Shown: positions 1 to 56,542 of the stretch, piece by piece
Layout: every line of letters begins with the position of its first letter
Numbering within the stretch: position 1 is the stretch's first letter
Assembly (NCBI RefSeq): GCF_003946175.1
Contig: NZ_RHOK01000017.1
Span: 1 to 56,542 of the forward strand
Source of the DNA: Lacticaseibacillus suibinensis
Lineage (GTDB): Bacteria > Bacillota > Bacilli > Lactobacillales > Lactobacillaceae
Direction of reading: 5' to 3'
Length of the DNA: 56,542 nt
Program-made: the position numbers and the translations under genes
Notes under the pieces: generated by a model
What the model saw: only the letters and a program-made list of their open reading frames with translations
Told to the model about the DNA's origin: nothing
The model's database searches: none

Positions 1-90
1 ATTCAAGCAGTCCAATCCGCACTGAACCATCGTCCCAGACGTATTCTGAACTATCTTCGCCCATGCGATTACTACCGATGCATGGCGTAA
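1..90 (+). CDS. IS30-family transposase, C-terminal fragment (runs off the window)
   Basis: An open frame enters from base 1 and ends at TAA 88-90. It encodes a 29-residue tail ending LRPCDYYRCMA, closely similar to the tail of the complete transposase at 640-1662 (LRPCDYYPNMA). The shared ALNHRPRR signature is typical of IS30-family C-termini. It differs at several residues from the internal copy, so it belongs to a related but different element. Only the end of the gene is present. Confidence 0.85.
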   Translation: MQAVQSALNHRPRRILNYLRPCDYYRCMA

Positions 91-149
91 CAGCCTAGAC
101 CACTATCAAGAATTCGTTATCATCGTTGCACTTGACTTGAAAATTGAGG
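1..149. repeat. Contig-terminal inverted repeat, left copy (IS30 3' end)
   Basis: Bases 2-149 are the reverse complement of 56395-56542 with one visible mismatch (cagCctagac here, cagActagac there). The repeat covers the last codons of an IS30-family transposase and the element's right end, including the motif CGTTGCACTTGACTTG. The two copies point their transposase 3' ends into the window. The simplest reading is that assembly stopped in two copies of the same IS; a composite transposon is possible but cannot be shown. Confidence 0.9.
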
Positions 150-535
150 TAAAAGTCTTCAGCACTAAATGTTGTTTGTAAATCAAATTCCATTGCCAGT
201 TCATCCAGTGAGGCTTCAACCACATTTCCAATGACCGTTAATTTTTGCTTGTTTTTGAGCTCTTCCACGACTCCATAACTTGCTAAGAATTGGAGCACAC
301 TCTCCATCACATTGAAGTTAATTCCAGTATCAACCTGGAAGGCTGCTTCATATTCTTTGAAATATTCCGAGTCCAAAGCCTCATCACGAATATCAAAATC
401 TCCAAACTTATAACGTGCTTGAGTAATCTGTGTTCCAATCATGTCCGCATGTGTTGTCGGCAATAAATCAACAATTCCATTATCCTGGATACTGACAGTA
501 ACCCAATTCTGAGCCCCAGATTTAACTTCCCCGGT
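95..535 (-). pseudogene. Internal fragment of an unknown gene trapped between two IS elements
   Basis: A minus-strand frame is open from about 535 down to a stop at 95. The upstream end is cut by the IS30 element beginning at 535, and the last ~18 codons (149-95) read into the end of the left IS30, so the native start and stop are both missing. The stretch from about 150 to 535 encodes a hydrophilic, acidic segment (for example FGDFDIRDEALDSEYFKEYE) with no domain I recognise. It is clearly more AT-rich than the rest of the window, which points to horizontal origin. A TTG at 463-461 is not a convincing start because the frame continues upstream without a stop. Function unknown. Confidence 0.55.
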
Positions 536-1714
536 TTAAACTTCAAGTGCAACGCCTAAACCGCTAGACCGGTTTGTACAAAAAGGCCAGGAAGACCTAT
601 TCTTGTTAGCGACTAGACAGACAAGAAAGAGGAATCTTCATGACCCACTCTCAGACTACCACCGTCCGCTCATACCAACAACTGTGTTCCGCCGAAAGAG
701 GCGCTATTGAAGCCTTGCACAGGCAGGGCTTGTCTTGCCGCGCTATTGCTCTTGTACTTCGCCGCAACCCTAGTACGATCAGCCGTGAGCTACGGCGAGG
801 CGCGGTTGATCACATGAGCTCGAATCGTAGGATTCATTCCGCATACTTCGCTAATGCTGCCCAGGCTCGTCATGAACGAGCTCGGCTCAACAGCCGCTCA
901 CACGGGTTGCTTCACAGCTGCGATTACTTCTTCGACGATCTCATCAAAGCCCTGCACCAGCGCCCTCGTGTACACAGTCTCGACAGCTTCGTGCATACCT
1001 TCAAGATGATGTATCCGCATTTGAAATGTCCTTCAACGCCGACCATCTATCGCTATATTGACCAAGGACTGCTACCCATCACCAATGTCGACTTACCAAT
1101 GAAGCTGCGTCGAAGAGTGAAGCATCCTGGTAAGCGCCATGCTCGCATGAATAAGCGCAAGCTTGGAGACTCGATAGAGGTGCGACCTGAGGTCGTCGAC
1201 AAGCGTTCTGGCGCTGGTCATTGGGAAGGCGATCTAGTCAAGGGCAAGCGTGTGCGGAGCGAACCAGCTTTGATGACTCTTACCGAACGTTACTCCAGAA
1301 CTGAGATCATCGTGAAGATACCGAACTATCGGGCGGAGACTTGCCGGGCAGCGCTTCAAGACACTATCGATGACTATGGTGCCAAGGAGTTCGAGACGAT
1401 CACATTCGACAATGGCTCCGAGTTTGCTGCGCTGAGCCAAGTCACCGGCACCAAGATCTTCTTCGCTCATCCGTACTCACCCTGGGAGCGTGGGTCTAAC
1501 GAGAATGCCAATGGTCTATTGCGTGAGTACTTCCCTAAGGGCAGATCCCTCAAGACTGTTACTGCTGATCAGGTTCAGGCAGTGCAGTCCGCCCTCAACC
1601 ATCGGCCACGGCGCAGCCTGGGCTGGCTTCGGCCCTGTGACTATTATCCCAACATGGCTTAAAGCTATACCACTAACAAGGATTGGTTAGCGAGTGTTGC
1701 GCTTGAGTTGACAA
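535..1714 (+). mobile_element. Complete IS30-family insertion sequence
   Basis: The ends carry imperfect inverted repeats: the left end (TTTAAACTTCAAGTGCAACG) and the complement of the right end (TTGTCAACTCAAGCGCAACA) match at 13 of 20 positions. CCGG stands on both sides (531-534 and 1715-1718). Joining the flanks recreates the palindrome TTCCCCGGGGAA, in keeping with the preference of IS30 elements for palindromic targets, although 4 bp is longer than the usual 2-3 bp duplication. The single gene at 640-1662 is intact, so the element may be active. On its right it truncates an MFS gene; on its left lies unrelated AT-rich DNA. Confidence 0.8.
640..1662 (+). CDS. IS30-family transposase
   Basis: The 340-residue DDE transposase matches the usual length of the family. 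The N-terminus carries the IS30 helix-turn-helix, with the signature region around residues 30-52 (LSCRAIALVLRRNPSTISRELRRG). The catalytic core shows D198 in GHWEGDLV, D257 in ITFDNGSEF and E288 in RGSNENANGLLREYF. The tail ends in HRPRRSLGWLRPCDYYPNMA. The ATG at 640 follows the ribosome binding site AGAGGAA. It is a cut-and-paste/circularising enzyme acting on its own inverted repeats. No frameshift or stop is visible, so it appears functional. It is related to, but not identical with, the transposase fragments at both window ends. Confidence 0.93.
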   Translation: MTHSQTTTVRSYQQLCSAERGAIEALHRQGLSCRAIALVLRRNPSTISRELRRGAVDHMSSNRRIHSAYFANAAQARHERARLNSRSHGLLHSCDYFFDDLIKALHQRPRVHSLDSFVHTFKMMYPHLKCPSTPTIYRYIDQGLLPITNVDLPMKLRRRVKHPGKRHARMNKRKLGDSIEVRPEVVDKRSGAGHWEGDLVKGKRVRSEPALMTLTERYSRTEIIVKIPNYRAETCRAALQDTIDDYGAKEFETITFDNGSEFAALSQVTGTKIFFAHPYSPWERGSNENANGLLREYFPKGRSLKTVTADQVQAVQSALNHRPRRSLGWLRPCDYYPNMA

Positions 1715-2195
1715 CCGGGGAACCGTGCTGGGCTAGTAGTCCGCCTAGGCCAGGTCCGAGAATGAGGCCGCCGGAGAAAGCCGCGGACAGCCAGCCGATC
1801 ACTTTGGCCCGGTGCTTGAGATCTGTCACATCTGCCGCCAAAGCCTGCGCGGTGGGGACAAACACCCCGGCGGATAAGCCGCCGATGATGCGAGACAAAT
1901 CAAGCATATAAAGATGATTGGTCAAAGCGAATAACACTTCGGACACGGCGAACAACGCGAGCCCCCCCAATAGCAACGGTTTGCGGCCAATGCGGTCCGA
2001 CAGGCGGCCAATCAACGGCGAAGCGATGAACTGCATCAAGGCATAGAGCGACGACATGATGCCCATATCAGTGGCAGTAAAATGCAGCTCATTTTTGATG
2101 AAAGGCATCACTGGGAAAATCAGGCTCATGCCAAGACAGATCAAAAATTCGCTGAAAATCAAAATGGTGATGGTGCGTTTGGTGCGGTTTGACAT
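1715..2195 (-). pseudogene. MFS drug-type efflux transporter, N-terminal part only (truncated by IS30)
   Basis: The frame starts at ATG 2195 behind the ribosome binding site AAAGGGG. It encodes about 160 residues covering roughly the first five membrane segments of a DHA1-type major facilitator. The loop 2-3 signature is present (GRLSDRIGRKPLL, about residues 62-74). The motif C-like helix in the fifth segment (GGLILGPGLGGLL) marks it as an antiporter of the NorA/Blt/TetA(P) type. Family members are about 390 residues. Here the reading frame meets the IS30 end at 1714 and continues into element sequence to a stop at 1665. The rest of the gene is not on the other side of the element, so a deletion accompanied or followed the insertion. 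It is presumably non-functional. Confidence 0.85.
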
Positions 2196-2400
2196 GGGTT
2201 AACCCCTTTCTTCGCTTGACGATTCACCACTTGGAAGCCAGGCGATAGCGCGCGGTGATTTTGAAAACAGTTTAATGGGCATTGTAGCACATTTGTTCCC
2301 GAGAAAAACGAGCGTTCAATGAGAGGCCAAAACTCCTGCGAGGTGGGCGAGTCGTGCATGTTAAACTATCACTATACGGTTAAAAAGGGGGGCCACTGTC

Positions 2401-4185
2401 ATGGCCGATAAAACCAACTTCAACTGGCGCACGGCGCCGCGGTCGATTGCCAAGCTAATGGCCTGGCTGCCATATTTTGCCCAGTTTCAACAAGCAGATT
2501 ACCAAGCTGCAGTGGCAAATCAGGAGCCAAGTACCATGGCCAAAATCCCAGTGCTCTATCCGGTGCGGCGGGCGATTCGCTATGCCATCGAAAGCGATGC
2601 CGATGATCCGGACCCGCTGACGCAACTGACGTTAGCTGATTTTGTGGCTGGCCAGCAACCTGCGAGTGATTTCAGTGACAAGGAATCCAAAGTCCGCCAA
2701 ATCGTCACCACTGCTGAACAATATGGCTTGATGGACGCTAAAACCGCGCGCCTCACGCCGGTGGGACAGCGCGCAGTGGCCGGCCAGTTAAGCGGTGAGG
2801 ACTTTTTGGTTCAGCTGCTCAAAATGTACGTGATGGTCGATGAGCACCATGGTGTTTTCCCGTTGCGGACAGTGCTGCAGCTGATGGCACATTTTGGCGC
2901 ACTGAGTCGCAACGAGCTCACCTTTGTGTTCGGCACGTTGGACGATGCCGCGGTGCCAACGACCATTGAAGCAGTGCGGGCCTTCCGCACGGCCTATGCC
3001 AAGCTGCCGAGTCGCAATGACAACCGCGCTGTTGAGGCTTTGGCGATCAAGACCTGGCACCAGTTCTTTCCCGCCACCCCTGACCGCAAGATCATTTCAA
3101 TTCAGCATGACTACACCGATGCCTTGCGGCGGGCGTTGGAATTCACCGAGCTCTTTTACTCGCACGGCCGCGGCACCGCGATGAAGTTGCGGGTCTCGGC
3201 GCTGAATCAGCCGAAGCTGCAGCAACTGGTGAACGATTTTACCTTTGTGCTGCCACCGCAGCAGTCGGTTAATGGCCACCTGGTTCAAAAAAGTGCCCGT
3301 GAGACGCTGGCTTGGTTTGGGGCCGTGGGCAATTTGTCACTGCCATGGGATCAGCCAGATGCGCGGGTGCAGTTGGTCGAGGACAAGCTGGACCATGCGG
3401 CGCGGTTATTCGCTACTTTGCCTGACGCGCCTTATGCACCGGCGCAAGTAGCGGGGATCAAGGCCAATTTGGCCAAGGCGTCGATTCAACAGCTGAAAGA
3501 CCTTGAGTCGGCGCTGGATCAGGCCGTGCTGGCGCAAACGGAACTGCTGTATGTCCAAAAAGAAGCACAGACGCCGGCCGCCCGGCAAGAAATTCTTGAG
3601 CGGTTTGAGACGATTTTAAATGATAAAGACCAGGCGGCGTTGTGGCTGGAAGTCAATACCTGGCGGGCGTTTGTCGCGCTGAGCGGTCAGGACAAGGAAG
3701 TGATTCATCATTTCCAGATGAATCCCGATTTGACCCCGAAGTCCTTTGCACCAGGCACCGGCAACACGCCAGATATGGAAGTGCATCTGGCCAGCAGCAT
3801 TTTGGTGCCGGAAGTCTCGCTGATGGCTGGCACGGTGCAATGGGAACACGAGGCCTCATCGGTGATTGACCATGTGATCAAAATCAGCCAGGCCAGTCCA
3901 AAGCCGACGCTGGGCGTGTTTATCAGCGCACGCATCAATCAGCGCACTTTGTGGCAGCTGTTTTTGCTGAATCACGATTCTTGGTTGGGCCAACCGGTGC
4001 CAGTGGTGCCTCTGACCATCAAACAGTTCAGCGCAATGATGCAGGTCGCCTATGCGACGGACGCGACTGCGCAGGAAGTGGCCACGTTGCTAGAGCAGAT
4101 CAGTGCCGCGGCGCGCCAGCTGACCACTTACATTCAGTGGCCGAATGCGATTGAAAGTGCCTTGGACGCCTGGGCCCGCCGGTGA
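2401..4185 (+). CDS. Type IIS restriction/nicking endonuclease, Nt.BspD6I/AlwI-like
   Basis: The 594-residue protein resembles the large subunit of the heterodimeric type IIS enzyme BspD6I (604 residues, site-specific nickase) and AlwI/PleI-type nucleases. The N-terminal 270 residues look like the winged-helix recognition part (FNWRTAPRSIAKL at 7-19; ARLTPVGQRAV near 120). The C-terminal part carries a PD-(D/E)XK-type site: PD at 457-458, EVSL at 471-474, Q480, E484 and H491. The spacing D-13-E-13-E-7-H equals that recalled for Nt.BspD6I (D456, E469, E482, H489). Start is ATG 2401 after GGGGGG. The next gene, 79 bp downstream, is an adenine methylase, completing a restriction-modification pair. 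No gene for a ~186-residue small subunit is seen, so the enzyme may nick, or may dimerise like PleI/MlyI. Confidence 0.72.
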   Translation: MADKTNFNWRTAPRSIAKLMAWLPYFAQFQQADYQAAVANQEPSTMAKIPVLYPVRRAIRYAIESDADDPDPLTQLTLADFVAGQQPASDFSDKESKVRQIVTTAEQYGLMDAKTARLTPVGQRAVAGQLSGEDFLVQLLKMYVMVDEHHGVFPLRTVLQLMAHFGALSRNELTFVFGTLDDAAVPTTIEAVRAFRTAYAKLPSRNDNRAVEALAIKTWHQFFPATPDRKIISIQHDYTDALRRALEFTELFYSHGRGTAMKLRVSALNQPKLQQLVNDFTFVLPPQQSVNGHLVQKSARETLAWFGAVGNLSLPWDQPDARVQLVEDKLDHAARLFATLPDAPYAPAQVAGIKANLAKASIQQLKDLESALDQAVLAQTELLYVQKEAQTPAARQEILERFETILNDKDQAALWLEVNTWRAFVALSGQDKEVIHHFQMNPDLTPKSFAPGTGNTPDMEVHLASSILVPEVSLMAGTVQWEHEASSVIDHVIKISQASPKPTLGVFISARINQRTLWQLFLLNHDSWLGQPVPVVPLTIKQFSAMMQVAYATDATAQEVATLLEQISAAARQLTTYIQWPNAIESALDAWARR

Positions 4186-4264
4186 GCGTTGTATCACCGG
4201 TGGTCATTGGGTACACTAGAGACACTGAGTAGAAAAATTTGGTTGCGATGAAAGAGTAGAGAAG

Positions 4265-5434
4265 ATGCTGACGCCTTTATTGAAATATCCCGGCGGTAAA
4301 ACCAAGGAGCTGCCGCACATTTTGCCGGCTTTGCCGGCGCAAATTCGTCATTATTATGAACCCTTCGTGGGCGGCGGCGCGGTGTACTTTGCCGTGGGCA
4401 GCCGCCGTGCTTCAACCATCGACGGGTACTACATCAATGATCGCTCTGATGAGCTGATGCGGCTGTATCGCGCCGTGGCCACCGGGGATGAAAGCTTCTT
4501 TGCAGCGGTCGCGCGCATTGATGCGGCTTGGGTTGGGGCGGAAGCTTATGTCGAGCACGGGAAGCCGGAATTGCTGGCCTTTTTTGCGGCACAGGTGAAA
4601 GCCACAGAACAGACGCGGCCGCAGACTCAGGCCTGGGTCAAGGCCCATCAAGCCGCGATGGCGGCCGCCTTTGCCCCGGCGTTTGAAGAGGGACAGGGCT
4701 TCTTTGCCGATTTGCCGGTGGCGATGGCGCGCAAGGTGAACTTCCTGCGCAAGCAAGCGGCAGGTGGTGTCACCATTTCGCAGGCTGATTTTGAACAAAT
4801 CATTTTGACCACCTTTAAATCCTCGCTGTATGTGTACTACCGCGACTTGTTTAATCGCATCCCTGAGCTGGCCTTCACGCCTGGGGAGCAAGCAGCGCTG
4901 TATTTGTTCATTCGCCAGTACGCGTACTCCTCAATGTTCCGCTATTCCAAAACCGGAAAGTTCAACGTCCCATACGGTGGCATGACTTACAACCACAACA
5001 CGTTGGCCAGTCGGGTGGCGGATTATCACAACCCGGAATTAACGGCCCTGTTGGCGCGCACCACCATAGGAAATCAGGACTTTGCCGCATTTATGGCCGC
5101 GCATCCTCCGGTGGCAGGCGATTTCCTGTTTCTCGATCCGCCTTATGATACTGATTTTTCCACTTATGCCAATAACGAGTTTGGCCAATCCGACCAAGGC
5201 CGACTGGCGCAGTACTTAATTCACGAGACCGTCGCTAATTGGATGCTCGTGATCAAGCACACACCGCTGATTGCCGCTTTGTATGAAGCCGGCACCGCCA
5301 CTGCCAACGGTCAGCAGGTGTTTCTGCATGCTTTCGATAAATCCTACTTAGTTAACTTCAAGAACCGCAACGCCAAAGACGTTGAGCATCTGGTGATTAC
5401 CAATTATCAGCTGCCTGAACAAGACCTACTTTAG
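4265..5434 (+). CDS. D12-class (Dam/DpnIIA-like) adenine-N6 DNA methyltransferase
   Basis: The 389-residue protein is an alpha-class adenine methylase that transfers a methyl group from SAM to adenine N6. Motif X (KYPGGKTK, residues 7-14) opens the protein. The SAM-binding motif I is PFVGGGAVYF (about 31-40). The catalytic motif IV is DPPY at 291-294 (FLFLDPPYDTDFSTY). Between them is the target-recognition region, which also carries YYRDLFNR and YAYSSMFRYSKTGKFNVPYGG. It is longer than Dam (~280 residues) because of an insertion around residues 60-150. It probably protects the site recognised by the upstream endonuclease; GGATC- or GAGTC-type sites would fit the family but cannot be deduced here. 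A strong terminator follows at 5451. Confidence 0.85.
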   Translation: MLTPLLKYPGGKTKELPHILPALPAQIRHYYEPFVGGGAVYFAVGSRRASTIDGYYINDRSDELMRLYRAVATGDESFFAAVARIDAAWVGAEAYVEHGKPELLAFFAAQVKATEQTRPQTQAWVKAHQAAMAAAFAPAFEEGQGFFADLPVAMARKVNFLRKQAAGGVTISQADFEQIILTTFKSSLYVYYRDLFNRIPELAFTPGEQAALYLFIRQYAYSSMFRYSKTGKFNVPYGGMTYNHNTLASRVADYHNPELTALLARTTIGNQDFAAFMAAHPPVAGDFLFLDPPYDTDFSTYANNEFGQSDQGRLAQYLIHETVANWMLVIKHTPLIAALYEAGTATANGQQVFLHAFDKSYLVNFKNRNAKDVEHLVITNYQLPEQDLL

Positions 5435-5450
5435 CGTCAGGCGCCCATGC

Positions 5451-5487
5451 GTCGTCACCGAGACTCAGCCTCGGTGGCGACCTTTTT
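5451..5487 (+). terminator. Rho-independent terminator of the restriction-modification unit
   Basis: GTCGTCACCGAG and CTCGGTGGCGAC pair over 12 positions (one G-U pair) around the loop ACTCAG, followed by CTTTTTG. It begins 16 bp after the methylase stop. Confidence 0.9.
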
Positions 5488-5594
5488 GAATTAGGGCAAG
5501 GAAACACGTTCTTTTAAGCACGTGATGAAATGACCTGTTTGTGTGTCGCATACACTCTGCGTACAGTATCGCATAAGCTGCCATAGATAGTGCC

Positions 5595-5935
5595 ATGAAG
5601 GATGCCACAAGTCTTCCATATGGTAGAACCTCTGTCTACAATCTTAAATTACCACATCATCTGAGGAACTAAATACCACAAGAGGTTACAGCCAAGTGAA
5701 TTCTATTTGAGACTGCTGAGGAATACGGATTAAGCATCGACAGAATGGAATTCGGTGAGGACGATTGTATGCCCCTATTGATTGGCGCCCCGTCAAGCCT
5801 GCAGTGACTAATATTCTGCGCTGGCAGAAAGGAATTTCACCGCGCCGCCGATTCGCGCAAGATTCGGCACAACAAAATAGTTGTTCGTGAATTGGGGAAT
5901 GTCCCATATGACCGCGTAATTGTTATGTGGTAGGC
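5595..5935 (+). pseudogene. tnpA: tnpA (Y1 HUH transposase), multiply broken remnant
   Basis: Reading across frames recovers the family sequence. ATG 5595 starts MKDATSLPYGRTSVYNL, and after a shift YHII-GTKYHKRL appears (TGA in place of the conserved W). Further on come AEEYGLSIDRMEFGEDDC, LLIGAP, and then NILRWQKGISPRR. The metal-binding HUH segment (normally HVHLL) reads CMPLL, so the catalytic histidines are gone. At least two frameshifts and internal stops are present. It is clearly the relic of the single-strand transposase that once partnered tnpB. Confidence 0.75.
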
Positions 5936-6007
5936 ATGAAAGGGCGGTTCAGCTAATAGCGACAAAATCAATACATTGATGGCCAACGTTGAAGGTGGTG
6001 AAGCTTA

Positions 6008-7147
6008 GTGACAATGAAGATGTTTAAACTCCGCATCTATCCGAACATCACTCAACGGCTTCAATTTGAGCGTAACTTTGGTATGGGTCGGTTCGTTTGG
6101 AATGAATTGCTCAATATGCAGACCAAACGTCACGAAAATGGAGGTAAGTACGTTAATGAATTTGGCATGAACTATTTACTCAAGCCCCTCAAATAAGAAT
6201 ATCCATGGCTAAAGGAAGCTGACGCAACTAGTCTTTTGGGTGTTAGTCACAATCTGCATCTAGCCTTCCAAAAGCTGTTCAAAGAACACGCCGGTTACCC
6301 GAAGTTCAAGTCCAAGCGCTTTACGCGCCCCGCTTATCGGTCAAATGCCGTTAACGGCAATATTGCCCTGTTAGATGAAACCCATATTCGGTTACCCAAG
6401 GTCGGCATAATCAAATTCCGGGCCGGGCAATTACCCACTGGTAAGATTAAGACCGCAACGGTGGTTCGGAGTAGCACGGGTGAATATGACGTGTTGGTGG
6501 TCGCAGAGGTTGAAATTGCCTCTTGGCATCAAACTAAGGCGTTGGCAGGCATTGATATGGGCGTAGCCGACCTTGCAATCACAAGTGATGGTAAGAGGTA
6601 CGCGACTAAACGTTTCGACAAGGCGTTAGCCAAGAAAAAGCACTATTGGGAAAAACGTTTTGCCCGTCGGCGCCATCAAGCGGAAAAGGAAATCGCTTGG
6701 GACAAAGATCTCAAAGTTGTTGCCCCACGGCGGTTGAGTGATTTCAAAAATTACCTGAAGGCTAAGGTGATGGTGGCAAAGTACAGCGAAAAAGTCGTCA
6801 ACCAGCGCCGAGACTACTTGCAGAAGATAAGCACTGAACTTGTGTCTAAGTATGACGTGATTAAGCTGGAAGATCTGAAAACCAAGGGTCTTCTGCGTCA
6901 TCATCACTTAGCGCGGGCAATCGCTAATCAATCTTGGCGTGAACTGCGGCTAATGCTGGCATACAAGGCGGCCTGGTACGGCAAACAAGTCGTCGCAGTG
7001 TCACCATACAAGACATCGCAAAGATGCTCAGTATGTGGATATGACGATGGTAAACACGAACTGACTATCCGTGAGTGGACTTGCCCACGATGCCATACTC
7101 ACCATGACCGCGACATTAACGCGGCTATAAATATTCTAGCAGCTTAG
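6008..7147 (+). pseudogene. tnpB: tnpB (RuvC-type RNA-guided nuclease) with one nonsense codon
   Basis: The frame begins at GTG 6008 (or ATG 6014) and would give about 379 residues, normal for TnpB, but TAA at 6194-6196 interrupts it after LLKPLK. The frame continues unchanged with EYPWLKEADA, so a single C-to-T change (CAA to TAA) explains the stop. Downstream everything conserved is present: RuvC-I GIDMGVAD (near 6557), RuvC-II IKLEDLKTKGL (near 6868), a zinc ribbon (CSVCGYD and CPRC) and the RuvC-III aspartate in HHDRDINAA. A restart at TTG 6236 would lack the N-terminal domain. TnpB is an omegaRNA-guided DNA nuclease that cuts beside a TAM. Here it is probably silent unless the stop is read through. 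Confidence 0.85.
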
Positions 7148-7290
7148 AAAAAAGCAAACAGGCTCGTTAGAGTCTCTGGCACGGGACGTGCCTTGGTCAA
7201 TAGTCGTAACCTCTGCGCAGAAAGCTCAGCGCTGGATGTGTAAGTCAGCGGTGTTCCCAGAAGCTCGGTCATTTATGGCCGAGCAGTTCA
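7100..7290 (+). ncRNA. Candidate omegaRNA (reRNA) overlapping the tnpB 3' end and the IS right end
   Basis: In this family the guide RNA scaffold spans the tnpB 3' end and the right end, and the guide is the flanking DNA. Here 143 bp of GC-rich, non-coding, foldable sequence separates the tnpB stop (7147) from the terminal hairpin (7263-7284) and GTTCA (7286-7290). If expressed, its guide would begin at 7291 inside the permease remnant. The placement follows the family pattern; transcript ends are not visible from sequence. Confidence 0.5.
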
Positions 7291-7538
7291 CGAAGCAGGG
7301 TCATTCGGTGGATGAGTTGGTTTACCATGCGCGGTGGTTTCCTCTGGGGCCAATCGTGGCCGCAGTGATGGGGCTAGTGATTGTGTTCGGGCAGGATTTG
7401 CAGGCGGTAACGTCTGGGCAGTGGTATCGCTTGGCGATTAGCTACATGTCGCTGCCGGTGTTCTTGGGGATGTTTGCCTACTACAAAATTAGGTATCGCA
7501 CGCATGTGATTCCGCTTGATCAAATCAAATTGAAGTGA
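7291..7538 (+). pseudogene. Amino-acid permease (APC family), C-terminal remnant
   Basis: From the IS right end the frame reads FTKQGHSVDELVYHARWFPLGPI, two hydrophobic segments, and then YKIRYRTHVIPLDQIKLK. This is the usual C-terminus of LysP/GabP/YfnA-type permeases (GH..ELPY.A.WFP.GPI ... VIPL). Only about 82 residues of the normal ~450-490 remain, and the rest of the gene is not in the window. It has no plausible start of its own. It is the host side of the IS200/IS605 junction. Confidence 0.8.
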
Positions 7539-7564
7539 AGCCCGTTCATTGAATAATGAATCAA

Positions 7565-7600
7565 AAACACCGCTCCTCACGCTGAGGGGCGGTGTCTTGC
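7565..7600. terminator. Bidirectional terminator between the permease remnant and prtM
   Basis: ACACCGCTCCTCA pairs with TGAGGGGCGGTGT (one mismatch) around a CGC loop. AAAAA precedes it and CTT follows, so it can serve both converging units; the minus-strand reading ends in a T-run. Confidence 0.85.
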
Positions 7601-7601
7601 A

Positions 7602-8531
7602 TTACTTGGTGGTGGCAGTACCGGAAGTGGTGGTGCCTTTATAAGCGTTCAGCGCGGATTGGAGATTCTTGTCCTTGATTTTGACGTTTTCGTCTTTGAG
7701 CACTTGGCTGATGACATTCTTCATCACCGTGGTGCTGGCCTCCCATTTTTGATAAAGGGAGGCGGTTAACGCGGCTTTGCTGGCCTTGAAGGTCCCTTTG
7801 GCAGGGTGCTTGATCATTTGTATCACTTCATAGCCGCTGGTGGTTTTCACTGGGGTGGTGGTGAACTCGCCATCCTTCAGCTTGTACGCCGCGTCCTTGA
7901 AGGTGGAGTCCAGGTTCTTGTCGGTGCTGTCAAACGCTGCCATTTTGCCGCCGTTGCTGGCGGTGGTGTTATCTACTGAGTATTGTTGGGCTAGCTTGGC
8001 AAAGTCGGCGCCTTGTTGCAACTGGGCGATGACGGTTTTGGCCGTGTCTTCACTGGTCGTCAGGATATGTTGGACGGTAATTTTCGGTTGGTACGTTTTC
8101 CAGGCGTCCTTGAGTTGGGCAGTGGTGGGCTTGATCTGTGCTTTCAACGCCGCTTCGCTGAGGTAGTTCAGGCGCAAGGTTTGCTTGAAGGTCTTTTTGG
8201 TGTAGCCATTTTCTTCTAGGTAATCAGCAAATTGATCACCATACCGCGATTGGTAGGATTTGTAGGCAGCGGTGACTTTGGTTTCATCAATCTTCTTACC
8301 GTACGCATCTTTCATGGCCCCATAGATCAGGAGATTGGCCAGTACTTGTTTCGCACTCGGCTCGGCTTTTAACGCCTCATAAAAGTCCTGCTGCGTGATT
8401 TTCTTTTTGGCATATTGCGCGACGACCGGCTGATTGGCCTGATCGGTTTGTGAAGCGTTGCCACAACCGGCCAACGTCAGCATGACCCCCAGGGCGACCA
8501 GCACCCGGGTTGGTTTCAAAATTGTCTTCAT
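7602..8531 (-). CDS. prsA: PrtM/PrsA-type extracellular foldase lipoprotein
   Basis: The start is ATG 8531 behind GGGGAGGAG, giving 309 residues, normal for PrsA. A lipoprotein signal (VALGVMLTLAGC, cysteine at about residue 22) tethers it outside the membrane. The middle holds a parvulin-type peptidyl-prolyl isomerase domain: ITVQHILT, then ADFAKLAQQYSVDNTTASNGGKM and GEFTTTPVKTTSGYEVIQM. The C-terminal ~60 residues are the helical tail typical of PrsA. It is divergent from the proteinase gene at 8848, the classical prtM-prtP arrangement. Its likely job is maturation of that proteinase after export. In other species the same protein serves many secreted enzymes, so a general role is also possible. 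Confidence 0.9.
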   Translation of the reverse strand: MKTILKPTRVLVALGVMLTLAGCGNASQTDQANQPVVAQYAKKKITQQDFYEALKAEPSAKQVLANLLIYGAMKDAYGKKIDETKVTAAYKSYQSRYGDQFADYLEENGYTKKTFKQTLRLNYLSEAALKAQIKPTTAQLKDAWKTYQPKITVQHILTTSEDTAKTVIAQLQQGADFAKLAQQYSVDNTTASNGGKMAAFDSTDKNLDSTFKDAAYKLKDGEFTTTPVKTTSGYEVIQMIKHPAKGTFKASKAALTASLYQKWEASTTVMKNVISQVLKDENVKIKDKNLQSALNAYKGTTTSGTATTK

Positions 8532-8760
8532 GAAAATACTCCTCCCCAAACATGTGCTTCTGATTGTACCGCCAGAGTTAATGAAGAGCAACGTTATTCC
8601 TAATATTTCTCTCATTTTTCTTGAAGAATCGCTAAATACCGGTAATTGTTGGATACAAAGCTCCCATTAGTGGGTGTTTCTCATACGGAAACACATTCTT
8701 TAGCCCGAATAAAAGCACAACAAAATTTGAAGAATATTAGAACCTTCTTTGAGAAATAGG

Positions 8761-8788
8761 TTGCAAATTAGAATTTTCCACATATAAT
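8761..8788 (+). promoter_or_regulatory. Promoter of the cell-envelope proteinase gene
   Basis: TTGCAA (8761-8766), 16 bp, TATAAT (8783-8788). It lies in the AT-rich 316 bp gap between the divergent prtM and prtP genes. The rest of that gap (8532-8760) shows no gene or clear repeat. prtP follows with AGGGGG at 8835-8840 before the start. Confidence 0.8.
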
Positions 8789-8847
8789 CATTCTTATCAT
8801 CACTTAATCAAGATGGTGAGGTTTGAGTCACTCTAGGGGGTAAATGA

Positions 8848-11800
8848 ATGAATAGGACAAGCAAAACGATTGTGACGGCGCTTGCAAGTACTGCTGTTTT
8901 GGGGGCATTGGCACTGTCGCCTGTGTTCGAACTGCAGGCTAAAGCAAGTGTTGATAGTCAGTCTAAGGCAAAGACCAAGGCCGCGGCGACTTTAGCGACC
9001 CGCAGTAACGCCAAAGCCAAGGCGTTGGCCACCACGGAGGATACCACTGCCAAAGCGGTCGAAGCGCAGCTGGCGGCCCGGGGGGTTAACTTCACGAAGT
9101 TGACCACGGCCCAGCAAAAAGACACTTATGTTGATGTCATTATTCAACTGGCTGCCGCTCCTGCCGCCGAAAATGGCAGCTTGAGCACCAACGCCAGCAC
9201 CGCCGAAATTCAGGCGGCGACCGATAAGGTCATTGCCGCGCAGGCTAGCACCAAAGCGGCGGTGGCGGCCATCACTGCCCAAGGTACCGGCGAAAGTTAC
9301 GGCTATGTCATCAACGGCTTTACCACCAAAGTTCAGGTCAAAGATCTAACCAAGTTGGAACAAGTCGCCGGGGTCAAGTCGGTTTCCATTGCCAAGGTTT
9401 ATTACGCCGCTGAGTCTTCAGCCAACGATATGGCGAACGTTTCCACAGTTTGGTCGAACTACAAGTACAAAGGTGAAGGCACGGTTGTTTCTGTCATTGA
9501 TACCGGGATTGATCCTAACCACAAGGACTTCCGGTTGAGCGATGCCAGCACCGCCAAGTTGAGCGAAGATGACGTCAATGCCTTCATCAGCAAGACCGGC
9601 TATGGCCGCTACTACACGTCCAAGGTGCCTTATGGGCATAACTACGCCGATAACGATGAAATTATCACCGACGACAATCCGGAAGAGCAACACGGGATGC
9701 ACGTCGCCGGGATTATCGGGGCCAATGGTACTGGTAGCGATCCGACCACGTCCGTTGTTGGGGTGGCGCCAGAAGCGCAGCTCTTGGCGATGAAAGTCTT
9801 CTCGAACTCTGATACCGCGGCGACCACTGATTCCACTTCAGTTGTGGGCGCGATTGATGACTCCGCTAAGTTGGGTGCGGATGTTTTGAACATGTCACTG
9901 GGTTCTGCTTCAGGCAAACAAAGTGACGACGATCCAGAAGTCGCGGCGGTGGAAAATGCCATCAATGCTGGGACTGCCGCTGTGATTTCCGCCGGGAATG
10001 ACGGGACTTCAGTGTCTGACCAAGATGGCACCAACGTTGACTACTTCGGCAATCCGGATATGGAAATGGTCGCCACCCCAGGCACGGCCCGCCATGCGAC
10101 TACGGTTGCTTCCGCTGAGAACACCAAGGCCATCAACAACGCCATCACGATTTCCGCCGATGGCACCACGATTTTGGGCCCATCCATGACCGAAACCGGT
10201 ACTGGCTTTGACCTGACCGCCTTTGATGGCAAACAGTTCTACGAAGTCAAAGATGCTGACGGTAACCTCGGCATTGGTACGGCTGATCAATTCACCGCTG
10301 ATGTGAAAGGCAAAATTGCCATTGTGAAGCGCGGCGACATCAACTTTACTGAAAAGCAGGCCAACGCGAAGGCGGCTGGCGCGGCTGGCGTCTTGATCGT
10401 CAACAATGCTGGCGGCGACGAAGCACTCACGTCTGTGGCCTACGATGCGGGTTTCCCAACTGCCGGTTTGTCCACTAATGATGGGGACAAGTTGGTCGCT
10501 TATCTGGCGTCTAACCCAGATGCCACCTTCAATGTTGAAATCGGCCTGAAGCAAATGGACAACACCCTTACCGCGACGGATGCCATGTCCACCTTCAGTT
10601 CCTACGGGCCAACGTCGGACTTGTCCTTCAAGCCTGACATCACCGCGCCTGGTGGCAATATCTGGTCGACCCAGAACAACAACGGCTACACGAACTTGTC
10701 TGGGACCTCCATGGCTTCACCATTCATCGCTGGTTCACAGGCGCTGTTGACGCAGGCCATGAATGACGAAAATGGCAAGTATTATGCCTTGTATCAAAGC
10801 ATGACTGCCAGTGAACGGGCGGCCTTCATGAAGACCATCGAAATGAACACCGCCACTGAAATCACTGATGTCGACCGCGATGCTGTCATCGAATCCCCAC
10901 GGCGTCAAGGCGCAGGGATGGTGGACGTGGACGCAGCCATTGATGCCATCAGCAAGAACCCATCCACGGTCACTGGTGCCAATGACTACCCAGGCGTTGA
11001 ACTGAAAGACTTCGATGAAGCGACGCATCAGTTTACCTTGAAGTTCACCAACCGCACCGATCAGCCAATCACCTACACGCTGAAGGACAACGCGAAGCTG
11101 ACAGCGGTTTATACCTCTGCCACCGACGCGCAAACCGCGACGTTGTATGACAAGGCGATTGCTGGGGCCAACATCAAGGCGGATTCCACGATTGCTGTAC
11201 CAGCAGGGACCACCCAAGAATTCACTTTCACCTTGACCTTACCAAGCGATTTTGAAAAGGATCAATACGTTGAAGGCTTCCTGAATTTTGAAGGCTCCGA
11301 TGACTCCAAGCTGAGCATCCCATACATGGGCTTCTACGGCAGCTGGGGCGATCCCCAGCTGTTTGATGACTTCAACGGCGTCACCTTCACGCCAACCACG
11401 ACCGGCAACACCGGGACCATTGTCAATGGCGGGAATGATGAAGATGGGGCCATCAGCAACCCTGGTCTCACCACCGATGCCCAAGGCAATTACGTCATCG
11501 ATACCAACAACATTGCTTTCTCCACCGCGCCGGGCGCTGACATTGCTTGGATTCAGCCTGAATACTGGATGTTCCGCAATGCCAATGATGTCCAGACTCA
11601 GCTGTTAGACGATCAAGGCAACCTGCTGACGACCTTCTCCACCTATAAGGCCGCTACCAAGAGTTACTGGTATGCGAAAGATCAGAAATACGAAAAGCTG
11701 GATGGCGCGGAATTTGACGGCACGTACTTCGATCCGCAAACTAACCAAACCGAAACCCTGCCAGATGGCACCTACACCTACCGCGTGGTCGGTACGCCAG

Positions 11801-14685
11801 ACGGCACCGATAAGCAGCAAGTGCTTGATTTCAAGGTTAAAATCGATAGCGTTAAGCCAGAAGTGCGAAACCTGAAGCTGACCGCCGAAACCGACCAGGA
11901 TGGCAACAAGCAGTACTATCTGACGGCTGAAGCCTTCGATAACTTCAGTGGCCTGGACGGTTCCGCCAACACGGCCATTAACGGCGTGGAAAACGACGGT
12001 GACCAGGATCCTACCAGTTACGAAACCGAAGGCACCACCGCTGATGGCTACACCAAGATCAAGATTGCGCTGAGCGATGCGCAGGTTAAGGCTTTGGCCG
12101 CTGGCCGCAACAGTATCGCCATTGGGGTGTTTGACAACGCTTCGAACGCTGCCACGACCTCGACTACGGCTCAGAAGCCAGGCGAAGCCAACGGCGGCTT
12201 GGTCATCAACCAAGGCGGTTTGCCAGACAAGATTACGACGCAAACCAAGGGCTTCAACGATGATGGCACCGCGTTTGAGTTTGGTGGTAATTACCTAGTT
12301 GAACCAAGCTTCACTTATACCGATGCTGATGGCAACGAACATGACGGCACAGTTGACTATGCCGATGATAATTCTGGTAACTTTACTGCCGATCTGCCAG
12401 TCAGCGATGATGATTACACCACCACGGTTAAGGTTTACACCGATGACAGTAAGCAAACTTTGCTGTACGAGAAGCAGATTCAAGTCGCAATGAAGGCCCC
12501 TGAGATCGATGCCTTGGCGGTTGATGGTCAGGCCACTTACAAGCAAGGGGATCAAGCGGCCACGACGGCGCAGTCTTCCGAAACGCAAGTGACCTTGACT
12601 GGGACCGTCAGCGACGACACGCAGACCGTTCAGGTCGTCGTTGGTGATCAAACCATCGATGCTACGGTTAACGCCGATCACACCTTCACCGCCGATGTGC
12701 CAATCGCCGGTGGCGACAACACGGCTAAAGTCACCGCCACTGATGCTGATGGTAACCAAACGGAAGTCGATCAACCGATTACGTCCAGCAACTACGGCGT
12801 GGTCGCACCATCCAACAAAGACGTGACCTTCGATGATGGCATTGCCTTCGGGTACAACTACATCGCCGCGGATACCAAGAACTATGATCCGGCTACGGGC
12901 AAAATCACCATCACCGGGAAAGTTGCACGGCCAACCACGAATCTGACCATTGGTGATCAGAAGGTGAAAATCAACTCTGATGGCACCTTCAGTGTCACCT
13001 TGGACATCGGCAAGCATCACGGCAATAACTTCGGCGTTTTGATTGGCGACGACACATCCACCACCACGATTCAAGAACGGATTAGCTTGTACGTGGATGC
13101 TCAACTGCCAACGCTGACCGTGGACCAGGCCAAGGATACTGATGGCGATGGCGTCAACGACACCATCACAACCAGCGACCCGACCTTCACTCTCACTGGG
13201 AACGTTAAGGACGATAACACCTACGCTGACTTGTATATCAATGGCAGTAACGTCATGGCTGGCTATGCTGACGTGGACTTCAATTCGACGAAGGGTTACG
13301 ATCAAGACTTCAGTCAATCTGAAACCTTGAAGCCAGGCAAGAACACGTTCAATATCTACGCCCAGGACTACATTGGCAACAAGACCGCAGTCCAAACCAT
13401 CGTGGTCAACTATGTGCCTGCTACGGCTGAAGACACGGCGGCGTTGAAGGACGCCAAGGCCGCACTGAAGGCCACGTTGACTAAGGCGCGTGAACTGGGT
13501 GCTACCGGCGACTACACGCACGCAACCGCAGCGGTGCTTGCCACGGCTCGGCAGCAAGCGCAAAAGGTCCTGAACGATGAGGATGCCACCTTGGCTGACG
13601 TTCAAGCGGCGCAAACTGCGTTGGATAACGCGATTGCTCAGCTTGTGAAAAAGGACGCCACCACGACCCCAACGGTTGATCCGAATGCGGATATCCTCGC
13701 CGCCATTCAGGAATCTAAGCAAAGTCTCGGCACGACCACTGGTGAAACCCAAGATCCAGCCACTGGGCGGACCTACTACGGCGATTTGGACAACTTGACC
13801 GCTGAAGTCAAGGCTGGCACTGTGACCCCAGAAGAAGCGAAGAAGCAATTGAATGCTTTCTTGAACCAGGCCACCACGCTAGATGAAATCGCCGCCGCAA
13901 AGCAGCAAGTGGCTGCTACCGGGTTAGGCGAAACCCAAGCCCCGTCTGGTCGCACATTCAATGGTGACTTCGATTACCTGTACAACCAAGCCAAGGCCGG
14001 TGCTTTGACGCCGGCGCAGGCAACTGAACAGCTGAATGCATTGCTTGATGATGCACTGGACACTTTGGCCAATGAAGTCAAGCAAGCGACGCCAGTAGCC
14101 ACAGGCAATAGTACCGACGCGGCGACCGGCCGCAGCTGGTACGGCGATGTCGACAATGCCAAGAACACCGGCAAAGCCGCAACGACGCCTGATCAAAAGC
14201 TGGCCCAGCTGACCGAACTGGCCAACCTCAAGCCGTTAATTGCGGCGCAGGTTAAAGCCGATGCTGCCGCTGCTTATGCGCAGGCGCTGGCGGCCAAGAA
14301 CGAAGCAGCCGCGGCGAAGAACACTGCAGCGAACAACACCCGCTTTGGCGGGAGTGATGTTGAAGGCGCGGCGGCGCAAGCCAATGCGGCGGCCGCAGCG
14401 CAGGCAGCTAATGAAGCGGCTCAAGCCAAGCTACTTGCTCAGCAAGCCAAGGTCAAGGCTGCGGCTGATGCCCAGGCCAAAGCGGCCGCTGCGGCGCAGC
14501 CAACGGCGCTTGCGACTACGGGTGCAGCCAAGGCGACCAAGCTTGGCGTCGCCACTGACACCAAGCAACAGGCGGCATTGCCAGCCACCGGCGATCAAGC
14601 TCAAACCGGCTTGATGGCCCTTGGCGCCGCCATGATTGCGGGCGTGCTAGCCTTCTTCGGTAAGAAGAAAGCCGACGAGCGTTAA
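8848..14685 (+). CDS. prtP: Cell-envelope subtilisin-like proteinase (lactocepin/PrtP type), LPXTG-anchored
   Basis: This 1945-residue protein hydrolyses external proteins to feed peptide uptake. A signal peptide covers residues 1-32. The pro-region runs to about 190. The S8 catalytic domain shows D218 (VIDTGID), H282 (QHGMHVAG), oxyanion N384 (SAGNDG) and S621 (GTSMASPF). A PA domain is inserted at about 430-570 (IAVVKRGDINFTEKQ-like: IAIVKRGDINFTEKQANA). Fn3-like A/B domains follow to about 1540. Helical FIVAR-like and threefold GRTYYGDLD-type modules come near 1620-1780, then an alanine/lysine-rich wall spacer. The sorting signal LPATG lies near 1911, followed by a membrane segment and KKKADER. 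An ATG 4 bp upstream (8844) is out of frame. The divergent prtM neighbour supports the call. No truncation is seen. Confidence 0.95.
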   Translation: MNRTSKTIVTALASTAVLGALALSPVFELQAKASVDSQSKAKTKAAATLATRSNAKAKALATTEDTTAKAVEAQLAARGVNFTKLTTAQQKDTYVDVIIQLAAAPAAENGSLSTNASTAEIQAATDKVIAAQASTKAAVAAITAQGTGESYGYVINGFTTKVQVKDLTKLEQVAGVKSVSIAKVYYAAESSANDMANVSTVWSNYKYKGEGTVVSVIDTGIDPNHKDFRLSDASTAKLSEDDVNAFISKTGYGRYYTSKVPYGHNYADNDEIITDDNPEEQHGMHVAGIIGANGTGSDPTTSVVGVAPEAQLLAMKVFSNSDTAATTDSTSVVGAIDDSAKLGADVLNMSLGSASGKQSDDDPEVAAVENAINAGTAAVISAGNDGTSVSDQDGTNVDYFGNPDMEMVATPGTARHATTVASAENTKAINNAITISADGTTILGPSMTETGTGFDLTAFDGKQFYEVKDADGNLGIGTADQFTADVKGKIAIVKRGDINFTEKQANAKAAGAAGVLIVNNAGGDEALTSVAYDAGFPTAGLSTNDGDKLVAYLASNPDATFNVEIGLKQMDNTLTATDAMSTFSSYGPTSDLSFKPDITAPGGNIWSTQNNNGYTNLSGTSMASPFIAGSQALLTQAMNDENGKYYALYQSMTASERAAFMKTIEMNTATEITDVDRDAVIESPRRQGAGMVDVDAAIDAISKNPSTVTGANDYPGVELKDFDEATHQFTLKFTNRTDQPITYTLKDNAKLTAVYTSATDAQTATLYDKAIAGANIKADSTIAVPAGTTQEFTFTLTLPSDFEKDQYVEGFLNFEGSDDSKLSIPYMGFYGSWGDPQLFDDFNGVTFTPTTTGNTGTIVNGGNDEDGAISNPGLTTDAQGNYVIDTNNIAFSTAPGADIAWIQPEYWMFRNANDVQTQLLDDQGNLLTTFSTYKAATKSYWYAKDQKYEKLDGAEFDGTYFDPQTNQTETLPDGTYTYRVVGTPDGTDKQQVLDFKVKIDSVKPEVRNLKLTAETDQDGNKQYYLTAEAFDNFSGLDGSANTAINGVENDGDQDPTSYETEGTTADGYTKIKIALSDAQVKALAAGRNSIAIGVFDNASNAATTSTTAQKPGEANGGLVINQGGLPDKITTQTKGFNDDGTAFEFGGNYLVEPSFTYTDADGNEHDGTVDYADDNSGNFTADLPVSDDDYTTTVKVYTDDSKQTLLYEKQIQVAMKAPEIDALAVDGQATYKQGDQAATTAQSSETQVTLTGTVSDDTQTVQVVVGDQTIDATVNADHTFTADVPIAGGDNTAKVTATDADGNQTEVDQPITSSNYGVVAPSNKDVTFDDGIAFGYNYIAADTKNYDPATGKITITGKVARPTTNLTIGDQKVKINSDGTFSVTLDIGKHHGNNFGVLIGDDTSTTTIQERISLYVDAQLPTLTVDQAKDTDGDGVNDTITTSDPTFTLTGNVKDDNTYADLYINGSNVMAGYADVDFNSTKGYDQDFSQSETLKPGKNTFNIYAQDYIGNKTAVQTIVVNYVPATAEDTAALKDAKAALKATLTKARELGATGDYTHATAAVLATARQQAQKVLNDEDATLADVQAAQTALDNAIAQLVKKDATTTPTVDPNADILAAIQESKQSLGTTTGETQDPATGRTYYGDLDNLTAEVKAGTVTPEEAKKQLNAFLNQATTLDEIAAAKQQVAATGLGETQAPSGRTFNGDFDYLYNQAKAGALTPAQATEQLNALLDDALDTLANEVKQATPVATGNSTDAATGRSWYGDVDNAKNTGKAATTPDQKLAQLTELANLKPLIAAQVKADAAAAYAQALAAKNEAAAAKNTAANNTRFGGSDVEGAAAQANAAAAAQAANEAAQAKLLAQQAKVKAAADAQAKAAAAAQPTALATTGAAKATKLGVATDTKQQAALPATGDQAQTGLMALGAAMIAGVLAFFGKKKADER

Positions 14686-14713
14686 TCATCCTTCTGTCAT
14701 ACTAGTACCACCG

Positions 14714-14740
14714 AAAGAGCCTCTGCGGAGGCTCTTTTTG
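14714..14740 (+). terminator. Terminator of prtP
   Basis: AGAGCCTC-TGC-GAGGCTCT stem-loop followed by TTTTTG, 29 bp after the prtP stop. Confidence 0.93.
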
Positions 14741-14761
14741 CTGGCTTTTGGGCGCTAAATC

Positions 14762-14770
14762 TGCTATATT
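14762..14770 (+). promoter_or_regulatory. Extended -10 promoter ahead of the riboswitch
   Basis: TGCTATATT (TGn plus TATATT, 14762-14770) stands about 16 bp upstream of the riboswitch P1 strand. No good -35 box is seen at 17 bp spacing, which fits an extended -10 type promoter. Confidence 0.55.
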
Positions 14771-14785
14771 TAAGCCAAAGAAAAT

Positions 14786-14916
14786 CGTATGTATCAAGAG
14801 TGTTGGTAGTGGCTATGCACTGTGACCAACCGGCAACGTACCGCAAGGCAACGTGCCCCACCATAGACGGATGCAGATCACTTCGGGGGTCGTGCATTTG
14901 ATGTACGACTTTTTTA
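14786..14916 (+). promoter_or_regulatory. SAM-clan (SAM-I/SAM-IV-like) riboswitch with transcription terminator
   Basis: Conserved SAM-aptamer pieces occur in order: ATCAAGAG (14793-14800), P2 arms GTTGG/CCAAC, CCGGCAAC (14830-14837) and GTGCCCC (14853-14859). P1 forms from TGTATC (14790-14795) and GATGCA (14870-14875). The P2 loop CTATG (14813-14817) is complementary to CATAG (14862-14866), matching the expected pseudoknot. P4 of SAM-I is missing, which is closer to SAM-IV. Downstream, GTCGTGCAT/ATGTACGAC plus TTTTTT forms a terminator (14889-14915). The P1 3' strand ATGCA-GATC (14871-14879) can instead pair with GGTC-G-TGCAT (14888-14897), giving an antiterminator that excludes both P1 and the terminator. 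Ligand binding should therefore switch transcription off. Confidence 0.75.
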
Positions 14917-14938
14917 ATCTTATTTTAGGAGTGATTGA

Positions 14939-15322
14939 ATGATGACATTGATTGATGGCGCCGTGCGCGACCTCCCAGTTGGCGAGGCAGTGGTGCCAGC
15001 TTATATGCAGCAAATCGCACGTGAGACTGTGGTGAACTGCATTGGCCTGGATGACTACCTGGCGGTGCGGGGCGTGGCTAGTCCAAGCCAGCGGCAGGCG
15101 TTAGATGACCTGGTGGCGGCCAAACTGGCCGCCGCGGCGCAAGGACTACTAGACTCGCACGCCGCTTTGCCGAAGCAGCGAGACACCCGCAAGTGGCAGG
15201 CTAGTGATCTTCGACAATGGCAACACGCGCGAGCGGCTCAAATCACCCGCAATTGGTTGGCTGATTTTGCGGCTGATCCGGCGGTGCCGACGGCGGTGAG
15301 GCAGGCTGCAACTCTCGGCTAG
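14939..15322 (+). CDS. Unknown small protein under riboswitch control
   Basis: The 127-residue soluble, mostly helical protein starts at ATG 14939 behind AGGAG (14927-14931). It has no membrane segment, signal peptide, zinc site or fold that I recognise. The C-terminal half is rich in Q, R, W and A (RDTRKWQASDLRQWQHARAAQ). It is the only gene between the riboswitch terminator and its own terminator at 15350, so it is the sole target of the SAM-clan switch. That suggests a link to methionine, SAM or sulfur metabolism, but nothing in the protein itself shows it. No function is assigned. Confidence 0.75.
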   Translation: MMTLIDGAVRDLPVGEAVVPAYMQQIARETVVNCIGLDDYLAVRGVASPSQRQALDDLVAAKLAAAAQGLLDSHAALPKQRDTRKWQASDLRQWQHARAAQITRNWLADFAADPAVPTAVRQAATLG

Positions 15323-15349
15323 TGACATAATTTCAGCTTGATTTGAACG

Positions 15350-15386
15350 AAGCGACGGCGCTGTTTAAGGTGCAGTCGCTTTTTTA
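15350..15386 (+). terminator. Terminator after the riboswitch-controlled gene
   Basis: AAGCGAC and GTCGCTT are paired across the loop, followed by a T-run (15380-15385), 28 bp after the stop codon. Confidence 0.8.
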
Positions 15387-15492
15387 TTGACTCAGACCGA
15401 CCTGATGAGTCAATCTGTTGATAGCGCCGGTTTAGCGGGCCTCATTGGTTGACTCGATTCTCATTGACTCGCCAGTCGATGGCTTCTACACT
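15387..15492 (+). promoter_or_regulatory. Promoter and four-copy TTGACTC operator-like region of the ABC/TetR unit
   Basis: The promoter is TTGACT (15464-15469), 17 bp, TACACT (15487-15492). The heptamer TTGACTC occurs at 15387, 15449 and 15464 and inverted (GAGTCAA) at 15407; the last direct copy overlaps the -35 box. The first pair forms a 27 bp interrupted palindrome. A site for the TetR-type regulator at 18051 is a natural guess. Confidence 0.65.
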
Positions 15493-15525
15493 GAGACCAT
15501 CAAAGCATAAGAGGAGGAGATAGCG

Positions 15526-16440
15526 ATGACAGAGGTCGTTGCAATCGATCATTTAACCAAGCGCTTTGGCAAGTTTCAAGCGCTGAAAAATATCACCTTT
15601 ACCATTCATCCCGGGGAAGTGTTTGGTTTTATCGGGCCGAATGGGGCAGGTAAATCCACCACGATTCGGATTTTGTTGGGGAACCTCAAGGCCACCTCCG
15701 GCCAAGCGACCATTTTTGGCCAGTCGGTGTGGACCGACGCCGTGGCCATTCACAAGCGGATTGCGTATGTGCCAGGGGATGTTGACTTGTGGCCGAATCT
15801 GACTGGCGGCGAGATTATAGATCTGCTACTGAAACTAAGCGGTCAAAAGCATACCGCCCGCACCGACGAGTTGATCAAGAAATTCGACCTGGATGTGGCC
15901 AAAAAGGCCCGGACTTATTCCAAAGGGAACCGCCAAAAAGTGGCGTTGGTCGCCGCTTTTTCCACCGATGCCGAGTTGTATATTTTTGATGAACCGACTA
16001 GCGGCCTCGACCCGCTGATGGAAGAAGTCTTCCAACAGGAGGTTTTGGCGCTGAAGGCGGCCGGTAAGAGCATTCTGTTATCCTCCCACATTCTCAGCGA
16101 AGTGGAGCGGATGTGTGATCGCATCGGCATCATCCGGCAAGGGGAAAGCATCGAAGTCGGCAGCCTGGCCTCGATGCGAAAGCTCAGCCGCAGCACGATT
16201 CATGTGCAAACCAAGCAGCCGCTGACAGCCATTGCGACCTTGGCTGCCGTGCACCAGTTCAAGGCTGAAAGTAACACCAAGGCGGAATTTACTGTGGACA
16301 GTGAAGCCGTGGGCAGCGTGATGGATCAGCTGAGCAGCCTCGAAATCGTCCAGTTGCAAAGCACCCCACCGACGCTGGAAGATTTGTTCCTGCGTTATTA
16401 CAACAAAGAAGGTGAAGCGGATGCCACACAGCACGTTTAA
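15526..16440 (+). CDS. ABC transporter ATP-binding protein (antibiotic exporter type)
   Basis: The 304-residue ATPase powers the membrane protein encoded next. It has Walker A GPNGAGKST (37-45), a signature-type motif YSKGNRQKVALVAAF, Walker B LYIFDEPTSGLDPL, and a switch histidine in LLSSHILSEVERM. The last ~90 residues are the extra C-terminal domain seen in DrrA/NatA-like exporters. Start ATG 15526 follows GAGGAGG. The gene overlaps the permease start by 20 bp, so translation is coupled. With the permease it resembles the tetronasin/polyketide-type exporters of Gram-positives. The substrate is unknown. Confidence 0.9.
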   Translation: MTEVVAIDHLTKRFGKFQALKNITFTIHPGEVFGFIGPNGAGKSTTIRILLGNLKATSGQATIFGQSVWTDAVAIHKRIAYVPGDVDLWPNLTGGEIIDLLLKLSGQKHTARTDELIKKFDLDVAKKARTYSKGNRQKVALVAAFSTDAELYIFDEPTSGLDPLMEEVFQQEVLALKAAGKSILLSSHILSEVERMCDRIGIIRQGESIEVGSLASMRKLSRSTIHVQTKQPLTAIATLAAVHQFKAESNTKAEFTVDSEAVGSVMDQLSSLEIVQLQSTPPTLEDLFLRYYNKEGEADATQHV

Positions 16441-18040
16441 GCGCACCGGCACCTTGCTGAAACTCGAGCTGCGGCATGACTGGCTCAAAATCGTGCTGTG
16501 GCTCACCGGCTTGGTGGGTTTGATGGCGGCCGCCGCGGCGAAGTTCGGCGGCATTTATGGCACCCAAAAGGAAATGGCCACCATTGCCACGACCTTGAAG
16601 ACGCCAGCGATGGTCTCCTTGCTGGGACCCTTCACCGCCAAGCCGCCTTATACGACGGCACTGATCTACGGCAGTGAAATGATGGTGTTCATGGGTCTGT
16701 TCACCGTGATGATGAACATTCACTTGGCCATTCATGCCACTCGCAGTCAGGAAGAAAGTGGCCTGACCGAGCTCATGCTGGCGCGCAGTGTGGGCCGGCA
16801 GGCGCCACTGCTGGCGGCCATGTTGGAACTGGTGATTGTCAATGGCTTGGGTGGGGTGCTGGAAGCGCTCGGCCTGCAAGCCGCGCAAATGCCTGGCGCC
16901 ACTGCGGCAGGGAATTGGCTGTTTGGCTTGGGCCTAGCCGCCTTTGGCCTGATGTTTGGTAGCTTTAGTTTGCTGTTTGCCCAGCTGGCCAGCACCAGCC
17001 GCGGCGCGCTGATGCTCAGTTACGGTTTTCTAGGGCTGGTGTTCATCGCCCGGATGGGGACGGATGTTCAAAATCCTGATTTAACCTGGTGGACGATTTT
17101 TGGCTGGATCGAAAAAATGGAGCTCTACACCAACAACACTTGGTGGCCGGTGCTGCTCATGCTGGCCGGCGCTCTGCTTGGTGGGGCCTGTGCCGTGGCT
17201 TTGGCCGCGCGGCGCGATTTAGGTGCCGGGCTCATTGCCCCGAAGCCTGGCCGCAAGCGGGCCAGTGCCTTCCTGCGCGGACCGCTGTCCCTGCTGGCGC
17301 GAGTCAACCGGACCAGCACGATTGTTTGGCTGCTGGGCCTGGTGCTGCTGGGCGCCAGTTACGGTTCAATTTTCGGGACCGTGGGGGATTTGGTCAAAAC
17401 GAACCCAGTACTAGGCAAGTTGCTTGGCGGTGCGGCAGTCGCGGCGGCCAATCGCGCCGTGGTGCTAGCCATGGCCAACAAGCTGGCAGTGATTTTCGTC
17501 GTTGTGGCCACCATTCCAGCAGTGATGATGATTTTGAGCTTGAACCGCGATGAGCAAAAAGGGTTGCTGACCTTGATGCAGGCCAAGCCCATCGGCCGCT
17601 TGCGCCTAGCCTTAACTTCTGCCGGTTACGGTTTGGTGGTCGGCTCCGCAGCCTTCATTGCCGCAATTTGGGGCATGGCCGCGGCGGGTCAACAAAGCAT
17701 GACCATCACGATCACGCTGGCGCGCTTCATGCGCAGTTTTGTCGGCTACTGGCCGGCGCTGCTGGTGGTGTGCGGGTTGGCCATGCTGCTGGCCGGACTC
17801 CTGCCAAAATGGCAAAGCGCCATCTGGATTGTGCCGGTTTACGGGGTGGTCTCCCTGTACATGGGGCCGCTGATTGGCTTGCCAAAGTGGGCGCTGAAGC
17901 TGTCGCCGTATGGCTGGGTCAACAAGGTACCGGTAGCTGCGGTTAACTGGGGCACCTTTGGCTGGATGACGGCGCTCGGCGTGGTGCTGCTAGCGGTCGG
18001 CCTGTGGGCTTATCGGCGTCGCGACTTGTTAATGAATTGA
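16421..18040 (+). CDS. ABC transporter membrane subunit (tetronasin/polyketide exporter-like)
   Basis: The start is ATG 16421, seven bases after AAGGTG and inside the ATPase gene; a GTG at 16412 is less likely. The ~540-residue protein has about twelve hydrophobic segments in two similar halves of six. Each half starts with a cytoplasmic helix (GTLLKLELRHDWLKIVLW near the N-terminus; LSLLARVNRTSTIVWLLG in the middle). This duplicated ABC-2 layout is typical of large exporters annotated as polyketide antibiotic transporters. It works with the ATPase encoded just upstream. The stop (18040) abuts the TetR gene. Confidence 0.87.
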   Translation: MPHSTFKRTGTLLKLELRHDWLKIVLWLTGLVGLMAAAAAKFGGIYGTQKEMATIATTLKTPAMVSLLGPFTAKPPYTTALIYGSEMMVFMGLFTVMMNIHLAIHATRSQEESGLTELMLARSVGRQAPLLAAMLELVIVNGLGGVLEALGLQAAQMPGATAAGNWLFGLGLAAFGLMFGSFSLLFAQLASTSRGALMLSYGFLGLVFIARMGTDVQNPDLTWWTIFGWIEKMELYTNNTWWPVLLMLAGALLGGACAVALAARRDLGAGLIAPKPGRKRASAFLRGPLSLLARVNRTSTIVWLLGLVLLGASYGSIFGTVGDLVKTNPVLGKLLGGAAVAAANRAVVLAMANKLAVIFVVVATIPAVMMILSLNRDEQKGLLTLMQAKPIGRLRLALTSAGYGLVVGSAAFIAAIWGMAAAGQQSMTITITLARFMRSFVGYWPALLVVCGLAMLLAGLLPKWQSAIWIVPVYGVVSLYMGPLIGLPKWALKLSPYGWVNKVPVAAVNWGTFGWMTALGVVLLAVGLWAYRRRDLLMN

Positions 18041-18050
18041 GGTGAGCAAC

Positions 18051-18698
18051 ATGACCCCAGCAACCATCGGCCAACCTGTGGTCAAAGATCCGGCCAAAGT
18101 CGAACGGATTTTGCATGCGGCCCTGACGCATTTTGCCCAAATGGGGTATCGCAGTGCCAAAACCGACTTGATTGCCGCCGACGCCAAGGTGTCCAAAGGC
18201 TTGCTCTTTCATTATTTCGGCACAAAAGAAGCGTTGTACCTGGCCACGGCGCAGTGGGTGTTTCAGCGGCTGAACGAGGTGGCGGATTTCAGCGTCTGGC
18301 AGAATGCACCGGATTTGGAAACCATGGTCACCCGGGCCCTGCGCTATAAGATTGCGCTCCAGGTGGACTATAAACCAGAGTTCGCCTTTGCGATGACCCT
18401 GTATGGCGGCGGTTATCCCAAGGCCTTGGCGCCGGCAATCAACCAGCTCATGGCCGGCGAAATGCAGCTGGTCAGCCAAGATCTCCTCGGTCCCGTGCTT
18501 GGGCGGATGAAGCTGAAGCCCGAGGTGACCCCGAAAATGGTGGGCGATTTGATTGCGGCGATGAATGACCTGATTGCCAGCAAAGCGCGGCCGTTTCTTG
18601 ATGCCCATCCCGACGCCCAAGTGGCCGATCTCGAGTGGCTCGTCGATGAAGTAAAAAGTTACATGCGCATTTTGGAATACGGGTTTATCCAGCAGTAG
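18051..18698 (+). CDS. TetR/AcrR-family regulator of the exporter operon
   Basis: The start ATG 18051 is placed after GAGGTG (18039-18044); an upstream TTG at 18042 lies in that site. The 215-residue protein has the TetR helix-turn-helix at about 20-65 (ILHAALTHFAQMGYRSAKTDLIAADAKVSKGLLFHYFGTKEAL in family alignment), and a helical ligand domain follows. Placement as the last gene of the exporter operon suggests it senses the exported compound and represses the operon, perhaps at the TTGACTC repeats upstream of 15526. The function as repressor is inferred from family and position. Confidence 0.88.
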   Translation: MTPATIGQPVVKDPAKVERILHAALTHFAQMGYRSAKTDLIAADAKVSKGLLFHYFGTKEALYLATAQWVFQRLNEVADFSVWQNAPDLETMVTRALRYKIALQVDYKPEFAFAMTLYGGGYPKALAPAINQLMAGEMQLVSQDLLGPVLGRMKLKPEVTPKMVGDLIAAMNDLIASKARPFLDAHPDAQVADLEWLVDEVKSYMRILEYGFIQQ

Positions 18699-18702
18699 CA
18701 AG

Positions 18703-18735
18703 CGGCGCAGTCAGCGATGACTGCGCTGTTTTGAT
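18703..18735 (+). terminator. Terminator of the ABC/TetR operon
   Basis: GCGCAGTCA-GCGA-TGACTGCGC perfect stem followed by TGTTTT, directly after the TetR stop. Confidence 0.92.
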
Positions 18736-18816
18736 GTTCTCATAAGCCGCCGCCTTTCGATTCTGCTGGAAAATGCGGTATACTTACTTTTAGCAAGTCT
18801 GAAATGAGGTGAGCAT

Positions 18817-19704
18817 GTGAAAATCGGATTTATCGGCACCGGCATCATGGGGACCGGCATGATTAGCAACCTCCTGCAAGCCGGCTATGAAGTCGTGGTG
18901 TTCAACCGCACCAAGGCGCACGCTGACAAGGTGTTAGCTGCTGGTGCGACCTGGGCCGATTCGCCGCAGCAAGTCGCCGCTGAGGCAGATGCCGTGCTGT
19001 CGATTGTGGGCTTCCCGCAGGATGTCGAGGCCGTTTACTTCGGCGAGCATGGCGTCTTGGCCGGCGCCAAAGCCGGCCAGATTTTGGTTGATATGACGAC
19101 CAGTGCCCCAGCCCTTGCTCAGCGCATTGCCCAAGCGGCAGCTAAGCAAGCGGCAGTGGCGCTGGATGCGCCGGTATCAGGCGGTGACATTGGTGCTAAA
19201 AACGGGACCCTCACCATCATGGTGGGCGGCGACCAGACGGCCTACGAGCAGATGAAGCAGGTTTTTGCCGCCATGGGCAGTACCATCAACTATTTTGGCC
19301 CGGCTGGCAGTGGTCAGCATACCAAAATGGCCAATCAAATTATGATTGCCGGCACCATGACCGGACTCAGTGAGATGCTGGTGTACGCGAAAGCCGCGGG
19401 GCTGGACTTGGATAAGGTCCTGACCACGGTGGGCGGCGGCAGTGCCGCCAACTGGAGTTTAACCAATTATGGCCCGCGAATTTTGGCGGGGGACTATACG
19501 CCAGGCTTTTTCGTGAAGCATTTCGTCAAAGACCTGCGCATTGCACTTGAGGCGGCCGACCAGATGCACCTGGACCTGCCTGCTACCAAGCAGGCCAAGG
19601 CGCTGTACCAGGCCATGGTGGACGCCGGCGAAGGGGACTTAGGCACCCAGGGTCTGATCACGCAGTATGCAAGTTGGCAATCATCAGCACCAAGAAAGGA
19701 TTAA
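18817..19704 (+). CDS. NAD(P)-dependent beta-hydroxyacid dehydrogenase (3-hydroxyisobutyrate dehydrogenase family)
   Basis: The GTG start at 18817 follows GAGGTG closely. The 295-residue enzyme has the Rossmann motif GFIGTGIMGTG (residues 4-14), the family signature DAPVSGGDIGAKNGTLTIMVGG (about 119-140), and the catalytic lysine in GQHTKMANQ. Such enzymes oxidise or reduce small 3-hydroxyacids, or act as glyoxylate/succinic-semialdehyde reductases. The exact substrate cannot be told. The aldo-keto reductase gene starts 2 bp after its stop, so the two reductases are co-expressed and may handle related carbonyl compounds. Confidence 0.88.
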   Translation: MKIGFIGTGIMGTGMISNLLQAGYEVVVFNRTKAHADKVLAAGATWADSPQQVAAEADAVLSIVGFPQDVEAVYFGEHGVLAGAKAGQILVDMTTSAPALAQRIAQAAAKQAAVALDAPVSGGDIGAKNGTLTIMVGGDQTAYEQMKQVFAAMGSTINYFGPAGSGQHTKMANQIMIAGTMTGLSEMLVYAKAAGLDLDKVLTTVGGGSAANWSLTNYGPRILAGDYTPGFFVKHFVKDLRIALEAADQMHLDLPATKQAKALYQAMVDAGEGDLGTQGLITQYASWQSSAPRKD

Positions 19705-19706
19705 AC

Positions 19707-20567
19707 ATGACAAAATTGAACAGTTTAGAGGATACTTACACGTTGAGTAATGGGGTGAAAATCCCAGTTTTGGGCTTTGGCACCTGGCAAACCCCAGATG
19801 GTGATGTGGCCAAGCAAAGCGTTGAGGCCGCGATCAAGGCCGGCTATCGGCATATTGATACCGCAGCGATGTATGGCAATGAGGAAACGGTCGGCGCCGG
19901 CATCAAAGCCAGTGGCATCAAACGCGATGACTTGTTCGTCACTACCAAGCTGAACAATGACGCCCACCGGTTTGACCTGGTGCAGGCGGGCATTGATGCT
20001 TCCCTGACCAAATTAGGCTTGGACTATGTTGATCTGTACCTTATTCACTGGCCAAACCCTGTTGGCTTCCGGGACAATTATCCAGACAGCCTCGCTGATA
20101 CCTGGCGGGGAATGGAAGCCGTACTGAAGGCCGGCAAAGCGCGCGCCATTGGGATTTCGAACTTCCGCCAGCAGCATATGGATGTCCTGATGCAAAATGC
20201 TACGGTCACCCCAATGGTCAATCAGATCTTCCTGAACCCAAGCGATTTGCAGCCAGCAGTCACCGCGATGAATGAAAAGTATCACATGCTGAGCGAAGCA
20301 TACAGCCCACTTGGTACCGGCAAGTTGCTGGGCAATGAGCAGGTGGCCACGATTGCCAAGCACTATGGCAAGTCGGTCGCGCAAGTGCTTTTGCGTTGGT
20401 CCTTGCAGCACGGCTTCCTGCCGCTGGCTAAGTCCGTGCACGAGGCGCGGATCAAGGCCAACACTGAGTTGTTTGACTTTGACTTGACTGCCGATGACAT
20501 GAAGGCGCTGGACGGGTTGCACGGCATTGCCGGGTTAGCCACCGATCCTGACACCACGAATTTCTAG
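19707..20567 (+). CDS. Aldo/keto reductase (AKR5-like)
   Basis: The start is ATG 19707 with AAAGGA upstream inside the previous gene. The 286-residue enzyme carries the catalytic tetrad: D and Y in YRHIDTAAMYGNE, K in FVTTKLNN and H in DLYLIHWPNP. The NADPH-binding end is present (PLAKSVHEARIKAN). The pattern matches 2,5-diketogluconate/methylglyoxal reductase-like AKRs common in lactobacilli. Substrate specificity is not evident. It is the second gene of a two-gene operon with the dehydrogenase and is followed by a terminator. Confidence 0.92.
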   Translation: MTKLNSLEDTYTLSNGVKIPVLGFGTWQTPDGDVAKQSVEAAIKAGYRHIDTAAMYGNEETVGAGIKASGIKRDDLFVTTKLNNDAHRFDLVQAGIDASLTKLGLDYVDLYLIHWPNPVGFRDNYPDSLADTWRGMEAVLKAGKARAIGISNFRQQHMDVLMQNATVTPMVNQIFLNPSDLQPAVTAMNEKYHMLSEAYSPLGTGKLLGNEQVATIAKHYGKSVAQVLLRWSLQHGFLPLAKSVHEARIKANTELFDFDLTADDMKALDGLHGIAGLATDPDTTNF

Positions 20568-20576
20568 GCTCTCGTT

Positions 20577-20608
20577 GCCGCTGACCGCTTTGGTTGGCGG
20601 CTTTTTGA
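20577..20608 (+). terminator. Terminator of the reductase operon
   Basis: GCCGC-t-GACC / GGTT-g-GCGGC stem with CTTTTTG following. Confidence 0.85.
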
Positions 20609-20680
20609 TTGGCAAAAAAGTGATTGAAACATAATTTGAGATGAAGATGGGCGCACGACTATTCCGGAACAGTACGAGCC

Positions 20681-20780
20681 AAAATGCGACGCCCTAGCCG
20701 TATAAGCCAAAGGGCCTGCAAAACCTAAGTTCAGGTTTCACAGGCCCTTTGGCTTATACTCTGGGCTAAAACCGCATTTT
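20681..20780. repeat. Intergenic hairpin repeat, family 2 (copy A)
   Basis: A perfect 19 bp stem (20700-20718 with 20741-20759; arm GTATAAGCCAAAGGGCCTG) is nested inside GCCC/GGGC and the outer arms AAAATGCG (20681) / CGCATTTT (20773). The loop again pairs (AAACCT/AGGTTT). Copy B at 44605 shares GAACAG-ACGAGCCAAAAT before the stem and GGCCTGCAAA...AAGTTC...ACAGGCC in the head. Both copies lie between converging genes, so a role as a two-way transcript end is possible. Confidence 0.75.
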
Positions 20781-20798
20781 GTCTCAGCCTCTGGGTGG

Positions 20799-22142
20799 TT
20801 ATTTGGTTTTGATGGTGAAATGCAAATCATTCATGTTCGTATCCTGAATAATCGTGTTGATGTAGCGTTTCAGGGAGGCGGTTTTGGCGTCCACCTGATA
20901 ACCGCGGGTTTGCTTAAGGGCTTTGACTTCAGCATCCGAGATGTGATCTTGACCGGTGAAAAAGCGCCAGTTGAGTTCACCCATGAAGTGCATGCCGGCG
21001 TCTAAGTCAGCTTCGGTGATGCCAGGGCGATTGTAGAGGCTTTGAACCGCCAGCCCTTCACCGTTTTGCAGGAACAGTTTTTTCAAGTAACGCTGGTAGT
21101 GCGCCAGTTCCGGGTTCTGCTTTTGCTTAGCCGTCAGTACCGGGCTGAGGTCGGCCTGCTTGCGGGTGTAGGTCAGGCCCTTGCTGGTGAGTTGAACCAC
21201 GCCATAACCGGCAGGCGAGATTGAATAGGAGCCATTGACCACTTCGACGGGCTCACCATCACCGCCGGCCATCACGTCTTGGGCGTGGATGTGGCCAGAG
21301 AACAGCACCGGTACTTGATAACGGGTGAGCAATTTACGCAGTGCTTTGGCATTGTTCAACACATAGCCCGTCGACACGACATGGTTATGTTGGTAAAGGT
21401 TGTGGTGCATGAACACCAGGCTGGTGCGACCGGCCTTTTTGCCCGCGGCCAGCTGCGTTTTCAGCCAGCTCATGGTGGCTGGTTTCAGTTCACCGCCAGT
21501 GTTCGGGTTGCGATTGGAAGGCTGAATGGTGTAGATGTTGGAATCCAGCATAATCAGTTGATAGTTCGCATTCAGGGCAATCGTGTAGCTCAGTGAAGCC
21601 GAATCTTCATCAATTTCGCTTTGATAGCCATCACTAAAAATGCGGCGCCACTCGGTGGGGCTGATTTGCGGCACCTTGTACTGATTTTTGCCTTTGTACT
21701 TCCGGGCCCAGCCGTCGTAGATATCATGATTGCCGGGGATGGCCAGCACGTGAATGCCTGCTGCTTGCAAGGCCGCTAGCCGCTTGGCTAGGTCCTGCGC
21801 ACTGGCGCGTTCACCATTAAAGGTGACATCGCCAGTCAAAATCACGGCGGTCGGCCGCGGCTTGGCGGTTAACGCTGCGTGCACGAGAGCCTTGATGGCG
21901 ACGGGTTGATGCTGGATATCTTTGCCTGCCGCTGACTGCTTGATTTCCGTGAAGGCCTCGCCTTGATCATGCAGCTGCGGGGTGATGAAATGCGAATCCG
22001 ACAGCACCCACAGCACCGGGGTTTTACTGGTGGTGAGTTCATGGCTAGCGCCTTGCCGATGCGGCGCCGCAACCGTCAGGCCGGCAGCGATGACCGCGAG
22101 TAAGATCAACGCGGCGAGTACTTGTCCCAAGCGTTTTAACAT
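20799..22142 (-). CDS. Calcineurin-like metallophosphoesterase, membrane-anchored/secreted
   Basis: The 447-residue protein starts at ATG 22142 behind GAGGAG. Residues 1-25 form a signal or membrane anchor (LAALILLAVIAAGLTVAA). The metal-binding motifs follow in order: SDSH (D-x-H, about 48-51), GDVTFNGE, PGNHD, MHHN and GHIHAQD. The C-terminal ~130 residues are helical. It hydrolyses phosphate esters outside the membrane. The substrate is unknown, and close relatives are annotated only as phosphohydrolases. The next gene downstream on this strand is far away, so it is probably monocistronic. Confidence 0.87.
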   Translation of the reverse strand: MLKRLGQVLAALILLAVIAAGLTVAAPHRQGASHELTTSKTPVLWVLSDSHFITPQLHDQGEAFTEIKQSAAGKDIQHQPVAIKALVHAALTAKPRPTAVILTGDVTFNGERASAQDLAKRLAALQAAGIHVLAIPGNHDIYDGWARKYKGKNQYKVPQISPTEWRRIFSDGYQSEIDEDSASLSYTIALNANYQLIMLDSNIYTIQPSNRNPNTGGELKPATMSWLKTQLAAGKKAGRTSLVFMHHNLYQHNHVVSTGYVLNNAKALRKLLTRYQVPVLFSGHIHAQDVMAGGDGEPVEVVNGSYSISPAGYGVVQLTSKGLTYTRKQADLSPVLTAKQKQNPELAHYQRYLKKLFLQNGEGLAVQSLYNRPGITEADLDAGMHFMGELNWRFFTGQDHISDAEVKALKQTRGYQVDAKTASLKRYINTIIQDTNMNDLHFTIKTK

Positions 22143-22229
22143 CCGACTTCTCCTCTGAACTTGTGGTTAATCTAATTGTACACCAGCAAACGCCGGGTGT
22201 AATCGTCCATTCCAAGCAGAAGTTGCCTC

Positions 22230-23864
22230 TCACTGCTGCGGTGTGAGCGTTAAGATGCCATCCAGCCGCGTTGCGAGCGGTTCGGTCAGGTGGTGGGTGA
22301 CCATGATTACCGTGACGTTAGGCCAAGTTAAAACTGTTTTGGTGACGGCTTGCACCGAGGCGGGGTCCAGATTGGCAGTAGCTTCATCCAGCAATAGCAC
22401 CGACCGCTTGGCGAGCAGTGCCCTGGCTAAGGCGATACGCTGGCGTTGACCCCCGGATAAATTAGCACTGGCGTAATCAATCACAGTGTCCAAGCCTTCA
22501 GGCAAACTGGCCACTAGCGGTTCCAGCCCAGTTGCTGCTAGCACTTGCCCCAAGTCAGCCTCACTGGTTTTGGCGTCTAAAGTCAGATTGAAGCGCAAAC
22601 TACGATTAAACAAAAGCGGCTGCTGATCAACCACCGCCACTTGCTGATGCAAGGCTGAGGGGGCGATGGTGGTCAGATTGTGGCCATCAAAGCAAATCGT
22701 CCCAGCGGTGGGCGCAAGTTTACCGGCCAGCAGGGCTAAGAGTGTACTCTTACCAACGCCGGAGGGACCAACGATGGCGTAGCGGCCGCCGGCGGTAAAC
22801 TGATAAGTCAGCCCTTGTAGCGTTGCGGGGTGATTCTGATAAGCAAAGCTAACTTGATCCAGCGTCAGTGCGGTTTGCAGCGGCGTCAGCGGTTGGCCGG
22901 CAACGAGCTCTGCGGTTGGCAGCGCCGCAAACTTATCCAGCAGCGGCTGAGCGGTTTGGCGCTCGGCCAGGTTTTCGGTCAGGCCGGTCAAACTGGAAAA
23001 AATCGTGCCGGATAAAATCTGACTGGTGGAAAAAACGCCCAGCGGGATTTTACCCTGAAAATAGAGCCAGCCGGTTAGTGCCAGGATAACGAGTTGGCAA
23101 AAGAAGTTGACGGCGATATTCACTGCATAAAATCGGCTGCTGGCCTTGGCGTAGGCTACCCGCTTACTGAGTAGGTGCCGACTCTCTGCGGTGGTTTGAC
23201 CTGGAAGGTGACGGGTTTGATTGAGCATAAAGAGTTGATCGAAGCCATTCAGTAAATCAGTGACCACCGTGGTTAAGCGTGCATTTGCTTGTGAGACGGC
23301 GGTGTTGGCGGCATTCATTTTGCCCACGAACGCCTTGGGCACCAGCAGCATGAGCCCGGTTAATGCCAAAACGGCGACAAACAAGCTCCAGTGGTAGTGG
23401 AGCAACGTCACGCCGGCAAAGACCACATTCAATGCTTGTTCCAAGGCCAGCCAGGAGTTCTCAAACCCGTATTCAGTAATGGTGGTGAGATCATTGGTCA
23501 GCCATGAGGTGTAATCAGGCACTGGGTGAGCATGGAATTGCGTGGTGTTGGTATGCGAAAGTCGGGTGGTCAAATCGCGGCGAATGTCCAAGGCCATTTG
23601 TTCATTGGCTCGCATCTCCGCCACTGGTTCGAAGTACCGCTGTGCGGCGTAAACCGTTAAGGTCACAGTGGTGATACCCAGCCAGGTCAGAAAAGTGCCC
23701 GTCGCATGTTGGCCCAGCGCGGTCAGCGCGCGGCCCAATGCCACGCCGTATGCCGTGTTGGCTAAAGCATTGATGAGGAGCCAGAAGGTCACGGTGAGGC
23801 CCAAGCGCCAAGATTGCCGAAAATAGTGATTCAAACGAAACGATGATACTGCTGTATATTTCAA
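22230..23864 (-). CDS. ABC exporter, fused membrane and ATPase domains
   Basis: The start is TTG 23864, seven bases after GGAGGG; no ATG fits better. The 544-residue half-transporter has six membrane segments in residues 1-300. The ATPase has Walker A GPSGVGKST (near 365), signature LSGGQRQRIALARALL and Walker B VLLLDEATANLD. Such half-transporters work as dimers, here presumably homodimers, since no partner gene is adjacent. A 23-codon ORF and a terminator-like hairpin lie upstream on the same transcript (see 23876-24102), implying attenuation control. Export of a peptide, lipid or drug is possible; the substrate is unknown. Confidence 0.87.
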   Translation of the reverse strand: MKYTAVSSFRLNHYFRQSWRLGLTVTFWLLINALANTAYGVALGRALTALGQHATGTFLTWLGITTVTLTVYAAQRYFEPVAEMRANEQMALDIRRDLTTRLSHTNTTQFHAHPVPDYTSWLTNDLTTITEYGFENSWLALEQALNVVFAGVTLLHYHWSLFVAVLALTGLMLLVPKAFVGKMNAANTAVSQANARLTTVVTDLLNGFDQLFMLNQTRHLPGQTTAESRHLLSKRVAYAKASSRFYAVNIAVNFFCQLVILALTGWLYFQGKIPLGVFSTSQILSGTIFSSLTGLTENLAERQTAQPLLDKFAALPTAELVAGQPLTPLQTALTLDQVSFAYQNHPATLQGLTYQFTAGGRYAIVGPSGVGKSTLLALLAGKLAPTAGTICFDGHNLTTIAPSALHQQVAVVDQQPLLFNRSLRFNLTLDAKTSEADLGQVLAATGLEPLVASLPEGLDTVIDYASANLSGGQRQRIALARALLAKRSVLLLDEATANLDPASVQAVTKTVLTWPNVTVIMVTHHLTEPLATRLDGILTLTPQQ

Positions 23865-23875
23865 TAAAAGCCCTC

Positions 23876-23944
23876 CAGATTAGGTGATGTCAAGAATTTA
23901 GGCATCAAAAAAGCCAGTCGCGCGGCGACTGGCTTCCTAATCTG
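23876..23944 (-). promoter_or_regulatory. Attenuator-like hairpin and SD-sequestering repeat upstream of the ABC exporter
   Basis: On the minus strand AAGCCAGTCG-CCGCG-CGACTGGCTT is followed by a T-run (23905-23936), a strong intrinsic terminator. It is bracketed by CAGATTAGG (complement of 23936-23944) and CCTAATCTG (complement of 23876-23884), which are perfectly complementary. The second one runs into the exporter's Shine-Dalgarno sequence (CTGGAGGG). Pairing of the two 9-mers could hide that site. Confidence 0.7.
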
Positions 23945-23960
23945 AGTGGATTGCCTCAAA

Positions 23961-24032
23961 CTAGAGGCTTCGGCGGACAAACGACAGTCGACGTGCATTC
24001 AATTTAGTCATGAACTTTTTAGATGCCGTCAT
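23961..24032 (-). CDS. 23-residue cationic peptide: leader peptide or secreted peptide
   Basis: ATG 24032 follows a perfect GGAGGA (24041-24046) at 8-base spacing, with a consensus promoter further up. The product MTASKKFMTKLNARRLSFVR plus RSL has two RR pairs and three KK/K positions, with net charge about +7. It ends at TAG 23961, 25 bases before the terminator hairpin. Its placement suggests a regulatory leader whose translation controls read-through into the ABC exporter. Alternatively it may itself be an exported peptide. No leader/GG cleavage motif or cysteine is present. I do not recognise a family. Confidence 0.6.
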   Translation of the reverse strand: MTASKKFMTKLNARRLSFVRRSL

Positions 24033-24073
24033 GCGAAATGTCCTCCTTATAATCGTATTTGAAACTTCTAATA

Positions 24074-24102
24074 AACATACCTGCGAATACCATGATTGTC
24101 AA
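24074..24102 (-). promoter_or_regulatory. Promoter of the leader peptide-ABC exporter unit
   Basis: On the minus strand TTGACA (24097-24102), 17 bp, TATGTT (24074-24079). Confidence 0.8.
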
Positions 24103-24156
24103 ATCTAATCTTCATGATTGCTCGGGCGGGCCCAGAATTTTCAACCCGTCGGATTC

Positions 24157-24198
24157 AAAAAGCCTCAAGCACCGGTGGTAACACCGATAATTGAGGCA
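24157..24198 (-). terminator. Terminator of the phn-type transporter operon
   Basis: In the minus-strand direction GCCTCAA/TTGAGGC arms surround an inner CGGTG/CACCG stem, followed by TTTTT, just after the stop of the last permease gene. Confidence 0.87.
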
Positions 24199-24211
24199 AT
24201 CAACACTAGGT

Positions 24212-25012
24212 TTATACAAGGCGCTTCCGCAACGCCCCAGAGAGCCAGTCGGTGGCGGTGACCAGCACGATAATGCCATACAAGATAATGGCGACTCGCG
24301 GCCACGACCGAGTTTGAATGGCGAAAATCAGCGGTGTTCCGACCCCGCCGGCCCCAACCATCCCTAAGATGGAAGCAGACCGGATGGCCAGTTCGAACCG
24401 GTAAAGCGTGTTCGAGACGAATTCTGGCAGGAGCTGCGGTAGGCTGGCGAGCATGGTGACATCGAGCGCGCTACCACCGGCGGCAGTGACGGCTTCACCA
24501 GCGCCACCATTCATGTTTTCGATGGCTTCGGAGAACAGCTTGGCAAGCATGCCGATACTGTGGAAGCCCACAGCCAGGACACCAGCGAAAGAGCCAGGCC
24601 CGACGGCTTTGATGAACATCAAGGCCAAGACGATTTCAGGAAAGGTGCGAATGGCGGTTAAGACAAACTTCCCAGAGCGCGTCACCAGCCAGAACTTGTG
24701 CTTGGTGTGCGCCGCCCAAAAGGCAAAGGGGAGGGAAATCACTGCGGAGATAAACGTCCCGAGAATCGCAATCCCCAAGGTTTCCAACAGGGTGGAGGTC
24801 AGATCTTCGCCGTCACCAGTCCAAACATAGGCCCAATCAGGATGAATCAGCCCATCACCAATCGATTTGGTGACCATGACAGCGTTGGCCTTGATACTGA
24901 AAGCCGGCATGCCGGTGAAGGCCCAAATGACTAAGCCGATGAAAATCACGGCGGCGAGCACCTTGCCCCAACGGCGCTGCGCCGGGGGATTAGGGAGTTT
25001 CAATTCTGTCAT
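24212..25012 (-). CDS. phnE: PhnE-type ABC permease, second copy
   Basis: The 266-residue membrane protein starts at ATG 25012, overlapping the previous stop by 4 bp (ATGA). It has about six hydrophobic segments and the permease coupling signature (EAVTAAGGSALDVTMLASLPQLLPEF, corresponding to the EAA loop). The second half reads LGMVGAGGVGTPLIFAIQTRSW, typical of PhnE. With the first PhnE (25009-25788) it forms the membrane channel of a phosphonate/phosphate-ester-type importer. Paired phnE genes are common in lactic acid bacteria. It ends the phnDCEE operon, and a terminator follows. Confidence 0.9.
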   Translation of the reverse strand: MTELKLPNPPAQRRWGKVLAAVIFIGLVIWAFTGMPAFSIKANAVMVTKSIGDGLIHPDWAYVWTGDGEDLTSTLLETLGIAILGTFISAVISLPFAFWAAHTKHKFWLVTRSGKFVLTAIRTFPEIVLALMFIKAVGPGSFAGVLAVGFHSIGMLAKLFSEAIENMNGGAGEAVTAAGGSALDVTMLASLPQLLPEFVSNTLYRFELAIRSASILGMVGAGGVGTPLIFAIQTRSWPRVAIILYGIIVLVTATDWLSGALRKRLV

Positions 25013-25788
25013 AGGAGCGCCTCCCTTGTTTTACCACTGACATAATCGATGGCTAACACCACCACGAAGATGACCAGCACAATCACACCAACGCGGTCAT
25101 AACGGAACATCGACAGGGCCTGCTGCAGGTAAACCCCAATCCCGCCAGCGCCCATGTAACCCAGCACGGTGCTGGCCCGGACGTTGATTTCAAAGGCATA
25201 AAGCACATAGCTGACAAAATAGTTGGCAATCTGCGGAAACACCGCAAAGCGGATGATCTCAATGCGATTGCCGCCAGCGGCCCGCAAGGCTTCAAGCGGC
25301 CCGGGATCGATGGTTTCAATCGCTTCATAAAACAGCTTGCTGACCATGCCAAAGGTGAAAATCGTTAAAGCGAAGATCCCGGCTACCGGCCCGATGCCGA
25401 CCACCGCCACGAACAAGGCGGCGAGCATTAGGTCAGGAATGGTGCGGACAATGTTGAGAATGAAACGAAACACACCCACGACGACTTTATTGGTGACAAT
25501 GTTGCGCGACACCAGCAAGGCGTAGGGAAACGCCAGCGCCGAGCCCAGCAAGGTGCCGATAATCGACATTTTGATGGTTTGCAGCATCGGCTCCAAGGTG
25601 TAGCCGGTGTAGGCCCAATCCACATGCGCCATTTCCACAAAGAGTTCGGTGAACTGGCTAAAGTTGGTGAAAAACAAGCCGAGATGCGCATCGGTAATGA
25701 AGGCCGACCACACCAGCGCCACCAGCATCACTGCGGTAAGCGCCCATTTATGCCAGTTGAGTTTTTGTTTTGGCAACAAATCTTCCAT
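25009..25788 (-). CDS. phnE: PhnE-type ABC permease, first copy
   Basis: The start is ATG 25788 (MEDLLPKQKLNW), one base after the phnC stop codon; the frame is open further upstream but runs back through phnC. The 259 residues contain six membrane segments and the coupling loop EALRAAGGNRIEIIRFAVFPQI. The segment LGYMGAGGIGVYLQQAL matches the second PhnE (LGMVGAGGVG), showing that the two permeases are paralogues. Its role is the channel half of the PhnDCEE importer. Translation is coupled to both neighbours. Confidence 0.9.
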   Translation of the reverse strand: MEDLLPKQKLNWHKWALTAVMLVALVWSAFITDAHLGLFFTNFSQFTELFVEMAHVDWAYTGYTLEPMLQTIKMSIIGTLLGSALAFPYALLVSRNIVTNKVVVGVFRFILNIVRTIPDLMLAALFVAVVGIGPVAGIFALTIFTFGMVSKLFYEAIETIDPGPLEALRAAGGNRIEIIRFAVFPQIANYFVSYVLYAFEINVRASTVLGYMGAGGIGVYLQQALSMFRYDRVGVIVLVIFVVVLAIDYVSGKTREALL

Positions 25789-25789
25789 G

Positions 25790-26560
25790 TTAGCCCTCCG
25801 CTTCTGCGCCGTTGTAAATCTCATCGAAGACGGCGCTGGTGGCTTCACTGACAGGGCCGTCAAAGACTTTTTCCCCGGCGCGAATGCCGATGATGCGACT
25901 GCCATAAGCCTGGGCTAAGTCGACCTGGTGCAAATTGACCAGCACCGTCATGCCCAGTTCCTGGTTGATGCGTTTGAGGTCATCCATGACACGGCGGGTG
26001 GTTTCTGGGTCCAGGCTGGCAATCGGTTCATCTGCCAAAATCAAGCTGGGCGCTTGGGTCAAAGCGCGGGCGATCGAAACCCGTTGCTGCTGACCACCAG
26101 ACAGCTGATCGGCGCGGGTGTAAACCTTATCAGCGAGTTCCACGGTTTGCAAGGCCTGATAAGCGCGCTGCTTGTCTTCAGGGGAGAACAGGCCGAACAG
26201 CATTTTCCAGGTCGGGTAATAGCCGACCCGGCCAGTGAGCACGTTGCGCAGGACAGTGGCCCGGTTGATCAAATTGAAATTCTGAAAAATCATCCCGATT
26301 TTTCGCCGGATTTGCCGCAGCTTTTTGCCTTTGGCTTTGGTGATGGATTCGCCATCAATCCGAATATCGCCTTGGCTGATATCGTGCAGTCGATTCACAG
26401 CGCGCATCAGGGTACTTTTGCCGGCGCCGCTTAAGCCGACTACCACGACGAATTCGCCGGGCATGATGGTTAAATTGATGTCCTTGAGGCCAACCACGCC
26501 GTTCTCATAGATTTTGCTCACGTGATCGAATTCAATGACAGGGGTCGCTTCTTGTTTCAT
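25790..26560 (-). CDS. phnC: PhnC-type ABC ATPase
   Basis: The start is ATG 26560 behind GGAGG. The 256-residue ATPase has Walker [10 protein letters not shown] (about 36-44), signature [15 protein letters not shown], Walker [13 protein letters not shown] and the switch histidine in VNLHQVDLA. The insertion [20 protein letters not shown] is typical of PhnC. It energises the import of the ligand delivered by PhnD. A hairpin with a T-run lies between phnD and phnC and may lower expression of the downstream genes relative to the binding protein. Confidence 0.92.
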
Positions 26561-26587
26561 AACTAATTGCCTCCGTGGCCGTCCCAC

Positions 26588-26612
26588 AAAAAAAGCTAGG
26601 CGAGCCTAGCTT
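26588..26612 (-). terminator. Intra-operon attenuating hairpin between phnD and phnC
   Basis: AAGCTAGGC-TC-GCCTAGCTT followed on the minus strand by TTTTT. It lies 22 bp after phnD and can give partial termination, leaving more binding protein than transporter. Confidence 0.8.
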
Positions 26613-26633
26613 CTTTGCAAACGCTTCGCATGC

Positions 26634-27575
26634 TTACTTGTTGTTGGTGATGCTGGCTGAAATCTTGTCGTACTTGCGGACCACATTGAAGTCGCTGTCT
26701 TTGGCGCTGACATAGCCTTCATGGGAGTAGATTTCAGAGATGATTTGGTGGCCTTTCTTGCTCTTCGCCACGGCCTTGAAGGCTTTAGCTAACTTGGTGC
26801 GGAAGGCTTTGCTCATATCGGAACGGACCGAAATCGTATCATTGGGAATTGGCTTCTTGGTGATGTAGATTGGCACCACTTTGTCCATGATGTCAGGCAC
26901 ATCTTTTTGCACAATGGTACGGGCATCTTCAAAGACGAAGGCGGCATCGGTGTCGCCGTTCAAAACGGACATGACGCCTTGGTCGTGGCCGGTGACGGTG
27001 GTCAGTTTGGCATCCTTGACCAGGTCGAGGCCTTTTTCTTTGATTTCAGCAATCGGCCAGATGTAGCCGGCAGAACTGGTGACATCTTGCACGGCGATGT
27101 TCTTGCCTTTCAAATCCTTCCAGGACTTGATGCTGCTCCCTTTCTTAACCAGGATCATGGAGTTGTAGTAGTTGACCAGCTTGCCGGTGCTCTTGCCACC
27201 AGGCTGCTTGATGCCGTAACGCTGGGCCATGAGGAGCACGTCGGCGGCTTTTTGCTTGTGGGCTTGGACATAACCATCAGGTGGCAGGAAGCCGACATCA
27301 ACTTGTTTCGACTTCATGGCTTCGACAATGGAATTGTAGTTGGTGGAAACAGAAACTTTAACGGGAATGCCCAATTGTTTCTTGAGCAGGCCTTCCAGCG
27401 GCTTGGCCTTGGCTTCCAAGGTGTTGGCGTTAGATGATGGCACGAATTGAATGTTCAAAGTCTTTGGTGTGTAGCTGTCGCTGCTTTTGGTAGCGGCTTT
27501 ACTGCCACAAGCGGCCAAGGAAACGGCGGCAATGGCGGCGGTGCTCAACGCGGCAAGTGCTTTCCAGAACTTCAT
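26634..27575 (-). CDS. phnD: PhnD-type substrate-binding lipoprotein
   Basis: The 313-residue protein begins with a lipoprotein signal (ALAALSTAAIAAVSLAAC, cysteine near residue 23), so it sits on the outer face of the membrane. The family pattern follows: LNIQFVPSSNA, then VDVGFLPPDGYV, SMILVKKGSSIKSWKDLKGKNIAVQDVTSSAGYIWP, and later VLNGDTDAAFVFEDARTIV. It binds phosphonate, phosphite or a phosphate ester. No C-P lyase genes are nearby, so the ligand may be an organophosphate rather than a phosphonate used as a P source. It is the first gene of the operon. Confidence 0.92.
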   Translation of the reverse strand: MKFWKALAALSTAAIAAVSLAACGSKAATKSSDSYTPKTLNIQFVPSSNANTLEAKAKPLEGLLKKQLGIPVKVSVSTNYNSIVEAMKSKQVDVGFLPPDGYVQAHKQKAADVLLMAQRYGIKQPGGKSTGKLVNYYNSMILVKKGSSIKSWKDLKGKNIAVQDVTSSAGYIWPIAEIKEKGLDLVKDAKLTTVTGHDQGVMSVLNGDTDAAFVFEDARTIVQKDVPDIMDKVVPIYITKKPIPNDTISVRSDMSKAFRTKLAKAFKAVAKSKKGHQIISEIYSHEGYVSAKDSDFNVVRKYDKISASITNNK

Positions 27576-27622
27576 TATTAGTCCCCCACAAAAGTATTAG
27601 TGTCTGAGCAGCTCAGCAAGCA

Positions 27623-27831
27623 AAAGCCGAACATTTGCCGAAAAAATCGGCGGCGCTGATCAGGCGTCGATGACCGGCCTTCGCTTTTCAAAATCAGTAT
27701 AGGAGTCCAAATCGCTAATTTCAAGGATAATTTCGTAAAATATTCAAACAATGTTCGTGTCTTTATGAACAATGGCAAACTATCGCCATTTTTTCATTAA
27801 ATTTTTCATTTTTGCCCAAAAACCGAACATT
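27623..27831 (-). promoter_or_regulatory. phnDCEE promoter with PurBox-like sites
   Basis: The minus-strand promoter is TTGAAA (27719-27724), 17 bp, TATACT (27696-27701). AAAACCGAACATT (27819-27831) matches the Gram-positive PurBox AWWWCCGAACWWT exactly. AAAGCCGAACATT (27623-27635) differs at one base. An inverted pair AATGTTCGTG / TTATGAACAAT (27750-27773) has weaker matches and lies about 62-85 bp upstream of the expected transcription start. Control by PurR is possible but inferred. The rest of 27576-28070 has no gene. Confidence 0.6.
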
Positions 27832-27932
27832 AGCTTGGATTGACCAGCTCGTGAAGCGCTTAGCCCACAAAAAAAGGGCTGTGATCAATGTCACAGCCCC
27901 TAAATTCACTCCGAATGTTTCAGCAGAGTTAC

Positions 27933-28041
27933 GTGCCAAAAGGCCGGAGCCGAGCAGCTAGCTACGCCATCCACCGAGTCCAGAGTTCGGACTTGGTGGA
28001 TGGCTAGGCTACCTGTCGGCTCCAAACCCGCCTTTTGTCAC
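27933..28041. repeat. Divergent member of the family-1 structured repeat
   Basis: The core TAGCTACGCC and GGCTAGGCTA of family 1 is present. The terminal hairpin CCATCCACCGAGTCC / GGACTTGGTGGATGG and the side arms GGAGCCGA/TCGGCTCC and CAAAAGGC/GCCTTTTG enclose it. It lacks the flanking GCAGCCT boxes of the other copies. It lies between the phnD upstream region and the 3' end of the TetR gene. Confidence 0.7.
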
Positions 28042-28070
28042 AGCCCTTAAGGCTGACAGTTTGAAGGTGG

Positions 28071-28700
28071 TTACGGCGTTAGCGCCTTGATGGCCGCTTC
28101 AACGGTGAGGGCAATGCTTTGGTCATCTAGTGGCTGCCCAAAATAAAGGGCGCCGACTGCGGTGCCGCCAACAATCGACCACAGGCATTTCATAATGGCA
28201 TGATTATCCCATTGGACCAGCTGCCCGTGGGCTTTGAGCTGATCCAGGGTCTTGGTCAGTTGCACCCAGTAATCATCGCTAAACCGCTGAATAATTAGCT
28301 CGCGAATCTGCTCCTGACTGAAGAGCTCAGTGACGAAAACCTTGATCACCGCCGTGTTATCACGCAACAAATGGAGCCGGCCCGTCACGAGCTCCCGGCA
28401 AAAATCGGCTAGGCTGGGGAAAGGGAGGTTGAGCTGATTTTGGATCATTTCCGCCATCGCGTTGGGGAAAATCTGATTGATAATCGGCTTGATCACCGCA
28501 TTCAAGAGGCCGCGCTTGCTGCCAAAGCGCGCGAAGATGTTGCCTTCTGCAACCCCGGCACGTTTGGCGATTTCATGGGTGCTGGCGCCGGCATAGCCTT
28601 TTTCCGCGAACACCGAGATTGCGGCATCGAGGATTTGGCGCTGCTTTTGGGTGTAGCCAGCGAGGACATGCGCGGATTCGAATAAGGTTAAATTAGACAT
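28071..28700 (-). CDS. TetR-family regulator of the glycosyl/acyltransferase operon
   Basis: The start ATG 28700 follows GAGGAG; the open frame extends upstream without a better start. The 209-residue protein has the TetR DNA-binding domain at about 20-66 (ILDAAISVFAEKGYAGASTHEIAKRAGVAEGNIFARFGSKRGLL in family alignment). The C-terminal domain is helical. It is the last gene of a minus-strand operon of four lipid/sugar-modifying genes, 34 bp after the acyltransferase stop. A perfect palindrome TGAGTGAGCACTCA just downstream of the operon promoter (32097-32110) is a plausible binding site, so it probably represses its own operon. Confidence 0.87.
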   Translation of the reverse strand: MSNLTLFESAHVLAGYTQKQRQILDAAISVFAEKGYAGASTHEIAKRAGVAEGNIFARFGSKRGLLNAVIKPIINQIFPNAMAEMIQNQLNLPFPSLADFCRELVTGRLHLLRDNTAVIKVFVTELFSQEQIRELIIQRFSDDYWVQLTKTLDQLKAHGQLVQWDNHAIMKCLWSIVGGTAVGALYFGQPLDDQSIALTVEAAIKALTP

Positions 28701-28734
28701 GAGCTCCTCTTTCTCGGCGGGCACCCGCCAAAGC

Positions 28735-29586
28735 TTACTGGCGCCAGCCGGCAATATCATCGGGGCTGAAGGTGTAGCTCAGTGGCCGGTGATACGCGCG
28801 TTCATACGCGGCGCATTTTTGCTGATAATCTTGATTCATCATGGCAATGCTGTTGGCCCGCACGCTTTTGGTTGGATCCGGGTAAATCGGCTTTAAAATT
28901 TCAAGTTGATAAGACACGGCATTGAACGCCGGGGAAACCTGGCGACTGCTGTTTTGCAAGGCCACGAAGCACGAGATAATCGGCACATTGAATTGTGCCG
29001 CGTAGTAATAAGCCCCACGCTTCGGCGGCCGCGGCTTGCGGTAGTTGTACCACATTTCTTGCTCGGGATAGATGAGCACATCCCGGCCCGCCGCTAACAC
29101 CTTTTCCAGCATCGCGGGAAACTCATGGGCGAGGTAATTCACATCCGCCGCAATCGGCAAGATGTCGGCGTTGTTGAAGACGTAGCCCAGCGTGCCAGGC
29201 ATTTTGAGGTTGGTGGTTTGGCTGACAATGTACAGCCGCGGCAGGCCCAGGCCTTTGCGGACCACGAGGTTCTCCATCGGGCTGAAGTGGTTGCTGGTGA
29301 CGATCGCGCCGCTGTGCACACCGGCCAAATTCGCTTGGCCGGTGATGGTGACGGTGCGGCCAAGCCAACGGGCGGTGAGATTCATGCCAGTGCGTACAAT
29401 CACGTTGTTGACGCGATGGCGCCAGGTGTGCTGGCGCCGCAAATAATTGGCGATGACATCCTTTTGCTCGCTGGCCGGCAAACTCGGATCGTTCACCTCC
29501 ACTTTATCATTGAAACGGCCTTCTTGGACGGCTTGCTCGATATTTTTCACGACGGGTAAGTGTGGATCAACATTGGGCTCAATCAT
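28735..29586 (-). CDS. PlsC-like acyltransferase (1-acylglycerol-3-phosphate acyltransferase family)
   Basis: The 283-residue protein has the acyltransferase blocks: block I VTSNHFSPMENLV, block II-like GLPRLYIVSQ, and block III VLIYPEQEMWYNYRKPRPPKRGAYYYA. The usual H-x4-D motif reads H-x4-E here (NHFSPMEN), a conservative change of the catalytic acid. There is a long N-terminal extension of about 90 residues before block I. It overlaps the preceding GT8 gene by 4 bp. It probably esterifies a (glyco)lipid with an acyl-ACP or acyl-CoA donor. The partner substrate may be made by the two glycosyltransferases of the operon. Confidence 0.8.
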   Translation of the reverse strand: MIEPNVDPHLPVVKNIEQAVQEGRFNDKVEVNDPSLPASEQKDVIANYLRRQHTWRHRVNNVIVRTGMNLTARWLGRTVTITGQANLAGVHSGAIVTSNHFSPMENLVVRKGLGLPRLYIVSQTTNLKMPGTLGYVFNNADILPIAADVNYLAHEFPAMLEKVLAAGRDVLIYPEQEMWYNYRKPRPPKRGAYYYAAQFNVPIISCFVALQNSSRQVSPAFNAVSYQLEILKPIYPDPTKSVRANSIAMMNQDYQQKCAAYERAYHRPLSYTFSPDDIAGWRQ

Positions 29587-30530
29587 AGTTGCACCTGCTT
29601 TCCTGCTGCAGCCATGCGCGCAAAGGTCACAGGTTCTGCGTTGGTGGTCACGGCGAGCTGAATTAACGCTGCTTGGTGCTTTTGATCCGCCGCGACTTGC
29701 TTAGGTCCGAAGGCTTGCTGAGTGCGGCGCAGTGTTTGTGCGACCGCAGGCATTTGGTCCGCATATTGCCAGAAATACTGGTCGTTCGGGACCTTCGCGT
29801 AATGCCACGGCTTATCAAAGAGGTTGTAATGAATCACTTGCGGGTGGGCAATCGGCCGCTCGCCTTGGACATTCCAGCTTTCATCCAGATGCAGCAGCCG
29901 ATCACGGGCGATGGCGTTGATGTAGTCTTGGTCAGGGGCCAAACTGTGGAAATGATAGGTATTCAGCAACGTCAAAAAGTGCTCAGCAAAATGCCGCGCC
30001 CGCAGCTGCTGCAGGTCCATCAGCAGCACCCCTGAGTTGCAATACGCGGCCACATCCACGCCCACGCTTTCCTTGGTGTAGGCGGTGGTTTCGGGGTTGG
30101 CTGCCATGAAGGGGTCAATCACGGCGCCCAGCAAGGCCCCGTTGAGCGGAGTCGCGGTTAACTTGGCAATATCCGTTAACACCACGGTATCGGCATCAAG
30201 GTACACGGCGCGGTCCAAGTCAGGATACAGCTCGGCGATGAAGAGCCTAAAGTAAATGGTGAAGGTGAAATAATCCGCCCGCAACTTGTTGTTTTTGTCG
30301 GTAATCTGGGCCTTCAGCCGGGCGACAATCGATTGAAAAGCGACACTGACATTGGCCGTCGCCTCGGCGCTTAATTGCGCCTTGTGCGCCGGAGTCAGAT
30401 GCTCGGTTAAGATAATGACCTGATATTGCTTGGCCGGGTCGGCGTTTTGCACCAACGAGCGCAGCGAAACGGTCAGCGGGTCGACGTAGTGGTCGTCAAC
30501 GGCATAAAAAATGGTGATGGGTTGCGTCAT
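29583..30530 (-). CDS. Glycosyltransferase family 8 protein (1)
   Basis: The 315-residue enzyme opens with ITIFYAVDDHYVDPLTVSLRSLVQNA, the nucleotide-sugar binding start of GT8. The metal-binding DxD motif lies in RAVYLDADTVVL (near residues 100-111). Further GT8 landmarks are YCNSGVLLMDLQQLR and LAPDQDYINAI. It transfers a hexose (glucose or galactose in most family members) with retention, on the inner membrane face. Start ATG 30530 follows AAAGGATG. It lies between another GT8 gene and an acyltransferase in the same operon, implying sequential steps on one glycolipid or cell-surface acceptor. Confidence 0.87.
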   Translation of the reverse strand: MTQPITIFYAVDDHYVDPLTVSLRSLVQNADPAKQYQVIILTEHLTPAHKAQLSAEATANVSVAFQSIVARLKAQITDKNNKLRADYFTFTIYFRLFIAELYPDLDRAVYLDADTVVLTDIAKLTATPLNGALLGAVIDPFMAANPETTAYTKESVGVDVAAYCNSGVLLMDLQQLRARHFAEHFLTLLNTYHFHSLAPDQDYINAIARDRLLHLDESWNVQGERPIAHPQVIHYNLFDKPWHYAKVPNDQYFWQYADQMPAVAQTLRRTQQAFGPKQVAADQKHQAALIQLAVTTNAEPVTFARMAAAGKQVQL

Positions 30531-30534
30531 GAGA

Positions 30535-31356
30535 TCATCCTTTTCTGGTAGCTAAAATCGCTTCATACTGGCGATAAAGCGCGGTCGGGGTGGCAGCGCC
30601 GAGTAACGTCTGGGCCGCTTCAACCTGCCAGGGCTTAACGGTGACGGGATGAAACCACGGCCAAATCGAAAGGCGCGTGGAGAAATGCATCAGCACCGTA
30701 TCGGCATGCGGGCCGTGTTGGTCATTGAACCGCCGTGGCGCCAGGCGCTTGTGGTGGGCCAGTTTGTTCAGTGCGCTTTGGTCAGGCATAAACATGCGCT
30801 GGTCGGCGCAGCGCTGGCGACAAGCGGCAAACAAGCCGGTTTGGCGAATCCGGGCCAGGTTCAACAAGAGCACCCCGGAGTTCATGTAGTCGCGGCCGAG
30901 GCGTTGATGGAAAAACCACTGGCCGTAATGATCAAGCACCCCCACACATTCGGTGGTGGTCAGCGGCTGCTCGTAAAAGGCGGTCACCGGCTTCAGGGCC
31001 AGCACGTCAGCATCGAGGTAGAGCATTCGCTCCGGCAAACCTGGCACCAAATCGGCGTACAGCCGCAGCATGCAGTAAGGCGTGAATCGCGTCTCCCAGT
31101 TAGCGGTTGGTGGGGCTTGGTTGACGAGGCGCGTGAGGTCGAATAAGTGCACGGTATTGCGAGAATCGGCTACCTGCAACGCGGTTTGCAGTTCAGCCGC
31201 AGCCGCCGGCGTCAGCGCGGCCTTGCGCTCGCCCTTGACCGTTAAGGCCGCGGTGAAGAGGTAGAGGTGCAGTGGTGCCTGGTGCTGGGCCAAAGAGAGC
31301 GCCGATAGCAGGACGCCGTTTTGAACACTGGCATCGCCGCAATAAAGAATATTCAT
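30535..31356 (-). CDS. Glycosyltransferase family 8 protein (2)
   Basis: The 273-residue enzyme has the GT8 start MNILYCGDASVQNGVLLSALS, the DxD motif in ERMLYLDADVLALKP, and the acceptor-side motifs YMNSGVLLLNLARIR and PDQSALNKLAH. It is shorter than its neighbour at 29583-30530 and clearly a different paralogue. ATG 31356 overlaps the stop of the upstream acyltransferase by 4 bp, and its stop lies 4 bp before the next GT8 start, so the genes are translated as a chain. Donor and acceptor are not identifiable from sequence. Confidence 0.85.
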   Translation of the reverse strand: MNILYCGDASVQNGVLLSALSLAQHQAPLHLYLFTAALTVKGERKAALTPAAAAELQTALQVADSRNTVHLFDLTRLVNQAPPTANWETRFTPYCMLRLYADLVPGLPERMLYLDADVLALKPVTAFYEQPLTTTECVGVLDHYGQWFFHQRLGRDYMNSGVLLLNLARIRQTGLFAACRQRCADQRMFMPDQSALNKLAHHKRLAPRRFNDQHGPHADTVLMHFSTRLSIWPWFHPVTVKPWQVEAAQTLLGAATPTALYRQYEAILATRKG

Positions 31357-32078
31357 GGCTCCTGCCTCCGATACTGAATCGCTTGATAGGTACTGGCCTG
31401 CGCGCGCCGGAGCATGGCGGCTTGCACCTGCTCAGCCAATTGTTCTCGCCTAGCCCGTAGCGGGAGGCTTTCGTCAAAGGCAAAGGGACCATCGAGGTAA
31501 ATGGTAACGTGATGGCGCTGATAAGTGGTGGTGAAGCTGAATACTGGCCGGTAAAATTGGACCGGGTAGTGAAAACTCCCCGGTTTAAACGGACGAATGC
31601 CAGTGTAATACGGCCAAACATGGGCTTCAGGATAAATGGCCACCGGCGTGCCGGCCCCTACCACCGCTTTGAGTTGCGTCATAAAACGCCGCGTTTGGCT
31701 GGCGGTTTCTGGTAGCATCAACGCGCCGGCATGCGGCAGCAGCGGCCCCAGGACTGGCACGGTTAAATTCGCGGCGGCGGCCAAAGTCGCTACTGGCCGC
31801 GGGCTTAGCACCGCCGGCAAGAAAGGATCGCCAAAGGCTTGGGTATGATTGCCGTAGAGGAAAAAGCTACCCTCAATCTGGCGTAATCGCTCGAGGTTGA
31901 CGAAGCGGGCGTGAAGCTTGGTCTGCCAGTAGACCTTGCCAAGCTGCCGGAGCAGGCGATAGAGCACTGGCCTTTGGCGCTGGGCCCAATCGTAATCGGC
32001 TGGTAGCGGCTGGGCCTGGCCCCGGGTTTGCACGAGATCCGCGTCAAAGGCAGTGTAGGTTTGAATTTTTGGTTTCAT
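31353..32078 (-). CDS. PlsC-like acyltransferase, first gene of the operon
   Basis: The start ATG 32078 follows GGAGGGG. The 241-residue protein shows block I YGNHTQAFGDPFL (intact H-x4-D), block III VAIYPEAHVWPYYTGIRPFKPGSF, and a final VTIYLDGPF. Together with the downstream enzyme at 28735 it makes two acyltransferases in one five-gene operon. They share the IYPE.. W.. Y pattern with each other more than with housekeeping PlsC, so they are probably a dedicated pair. The likely role is acylation of a membrane glycolipid or of a lipoteichoic-acid-type anchor. Confidence 0.8.
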   Translation of the reverse strand: MKPKIQTYTAFDADLVQTRGQAQPLPADYDWAQRQRPVLYRLLRQLGKVYWQTKLHARFVNLERLRQIEGSFFLYGNHTQAFGDPFLPAVLSPRPVATLAAAANLTVPVLGPLLPHAGALMLPETASQTRRFMTQLKAVVGAGTPVAIYPEAHVWPYYTGIRPFKPGSFHYPVQFYRPVFSFTTTYQRHHVTIYLDGPFAFDESLPLRARREQLAEQVQAAMLRRAQASTYQAIQYRRQEP

Positions 32079-32096
32079 TTCGCCCCTCCTCGGCTT

Positions 32097-32151
32097 TGAG
32101 TGAGCACTCACTTTACCTGCCTTAGTATAATGAAAACGGCTCTCAAGTCAA
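32097..32151 (-). promoter_or_regulatory. Promoter and palindromic operator of the glycosyl/acyltransferase operon
   Basis: On the minus strand TTGACT (32146-32151), 16 bp, TATACT (32124-32129). TGAGTG-AG-CACTCA (32097-32110), a perfect palindrome, lies at about +7 to +20, between the transcription start and the first gene. Size and position fit a TetR-family repressor site. Confidence 0.75.
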
Positions 32152-32257
32152 GTTTGACGCCTGGATGAAAGCACGACACAGCGGCTTATGGCGTACCTGA
32201 AAGCGTCATTTTCTTACTGATGGTGATGAAAGCGGTTTGTTATTTATGCGCGAACGG

Positions 32258-32286
32258 TTGACGCCTTGGCCCGAGCCCTTCACAAT
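32258..32286 (+). promoter_or_regulatory. Promoter of the HAD phosphatase gene
   Basis: TTGACG (32258-32263), 17 bp, CACAAT (32281-32286), with AAGGAG before the ATG at 32334. Confidence 0.6.
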
Positions 32287-32333
32287 GGAAAGCAGTAGTG
32301 GCGCGAGGCGCCAAGCAGACAAGGAGTGGGCGA

Positions 32334-33143
32334 ATGATCAAATGGGTGTTTACTGATATGGACGGGACGTTGCTGGATGACGAAGGGCGGGTGACGCCAG
32401 AAAATGCGGCGTTGATTGCGCAAAGTCAGCTGCCACTGACCTTGGTCTCGGCCCGCTCACCGCGCGAAATGGTCGAAGCCATTGACGTGTTGCAGCTCAC
32501 GGGACCGCAGATTGCGTTTAACGGCGGCATGATTTTTGAACCGACTGCCACCGGCAAACGCATTTTGACCGAAACCGCCATGGCCAGCGACACCGCTCAG
32601 GCGATTATTGGAGCGGTGCTGGCCCAGTTTCCGTCGACTTCGGTGAGTTATTACGATGGGGAAGACTGGTATGCCGAGCGGATGGATGAGAACATCGAAG
32701 GCGAAATTCGCGTCAGCCGGTTGCACCCAACCATCAAACCCTATCAGGAGGTCTTCGCCACCGGTGAGCGTCACATTCTCAAAATCATGCTGATTAACTT
32801 CGATGAAGCCGTCATGGCCAAGATGCTGGCCTTTTTCGCCGCCGCCGATTACCCTGGCGTTTCCGCCCAGCACTCCGGCTCGGCATGGCTTGAAATCACC
32901 TCCCAAGACGCCAAAAAGTCCCGCGGCATTGCCTATCTGATGGCAAAAGAAAACCTTAAGCGCGAAGAAACCGCGGCCTTTGGCGATGGGGGCAATGACC
33001 TGCCCATGCTGAACATGGTGGGGGTGCCAATCGTCATGGGCAACGCGGCACCGGAGATTAAGCAAGTTGGCCAATTTATCACCAAGCCCAATACCGAAAA
33101 CGGTGTCGGATATGGGATGGTGACTTATCTGAATCAAAACTAA
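32334..33143 (+). CDS. Cof-type HAD-IIB phosphatase
   Basis: The start is ATG 32334 behind AAGGAG; the frame is open upstream but lacks a better start. The 269-residue enzyme has HAD motif I FTDMDGTLLDD (residues 6-16), motif II LVSARS and motif IV FGDGGNDLPML. The Cof-type cap domain lies in between. Members dephosphorylate sugar phosphates, FMN or pyridoxal phosphate, and the substrate cannot be read from sequence. It stands alone between its own promoter and a strong terminator. Confidence 0.9.
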   Translation: MIKWVFTDMDGTLLDDEGRVTPENAALIAQSQLPLTLVSARSPREMVEAIDVLQLTGPQIAFNGGMIFEPTATGKRILTETAMASDTAQAIIGAVLAQFPSTSVSYYDGEDWYAERMDENIEGEIRVSRLHPTIKPYQEVFATGERHILKIMLINFDEAVMAKMLAFFAAADYPGVSAQHSGSAWLEITSQDAKKSRGIAYLMAKENLKREETAAFGDGGNDLPMLNMVGVPIVMGNAAPEIKQVGQFITKPNTENGVGYGMVTYLNQN

Positions 33144-33153
33144 GGCAAAATAA

Positions 33154-33193
33154 GCCCCCTGAATTCACATTGAATTCAGGGGGCCTTCGTTTT
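33154..33193. terminator. Terminator between converging HAD and OatA-like genes
   Basis: GCCCCCTGAATTC and GAATTCAGGGGGC form a perfect 13 bp stem with loop ACATT, preceded by AAAATAA and followed by CTTCGTTTT; it can serve both directions. Confidence 0.9.
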
Positions 33194-33200
33194 GCTTCAT

Positions 33201-35156
33201 TTATTTCTTGGCGGGTTTCTTAGCCGCTTCAATCAACCCGTTATTGATGGTTTGAGCAAACAGCACATCGCCATCGTCATGCCCGCCGAAGTGCACGCCA
33301 TCGGTGCCTTTGAAGACATGGGGATGTTGCGGGGCGATTTTGCCCCAGTCCGCAATGGTGATCCACTTGTACTTGGCCGGCAGCTGGCGTTCCAGCTCTG
33401 CTAACTTGCTGGAATTCCAGCTTGGGCTGGCCTGCGCGTTGTAAGGCGTCATGAAGACCAACTTGTGCCCAGGTTTGATGCCAGCAATGACGCGGTCCAA
33501 CACCTGCGCGTAATCATCCAGCGCATTGGTGCCGACGCTGAGGACAACGAATTCACGGAGCTGACCGGCTTGCTGCATCTGCATCATTAGGTCGTAGGCT
33601 TCGTTCATCTTGCGATCGCCGGCAGCATTAACTTCGGAGTTCGCCACATGCGGGCCGAGGTAATGGGCAGTACCCAGTGTCACCGAGTCGCCAATGATGG
33701 TCACACCAGCGGGGATGCCGTACTTGGCCGCGGTGCTATTTTGGTTAACCGCAGCATAGCTGTCCGGGTGCGCCTTGGCGGCCGCGGCAGCGTCTTTTTT
33801 CGCTTGGGCCATCAGATCAGCTTGGGCTGTTTTCTTGGGATCATGTGCTGCCACAATAATTTTTTCACTGGTGTTGTATTGGGCAACGTCTTGCTGTATA
33901 CCGCCGATCCACAAGGTTTGTTCCAAATGCGAGAGCTCTGGCGCTGCTTGCACGCGTTGAACGGTGACAGCGGTGAGGGCTAAGGCCGCTACGATGACTG
34001 GGGCGGCCACATAGCGACCAGGCAGCCGGAAGTGAAGAAACTTGCCTTGGCGGCCAGCAATCACCGGTTCGATAATGTAGTAGGACAACGCTGAGAAAGC
34101 CCCGCCGACGAGGACCGTCAAGCCAGCGGCGAGGGTGTTGTCCATCCGGTGGGAGAAAATCACATAGAGCGGCCAGTGGTAAAGATATAAGCTGTACGAA
34201 ATGTCCGCTAGGAAGGTAATGACCTTGGGCTCGGCAATGGTCGGGGTTTTTTCATGCAAAATCCGCGCCGCCACAATCATCACGCCGGCCAGCAAGGTTG
34301 CGACCAGCAAGCCATAGTTGTAAGTGGCAATTTGGTTGAAATCAAGCCCAAACCCCAGCGCGACCAGCAAGGCTGCGGCGCCAGCCATCACTGCGGCTGG
34401 CACCCAAGCGTTAATGCGCTTGAAGCTTTGGGTGAACCAATTCGGCAGGACTGCCACGCCGGTCAAGGTGCCAATCATGGCGCCCACGAAGAACGGGAAG
34501 CTGTGCGTAAAACTGGAGAAGTAAACCGGCGAGAAGTCTTTCAGACCTTGCGCCTGCACCACCATCAACGAGCAGGTGACGATGGCGAGGACGCCGGAAA
34601 CGGCAAACATCGCCATGCGAAAATCGGTGCGGCGGGCCGTAGCGGTTTCCGGCCGCTTTTGGAAGAGGCGGCTGAGCAGGTAAGCCACCACCCCCCAGAT
34701 CAGGTAAAAGTGCATTTCCACCGCTAAGGACCAGGTGTGCACGAATAAGTGCGGAATGAAGTTATTCTCGTAGGACCCACCGGTGGCGATTTCAAAGAAG
34801 TTGGTCACAAAGCCCACCGCTGCGGCAATTTGCTGACCAATGTTGGTGATAAAGTCGCTGCCCACAAGGAACGTGAAGGGAATGACGACCAGCACGGCTA
34901 GGACTAACGGCGGCACAATGCGGTAGAACCGCCGCCGGTAAAACGCCAGCAAGCCAAAGGTATGACTGCGGGCGAATTCATCAATCATCAGGCTGGTAAT
35001 CAAAAAGCCGGAAAAGGTGAAGAAGATATCAACGCCGATAAAACCGCCAGGGTATTCATTTTGGAAAAAATGATAGGTTAAAACCAACACCAGGCCGGTG
35101 ACGCGGACAAGACTGAACCATTTGATTCTAATGTGTTTGTGCGTGGTACTGGCCAT
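33201..35156 (-). CDS. OatA-like acyltransferase-3/SGNH membrane O-acyltransferase
   Basis: The 651-residue two-domain protein has about eleven membrane segments of the Acyl_transf_3 type (residues 10-390). The conserved histidine is in LTYHFFQNEYPGGFIGVDIFF, and YRRRFYRIVPPL follows. The external SGNH domain (about 470-645) has GDSV at 489-492 (S491), GTN in VLSVGTNALDD and DGVH at 619-622 (D619, H622). OatA and relatives move acetyl groups to the C6 hydroxyl of MurNAc and give lysozyme resistance. It could also modify a wall polysaccharide. Its start at ATG 35156 lies inside the upstream MORN gene (29 bp overlap), so the two are translationally coupled. Confidence 0.87.
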   Translation of the reverse strand: MASTTHKHIRIKWFSLVRVTGLVLVLTYHFFQNEYPGGFIGVDIFFTFSGFLITSLMIDEFARSHTFGLLAFYRRRFYRIVPPLVLAVLVVIPFTFLVGSDFITNIGQQIAAAVGFVTNFFEIATGGSYENNFIPHLFVHTWSLAVEMHFYLIWGVVAYLLSRLFQKRPETATARRTDFRMAMFAVSGVLAIVTCSLMVVQAQGLKDFSPVYFSSFTHSFPFFVGAMIGTLTGVAVLPNWFTQSFKRINAWVPAAVMAGAAALLVALGFGLDFNQIATYNYGLLVATLLAGVMIVAARILHEKTPTIAEPKVITFLADISYSLYLYHWPLYVIFSHRMDNTLAAGLTVLVGGAFSALSYYIIEPVIAGRQGKFLHFRLPGRYVAAPVIVAALALTAVTVQRVQAAPELSHLEQTLWIGGIQQDVAQYNTSEKIIVAAHDPKKTAQADLMAQAKKDAAAAAKAHPDSYAAVNQNSTAAKYGIPAGVTIIGDSVTLGTAHYLGPHVANSEVNAAGDRKMNEAYDLMMQMQQAGQLREFVVLSVGTNALDDYAQVLDRVIAGIKPGHKLVFMTPYNAQASPSWNSSKLAELERQLPAKYKWITIADWGKIAPQHPHVFKGTDGVHFGGHDDGDVLFAQTINNGLIEAAKKPAKK

Positions 35157-35514
35157 TTTTGAAGAACCCCCGATATGTCTGATTTTGTTTCGTGGTTAAG
35201 GTGCCACTGCCGGTTACGGCGCCGGCCTTAAAGGTGCCCGTATACCGCCAGCCTTCGTGCGAGGTGAAGGTGCCCTGACCATTGAAGCGACCGTCCTTGA
35301 AATTGCCCTTGTAGCGATCGCCGTTTTTCATCGTCAGCCGGCCTTGGCCGCTGAACTTATGTTTGAAGACCTGGCCATCATAAGTAATCTGGCCAGAATC
35401 CAAGGTGTAATGCGCATGGTGCGGTGTTTGCGGCATGAGGGCGATGACCGCGAAAACTACGATCACCAGCACGGTAGCGAGCTCAAGCCCAGCTCTTAAG
35501 CGCGATGTTTTCAA
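35128..35514 (-). CDS. Membrane-anchored MORN-repeat protein
   Basis: The likely start is TTG 35514, seven bases after GGAGGAG; no ATG fits. The ~128-residue protein has an N-terminal membrane anchor (LATVLVIVVFAVIAL) and then four MORN-type repeats. These are of the form G-x-Y-x-G-x-F-x-x-G-x-x-x-G-x-G (DRYKGNFKDGRFNGQGTF, WRYTGTFKAGAVTGSGTL, TYRGFFKNGQ). MORN repeats are common in bacterial envelope proteins, but their role is largely unknown. It overlaps the OatA-like gene by 29 bp, so a joint role in cell-wall O-acylation is likely. Confidence 0.8.
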   Translation of the reverse strand: MKTSRLRAGLELATVLVIVVFAVIALMPQTPHHAHYTLDSGQITYDGQVFKHKFSGQGRLTMKNGDRYKGNFKDGRFNGQGTFTSHEGWRYTGTFKAGAVTGSGTLTTKQNQTYRGFFKNGQYHAQTH

Positions 35515-35616
35515 GATGATACTCCTCCCTGGTACATACCTTACTATCTTAGAGGAAAGCCCACCGGTTTGAAAGTTGAAATGCACCAGTTTTCAAAGAA
35601 AATTGTTGCTGATTTC

Positions 35617-35646
35617 AAAAAGACACCCACCGGTTCCCGGTGAGTG
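35617..35646 (-). terminator. Terminator downstream of the ThrE-type exporter genes
   Basis: CACTCACCGG-GAA-CCGGTGGGTG followed by TCTTTTT in the minus-strand direction, placed after the stop at 35657. Confidence 0.85.
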
Positions 35647-35656
35647 CGAGTGGGGG

Positions 35657-36109
35657 TTAGCGGCGGGCTTCGAACCAGTGCCGTAGCGGTCGGCGCATTG
35701 GCTTAAAGATCGCTTCCGCAATCACAAAACCCACCGCCAGGCCAATGGCGATACTCAAGGTTTTGACCAAACCCGCTTGCGCCGCCGTTTCTCGGCCGAG
35801 GGTAAAGTCTTTCATACTCATGTAGATGATAGCCCCTGGCACCAGGGACACGAGGCTGGGGATATACATGACATTGACTGGGGCTTTCACCCAAATCGCG
35901 GCAATGTTGGCGAGCAGGCCAATGGTCGTGGCCGCCAGCAGATTCGGTAAAATCAGGTTTGGCGTTTGGCCCGCCACCACCACATACACGACCCAAGCCA
36001 AGGCGCCGGTGATCCCAGCTGGTAGTAAAGTGCGCTTGGGAATATTGGTGATGATGCCAAAGCCAATGGTGGAGGCAAAAGCGACGATCAGTTCGATTAG
36101 CAAGCTCAT
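35657..36109 (-). CDS. Threonine/serine exporter-like protein, C-terminal half (ThrE_2)
   Basis: The 150-residue protein has four or five membrane segments and the pattern of the second ThrE domain: FGIITNIPKRTLLPAGITGALAW, and then PSLVSLVPGAIIYMSMKDFTLG. In actinobacterial ThrE this is fused to the DUF1212 domain encoded upstream. Here the two halves are separate genes overlapping by 4 bp. The pair probably forms an amino-acid or small organic-acid exporter. A terminator follows. Confidence 0.87.
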   Translation of the reverse strand: MSLLIELIVAFASTIGFGIITNIPKRTLLPAGITGALAWVVYVVVAGQTPNLILPNLLAATTIGLLANIAAIWVKAPVNVMYIPSLVSLVPGAIIYMSMKDFTLGRETAAQAGLVKTLSIAIGLAVGFVIAEAIFKPMRRPLRHWFEARR

Positions 36110-36870
36110 AGCGCGCCTCCCATCAGCAGTGAGATGCAGGCACTGCCGACCACCACGCCGGCACCAATCGCGCCGGCGACCATGATCGCATCCATCGCCC
36201 GCACTAAGCCGGAAATGGTGTGGCGGGCAATTAGCTCACGCAAGGAATTGGTAATGGCCACGCCAGGCACTAAGGGCATCAAGGCCGAAATAATGATGTT
36301 ATCGGCGCTGGTCGCCACGCCGAGCCGCTGCAGCAGGGTGGCAAGCAAGCCAATCACCATGCCGCCAAGGCCAATGCTGATGTAAGGCGTGGTCGTGCGC
36401 TGGCCCAACCACTGTGAAGCGAGGTAGCCGCCGATGCCGACAAAAAAGGCGAGGCCGAGGTCGGCCCAGGTCGCTTGAAATAACAGCATCGGCGCCACTG
36501 ACACCAAACCGGCGCCGAAAATTTTTTGCGGCCAGGAGTAATCGCGGCGCGAGGATTCAATCACCGCGACCTGATTTTCTAGGGTAGCGTAATCAATCGT
36601 GCCGCTGGTAAACGCGCGCGATAAGGAGTTGATCCGATCCACTTGGCGCAAGTTGAAGTCCTTGGTGCGCACCTTAATCAAATGGGTGGCGGTATCGGTG
36701 TCGGCGTCAACAAAAATCGCGGTCATTTCGGCATGACACGAAATCGGCACCCCTGCCGCGGCGCCGATGTACTCGACCGTACTTTCGACGCGGCCGGTTT
36801 CGGCCCCATTTTCCAACAGAATTTTCCCCACCCGGCCACACAAGGCAATGACCTGCTTTTCACTTGGCAT
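36106..36870 (-). CDS. Threonine/serine exporter-like protein, N-terminal half (ThrE_1)
   Basis: The start ATG 36870 follows GGAGG. The 254-residue protein begins with a cytoplasmic region carrying the family motifs LCGRVGKILLENGAETGRVESTVEYIGAA and VRTKDFNLRQVDRINSLSR. Five membrane segments follow, ending in PLVPGVAITNSLRELIARHTISGLVRAMDAI. The GAET segment holds residues conserved in ThrE-type exporters. It acts with the 150-residue partner encoded 4 bp overlapping. A substrate of threonine or serine is inferred from the family only. Confidence 0.88.
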   Translation of the reverse strand: MPSEKQVIALCGRVGKILLENGAETGRVESTVEYIGAAAGVPISCHAEMTAIFVDADTDTATHLIKVRTKDFNLRQVDRINSLSRAFTSGTIDYATLENQVAVIESSRRDYSWPQKIFGAGLVSVAPMLLFQATWADLGLAFFVGIGGYLASQWLGQRTTTPYISIGLGGMVIGLLATLLQRLGVATSADNIIISALMPLVPGVAITNSLRELIARHTISGLVRAMDAIMVAGAIGAGVVVGSACISLLMGGAL

Positions 36871-36927
36871 CTTGCCACCTCCGACTGCTTTTAAGTGTAC
36901 GCCGCTAACAAAACGGGAAGCAAGCAA

Positions 36928-36955
36928 AAACCGGGTCGCTTTGGCGACCCGGTTA
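36928..36955 (-). terminator. Terminator of the gal operon
   Basis: AACCGGGTCGC and GCGACCCGGTT pair and are followed by TTTTG on the minus strand, 15 bp after the galT stop. Confidence 0.9.
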
Positions 36956-36969
36956 ATGCAATAGTGGCA

Positions 36970-38430
36970 TTAAAGCGCGGCGATAAACCGCCCGAAGGCA
37001 GCTTGGCCTGCTTCATCGCGTTTGAACACGCCGGCGTCTTCCAGCACGCGGGCGAACACGCGGCCCACGGCTTCGTTCAGTTGCGCCGTGGCATTGGTTT
37101 CTGTCCAGGTGAACTGGGCCTGCAACTGCTTGGCCCAAGGCAGGTGAGAAGGCTCAATCTGATTGGGCTGACCAAGCAGGTATTTTTTGACTTCAGTCAG
37201 TTCCGCTGCCAGCCGGGCAGGCAGCACGGCGAGGCCCATGACTTCAATCAAGCCGATGTTTTCACGCTTGATGTGCTGCACATCCTGGTGCGGGTGGAAA
37301 ATGCCATCAGGATAGTCAGCGGAAGTTTGGTTGTCGCGCAGCACCAGATCCAGCTGGTAGGCGTCACCGACCCGGCGGGCAATCGGGGTGACGGTGTGAT
37401 GCGGCGTCCCATCGGTGAAGGCGCGCACGGCCACACTGTCATCACTGTAAGTCGCCCAAGTGGCCCGAATGTGTTCGGCTGCTTCGGCCAGCTGTTCCCG
37501 GTTGGCGGAGGTTAAGCGAATCACACTCATTGGCCAGCGCACAACGCCAGCTTCTACAGCCTCGTAGTCAGGCAAACTGATGGCTTTTTCCACTGGGGCT
37601 TTGGCCATGGCGAAAGTGTGGTGACCGCCTTGGTAGTGTTCATGGCTGAGCATTGAGCCGCCAACAATCGGCAAATCGGCATTCGAGCCAACGAAGTAGG
37701 TCGGTAGCATGTGGACAATCGCCAGTAGGTTGGTGAAAGTGGTGCGGTTGATGTGCATCGGTTCATGCACGCTGTCGAGGAAAATGGCGTGTTCTGGGAA
37801 GTAAGCATAAGGTGAATACTGGAAGCCCCAAGTTTGGCCATTGAGCTGAAAGCGCACAATGCGGTGGTTGCCCCGGGCGGGATAGTCGGCGCGGCCGCGG
37901 TAGCCTTCATTTTCTAGGCAAAGCTGGCACAGAGGGTAACCTAGCGCCTTCACTTTGGCAGCGGCGGCGATGTCTTTGGGATCCTTTTCCGGTTTGGACA
38001 AGTTAATGGTGATTTCGAGTTCACCATAAGGCGTCTGGGCTGGGAATTGGATGTTTTTAGCAATCGCCCGGGTTTGAATGTAATTATTCGCCCGCGACAG
38101 CTGGTAAAACCAATCCGTCGCTGTGCTGGGACTGGTGGCATAAGCGCCCCAGAACTGGCGGTTGACGGAACTTGGCAACGGGGTGGCCAGGGCCATCAGT
38201 TCCGCCTCCAGAATCTGTTTGGCCGCAGTAGTGTCTACGCACACGCCGTTTTGCACCGCGGCTTGGACAAGGAGGTCGAGGTTATCTAGCCCGGCTTCTG
38301 CGCCGGCGAGACTTTGCGCTTCGTCGCCCACCAAAGCCAAGGTCCGGTTGGTCAAATAAACTTGATCCAGCGCGGTGTAGTCGTGGTTCAGCTCCAAGCA
38401 CCAGTTGACATGACGTTCAACGGCTTTCAC
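36970..38430 (-). CDS. galT: UDP-glucose-hexose-1-phosphate uridylyltransferase, family 2
   Basis: The 486-residue enzyme is the Firmicute-type GalT of the Leloir pathway, exchanging UMP between UDP-glucose and galactose-1-phosphate. Recognisable pieces are the N-terminal [22 protein letters not shown], the [20 protein letters not shown] segment with the active-site histidines, and [30 protein letters not shown] 38430 overlaps the galE stop by 4 bp, so the two are translated together. It is the last gene of the gal operon and is followed by a strong terminator. Confidence 0.95.
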
Positions 38431-39422
38431 AGGCGATCACCAAAGCCTTCCGGATGATTCTCATGCCAGTTCCAGGCATCGCCGATGATTTTTTCGACAT
38501 CATCGAACTGCGGCTGCCAGCCCAGCACACTGCGGGCCTTGTCAGAGGCGGCAATCAGCGTGCTTGGATCGCCAGGGCGGCGCGGCCCGATTTTGGCGGG
38601 AATTTCCTGGCCGGTGACTTTGCGGGCGGCGTTGAGAATTTCCAGGTTGGAGAAGCCCGTGGCCGAGCCAATGTTGAAGGCGTCGCTGGCATTGCCGGCG
38701 CGCAGGTAGTTCAGCGCCAAGATGTGGGCATCCGCTAAGTCCACCACATGGACATAGTCGCGAACGTTGGTGCCGTCTTTGGTCGGGTAATCATCGCCAA
38801 AGATTTGCAGATTGTCGCGCGTCCCAGCCGCGGCTTGTAAAATAATTGGAATCAGATGCGTTTCCGGATGGTGATCCTCCCCGATGCTGCCATCAGGCAT
38901 GGCACCGGCGACATTGAAGTAGCGCAAGGCGACAAAGTGAATGCCGTAAGCGACATCGGCCCACTTGATGATTTTTTCCATGGCCAGTTTGGACTCACCA
39001 TACGGGTTGGTTGGCACTTGGGGGTCGGATTCCTTGATTGGAATCTGCTTCGGTTCGCCGTAAGTGGCAGCGGTGGAGGAGAAGACAATCTTATCGATGC
39101 CGAATTGCTTCATTGCTTCCAGCAACGTGATCATGCCGCCGGTATTATTGTCAAAATACTTCAGCGGATCCTGCATCGATTCTGGCACGATGGAGAAGGC
39201 AGCAAAATGGATAATCGCGTCGATTTTTTCGGTGCTAAAGACCTGACTCAAGAAATGGTAATCGCGAATGTCGCCTTGGTAAAAGCGTGCTTTTTTGTCA
39301 ATGGCGCGTTCATGCCCGGTGATGAGATTGTCCAAAACCACCACATCCTCGCCAGCCTTAACCAGCTGAGCGACGGTGTGGGAGCCGATATAGCCGGCCC
39401 CGCCTAAAACTGCAATTGTCAT
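38427..39422 (-). CDS. galE: UDP-glucose 4-epimerase
   Basis: The 331-residue NAD-dependent epimerase interconverts UDP-galactose and UDP-glucose. It has the glycine motif GGAGYIGSH (7-15), the serine of [11 protein letters not shown], the YxxxK catalytic pair in [12 protein letters not shown], and the typical [20 protein letters not shown] 39422 follows AAAAGGAG. Upstream lies a 639 bp array of structured repeats that separates it from galK within the same transcription direction. Confidence 0.96.
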
Positions 39423-39479
39423 ATGATAAGCTCTCCTTTTTGAGTGATGAAACTGTGGGAAGTACGTTGGTTTGGCCTC

Positions 39480-40118
39480 GCAGCCGGTAGTTGCACTACA
39501 GGTGGCTAACGCCGGCGTGAATAGCTACGCCCAAGGCCTCACCGGCAAAAAACGCCGGCAATGCCTTGAGCTAGGCTATTCCACCGGCTAAAACCAGCCA
39601 CCTTTCGTAGCCTGTAGGTGCGCTCCGAGTGGCTAACGCCCGAGTAGTTAGCTACGCCTGAGGTCTCGCCGGCAAAGTGCGCCAGCAATACCTCAGGCTA
39701 GGCTAGCTGTCGGGCTAAGAACAGCCACCCTCCGCAGCCTGTAGTTGCGCTCCGGCGGGCAACGCGGGCGTGGCTAGCTACGCTCCGGTCCTTGCAGCCG
39801 AAGAACGGCTTCAATGCCCAGAGCTAGGCTAGCCATCCCGCTAAATGCGCCCGCCTCCGCAGCCTGTAGTTGCGCTCCGAGTGGCTAACGCCCGAGCAGC
39901 TAGCTACGCTCCGGTCCTTGCAGCCGAAGAACGGCTTCAATGCCCAGAGCTAGGCTAGCTGTCGGGCTAAGAACAGCCACTCTCCGCAGCCTGTAGTTGC
40001 GCTCCGCCGAGCGACGGGGGAGCAGGTAGCTACGCATAAGGCCTCACCGGCAGAATGCGCCGGTAATGCCTTACGCTAGGCTACCCGTCCCCCTAAGACC
40101 GCTCGGCTCCGCAGCCTG
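39480..40118. repeat. Tandem array of five structured repeats (family 1) between galK and galE
   Basis: Units start at GCAGCC (or GTAGCC) 39480, 39607, 39734, 39859 and 39986 and measure 125-127 bp; a final GCAGCCTG ends at 40118, five bases from the galK stop. Each unit folds as one long interrupted hairpin. The outer arms are GGTGGCT/AGCCACC in unit 1, GGCGGGC/GCCCGCC in unit 3, AGTGGCT/AGCCACT in unit 4 and GCCGAGCG/CGCTCGGC in unit 5. The second arms are GCCGG/CCGGC, GCGGG/CCCGC, GCCCGA/TCGGGC and GGGGGA/TCCCCC. Arms change while pairing is kept. Constant single-stranded or loop motifs are TTGCGCTCCG, AACG, TAGCTACGC, GCTAGGCTA and CTAA. Orientation is opposite to the gal genes. Nothing codes for protein. 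Confidence 0.93.
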
Positions 40119-40122
40119 GTTG

Positions 40123-41289
40123 TTAGTCAATCACCTTGGGTCCATCCGCAATATTAGCGATATAGAAGTCAGCGGCGTACCCGATGGTGTCCTGGTAAAC
40201 ATCGCCGACTGCTTTAGTGAAGGCTGGGACTTGGTCTTTGGCGACTAAAGCAATGGCGCAGCCGCCAAAGCCGGCGCCGGTCATGCGGGCGCCGAGGACG
40301 CCGGGCTGCTTAACGGCGGTTTGAACCAAGGTGTCCAGTTCTTTGCCAGTTACCTCATAATCATACGCCAGCGATACGCCAGAGGCACTCATCAGCCGGC
40401 CAAATGCCGCGAGGTCGCCGGCTTTAAGTGCCGCTGCGGCTTTCAAGGTGCGCTGGTTTTCAAAAACGGCGTGCCGCGCGCGGCGAATCAGGGTCGGGTC
40501 TTCAATCAGGTAGGTGTACTGGTCGAAGGTATCAATATCCAGTTCGCCCAAGGTTTTGATGTCCAGCTTGGCTTGCAGGCGGGCCACGGCTGCTTCGCAT
40601 TCAGAGCGGCGTTCGTTGTACTTGGAGTCGGCAAGTTCGCGGCGCTTGTTGGTGTTCATGATGACCACCACATTGTCGCCCATGGCCAGTGGTAAGGATT
40701 CGTATTCCAAGGTGCTGGCATCTAGCAAGGTGGCGTGGTTGGCCCGGCCCATGCCGATGGCGAATTGATCCATGATGCCGGAGTTGACACCGATGAATTC
40801 ATTTTCAGTTTTTTGGCCCATTTTGATGAGTTCAAGCATGTCATGGCCTAAATTGAAAGTCGTATTCAAAATGGTCCCAGTCAGCAGCTCCAGTGAGGCG
40901 GAAGAGGAGAGGCCGGCGCCGTTTGGCAGGTCGCCTTTGATGTATAAATCTAGGCCTTGGTCGAAGGTAGCGCCCGCTTTGAGCAGCTGCTGGGCCATGC
41001 CTTTGAAGTAATCGCTCCACTTACCGTCTTTGGCGCCGGTGATTTCAGCCAGGGGCAGGTCAATGATGCCAATATTTTCAAAGTTGGCAGAGTAGAGCCG
41101 GAACTTGGCCTCATCATTCGAGCCAACCGCGGCGTAGGTGCCTAAACTAATGGCACAAGGGAAAACGTGGCCGCCATTATAGTCCGTGTGCTCGCCGATC
41201 AGATTAATGCGGCCTGGTGCAAAATAGACATGGGCGGCGTCGTGCCCGAATACCTGCTTGAAGCCTTGCTTAAGTGCTGCTGTGTCCAT
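40123..41289 (-). CDS. galK: Galactokinase
   Basis: The 388-residue GHMP kinase phosphorylates galactose at C1. It has the galactokinase signature [22 protein letters not shown] (about 26-47), the ATP-binding [16 protein letters not shown] (about 113-128) and the third motif [17 protein letters not shown]. Start ATG 41289 has GGAGG upstream. It is preceded by galR with a 29 bp gap and probably shares its transcript. The structured repeat array begins five bases after its stop. Confidence 0.96.
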
Positions 41290-41318
41290 GATGAAACCTC
41301 CAATATTGTATTTTGCCG

Positions 41319-42308
41319 TTAACGGCTACTATCGCGCAAAATCAGTTCAGAACTTAAGGTGATGCGAGTTGGCACCGTGAGCAGGCCAGAGAGCTGATCT
41401 TGAATCAGCTTGGCCGCGTTAATGCCCATTTGCTGCGTGGCCACTTTGACGGTGGACAAGCTCGGGTTCAAAAACCGGCCCACTGCCAGATCATTGAAGC
41501 CGACGATGCTAACGCGGTCTGGTACGGCGATGTGCTGCTCTTGGAGCGCTTTAATGGCGCCGATGGCCATGGCATCGCTAGCCACGAAGAAGGCATGCGG
41601 CAACTGATCACCATATTGCTTGATGAGAGCCGTCATCGTGGCATAGCCACCTTCAATGGTGAAAGGCGCATCGGCAATGATGGCGTCTTCCAGCAGGCCT
41701 TGGTCACGCAGCGTGGCTTCAAAGGCCACTGTCCGCTGATCATCAATGGCTTGGCCGTCGGTGGTTTCCTCGCGGCCAGCAATCATGCCGAGGCGGTGAT
41801 GGCCTTGCTGCCGGAAATAGGCAATGATTTTGCCCACTGGCGCCGCAAAGCTGGTGGTGACACAGGAGATACTTTGATCCAGCGTGTCCTGGTCGACGAT
41901 CACCAGCGGCTTGTTAAGCGCCTTGAATTGGTTGAGCTGACTTTCACTATATTTACCGATGGCAATCAGACCGGCCAAGTTGCCGGCATCGGCCAGCGTA
42001 TCGTTAGAGAAAAAGCGGGCGATGGCAAAGTCGGCGGCCTGCAGCTGGGTTTCAGCGCCCCAGCGAATCGCCCGGTAATAGAGATCGTTGTTTTCTTCCT
42101 GCTCGGAGTACCACTGAACGATGCCAATGGTGCCCGCGGCAGTTTGCGTTTTATGCTGATGCTTGGTGTAATTTAAGGCCTCCGCCGTGGCAAAAATGCG
42201 TTTGCGCGTGGCGGCGGAAACTTGCAGCGAGGTGTCCGCGTTGAGTACGCGGGAAACTGTGGCACTGGATACATGCGCGGCGTCAGCAATATCTTTTAAG
42301 GTGGCGAT
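41319..42308 (-). CDS. galR: LacI/GalR-family regulator of the gal genes, probable ATC start
   Basis: The helix-turn-helix [23 protein letters not shown] aligns with the usual GalR start (MATLKDIA...), but the codon at the first position is ATC (42308-42306), six bases after AGGAGGG. The only upstream alternative, TTG 42329, would put that Shine-Dalgarno sequence inside the gene. The periplasmic-binding-like ligand domain follows ([21 protein letters not shown] and [26 protein letters not shown]). Length 329 is normal. It likely represses galK-galE-galT and the divergent hydrolase through the inverted TTTTACTAAA sites in the 198 bp divergent region. Confidence 0.88.
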
Positions 42309-42357
42309 ACCGGTCCCTCCTTTGCCCAAAATCAGAATTTTGTTATCGTCACGCCTA

Positions 42358-42493
42358 TTTTACTAAAAGGTGGTAAAAAAGTGAACTAATATTTTACCTA
42401 TTACCGTTTTTTTGCTGGGCTATGGTACACTAGGAGACGAAATGTGACCGGTTGCTAACCCGAAACGCCAGCAATCGATTAAATTTAGTAAAA
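42358..42493. promoter_or_regulatory. Divergent gal control region: GalR-type operators and hydrolase promoter
   Basis: TTTTACTAAA (42358-42367) and its exact complement TTTAGTAAAA (42484-42493) lie 126 bp apart, one near each divergent gene. A related TTTTACC stands near 42392. An extended -10 promoter TGGTACACT (42423-42431) serves the plus-strand hydrolase. The sites resemble LacI/GalR-family operators. Confidence 0.72.
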
Positions 42494-42506
42494 CTAGGAG
42501 GCAGCC

Positions 42507-44528
42507 ATGTTTCATTATTCCTTACGTTACACGCAAGATCCCCGCACGAATACGCCAATCAAGGACGATAAGCTGTTGGCATTTTGCCAGAAGGCGCAAG
42601 TCGATAACGTCGCATTCTTCATTAATCCAGAAGAGTTGAACGCCAGTCATCTCACCGCCACCCAAACCGATCAATGGCTCGATGCCATTCGGCCGGTGGC
42701 CAAGCGCCTCGCTGACCAAGGCATTACCACCAGTCTTAATCCTTGGACGACCATCATGCACAGCGACCGGGGCAAAACCATTGATCCCAGCATCGGGTTC
42801 GACACCTTAGTGGATATTAACGGCAAAAAAGCCACCTCGATGGGCTGCCCGGCCGATCCGAAGTGGCGCGACTATTTGGCTGACCGCTACGCGCAATACG
42901 CGACGCTCAAGCCTAAGCAGTTGTGGTTGGAGGACGATTTCCGCCACTACAACCACACGCCGCTGAAGCTGGCTTGCTTCTGCGACCGGCACATGGCGAT
43001 TTATCAGGAAAAATTGGGTCGGAAAATTAGCCGGGCCGATTTTGTCAAAGAAATGCTCCAGCCCGGCGAGCCGACGCCAGCGCGTCAGGTGTATCTCAGC
43101 GTGGCTCGGCAGGAAATGATCGACACCGTGCATCAAGTTGAGCAGCGCGTTCATGCGGTCTCACCGGACACGGATTTGGCTTTGATGACCTCCTTCCCGA
43201 ACTGGCATGCCCTAGAAGGCCGCGATTGGCCAGGGTTGTTTGATGCTTTGCGCGGCGAAGGGCATCCACGTGTGGCGCGGCCGCATTTGCCAGCCTACAA
43301 CGAAATTGCCCCGCTGAAATACAGCCGCGTGTTTGAGGACTATACCCGCACGACTGCTGCTTACCTGGGCGATGATGCCGAATTGTTCCCAGAGCTGGAA
43401 AACTACATGTACTCGCCATTCGTGAAATCGGTGGCGTTTACCCAATTTCAGATTGAAACCGCGGCGCTGGTTGGCGCGCGTGGCATTCTGCTCAATCTCT
43501 TCGATATGATTGGCAATGGCATCGACAATGATTACCATTACGCCGAGATGTTGGCCCAGAGCAAGCCGTTCCTCGATCGAATTACCGAGCAGCGTCTGCA
43601 AATGAGCCAGACCCGCGGTATTAAGGTACTGGTGGATCAGAACTCTTCCTTTACGCTGCACACGGCAAAAGGCGCTGATCCCGAAGAACTGTTGCCGCAT
43701 GAAACCAACTGGGCAGCGCTGCTCAGCACGTTTGGCTTTTCGACGACGATTACGCCGCTGGTTAAGGCTAGCCATTTTGAACATGAAATGCTGGCCATCA
43801 GCGGTCAACTGCTGCGTAACTTAAGCGACGACGCCATTACCCAGCTGCTTCATGGCAACATCACGCTCCTCGACGGCGAGTCCGTGCAAGTGCTGCTGGA
43901 TCGCGGTTTGGGCGACCTGCTGCACATCACTGAAAGCTCATGGCATGGCGTGCGCACCGGGTATCAGTCCTTTGAAGCGGCTGATGGCCATACGGTGGAA
44001 GGGATCATGGATCCGCGCATCACGATGCTGCAGCATACCGGCGATTATTTGCAGCTGAGTTATGCCGACGATGCTGACGTGGCAATTTGGAGTCATGCCT
44101 ACAATGAGTACGATGAACAGCTGGGTAATGTGATGGCCTTGATTAATCACCGCACCATTGTGATGCCGATGAATCAAGATCCGAAGTATGGCTGGGAGTC
44201 GCAATATGTCGGTTTCAAGCAAGGGCTGTATCAGGCGATGCTCAGTTCGATTTTTGACATTGACTACTTGATTGACATGCCAAACACGAAGCTGATTGTG
44301 TCGACCCAAGCCGGTCTGACCTTGTGGCTGGCCAACTTTACGCTGGATGATTACCAACAAATTTCTTGGCATCCAGCCGAACCAGTTATGGCCACGCATG
44401 CGACGGTGATTGCCCGCCATGGCGATCAGGTCATCAATAAGCGGGTGGCGTTGCAACAAGTCGGCGACCGGGTGATTATCCCAATGCCTCTACCGCATTT
44501 GAGTATGATTCAAGTCCAAATCGATTAA
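42507..44528 (+). CDS. Putative glycoside hydrolase with GH42-like architecture
   Basis: ATG 42507 follows AGGAGG. The 673-residue protein begins with a predicted TIM-barrel. The candidate acid pair lies in QLWLEDDFRHYNH (about 140-152), and ELFPELENYMYSPFVKS (about 295-311) is placed like a GH42 nucleophile segment. The middle region (SHFEHEMLAISGQLLRNLSDDAITQLL, then LLDGESVQVLLDRGLGDLLHI) looks like the beta-galactosidase trimerisation domain. No signal peptide is visible, so it acts inside the cell. It is divergent from galR-galK and shares matching operators, so a galactoside substrate is likely. I do not recognise its exact family. Confidence 0.65.
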   Translation: MFHYSLRYTQDPRTNTPIKDDKLLAFCQKAQVDNVAFFINPEELNASHLTATQTDQWLDAIRPVAKRLADQGITTSLNPWTTIMHSDRGKTIDPSIGFDTLVDINGKKATSMGCPADPKWRDYLADRYAQYATLKPKQLWLEDDFRHYNHTPLKLACFCDRHMAIYQEKLGRKISRADFVKEMLQPGEPTPARQVYLSVARQEMIDTVHQVEQRVHAVSPDTDLALMTSFPNWHALEGRDWPGLFDALRGEGHPRVARPHLPAYNEIAPLKYSRVFEDYTRTTAAYLGDDAELFPELENYMYSPFVKSVAFTQFQIETAALVGARGILLNLFDMIGNGIDNDYHYAEMLAQSKPFLDRITEQRLQMSQTRGIKVLVDQNSSFTLHTAKGADPEELLPHETNWAALLSTFGFSTTITPLVKASHFEHEMLAISGQLLRNLSDDAITQLLHGNITLLDGESVQVLLDRGLGDLLHITESSWHGVRTGYQSFEAADGHTVEGIMDPRITMLQHTGDYLQLSYADDADVAIWSHAYNEYDEQLGNVMALINHRTIVMPMNQDPKYGWESQYVGFKQGLYQAMLSSIFDIDYLIDMPNTKLIVSTQAGLTLWLANFTLDDYQQISWHPAEPVMATHATVIARHGDQVINKRVALQQVGDRVIIPMPLPHLSMIQVQID

Positions 44529-44532
44529 CCAT

Positions 44533-44557
44533 GAAGCCGGGGCAACCCGGCTTTTTT
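44533..44557 (+). terminator. Terminator of the hydrolase gene
   Basis: AAGCCGGG-GCAA-CCCGGCTT followed by TTTT, five bases after the stop. Confidence 0.93.
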
Positions 44558-44604
44558 GTGTGCAAAAGGGCATCAGCATTCACAATCGGCGTTCGCCGCT
44601 CCCA

Positions 44605-44705
44605 GAACAGAACGAGCCAAAATACAACGTCTAAATCAAACGGCCTGCAAACACCCAAGTTCGGGTTTTACAGGCCGTTTGATTGCTCCGCTGGGCCAAA
44701 ATCAG
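44605..44705. repeat. Intergenic hairpin repeat, family 2 (copy B)
   Basis: ATCAAACGGCCTG (44635-44647) pairs perfectly with CAGGCCGTTTGAT (44671-44683), and the loop pairs again (CCC/GGG around AAGTTC). The flank GAACAGAACGAGCCAAAAT matches copy A at 20681 (GAACAGTACGAGCCAAAAT). The stem sequence differs between copies but remains complementary. As in copy A, it lies between converging genes. Confidence 0.75.
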
Positions 44706-44707
44706 CC

Positions 44708-45001
44708 TCAGCGGAAAATGACGTTATTAGCGCCGGTGACATTCAAAATGTAAACGAACAGCATAATGGCGTTGATGATGAACGAAAAGACAATCACCGC
44801 GAAACGCACCGTAAACACATGGCTCCAAGTGCTGAAGTTGAACCACCCAAAGCGTTTGCCTTGATAGGTAAAGAGCATGATGAGCAAGATCACAGTTAAG
44901 CCGGCTTGAATCACGGTTCCGAGCAGATACAAGCCTTGGTTTTGCTGCAACCAGAAGACCCCGGCAGCAATCACGTCGAGCAGTAGAGCAATCAGGGGCA
45001 T
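44708..45001 (-). CDS. Small membrane protein, unknown function
   Basis: ATG 45001 follows GAGGAAGG. The 97-residue protein has three predicted membrane segments: LIALLLDVIAAGVFWL, LYLLGTVIQAGLTVILLIMLF and VFTVRFAVIVFSFIINAIMLFVYIL. A short charged loop (TYQGKRFGWFNFSTW) lies between the second and third. No family is recognised. It is 41 bp downstream of the 137-residue gene on the same strand, so the two may form one unit. Confidence 0.75.
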   Translation of the reverse strand: MPLIALLLDVIAAGVFWLQQNQGLYLLGTVIQAGLTVILLIMLFTYQGKRFGWFNFSTWSHVFTVRFAVIVFSFIINAIMLFVYILNVTGANNVIFR

Positions 45002-45042
45002 GGTATCCTTCCTCTCTGATGTAAAGTACGCCCAGTATAGCA

Positions 45043-45456
45043 TTAACTGTATGAAGGGGAAAATGGTACCAAAGTCACATGGCGAATCGCCGCAATCGGG
45101 ACGGTAACTTCACCAATCACGACTTCATCATCTTCAGTGTAACCTTGCACCTTGCCGCCCAGCGGCGCCGCCAATTGGCCATCAATCGTGCTAGTTTGCA
45201 ATTGGACGTTGACGCTTTGGCCAGTGCGATAAGCCGTTGCCAGTTGCTGGCGAATCAGCTCCGTGCTTTGTTGCGCTAGCAGCGGCTGGTTTTGCAACTG
45301 GGTTTTGGCGGCGGCCTGCTGATTAAGCGCCGCCGTGTGATCGGATAAATAGTAGCCTTGCCACTTCACCATGCCGCGGTCGTGGTAATGATGGGCAAAA
45401 AAGTCCGCCACCAGTTTTTGGAAGGCTGCCTGGCCAATTTCATCTGCATAAGTCAT
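45043..45456 (-). CDS. Small cytoplasmic protein, unknown function
   Basis: ATG 45456 follows GAGGTGAG. The 137-residue soluble protein begins TYADEIGQAAFQKLVADFFAHHYHDRGMVKWQGYYLSDHT. It has a glutamine-rich helical middle and a beta-rich C-terminus (VQGYTEDDEVVIGEVTVPIAAIRHVTLV). The end looks like a small barrel, perhaps a YolD-like or nucleic-acid-associated fold, but this is only an impression. No signal peptide or membrane segment is present. Confidence 0.7.
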   Translation of the reverse strand: MTYADEIGQAAFQKLVADFFAHHYHDRGMVKWQGYYLSDHTAALNQQAAAKTQLQNQPLLAQQSTELIRQQLATAYRTGQSVNVQLQTSTIDGQLAAPLGGKVQGYTEDDEVVIGEVTVPIAAIRHVTLVPFSPSYS

Positions 45457-45595
45457 GTCGCTCACCTCTTGGTCATTATACAAACATACGTTCGCAAATG
45501 AAAAGGGCGAGCTTGGCCGTTGTCATTTTGTAACATAGCAAAGTTGTCTAGACCGGGGCATAACGAATTCTTAACTATTTTATGTGACGATTTTA

Positions 45596-45624
45596 TTACA
45601 AAAAGATTTCAAGCCTGCTATACT
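45596..45624 (+). promoter_or_regulatory. Promoter of the secreted Ser/Thr-rich protein gene
   Basis: TTACAA (45596-45601), 17 bp, TGCTATACT with TATACT at 45619-45624 (extended -10). Confidence 0.78.
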
Positions 45625-45653
45625 GAATTTAACAAAGCAAGGGAGTGGTTGAG

Positions 45654-46250
45654 ATGAAGAAATGGCTGTTAGTGAGTGTCTTGAGTTTAGGCCTGAGCGT
45701 CGGTGCGCTGGGGCTGGCTTATACGAATGTTGATCAGGCCAGCACTGCGACGGTTCAAACCGCGGCTAAATCGACGACCACGAAGTCTGCGAAGAAGACG
45801 ACGGCCAAAGCGGCCAAGGCTGAAACCAGCAGCCAGGCCGCAACTGCCAGCTCGACCAGCAGCGCGGCGACTCAGTCGAGCACCGCGGCAGCTACTTCGA
45901 GTGCGAAAACGACAAGTGCGACCCAAGCGAGTCGGTCAACCACCGCCAGTCAAACCGTTCAGACACCGGCTAAAGCGACTAGCACGCCGAGCCAGCCGGT
46001 ATCCGGGTTGGCGGCATATTACGGTACTTGGCACAACGCCAATGTGACGGTTACCTTGACTGCTACCACCATGACCGTGGCTTCCGCTGGCCAAGCCGGC
46101 AAAACCGCGACCTACACCGCGGTGAAGAGCGGCGCTGGTTATGTCTTCAGCCCAACCACCGGGGATGCTGATGATTTGTACTTTGTCCTCGAAAATGGCC
46201 AGTTAAACTGGGTCACTGGGGCCAGTGAACCACTGGTTTTGACCCGCTAA
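45654..46250 (+). CDS. Secreted Ser/Thr/Ala-rich protein, unknown function
   Basis: ATG 45654 follows GGGAG. The 198-residue protein has a signal peptide (KKWLLVSVLSLGLSVGALGLAYTNV). A low-complexity linker of about 95 residues rich in S, T, A and K follows. The compact C-terminal domain of about 75 residues (LAAYYGTWHNANVTVTLTATTMTVASAG ... DDLYFVLENGQLNWVTG) resembles short lipocalin-like or beta-sandwich modules of lactobacillar surface proteins. No anchor motif is present. The function is unknown. Confidence 0.8.
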   Translation: MKKWLLVSVLSLGLSVGALGLAYTNVDQASTATVQTAAKSTTTKSAKKTTAKAAKAETSSQAATASSTSSAATQSSTAAATSSAKTTSATQASRSTTASQTVQTPAKATSTPSQPVSGLAAYYGTWHNANVTVTLTATTMTVASAGQAGKTATYTAVKSGAGYVFSPTTGDADDLYFVLENGQLNWVTGASEPLVLTR

Positions 46251-46260
46251 TGAGAATGTG

Positions 46261-46300
46261 AATCAAAAATGCGAAGGCGTGGGCCTTCGCATTTTTGATT
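46261..46300 (+). terminator. Terminator of the secreted protein gene
   Basis: AATCAAAAATGCGAAGGC and GCCTTCGCATTTTTGATT form a perfect 18 bp stem with loop GTGG. Confidence 0.92.
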
Positions 46301-46312
46301 CTTGAGATTATG

Positions 46313-46606
46313 GGGATCCATCTGGCTAAAAGCGTCCCAGCTTCGCAGCCTATCCAGTTGCGCTCCGCTGGGGCAACGCCGGAGTGAATAGCTACGCACC
46401 AAGCCTCGCCGCCAAAAAGCGGCGGCAATGCTTGGCGCTAGGCTATTCATCCGGCTAAAAGCGTCCCAGCTCCGCAGCCTATCCAGTTGCGCTCAGCGCG
46501 CCAACGCCGAAGTGGCTAGCTACGCTTAATGCCTTGCCGGCAAAATCAGCCGGCAAGGCATTAAGCTAGGCTATCCATCCGGCTAAGACCGGCGCGTTTC
46601 GCAGCC
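46313..46606. repeat. Family-1 structured repeats: one partial and two complete units
   Basis: GCAGCC boxes lie at 46345, 46474 and 46601, giving units of 129 and 127 bp. A partial unit's 3' arm (CCGGCTAAAAGCGTCCCAGC-like) lies in 46313-46344. Unit A arms are GCTGGG/CCCAGC and GCCGGA/TCCGGC; unit B arms are GCGCGCC/GGCGCG and GCCG/CGGC. TAGCTACGC and GCTAGGCTA are conserved in both. The last box (GCAGCCTA) overlaps the stop codon of the oxidoreductase gene (46606-46608, minus strand). Confidence 0.9.
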
Positions 46607-47358
46607 TACCGGTGTTTATGTCTTACAAATGTGGCGTAATGCAAAATTCCGGCGAGGAGGACGAAGAAGATGAGGACGAAGCTGGCGTAGCGGGTCCAGA
46701 AGTTCATGGTCGTGGCTGGAATCAAGAGCTGGATGCCCATGGTGGCTAGGGCCATGATGGCAATCATGCCGAATAAGAGCAAATAGCGTTTCATGGTTTC
46801 GTTGTCCCTTCTGACTTTGGCTGGGAGTTTGGCGGCAAGGGCTTGAGCCTGGGCAATTTTGGCTTCAGGTACGGCATGAGCATTCCAAGTCCCAGGCAAA
46901 ATGAGCTCGCCGGCTTTGCGCAGACCGGCCGCGGCCATGGCTTTATCCAGCATGGTCAGGCAAGCGTCGGTTTGGTGCGTAAAGGTGTTTTCTAAGCCGC
47001 TGGCAAAACACGAGGTGATGGTGAGGTAAACCTTGCCTTTGTATTTGCCAGGGAGGGTGTCACCTTGGTGCGTCATCCGCGTTAGGCGCGGTCGCAAGCA
47101 GTCTAAGGCTTGCTTAAGCGTACCGGCCACCGTGCCATAATAAGTCGGGCTGGCCAGGACCCAGACGTCGGCAGCCGCGAGCTTTTCTTCCAATGCGTCT
47201 AACGCCGGGTTGGCTTCGCCGCGGCGATCAGGTCGGATTGTGAGTTGATTAAGGTCGATGAATTCATGGGTGCCTTCGCAGGCCTCCAGCAAGGCGTGGG
47301 TCAGTTTGGCGGTCAGGCCTTGCGGGTCTTGACCGCCGAACAGGGCAATGGTGTGCAA
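46606..47358 (-). CDS. Flavodoxin-like NAD(P)H oxidoreductase fused to a two-helix membrane tail
   Basis: The likely start is TTG 47358 after AGAGGTGAG. Residues 1-185 form a flavodoxin-like NADPH-dependent FMN/quinone reductase domain: HTIALFGGQDPQGLTAKL at the start, the FMN-binding VWVLASPTYYGTVAGTLKQALD, and GKVYLTITSCFASG. The last 62 residues (from MKRYLLLFGMIAIMAL) hold two membrane helices and a basic end, which is unusual for this family. An internal ATG at 46794 with a weak upstream GGGA could also start the tail as a separate protein. Substrate unknown. Confidence 0.8.
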   Translation of the reverse strand: MHTIALFGGQDPQGLTAKLTHALLEACEGTHEFIDLNQLTIRPDRRGEANPALDALEEKLAAADVWVLASPTYYGTVAGTLKQALDCLRPRLTRMTHQGDTLPGKYKGKVYLTITSCFASGLENTFTHQTDACLTMLDKAMAAAGLRKAGELILPGTWNAHAVPEAKIAQAQALAAKLPAKVRRDNETMKRYLLLFGMIAIMALATMGIQLLIPATTMNFWTRYASFVLIFFVLLAGILHYATFVRHKHR

Positions 47359-47375
47359 ATTGGCTCACCTCTCAG

Positions 47376-48155
47376 TTAGTCGGTTACTTGCAGATGATAG
47401 TTGAAAAAGGCCAACGTCCCAGGCAGGGCAAAGGCGGTGTAATCACGGGCATGGCCAGAGCCAGGCACCACATGAACCGCGATGTCGCGCTTAAAGGCGG
47501 CGGCCTGCTCTAGGAAGCGGAATACCCCTGGTAGCGGCGACAGTTCATCCGTCGCATTGTACATTAAAGTGGGACCCAGCGTGGTCGTGAGATGATTCAT
47601 AGGATTGACGGCGGTCAGTTTCTCCGGCGTCAAGTCGCCTAAGTAGGTTTGAATGAAGTACTTGTAAAAGGCATTGTGAATGGCGTGAATTTCGGTGAGA
47701 CCCAGTTCTCCGCGCGCATCCAGCGCTGCTTTGACGGTGGGATGCTGCTGGACCCAGTTGGCAAAGTCAACGATCGCAGACCAGGACACCACCGGCTGGC
47801 CGGACTGCAGACTTTGCGTGATGGCCATGGTGCCACCCACACTGGCGCCTAACAGGCCGACGCGCTGGCGGTCAAACGTGTAGTCAGACTGCTCAAACCA
47901 AGTCATAAAGCTGGCCAAATCATCCTGCGCCGCTGGGAACAAGTCAGCAGGGGCTAACCGGTAATTCGGCAGGGCCACTAAGTAGCCGGCGTTGGCGAAA
48001 GTTGCACCGATGTCGCTGTCGGCACTTTTATCCCCGCGAATCCAGCCGCCGCCGTGGACAAAGACGATGGCGGCGCCATTTGGCGTCTCTGGGTAATATA
48101 AATCTGCTTTTTGCAAGGCTCCTGGGCCATACGCCACATCTAAATCAGTTTTCAT
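47376..48155 (-). CDS. Alpha/beta-hydrolase esterase (HSL/BD-FAE-like)
   Basis: ATG 48155 follows GGAGG. The 259-residue enzyme has the oxyanion motif FVHGGGWIRGDKS (about 32-44) and the nucleophile elbow LLGASVGG (serine near 103). The acid lies in YNATDELSPL and the histidine in VPGSGHARDY. HGGGW-type hydrolases act on short-chain esters or as carboxylesterases. It precedes the oxidoreductase gene by 17 bp on the same strand, so the two may be one transcript. Confidence 0.88.
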   Translation of the reverse strand: MKTDLDVAYGPGALQKADLYYPETPNGAAIVFVHGGGWIRGDKSADSDIGATFANAGYLVALPNYRLAPADLFPAAQDDLASFMTWFEQSDYTFDRQRVGLLGASVGGTMAITQSLQSGQPVVSWSAIVDFANWVQQHPTVKAALDARGELGLTEIHAIHNAFYKYFIQTYLGDLTPEKLTAVNPMNHLTTTLGPTLMYNATDELSPLPGVFRFLEQAAAFKRDIAVHVVPGSGHARDYTAFALPGTLAFFNYHLQVTD

Positions 48156-48213
48156 AACGTCCTCCTTTGTTTCACTACTTTAACCTTAGTCAACTTAAAG
48201 CATTGGTGCAAGC

Positions 48214-50676
48214 TTACCAAGTCAGGGTGAAGGTCAGAGGTTCGCGAATCGAACGTGCCGGTACACTGATGGTGACGCCGGTTTCGCTGCGGTTGAGGGG
48301 ATCGACTACGCGCCGGCCCGGTTGCATGTGCACTGCGATCGGCACCTCGCCGCTTCGAGCTGTGACTTGGGTAGGCGCTGGACCCGCCACAAAGAGCTGA
48401 ACGGGTACGGTTTCCGCTTGGCCAGCAAATTGGCCTTCGGTGGCGTGAATGGTCAGGCTGACGGTACCTCTGCTACGCTCAGCGGTGATTAAGGTGGTGG
48501 CTTGCGCACCTGTTTGATAGGCGAGGGTGGTCCCATCATCCTCCACTAGCGTAAAGGCCCTGGCTGGCCCTGGCCAGTAGTCAATTAACCGCGCCGCCGA
48601 CCGCGCCGCTGGATTTTGATGCGGCAAAGCCAAGGGGATGATGCTTCCAGCTTTGACGTAAACAGGCAGTTGAGCCAGCGGCGCGGGGACATCGCTTAAG
48701 GTCTGATCGCCGGCAATTTTGGCGCCGGTCCAAAAATCGAACCAGTCGCCGTGCGGCAGGTAAACACTGGCGCGGGTGGCCTGACCATCTGGTTGCAGGC
48801 GGTCAGGGCGCACGATTGGTGCCACCAGCAAACTAGCCCCGACCATGAATTGATCCGCCAATTCGCCAGCGGCCAAGGCGTCAGGGTCAGCCCAGAAGGT
48901 CGGGCGCATAATGGGCGCAGTTTGGGTCGCTAGGCTGTACAGATAAGGTACCAGCATGGTGTGGTACTGCAAAAAGGCGCGGTTGATGGCCGCAGTCGCC
49001 ATTTCCATGCCCATCAGCTTCGGCTGCGTGCCCCAACCATCCATGGCAAAAAAGCTAGGCGTGAAGGCTTTCCACTGGAGGTCGCGGGTTTGAATGATAG
49101 GGTCGCCGCCACCATAAATACCATCCACGTCGCTGGCGATGTGCGGCTGGCCGGCTAATCCGGCGGCCAAATAACTGGCGACATGGGTTTCTAGGTTGCG
49201 CCAAGTGCCACCGGTTTGATCGCCGGTCCACACCAGCGCCGCGCGTTGCGTGCCGGCCCAGCCATCTAGGGTCACCGTCAACGGTCGCAGTTGGTGAGCC
49301 GCGAAGGCGGCCTGAATTTTCGCGGTGGCATTAACGCCGAAGGTATAGCCTTCACCAATCCAGGCGACATCGGTTTTGACGGCGCGACTACCAGCTTCAA
49401 CTTCCTGTTGCAAGTCGCGATCGTTTTTCTGCGGAGTGGCGGTTTGCGGGCTCAACTGGGCCTGAGTCCATAACCCCACTTGAATGCCGTGGGCGTTGGC
49501 GTATTGAATGAAGGCTTTCAGATTGGCTAAGTCACCGGCAAAGGAATCGGTTTGCCCATAGCCTGAGCCGTAGCCATCATTGGGAATCATCCAGCCCAAG
49601 GGAAAACCTGCCTCGGCATAGCGGTCAATCACCGCGCGGCCAGAAAATTGGCCGTCGTGTTCGCCATTGAGCGATTCGTGAATCGCGGTTTTCGGCATGC
49701 CATTTTTATCAGGATCAGTGAAGGTGACTTGACCATTGCCATAGACATTCGGCACCAGGGGCTGGTTGTTGACGGTGATGGTGCCGGGCCGAAAGCCGAG
49801 GTTGAACGTGGCCTTGTTCAGCGGTGAATAGGCCTTGTACCAATGGCCATCCGCAAACTGCCGCGCCCCGGCCGAATCAGCCGTCACCGCCACCCAATAA
49901 TTGCGATTGTAGGCATTGAAGTGGGCGGGGTAAAAGGCGAAGGCCGGCAGGCGCACCGGCTGGCCGGTGAGTTCATAGTAGCCGTCAATGAGGCTGACCG
50001 GGGTTTGGCCTAAAATCAGGTAGGCATCATACAAGCTGTCTTCATGCGTGAGGTAAGCACCGTGCAGCGGGTCGCCGAAATCATATTCACCTGGCGTAAA
50101 GGAGTTGGCCAAAAAGCCATAACCACTGGTTGTCCAATAGAAGGGCACCGGGCTGGAAACACTGCCCCGAGTCCATCGATTTTCGTTTTTGATGGCAATC
50201 AGGCGGCCCGTTTGCTCAACTTGCCCGTTTTGGACGCCGCCGCCGAAATAGTGCGCATTCAGCGCGGTTTTGATCCGAGTGGTCCAAGCCTGGCCGGCGA
50301 GCTGCGGCAGGGTTTGGGTCAAAAGCACCGTGTCGCCTCGCTTAATCACCATCTGACCAGCCTGTAAGCTCACGGTGTAAGCGCCAAGCGAGAACTGGTG
50401 GTCATGCAAATTCAGCGGTAGCTGGCCGCTGGCGGTGACAATCGGGGTTTGATACTGCTGGCCACTGCCACCAGTGGCGACGGTTTCGTCGGCATGTTTG
50501 GCGACTGCTGGCGCCTGGGGGATGCTCGGGTGCTGCGGCCAAGCGCCAGCCGTCACGGTCAGCCGCAGTAAGTGATCATTCACTGCCATCAGGCGCGCAT
50601 GCCAGCCATGATAATCAAAGAGCACCGAGCCGTTTGCGGTATGTAAGTGCTGAAGCTGATTCGGGTTTTCTACCAT
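48214..50676 (-). CDS. Glycoside hydrolase family 31 enzyme
   Basis: ATG 50676 follows GGAGGCG. The 820-residue enzyme has the N-terminal beta domain with the GH31 pattern HYFGGGVQNGQVEQ and PVPFYWTTSGYGFLANS. The catalytic barrel shows FPLGWMIPNDGYGSGYGQTD, the nucleophile region AVKTDVAWIGEGYTFGVNA, and the acid/base region ALVWTGDQTGGTW. C-terminal beta domains follow (FWTGAKIAGDQTL, VYVKAGSIIPL). The PNDGYGxGY pattern recalls the isomaltosyltransferase/CtsY-like branch rather than simple maltases. No signal peptide is present. It probably cleaves or transfers alpha-linked oligosaccharides in the cytoplasm. Confidence 0.87.
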   Translation of the reverse strand: MVENPNQLQHLHTANGSVLFDYHGWHARLMAVNDHLLRLTVTAGAWPQHPSIPQAPAVAKHADETVATGGSGQQYQTPIVTASGQLPLNLHDHQFSLGAYTVSLQAGQMVIKRGDTVLLTQTLPQLAGQAWTTRIKTALNAHYFGGGVQNGQVEQTGRLIAIKNENRWTRGSVSSPVPFYWTTSGYGFLANSFTPGEYDFGDPLHGAYLTHEDSLYDAYLILGQTPVSLIDGYYELTGQPVRLPAFAFYPAHFNAYNRNYWVAVTADSAGARQFADGHWYKAYSPLNKATFNLGFRPGTITVNNQPLVPNVYGNGQVTFTDPDKNGMPKTAIHESLNGEHDGQFSGRAVIDRYAEAGFPLGWMIPNDGYGSGYGQTDSFAGDLANLKAFIQYANAHGIQVGLWTQAQLSPQTATPQKNDRDLQQEVEAGSRAVKTDVAWIGEGYTFGVNATAKIQAAFAAHQLRPLTVTLDGWAGTQRAALVWTGDQTGGTWRNLETHVASYLAAGLAGQPHIASDVDGIYGGGDPIIQTRDLQWKAFTPSFFAMDGWGTQPKLMGMEMATAAINRAFLQYHTMLVPYLYSLATQTAPIMRPTFWADPDALAAGELADQFMVGASLLVAPIVRPDRLQPDGQATRASVYLPHGDWFDFWTGAKIAGDQTLSDVPAPLAQLPVYVKAGSIIPLALPHQNPAARSAARLIDYWPGPARAFTLVEDDGTTLAYQTGAQATTLITAERSRGTVSLTIHATEGQFAGQAETVPVQLFVAGPAPTQVTARSGEVPIAVHMQPGRRVVDPLNRSETGVTISVPARSIREPLTFTLTW

Positions 50677-50741
50677 ATCAAGACGCCTCCGGTTTTCACC
50701 AGCATACCGCAACCACGTGAATTCGGGTATAATTTAAATCA

Positions 50742-51007
50742 GGCTGCGGAGTGAGGCCGCCTTTAGCCTGACGATTAACCTAGCTGCGAGCATTGAAGCC
50801 GGTCTTAGGCTTCGAGGCTTGCAGCGTAGCTAATCGGTCAGGCGTTGGCCTCGCGGAGCGCAACTAAATCAGGCTGCGGAGTGAGGCCGGCTTTAGCCTG
50901 ACGATTAGCCTAGCTGCGAGCATTGAAGCCGGTCTTAGGCTTCGAGGCTTGCAGCGTAGCTAATCGGTCAGGCGTTGGCCTCGCGGAGCGCAACTAAATC
51001 AGGCGGC
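50742..51007. repeat. Family-1 structured repeats, reverse orientation, two near-identical units
   Basis: Complements of GCAGCC lie at 50742 and 50872 and a variant (GCCGCC) at 51002, giving two 130 bp units that differ at only a couple of positions. On the complementary strand the arms are GAGGCC/GGCCTC, GCCTGA/TCAGGC and GATTAGCTA/TAGGTTAATC, around the constant TAGCTACGC. They lie in the 398 bp gap between the divergent GH31 and rluD-like genes. Confidence 0.92.
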
Positions 51008-51074
51008 GAACACCGCTATTTTGAGCGTTGTTTCGCTTTGATTGAAACCAGCACCACCTAATCAGGAGGCAAAC

Positions 51075-51929
51075 ATGAACTTTTCTTTCCAATATTCAGC
51101 TGAACGGGCGACCACGGTCAAGCGCGTTCTGGCCCGGGCCGGGGTGTCGCATCGCCTGCTGACACGGCTCTTTAACGAGCGCCTGGTTTGGCGCAACGGT
51201 GTGGTCACCACCAACCAAGAGGTGATTCACGGCGACAAAATTCGCTTTGAACTGCCACCGAGTGATTTGGTGACCCCTAGTGACGGCTCGCTGCAGGTGG
51301 TGCTGGAGTTGCCGAACTGGCTGATTGTCGAAAAACCGGCAGGCCTCGCCAGTGTCCCTGGCCCCAGCAACCGTGAAGATTCGCTGCTAAACCGGGCGGC
51401 GGGCTATTTGGCGGCGGCAGGCATTGACGGCCCGCAGCCGGCTATCATGACTCGCCTTGATCGCGATACGACTGGGCTGGTGCTGATTGCGAAGCACATT
51501 TTTGCCCAAGGTAAGCTTGATCAGCAGCAAGATGCTGGCTTGCAAAAAGAATATCGCGCCGTGGTGGTGGGGACGCCAGCGCCAGCCAGTGGTCAGATTA
51601 CGCTGCCGCTGGGGAAAGCGGCTGATGGCATTCATCGGGAAGTGCAACCTGACGGCCAGCCGGCCATCACCGATTATCAAGTGGTGGCTAGTCAAAGTGG
51701 TTTGAGCTTGGTCACTATCCAGCTAGAAACCGGCCGCACCCATCAGATTCGGGCGCATTTTGCCGCGATTGGCCATCCCGTCGTGGGTGACCCGCTGTAT
51801 GGCCAGGCGGATGAGCGGTATGCGCATCAGTTGCTCCAAGCCAGCCGGTTGCAGTTCACTGACCCGTTCACCGGTGAGCAGTATGATCAGCAACTAACCA
51901 TGCCGGCGGACTGGCCAGCTTTTGCCTAA
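51075..51929 (+). CDS. RluA/RluD-family pseudouridine synthase
   Basis: ATG 51075 follows AGGAGG. The 284-residue enzyme begins with an S4-like region (VKRVLARAGVSHRLLTRLFNERLVWRNG). The catalytic domain has the family motif MTRLDRDTTGLVLIAK (catalytic aspartate in RLDRDT, near residue 131), TGRTHQIRAHFAAIGHPVVGDPLYG, and YAHQLLQASRLQF. It converts specific uridines of rRNA or tRNA to pseudouridine; the target position cannot be read. Its leader carries two structured repeats if transcribed from upstream of 50742. Confidence 0.92.
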   Translation: MNFSFQYSAERATTVKRVLARAGVSHRLLTRLFNERLVWRNGVVTTNQEVIHGDKIRFELPPSDLVTPSDGSLQVVLELPNWLIVEKPAGLASVPGPSNREDSLLNRAAGYLAAAGIDGPQPAIMTRLDRDTTGLVLIAKHIFAQGKLDQQQDAGLQKEYRAVVVGTPAPASGQITLPLGKAADGIHREVQPDGQPAITDYQVVASQSGLSLVTIQLETGRTHQIRAHFAAIGHPVVGDPLYGQADERYAHQLLQASRLQFTDPFTGEQYDQQLTMPADWPAFA

Positions 51930-51936
51930 AAAAGGG

Positions 51937-51972
51937 CAAAAAAATAACCGTCCTGAAGTCAGGACGGCGGTT
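51937..51972 (-). terminator. Terminator of rpmG (may also serve the rluD-like gene)
   Basis: CCGTCCTGA / TCAGGACGG with AAGT loop bases, preceded by AAAAAAATAA on the plus strand, which reads as TTATTTTTTT after the stem on the minus strand. Confidence 0.88.
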
Positions 51973-51999
51973 GTCGCTACGGCCGTAAGCGACGACGAA

Positions 52000-52152
52000 T
52001 TACTTGCGGACTTCAACGAAGTCAACCCGACGACGCAGTTTTGGAGAATACTTCTTCAAAGTGAGTCGGTCAGGTGTGTTGCGCTTGTTCTTGGAAGTCA
52101 AGTAGATCCGTTCGCCGGTTTCGGCGCAAGCAAGAAGAATGTGATCACGCAT
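52000..52152 (-). CDS. rpmG: 50S ribosomal protein L33, zinc-free type
   Basis: A 50-residue frame runs from ATG 52152 to TAA 52000. It encodes [20 protein letters not shown], then [20 protein letters not shown] and [10 protein letters not shown]. This is the ribosomal L33 pattern (KNKRN.P.RL.LKKY.P). The two CxxC zinc pairs of the C+ form are absent and only one cysteine remains, so it is the zinc-independent paralogue. AAGAGGTGC precedes the start. A strong terminator follows. The overlapping plus-strand frame at 51922-52173 is not a gene. Confidence 0.95.
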
Positions 52153-52274
52153 CTTACAGCACCTCTTTCATAATGATTGAACCTTAATAGCATACCGGAA
52201 CCAGAAAAAAAGTCAAGGTTTGCTTGCAGGGATTGCATGGCGGTCGGGGGTTCACCGCGGAAAGGAACACAATA

Positions 52275-52808
52275 ATGCACTTAACAGGTGACCGCGTTTC
52301 AGTTCGACCGTTCACGGCAGCCGATGCCCCGGCGTATTTGGCCTTGGCCCAAGACCCGCTGGTAGCGGGCCCCGCGGGGATGCGGCCGATTGCCAATTTA
52401 GAAGAGGCCAAGGCCCATGTGCTGAAAAATCAAACCACCGAGTTAGCGTTGGTGGTCAACGGCGCCGTCGTCGGGGAAGTGGGGATTTATCCGCGCACGG
52501 CCGATGCCGCCGCCCCAGAAGCCCGCACCCGAGAAATCGGCTATGCTTTGGCCCAACCCTATTGGGGGCAGGGGTTGATGCGGGAAGCATTGCGGCTGGT
52601 GATTCGTGAGCTGTTCACCCAGCGGATGACCGCGCTGTGGGCGGCTACTTTTCCCGATAATCAACGCTCGATTGCCTTGCTCGCGCGGCTGGGGTTCGAG
52701 TATCGCTTTACCGTGCCGCTGCCAGCTGGCCTGCACACCGATGGCCCGCAGTCGGAAGCTTACTTCGAATTAGTCAATCACATTTTGGCGCTTGAAGACG
52801 TTGATTGA
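52275..52808 (+). CDS. GNAT-family acetyltransferase (RimJ/RimL-like)
   Basis: ATG 52275 follows GGAAAGGA. The 177-residue protein has the RimJ/L-type start LTGDRVSVRPFTAADAPAYLALA. Strands around LALVVNGAVVGEVGIYP follow, then the acetyl-CoA motif GYALAQPYWGQGLMREALRLVI and the C-terminal DNQRSIALLARLGFEYRF. It acetylates a small amine or a protein N-terminus; the substrate is unknown. It is a stand-alone gene. Confidence 0.88.
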   Translation: MHLTGDRVSVRPFTAADAPAYLALAQDPLVAGPAGMRPIANLEEAKAHVLKNQTTELALVVNGAVVGEVGIYPRTADAAAPEARTREIGYALAQPYWGQGLMREALRLVIRELFTQRMTALWAATFPDNQRSIALLARLGFEYRFTVPLPAGLHTDGPQSEAYFELVNHILALEDVD

Positions 52809-52900
52809 GTGAAAATTGGCTCTAATAATACTTTTTCATGGTGTAAATTAGAGTTTTCATTTCAAATCGCAAAAGATTTCTCGTGGAGTTGCGCACTTAA

Positions 52901-52909
52901 TGGTATAAT
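52901..52909 (+). promoter_or_regulatory. Extended -10 promoter
   Basis: TGGTATAAT (TATAAT 52904-52909), 30 bp before the ATG at 52940, with TGGAGG at 52926-52931 as ribosome binding site. Confidence 0.7.
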
Positions 52910-52939
52910 GAAACCGACAATTTTAATGGAGGTTTCACA

Positions 52940-53488
52940 ATGAGTGTCCAAACTGATTATGATGAGATCTATGCCAAGCGCTTGGCAGCGATCGAAAAAG
53001 ATCCTGCCTTAACGATTTTATCTAGTATGGATCAAGCCCGGCCAGAGGGCACAACAAAGGCGACGCAATACATCGTCTACACCGATTACAAAGCAAACAG
53101 CTCACAAACCCGTTTCACCATCAGTGTGTACACGCCGTTTGAAAATGTGGACAAATACGGCCACTCAAAAGCTGACTTCCAATCCCAACTGCTGGTTGAC
53201 GTTAATCGTTGGTCGCAGCGGATGCACATCACCGTGCTGGAAACGCTCGGCTCAGAAAGCCGCTTAGCGTTTTACGACTTCCAGAACATGGGCCTTGCCC
53301 AGCTTGCCTTGAAGGCCTTCGTTAATTTGGCCCGTAAGTCCGAAGCAGGCATCTTGGATGGTAATATCAGCTCCTTTGATAAGGAGAATTTTGCCAAGCT
53401 CCAACACATTTTTCCTAAGTTCGGCTTCACCTTCGACGTCCTCGACGCCGACCAGGGCCTGGCTAAAATCGAATTAAAGCTTAAGTAG
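52940..53488 (+). CDS. Conserved-looking cytoplasmic protein, unknown function
   Basis: ATG 52940 follows TGGAGG. The 182-residue protein starts SVQTDYDEIYAKRLAAIEKDPALTILSS. It continues with alternating strands (TRFTISVYTPFENVDKYGHSK, then MHITVLETLGSESRLAFYDF) and a helical, acidic end. No signal peptide, membrane segment or known motif is visible. It has its own promoter and terminator, so it is monocistronic. Function not assigned. Confidence 0.78.
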   Translation: MSVQTDYDEIYAKRLAAIEKDPALTILSSMDQARPEGTTKATQYIVYTDYKANSSQTRFTISVYTPFENVDKYGHSKADFQSQLLVDVNRWSQRMHITVLETLGSESRLAFYDFQNMGLAQLALKAFVNLARKSEAGILDGNISSFDKENFAKLQHIFPKFGFTFDVLDADQGLAKIELKLK

Positions 53489-53496
53489 CAACACAG

Positions 53497-53521
53497 GAAG
53501 GAGGCTAAGGCTTCCTTTTTT
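53497..53521 (+). terminator. Terminator
   Basis: AGGAAG/CTTCCT with a 10-base loop followed by TTTTTT, 9 bp after the stop of the 52940 gene. Confidence 0.75.
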
Positions 53522-53606
53522 GATTCCAGGAGAAATCGGTTCACTACTTCATTGGCGACTGGAGCTGCTGTGTGGACGGTAAATATTTGAGTCAACCCCA
53601 ACAGTA

Positions 53607-53762
53607 GGGCCGGCCAGGTGGAGCAGAAAAGGGCTCAGTGGTGAAATTGTTCTTAGCCAGTGGTTTTTACTGGCTTAGAACAAGCCGCGACTTTGAGACG
53701 CAAAGCGGCTCAAAGCGCTGGCCACCACGTTCCAGCCCTTTGCTGCGGAGCCTGGCCGGCCC
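53607..53762. ncRNA. Multi-arm structured element, unknown
   Basis: A perfect 12 bp outer stem, GGGCCGGCCAGG (53607-53618) with CCTGGCCGGCCC (53751-53762), encloses AAGGGCT/AGCCCTT (53629-53635, 53734-53740). Inside are a 15 bp hairpin TTGTTCTTAGCCAGT/ACTGGCTTAGAACAA with one T-T mismatch (53647-53683) and a second hairpin, CCGC-CTTTG/CAAAG-CGG (53685-53708). It has no coding frame. It lies between a terminator and a family-1 repeat. It could be a non-coding RNA or an immobile repeat; no promoter is obvious. Confidence 0.65.
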
Positions 53763-53787
53763 GGCAGCATTGCGCACGCCTTGCTCC

Positions 53788-53918
53788 GCTGCCTAGTTGC
53801 GCTGCGCAAGGCCAACGCCTGAGCGATTAGCTACGCCAGCTGGCCCGCCACCAAAGAGCGGTGGCAAACCATCTGGCTAGGCTACTCGTCAGGCTAAGAC
53901 CGGCCTTGTTCCGCTGCC
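53788..53918. repeat. Family-1 structured repeat, single unit
   Basis: GCTGCC boxes at 53788 and 53913 bound a 125 bp unit. Arms are CAAGGCC/GGCCTTG and GCCTGA/TCAGGC, with the conserved AACG, TAGCTACGCC and GGCTAGGCTA. The terminal hairpin is GCCACC/GGTGGC. The box reads GCTGCC instead of GCAGCC at both ends. Confidence 0.88.
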
Positions 53919-53930
53919 TTTGATAAATAT

Positions 53931-53959
53931 TTGACAGCGTTTTCAAATCCGCCTAAAAT
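53931..53959 (+). promoter_or_regulatory. Promoter
   Basis: TTGACA (53931-53936), 17 bp, TAAAAT (53954-53959), directly after the structured repeat and upstream of the gene at 53990. Confidence 0.8.
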
Positions 53960-53989
53960 ACTCCTATGTGGGGAAATGGGGGAAAGTCC

Positions 53990-54772
53990 ATGTTATCACC
54001 AGGCGTTAAGGTATTCATGTATATGCTGACCATGTCTGGCTCGCCGGAGACGGTGAACGATCCGGTGTGGCATGATCGTTATCGGCTAGAGCCGCTGCGG
54101 CTGATTTCGCAGCTGCTAAATCGCAGTTTGATTGAGCCGGTGCCGGCCAAGGCCGGGCAGGCGTTTGAGCTGACGCCCAAGGGCCAAGCCGCTTTGGCTG
54201 ATATTGACAACTGGCTCTGGGTCCATGAGTACTACCTTGCAGATGTGATTGATTTCGCCCATGTCCGTGACCATTGGTGGTCACACCCAAAAGTGGACTA
54301 TGGCGTGCTCGAGCGCTTGCTGCAAGAGGCCAAGGTGCAATATAGCGACGATCCTGCTTACATGGCCATCCTCTTGCGGCATCAGTTGCGGCTTGAATAT
54401 GATACGCATCACAATGATGCGGCAGCGCACACTTTGATGGCCTTGATTGATCAAGACCTTGACCCGCAGCCAGATGGCACAGTGCTCGACTATGATACGA
54501 CTTGGGCCAAAATCACGGAGTTTGAGAAAACGACCTTGAAGACGTTGTTGAGCCGGTTGAATTGGACCTTGACCGATTTTGAAATGGCTTTTTCCAATTG
54601 GCTGGATACCCAGCCGCGGCATCTCCGCTTGTTTACGCGCTTTGAGTTGATGACCATCGTGATGTACGAGATTGGCAATGATAAAACAAAGCTGCGCGCG
54701 CTTTATGCGCAGGCTTCCACGCGCACGAACTGCCCGCCGGCTGTAGTTGGCGACAGTGTGCTGAATGGCTGA
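53990..54772 (+). CDS. Unknown protein with possible winged-helix N-terminus
   Basis: ATG 53990 follows GGGGGAAAG; the frame opens at 53966 with a less likely start. The 260-residue soluble protein has at its N-terminus helices and the end-of-domain pattern FELTPKGQAALADI (about 49-62), typical of the wing of PadR/MarR-like domains. The rest is helical and acidic, rich in W and H (DNWLWVHEYYLADVIDFAHVRDHWWSHP). No catalytic motif is recognised. A regulatory role is possible but unproven. Confidence 0.72.
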   Translation: MLSPGVKVFMYMLTMSGSPETVNDPVWHDRYRLEPLRLISQLLNRSLIEPVPAKAGQAFELTPKGQAALADIDNWLWVHEYYLADVIDFAHVRDHWWSHPKVDYGVLERLLQEAKVQYSDDPAYMAILLRHQLRLEYDTHHNDAAAHTLMALIDQDLDPQPDGTVLDYDTTWAKITEFEKTTLKTLLSRLNWTLTDFEMAFSNWLDTQPRHLRLFTRFELMTIVMYEIGNDKTKLRALYAQASTRTNCPPAVVGDSVLNG

Positions 54773-54776
54773 ATCA

Positions 54777-54816
54777 AAACGCCCCTGTCACCGCGCAAGC
54801 GGAACGGGGGCGTTTT
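54777..54816. terminator. Bidirectional terminator between the 53990 gene and the Mga-like gene
   Basis: AAAACGCCCC pairs with GGGGCGTTTT, with an inner CCGC/GCGG stem; T and A runs on both sides let it act for both converging genes. Confidence 0.9.
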
Positions 54817-54829
54817 CAGTGGCGAACGC

Positions 54830-56341
54830 CTATGCAATGGTGGTTTGGCGGGCCAGCTTGGCGCGATACAGCGCCGCGATTTGTTCAAACAAGGCGCGGT
54901 AGTCGCTGGTCGTGGCGTCCAGGTACCAGTTGAAAATGGCCATTTTGCCGGCATCAGCGGTGAGCTTTTCGCGATCGATGAAATCGTCCAAGGAGGTGAC
55001 CAACAAATCCGCCTTGGTCAGCGGGGCATTATCAGGCAAAAGCTCAACGACATTGAGGTTTTGCAGGAAATTGATGATGTTGCGGTAGACAATATCGGTG
55101 GTTTCCATCACCAACTTGACCTTGACGGTGTTGTCCCACTTAAAGCGGCGCAAATAAGGGACCAACAAGTAGAACAAGACGCGCATGAACGCCTCTGCGG
55201 ATTGCTTATAGGGTTGGTAAGCAGGCTCATCAGGGAGGTCAGCGATAAATTGGGCGAGCTCAGTTTGCAGCTGGGTTTGTTGGTAAGTGATGGCGTCAGG
55301 CGGGAATAGGTCTGGCTGCTTGACGTAGTTGCCGCCCATCAGCGCAAACGCCGTAGTCATGCGGAGGAGGTTCATTTGGAGAATCTCGTCGTTTTTTAAG
55401 ATCGGATCTTCGGGATCGCGCAGGTTCGTTTGGAGCATGGTCAGCAAGTTTTTGACCAGTGGCCAAATGGGACTCTCCGCTTGTTTGATAAAGGCGACGG
55501 CTGGCTGGAGGTCGGCGGTCGGTGGCGTGAAGCGAATTGTCTTTTGTTGAAAGAAGTAAAAAAAGGCATTTTCTTCCGTCAAAATATGTTTTGTTAGCCC
55601 TGGGAAGGCCTTTTCTTGATAAAAATTGATGGTCGGGAACGGATAATGCGTAAAGATGCGGGCAAAGCTGGCATCCAGCTTGATGTAGTGCCCGTGCAAC
55701 AGGCGTGTGCGGCAAATGGCCCAGAACACGCGCTCTTGGGCGGCCACAATCGGATCAGGATCCGCAGACGGTAGCTCGCTGTACTGGGCGCGCAACTGGC
55801 GATAAGCAATCGCCTGAAACGGCCATTCGGTGCCGTGGTAACTCAGCCAGTAGAACTGCTGTAAAAACAGCCGCACCTGCTTTTCGTCGCCCACGAAGGC
55901 GGTTTTGGTCAAAGACAGTTTCAGGTGAAATTCGGCTAGAAAATTGCGGACCGGTATGGTTTTACGCATCAAGGTCGAGCGACTGATGTAGCGTTCAGCA
56001 CAGAAGCGGTCCAGCGACGGCCGATTGCCCTGCACCAGATAATCGATGAACTGAAAGGCGATGGCATCTTGCAAAAGGTAAGTGCGGTAGTCATCGAGGC
56101 TGATTTTCAGCGGAGTGGTGCCATTTAAGGCCTTTTTGCACACGGCGCGGGTGTCATCGGTTAAGTCGACCAAATCGCGCAGCAGTTCTTGAAAAATGTT
56201 GTAGCTTTGCTGGTAGGACAGGTGCAACTTGGTGGCCAGATCGCTGATGGATAAACCATCGCTATGATGAACCGTCAACGTGCGAAACATTTCGAATTTT
56301 TGCAGATCGCTTTTTTCGAAGAAGATTGCTTCATAGCTCAT
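54830..56341 (-). CDS. Mga-family transcriptional regulator
   Basis: ATG 56341 follows AAAGGGGTGG. The 503-residue protein has two N-terminal helix-turn-helix regions: LSISDLATKLHLSYQQSYNIFQELL at about 29-53, and RFCAERYISRSTLMRKTIPVRNFL near 110-135. A long helical PRD-like middle follows, and the C-terminal segment (KVKLVMETTDIVYRNIINFLQNLNVVELL) resembles the EIIB-like end of Mga. Length fits the family (about 490-530). Mga-type proteins activate surface or sugar-use genes in response to PTS phosphorylation. No target is evident. IS30 sequence begins 53 bp upstream of its start. Confidence 0.87.
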   Translation of the reverse strand: MSYEAIFFEKSDLQKFEMFRTLTVHHSDGLSISDLATKLHLSYQQSYNIFQELLRDLVDLTDDTRAVCKKALNGTTPLKISLDDYRTYLLQDAIAFQFIDYLVQGNRPSLDRFCAERYISRSTLMRKTIPVRNFLAEFHLKLSLTKTAFVGDEKQVRLFLQQFYWLSYHGTEWPFQAIAYRQLRAQYSELPSADPDPIVAAQERVFWAICRTRLLHGHYIKLDASFARIFTHYPFPTINFYQEKAFPGLTKHILTEENAFFYFFQQKTIRFTPPTADLQPAVAFIKQAESPIWPLVKNLLTMLQTNLRDPEDPILKNDEILQMNLLRMTTAFALMGGNYVKQPDLFPPDAITYQQTQLQTELAQFIADLPDEPAYQPYKQSAEAFMRVLFYLLVPYLRRFKWDNTVKVKLVMETTDIVYRNIINFLQNLNVVELLPDNAPLTKADLLVTSLDDFIDREKLTADAGKMAIFNWYLDATTSDYRALFEQIAALYRAKLARQTTIA

Positions 56342-56376
56342 GTGACCACCCCTTTCTCGGCGTTATATCTCCAGCG

Positions 56377-56407
56377 AGTATACCAAAAATGGCGCCTCAA
56401 TTTTCAA
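56377..56407 (-). promoter_or_regulatory. Possible IS30-derived promoter of the Mga-like gene
   Basis: TATACT (56377-56382) lies in native sequence 35 bp before the gene. The only -35-like boxes are in the IS30 end: TTGAAA (56402-56407), spaced 19 bp. The spacing is somewhat long, so activity is uncertain. Confidence 0.4.
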
Positions 56408-56542
56408 GTCAAGTGCAACGATGATAACGAATTCTTGATAGTGGTCTAGTCTGTTACGCCATGCATCGGTAGTAATCGCATGGGCGAAGATAGTTCAGAA
56501 TACGTCTGGGACGATGGTTCAGTGCGGATTGGACTGCTTGAA
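56395..56542. repeat. Contig-terminal inverted repeat, right copy (IS30 3' end)
   Basis: This is the reverse complement of bases 2-149 with one mismatch. It contains the transposase tail and the element end CAAGTCAAGTGCAACG. See the left copy. Confidence 0.9.
56454..56542 (-). CDS. IS30-family transposase, C-terminal fragment (runs off the window)
   Basis: On the minus strand the frame enters at the window end and stops at TAA (56456-56454). Its tail LRPCDYYRCMA is the same as that encoded by bases 1-90 at the left end. The gene's 5' part lies outside the window. Confidence 0.85.
   Translation of the reverse strand, partial: QAVQSALNHRPRRILNYLRPCDYYRCMA

What the first reader, a model, noticed from the sequence alone, without database searches (positions are those of the whole stretch)
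39480..40118. Five-unit structured repeat array with compensatory changes inside the gal operon
Units of 125-127 bp differ in at least two successive arms, yet both strands of each arm change together (outer arms GGTGGCT/AGCCACC, GGCGGGC/GCCCGCC, GCCGAGCG/CGCTCGGC; second arms GCCGG/CCGGC, GCGGG/CCCGC, GGGGGA/TCCCCC). Short motifs in between stay constant. Such covariation argues for selection on a folded RNA or cruciform DNA. I know of no named element that matches. It separates galK from galE-galT on the presumed transcript.
Basis: seen in the sequence. Interest (0 to 1): 0.82.

Follow-up and report, generated by a model that had tools for sequence, protein, structure and literature searches.

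The report
Mobile folded repeat of lactic-acid bacteria
The five hairpin repeats between the galactose genes belong to a scattered family of short DNA elements in lactic-acid bacteria that keep their folded shape while most of their letters change, and that seem to copy themselves around the genome by an unknown route.

Summary
The galK-galE array (39479-40118) holds five head-to-tail units of 125-128 bp. A covariance model from 26 units finds at least 137 copies in this genome, matches in 21 of 30 genus genomes and in 39 of 301 family genomes, 10 of 40 genera. A tree-aware covariation test of 44 pairs significant. Bases of the internal loops stay fixed, and in variable pairs G-T exceeds A-C 118:33, so one particular strand is the folded one.

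It is not gal-specific and not consistently in mRNA sense (31 of 80 arrays lie in the local coding sense). No Rfam family reaches its threshold. Units 91-98% alike sit at unrelated loci; at orthologous loci unit number and identity turn over.

Best reading: a non-autonomous, ERIC/MITE-like mobile repeat, selected for a single-strand fold. The mobiliser is unknown: neither Y1 transposase nor reverse transcriptase follows copy number, and transposition itself was not shown. A related array occurs in one Bacilli genome of another family.

The parts
39993..40117 (-). gal array, unit 1 (5'-most on the gal strand; 5 nt after the galK stop)
   Evidence: R1 128.0 bits; context
39866..39992 (-). gal array, unit 2
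   Evidence: R1 126.4 bits
39741..39865 (-). gal array, unit 3 (0.98 alike to a gal-array unit of G025)
   Evidence: R1 123.2 bits
39614..39740 (-). gal array, unit 4 (0.95 alike to the other gal-array unit of G025)
   Evidence: R1 126.7 bits
39486..39613 (-). gal array, unit 5 (3'-most full unit)
   Evidence: R1 119.6 bits
39474..39485 (-). short remnant of a further unit's 5' end (GGCTGCGAGG) beyond unit 5
   Evidence: sequence
40123..41289 (-). galK, upstream of the array on the presumed transcript
   Evidence: Pfam GalKase_gal_bdg, GHMP kinase domains
38427..39422 (-). galE, downstream of the array
   Evidence: Pfam Epimerase
36970..38430 (-). galT
   Evidence: Pfam GalP_UDP_transf N and C domains
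46353..46607 (-). second array of the family in the window, 2 units; begins at the stop codon of the gene at 46606-47358
   Evidence: R1 140.4 and 125.7 bits
50741..50998 (+). third array, 2 units
   Evidence: R1 126.8 and 132.8 bits
53792..53919 (-). single unit; G025 keeps only a 5' remnant at this place
   Evidence: R1 122.5 bits; alignment
27924..28046 (-). divergent unit, short-core variant with GGGGCTGTGAC ends
   Evidence: R1 68.4 bits
20668..20790 (-). divergent unit 8 nt after the stop of the gene at 20799-22142
   Evidence: R1 43.7 bits

Best explanation
The array is one site of a non-autonomous dispersed repeat of Lactobacillaceae. Its mobile unit is a 123-128 nt imperfect hairpin running from AGGCTGCGGAG to GCGCAACTA. 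What is kept is the fold of one strand: four helices free to change by compensation, separated by internal loops of fixed sequence and joined by a conserved basal stem. I infer that an enzyme recognises this folded single strand, most likely as single-stranded DNA, and copies or recombines units into intergenic places; the fold is then kept by selection on mobility, not by a role in galactose metabolism. Once a unit is in place, head-to-tail arrays grow and shrink by exchange between neighbouring units at the short direct repeats of their junctions. Shown by computation: the family, its covariation, the strand asymmetry, spread of unit sequences to unrelated loci, and unit gain or loss at orthologous loci. 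Inferred: the single-stranded DNA substrate, the trans-acting enzyme, and transposition as the route of spread.
For: At least 137 copies in one genome, 85 arrays all outside called genes. Model matches in all 53 Lactobacillaceae loci and in 0 of 27 other loci of the loci fetched by pattern, and in 0 of 80 viral loci fetched by the same pattern. Covariation. Strand asymmetry. Five pairs of units 0.91-0.98 alike whose flanks on both sides are unrelated, with the likeness running from end to end of the unit; an orthologous control pair has like flanks. Unit number differs at orthologous loci (gal 5 against 2; 46353 2 against 1); of 32 correctly paired loci 12 have no unit above 0.80 alike although the flanks are 89-99% alike. 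Clean unit differences bounded by direct repeats of 13, 5 and 10 bp. G010 has no unit at the place of L179:3501. No consistent orientation to genes: 31 sense, 49 antisense of 80.
Against: No mobilising gene was found: Y1_Tnp is absent from G010, G011 and G018, which have 110 or more matches, and RVT_1 is absent from G011, G018 and G025; other transposase and recombinase families were not searched. The direct repeats at unit differences vary in length (13, 5, 10 bp), so there is no constant target duplication, and simple deletion or unequal exchange explains them equally well. Likeness at unrelated loci could be ectopic gene conversion, because both loci of each pair already carry a unit. Two of the emptiest-looking G025 sites turned out to be remnants, and the one empty site (G010) is too diverged to show an insertion point. 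The G-T excess could in part be a strand-biased mutation pattern.
Confidence: 0.58

Rival explanations
1. A host-functional RNA element: the units are transcribed in mRNA leaders, spacers or 3' ends and act by their fold (transcript stability, processing, termination or protein binding), and this keeps the fold.
For: Strong covariation and fixed internal loops. G-T tolerated more than A-C on one strand, as in RNA. In gal, and in 23 of 30 cases with a same-strand 5' neighbour, the unit starts within 30 nt of a stop codon, so read-through transcripts would hold the folding strand. Passages of PMC3446304 report that 40-51% of intergenic bcr repeats of Bacillus cereus are in mRNAs.
Against: Units lie antisense to the local coding majority in 49 of 80 arrays. 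No conserved promoter: left flanks share nothing (4 of 85 resemble another), and no promoter- or terminator-like site was found in 39380-40200. Copy number runs from 0 to over 110 among species of one genus, and unit identity turns over at orthologous loci.
Confidence: 0.2
2. An old DNA palindrome whose arms are kept complementary by the replication machinery (template switching between arms, quasi-palindrome correction), without selection on the fold; arrays change by slippage.
For: Paired changes would arise without selection; units at orthologous loci differ by whole-unit or internal deletions typical of hairpins.
Against: Correction should erase mismatches, yet the unpaired internal-loop bases are 95-100% fixed, and G-T pairs are nearly invariant at three helix positions (102, 105 and 98 of 111 units). 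G-T exceeds A-C. It does not explain spread to unrelated loci.
Confidence: 0.12
3. A folded recombination cassette: each unit is both cargo and recombination site (attC-like in logic), inserted and excised at its own ends by a site-specific recombinase that binds the folded strand.
For: Whole units are gained or lost at junctions of the form GCAAC..AGGC. Polarity: a 5'-partial unit follows 45 of 85 arrays, a 3'-end remnant precedes 5 of 85 (background 4% and 2%). Arrays that mix strands always have the two 5' ends outwards (5 of 5 here, 3 of 3 in G025, where the three are orthologues of own ones). The same polar remnants are seen by eye in the three G583 arrays.
Against: No recombinase was identified or searched for; the attC core sites as I recall them are not present at the ends; no gradient of unit quality along arrays (5'-most unit better in 15, 3'-most in 16).
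Confidence: 0.1

Closest known systems
ERIC / IRU repeats of enterobacteria
   Same: About the same size (127 bp in PMC2759123, seen in a search listing), intergenic, tens to hundreds of copies, one long stem-loop, no coding capacity; varied copy number between taxa (passages of PMC10969869; PMC2267715).
   Different: Here most helix positions change by compensation while internal loops are fixed, units form head-to-tail arrays with turnover at orthologous sites, and the host group is Lactobacillaceae. No sequence comparison with ERIC was made beyond the Rfam scans.
bcr1-bcr18 repeats of the Bacillus cereus group
   Same: Intergenic, structured, MITE-like repeats of a Gram-positive group, partly in UTRs (passages of PMC3446304).
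   Different: Not compared by sequence; tandem arrays and strand-specific covariation as found here are not mentioned in the passages seen. The bcr1 paper itself is not held.
REP / REPIN elements with RAYT transposases
   Same: Dispersed, extragenic, folding, also found in doublets with inverted order and in tandem arrays (passages of PMC3116915).
   Different: REPs are 20-40 bp (abstract of PMC3733652) and tied to a RAYT gene; here the unit is 123-128 nt and genomes with over 110 matches have no Y1_Tnp gene.
EFAR repeats of Enterococcus (Efa-1 in PMC2267715 is probably the same, by recall)
   Same: Intergenic structured repeats of a related order member; 163 bp, 65 copies; EFAR named as a MITE in a passage of PMC3733652.
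   Different: Predicted as a pair of adjacent stem-loops, not one long hairpin; no sequence compared here.
Integron attC sites
   Same: Folded strand is what counts, not its sequence; arrays with head-to-tail order (recalled).
   Different: No cassette genes, no integrase searched or found, recalled core sites absent.

Membership tests
Any Rfam 15 family | Match above the family's gathering score | tested here: not met
   0 in the window; lax search of 39400-40140 gives three miRNA models, best E 0.11 and 21.6 bits against a gathering score of 100; 12 loci of other species give only tRNAs and one L21 leader; 3 loci of G583 give none
REP/REPIN-RAYT | Cognate Y1 (RAYT) transposase in the genome | tested here: not met
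   own genome 2 partial or broken Y1_Tnp matches; none in G004, G007, G010, G011, G012, G014, G018 despite 10 to 116 matches of the element, while G006, G022 and G028 have Y1_Tnp and no element
REP/REPIN-RAYT | Palindrome of 20-40 bp | tested here: not met
   126 of 138 units are 120-129 nt
MITE | Dispersed, short, without its own transposase gene | tested here: met
   85 arrays, 126 of 138 units 120-129 nt, none inside a called gene
MITE | Terminal inverted repeats | tested here: inconclusive
   ends form a conserved imperfect basal stem, 96.8% of cells paired in helix 1
MITE | Target-site duplication of constant length | tested here: not met
   three clean unit differences bounded by direct repeats of 13, 5 and 10 bp, which may be deletions
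MITE | Autonomous relative with matching ends and a transposase | not tested
   only Y1_Tnp and RVT_1 were searched; no search for ISs with these ends
SINE-like retro-element | Reverse transcriptase in genomes with many copies | tested here: not met
   RVT_1 absent in G007, G011, G013, G018, G025 and G027, which have 42 to 115 matches
Conserved structured RNA | Significant covariation of helices | tested here: met
   25 of 44 pairs at E<0.05; does not tell RNA from single-stranded DNA
Conserved structured RNA | Transcription in the folding sense | not testable with these tools
   no RNA-seq; orientation is against it for most copies
Integron attC site | Integron integrase and cassette genes | not tested
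   no integrase search; units follow one another with 0-6 nt between them and no genes

The most novel reading that the evidence does not exclude
A superfamily of self-mobile 'hairpin cassettes' in Bacilli: each 120-128 nt unit travels as one folded DNA strand recognised by shape and by its fixed internal loops, is added to and removed from polar arrays whose 5' ends always face outwards, and uses a mobiliser that is neither a Y1 transposase nor a reverse transcriptase.
Probability: 0.22. Interest if true: 0.82.

Novelty: new variant of a known kind. Interest (0 to 1): 0.6.

Why it matters
Small structured repeats such as ERIC have been known for decades without a known mobiliser. Here the record is unusually rich: over a hundred diverged copies in one genome, a strand-specific covariation signal, unit exchange between sister species, and matches from several genera. 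It gives a defined unit and defined ends for a search for the enzyme. It also bears on RNA discovery: strong covariation alone would make this a candidate riboregulator, although orientation and turnover point to a mobile DNA element. Food and probiotic species lie in the genera concerned, so arrays of this kind could serve as strain markers.

Tried and rejected
Gal-specific regulator: rejected, the family is genome-wide. Named RNA family: none at threshold. RAYT/REPIN and reverse-transcriptase mobilisation: not borne out by the genus profile. Plasmid or phage carriage: no blastn match of the gal array in the plasmid and phage collections; 111 pattern stretches in viral contigs, of which 80 were held and tested, gave no model match. 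CRISPR-like ageing along the array: no gradient (15 against 16). Cruciform of both strands: disfavoured by the G-T excess. Clean empty sites in G025: two candidates proved to be remnants. Literature: eight searches of an open-licence library gave no description in the listings seen; subscription papers are not covered. Passages only were read in PMC11234323, PMC2267715, PMC3716772, PMC3446304, PMC3733652, PMC10969869 and PMC3116915.

Rows dropped and errors of mine: one search used the 150 best of 177 matches and dropped 12 overlapping antisense rows, leaving 138 units in 85 arrays; the covariation test used the best 111 rows. Five mixed-strand arrays were left out of orientation counts. In one search, 35 of the 38 locus pairs were compared; three (L200_3501, L242_8219, window_46353) were set against the wrong array of the same stretch and are not counted; one search shows window_46353 correctly and one search shows L242_8219. 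G025 stretches were chosen around G025's own matches, so they cannot show how many arrays are shared. Copy counts are capped by the number of candidates scored (150, 116 and 11 per genome). Genes near arrays come from a simple gene caller of mine.

Full report
What is there. Between galK (40123-41289, -) and galE (38427-39422, -), with galT following and a LacI-type regulator gene upstream (Pfam), lie five head-to-tail units of 125-128 bp at 39486-40117, read on the gal strand from 40117 to 39486, plus a short 5' remnant of a further unit. All five units fold well beyond shuffles on either strand.

It is a family, not a gal feature. A core pattern (GCCTAGC, gap, GCGTAGCTA) occurs 70 times in the own genome against 0 for the reversed pattern. 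A covariance model R1 of 26 units finds 137 matches at E<=0.01, with only 150 of 1292 candidates scored, so the number is a lower bound; two weaker matches in the window are not in that list. After fetching 64 stretches around the matches, 138 units fall into 85 arrays: 49 single, 25 of two, 6 of three, 4 of four, and the gal array of five. None of the 85 overlaps a gene called by my simple gene caller. In the window there are arrays at 46353-46607, 50741-50998 and 53792-53919 and divergent units at 27924-28046 and 20668-20790.

Distribution. Matches occur in 21 of 30 genus genomes, from 1 to the ceiling of 116 that were scored, and are absent from 9; in 39 of 301 family genomes, 10 of 40 genera, with 11 candidates scored per genome and strict filters. 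In 298 other genomes of the phylum one has matches: G583, class Bacilli, another family. Its three loci hold units of 122-123 nt head to tail with the same layout and partly different fixed motifs, again followed by a 5'-partial unit. Whether G583 units are homologous or only alike is not settled; the bit scores are 24 to 52.

Fold and strand. On 26 units 27 of 44 pairs show changes on both sides and 97.2% of cells are standard pairs; controls are far lower. On 111 distinct units a test in the manner of R-scape of 44 annotated pairs and 8 other column pairs significant, 7 of these 8 next to a pair. Unpaired positions of the internal loops are nearly fixed: TTA 99%, CTA 99-100%, GTA 96-98%, GT 96-99%, and the basal GA(G) and C positions 95-99%. 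In 32 variable pairs that are not fixed G-T, G-T is seen 118 times and A-C 33 times, against 387 and 323 expected from column composition; G-T leads in 23 pairs and A-C in 4. Three further positions are nearly invariant G-T (102, 105 and 98 of 111). So the strand with CCTAGC...GCGTAGC is the one that folds, as RNA or as single-stranded DNA; a strand-biased mutation pattern could contribute.

Context and polarity. Of 80 arrays of one orientation, 31 lie in the local coding sense and 49 against it. The 5' edge lies within 30 nt of the stop codon of a same-strand gene in 23 of 30 cases, whereas the 3' edge lies within 30 nt of the stop of an opposing gene in 3 of 42. A 5'-partial unit follows 45 of 85 arrays (strict motif 29 of 85) and a 3'-end remnant precedes 5 of 85 (strict 3 of 85); chance is about 4% and 2% per window. 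Mixed arrays have their 5' ends outwards in 5 of 5 cases here and 3 of 3 in G025, the latter orthologous to own ones. No promoter- or terminator-like site was found around the gal array.

Dynamics. G025 is the nearest relative found; its contig lengths equal those of Lacticaseibacillus suilingensis ZW152 records, so I take it to be that genome. At gal it has two units against five here; the middle pair of this genome is 96.5% alike to the G025 pair, above the 88-91% of the surroundings. Of 85 own arrays 38 could be paired with a G025 stretch; 35 were compared and 32 correctly paired. In 19 the best unit match is 0.85 or more, in one 0.81, in 12 below 0.80 although flanks are 89-99% alike. Alignments show that part of this comes from different deletions in a longer ancestral array (L232, L210). 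Unit differences are bounded by direct repeats of 13 bp (L194_9218), 5 bp (L210) and 10 bp (L231_11394). The places 53792 and L227 hold only 5' remnants in G025, and G010 has nothing at L179:3501. In the other direction, five pairs of units 0.91-0.98 alike lie at loci with unrelated flanks on both sides (own L201:3665 and G025 L275:3981 0.98; L234:3649 and window 50871 0.94; L210:3501 and G025 L303:4032 0.93; L219:3501 and G025 L289:4178 0.92; L205:847 and G025 L281:4095 0.91), against a median of 0.69 between own units of different arrays. That is the best evidence for spread; since both members already are units, ectopic conversion is not excluded.

Mobiliser. Y1_Tnp (RAYT, IS200/IS605) occurs in 13 of 30 genus genomes and RVT_1 in 11 of 30, without relation to copy number. 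The own genome has two partial or broken Y1_Tnp matches and one partial RVT_1 match. Other transposases and tyrosine recombinases were not searched. The gal array has no blastn match in the plasmid and phage collections.

Verdict. The covariation claim holds; the gal interpretation does not. The most likely account is a non-autonomous mobile repeat of the ERIC/MITE kind whose folded single strand is what selection sees; host RNA function and DNA-level arm correction are the main rivals. It is a new family by the searches made here, and a variant of a known kind by its strand-specific covariation, polar arrays and unit turnover.

Noticed in passing
G583 loci L429:3998-4490, L430:4030-4147 and neighbour, L431:3877-4140: A Bacilli genome of another family carries arrays of 122-123-nt units of the same layout with other fixed motifs (GAAAAGCGGAA ... 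TGGAGCTGGACA) and 5'-partial units at their 3' ends; possibly a wide superfamily.
   Followed up: partly
window 53601-53767 and the right flanks of about nine of 85 arrays (for example L184, L185, L191, L194, L227): A second dispersed repeat of about 160 bp (..GGGCTGGAACGTGGTGGCCAGCGCTTTGAGCC..) lies on the 3' side of these arrays; 23 rows match it in G025. Not identified.
   Followed up: no
window 27924-28046 and 20668-20790; L194:2774, L220:1238, L230:291: Short-core variant of the unit with GGGGCTGTGAC ends, at 27924 and L220:1238 followed by a terminator-like hairpin built on the same letters.
   Followed up: no
L181:3501, L209:3501, L214:3501, L229:3501, L231:11394, L242:8346: Long variants of 173-175 nt that share the base of the hairpin but have an extra segment in the upper arm.
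   Followed up: no
L241 left flank, L228 and L181 left flanks: Internally deleted units that keep only the two ends, consistent with deletion of the hairpin between short direct repeats.
   Followed up: no
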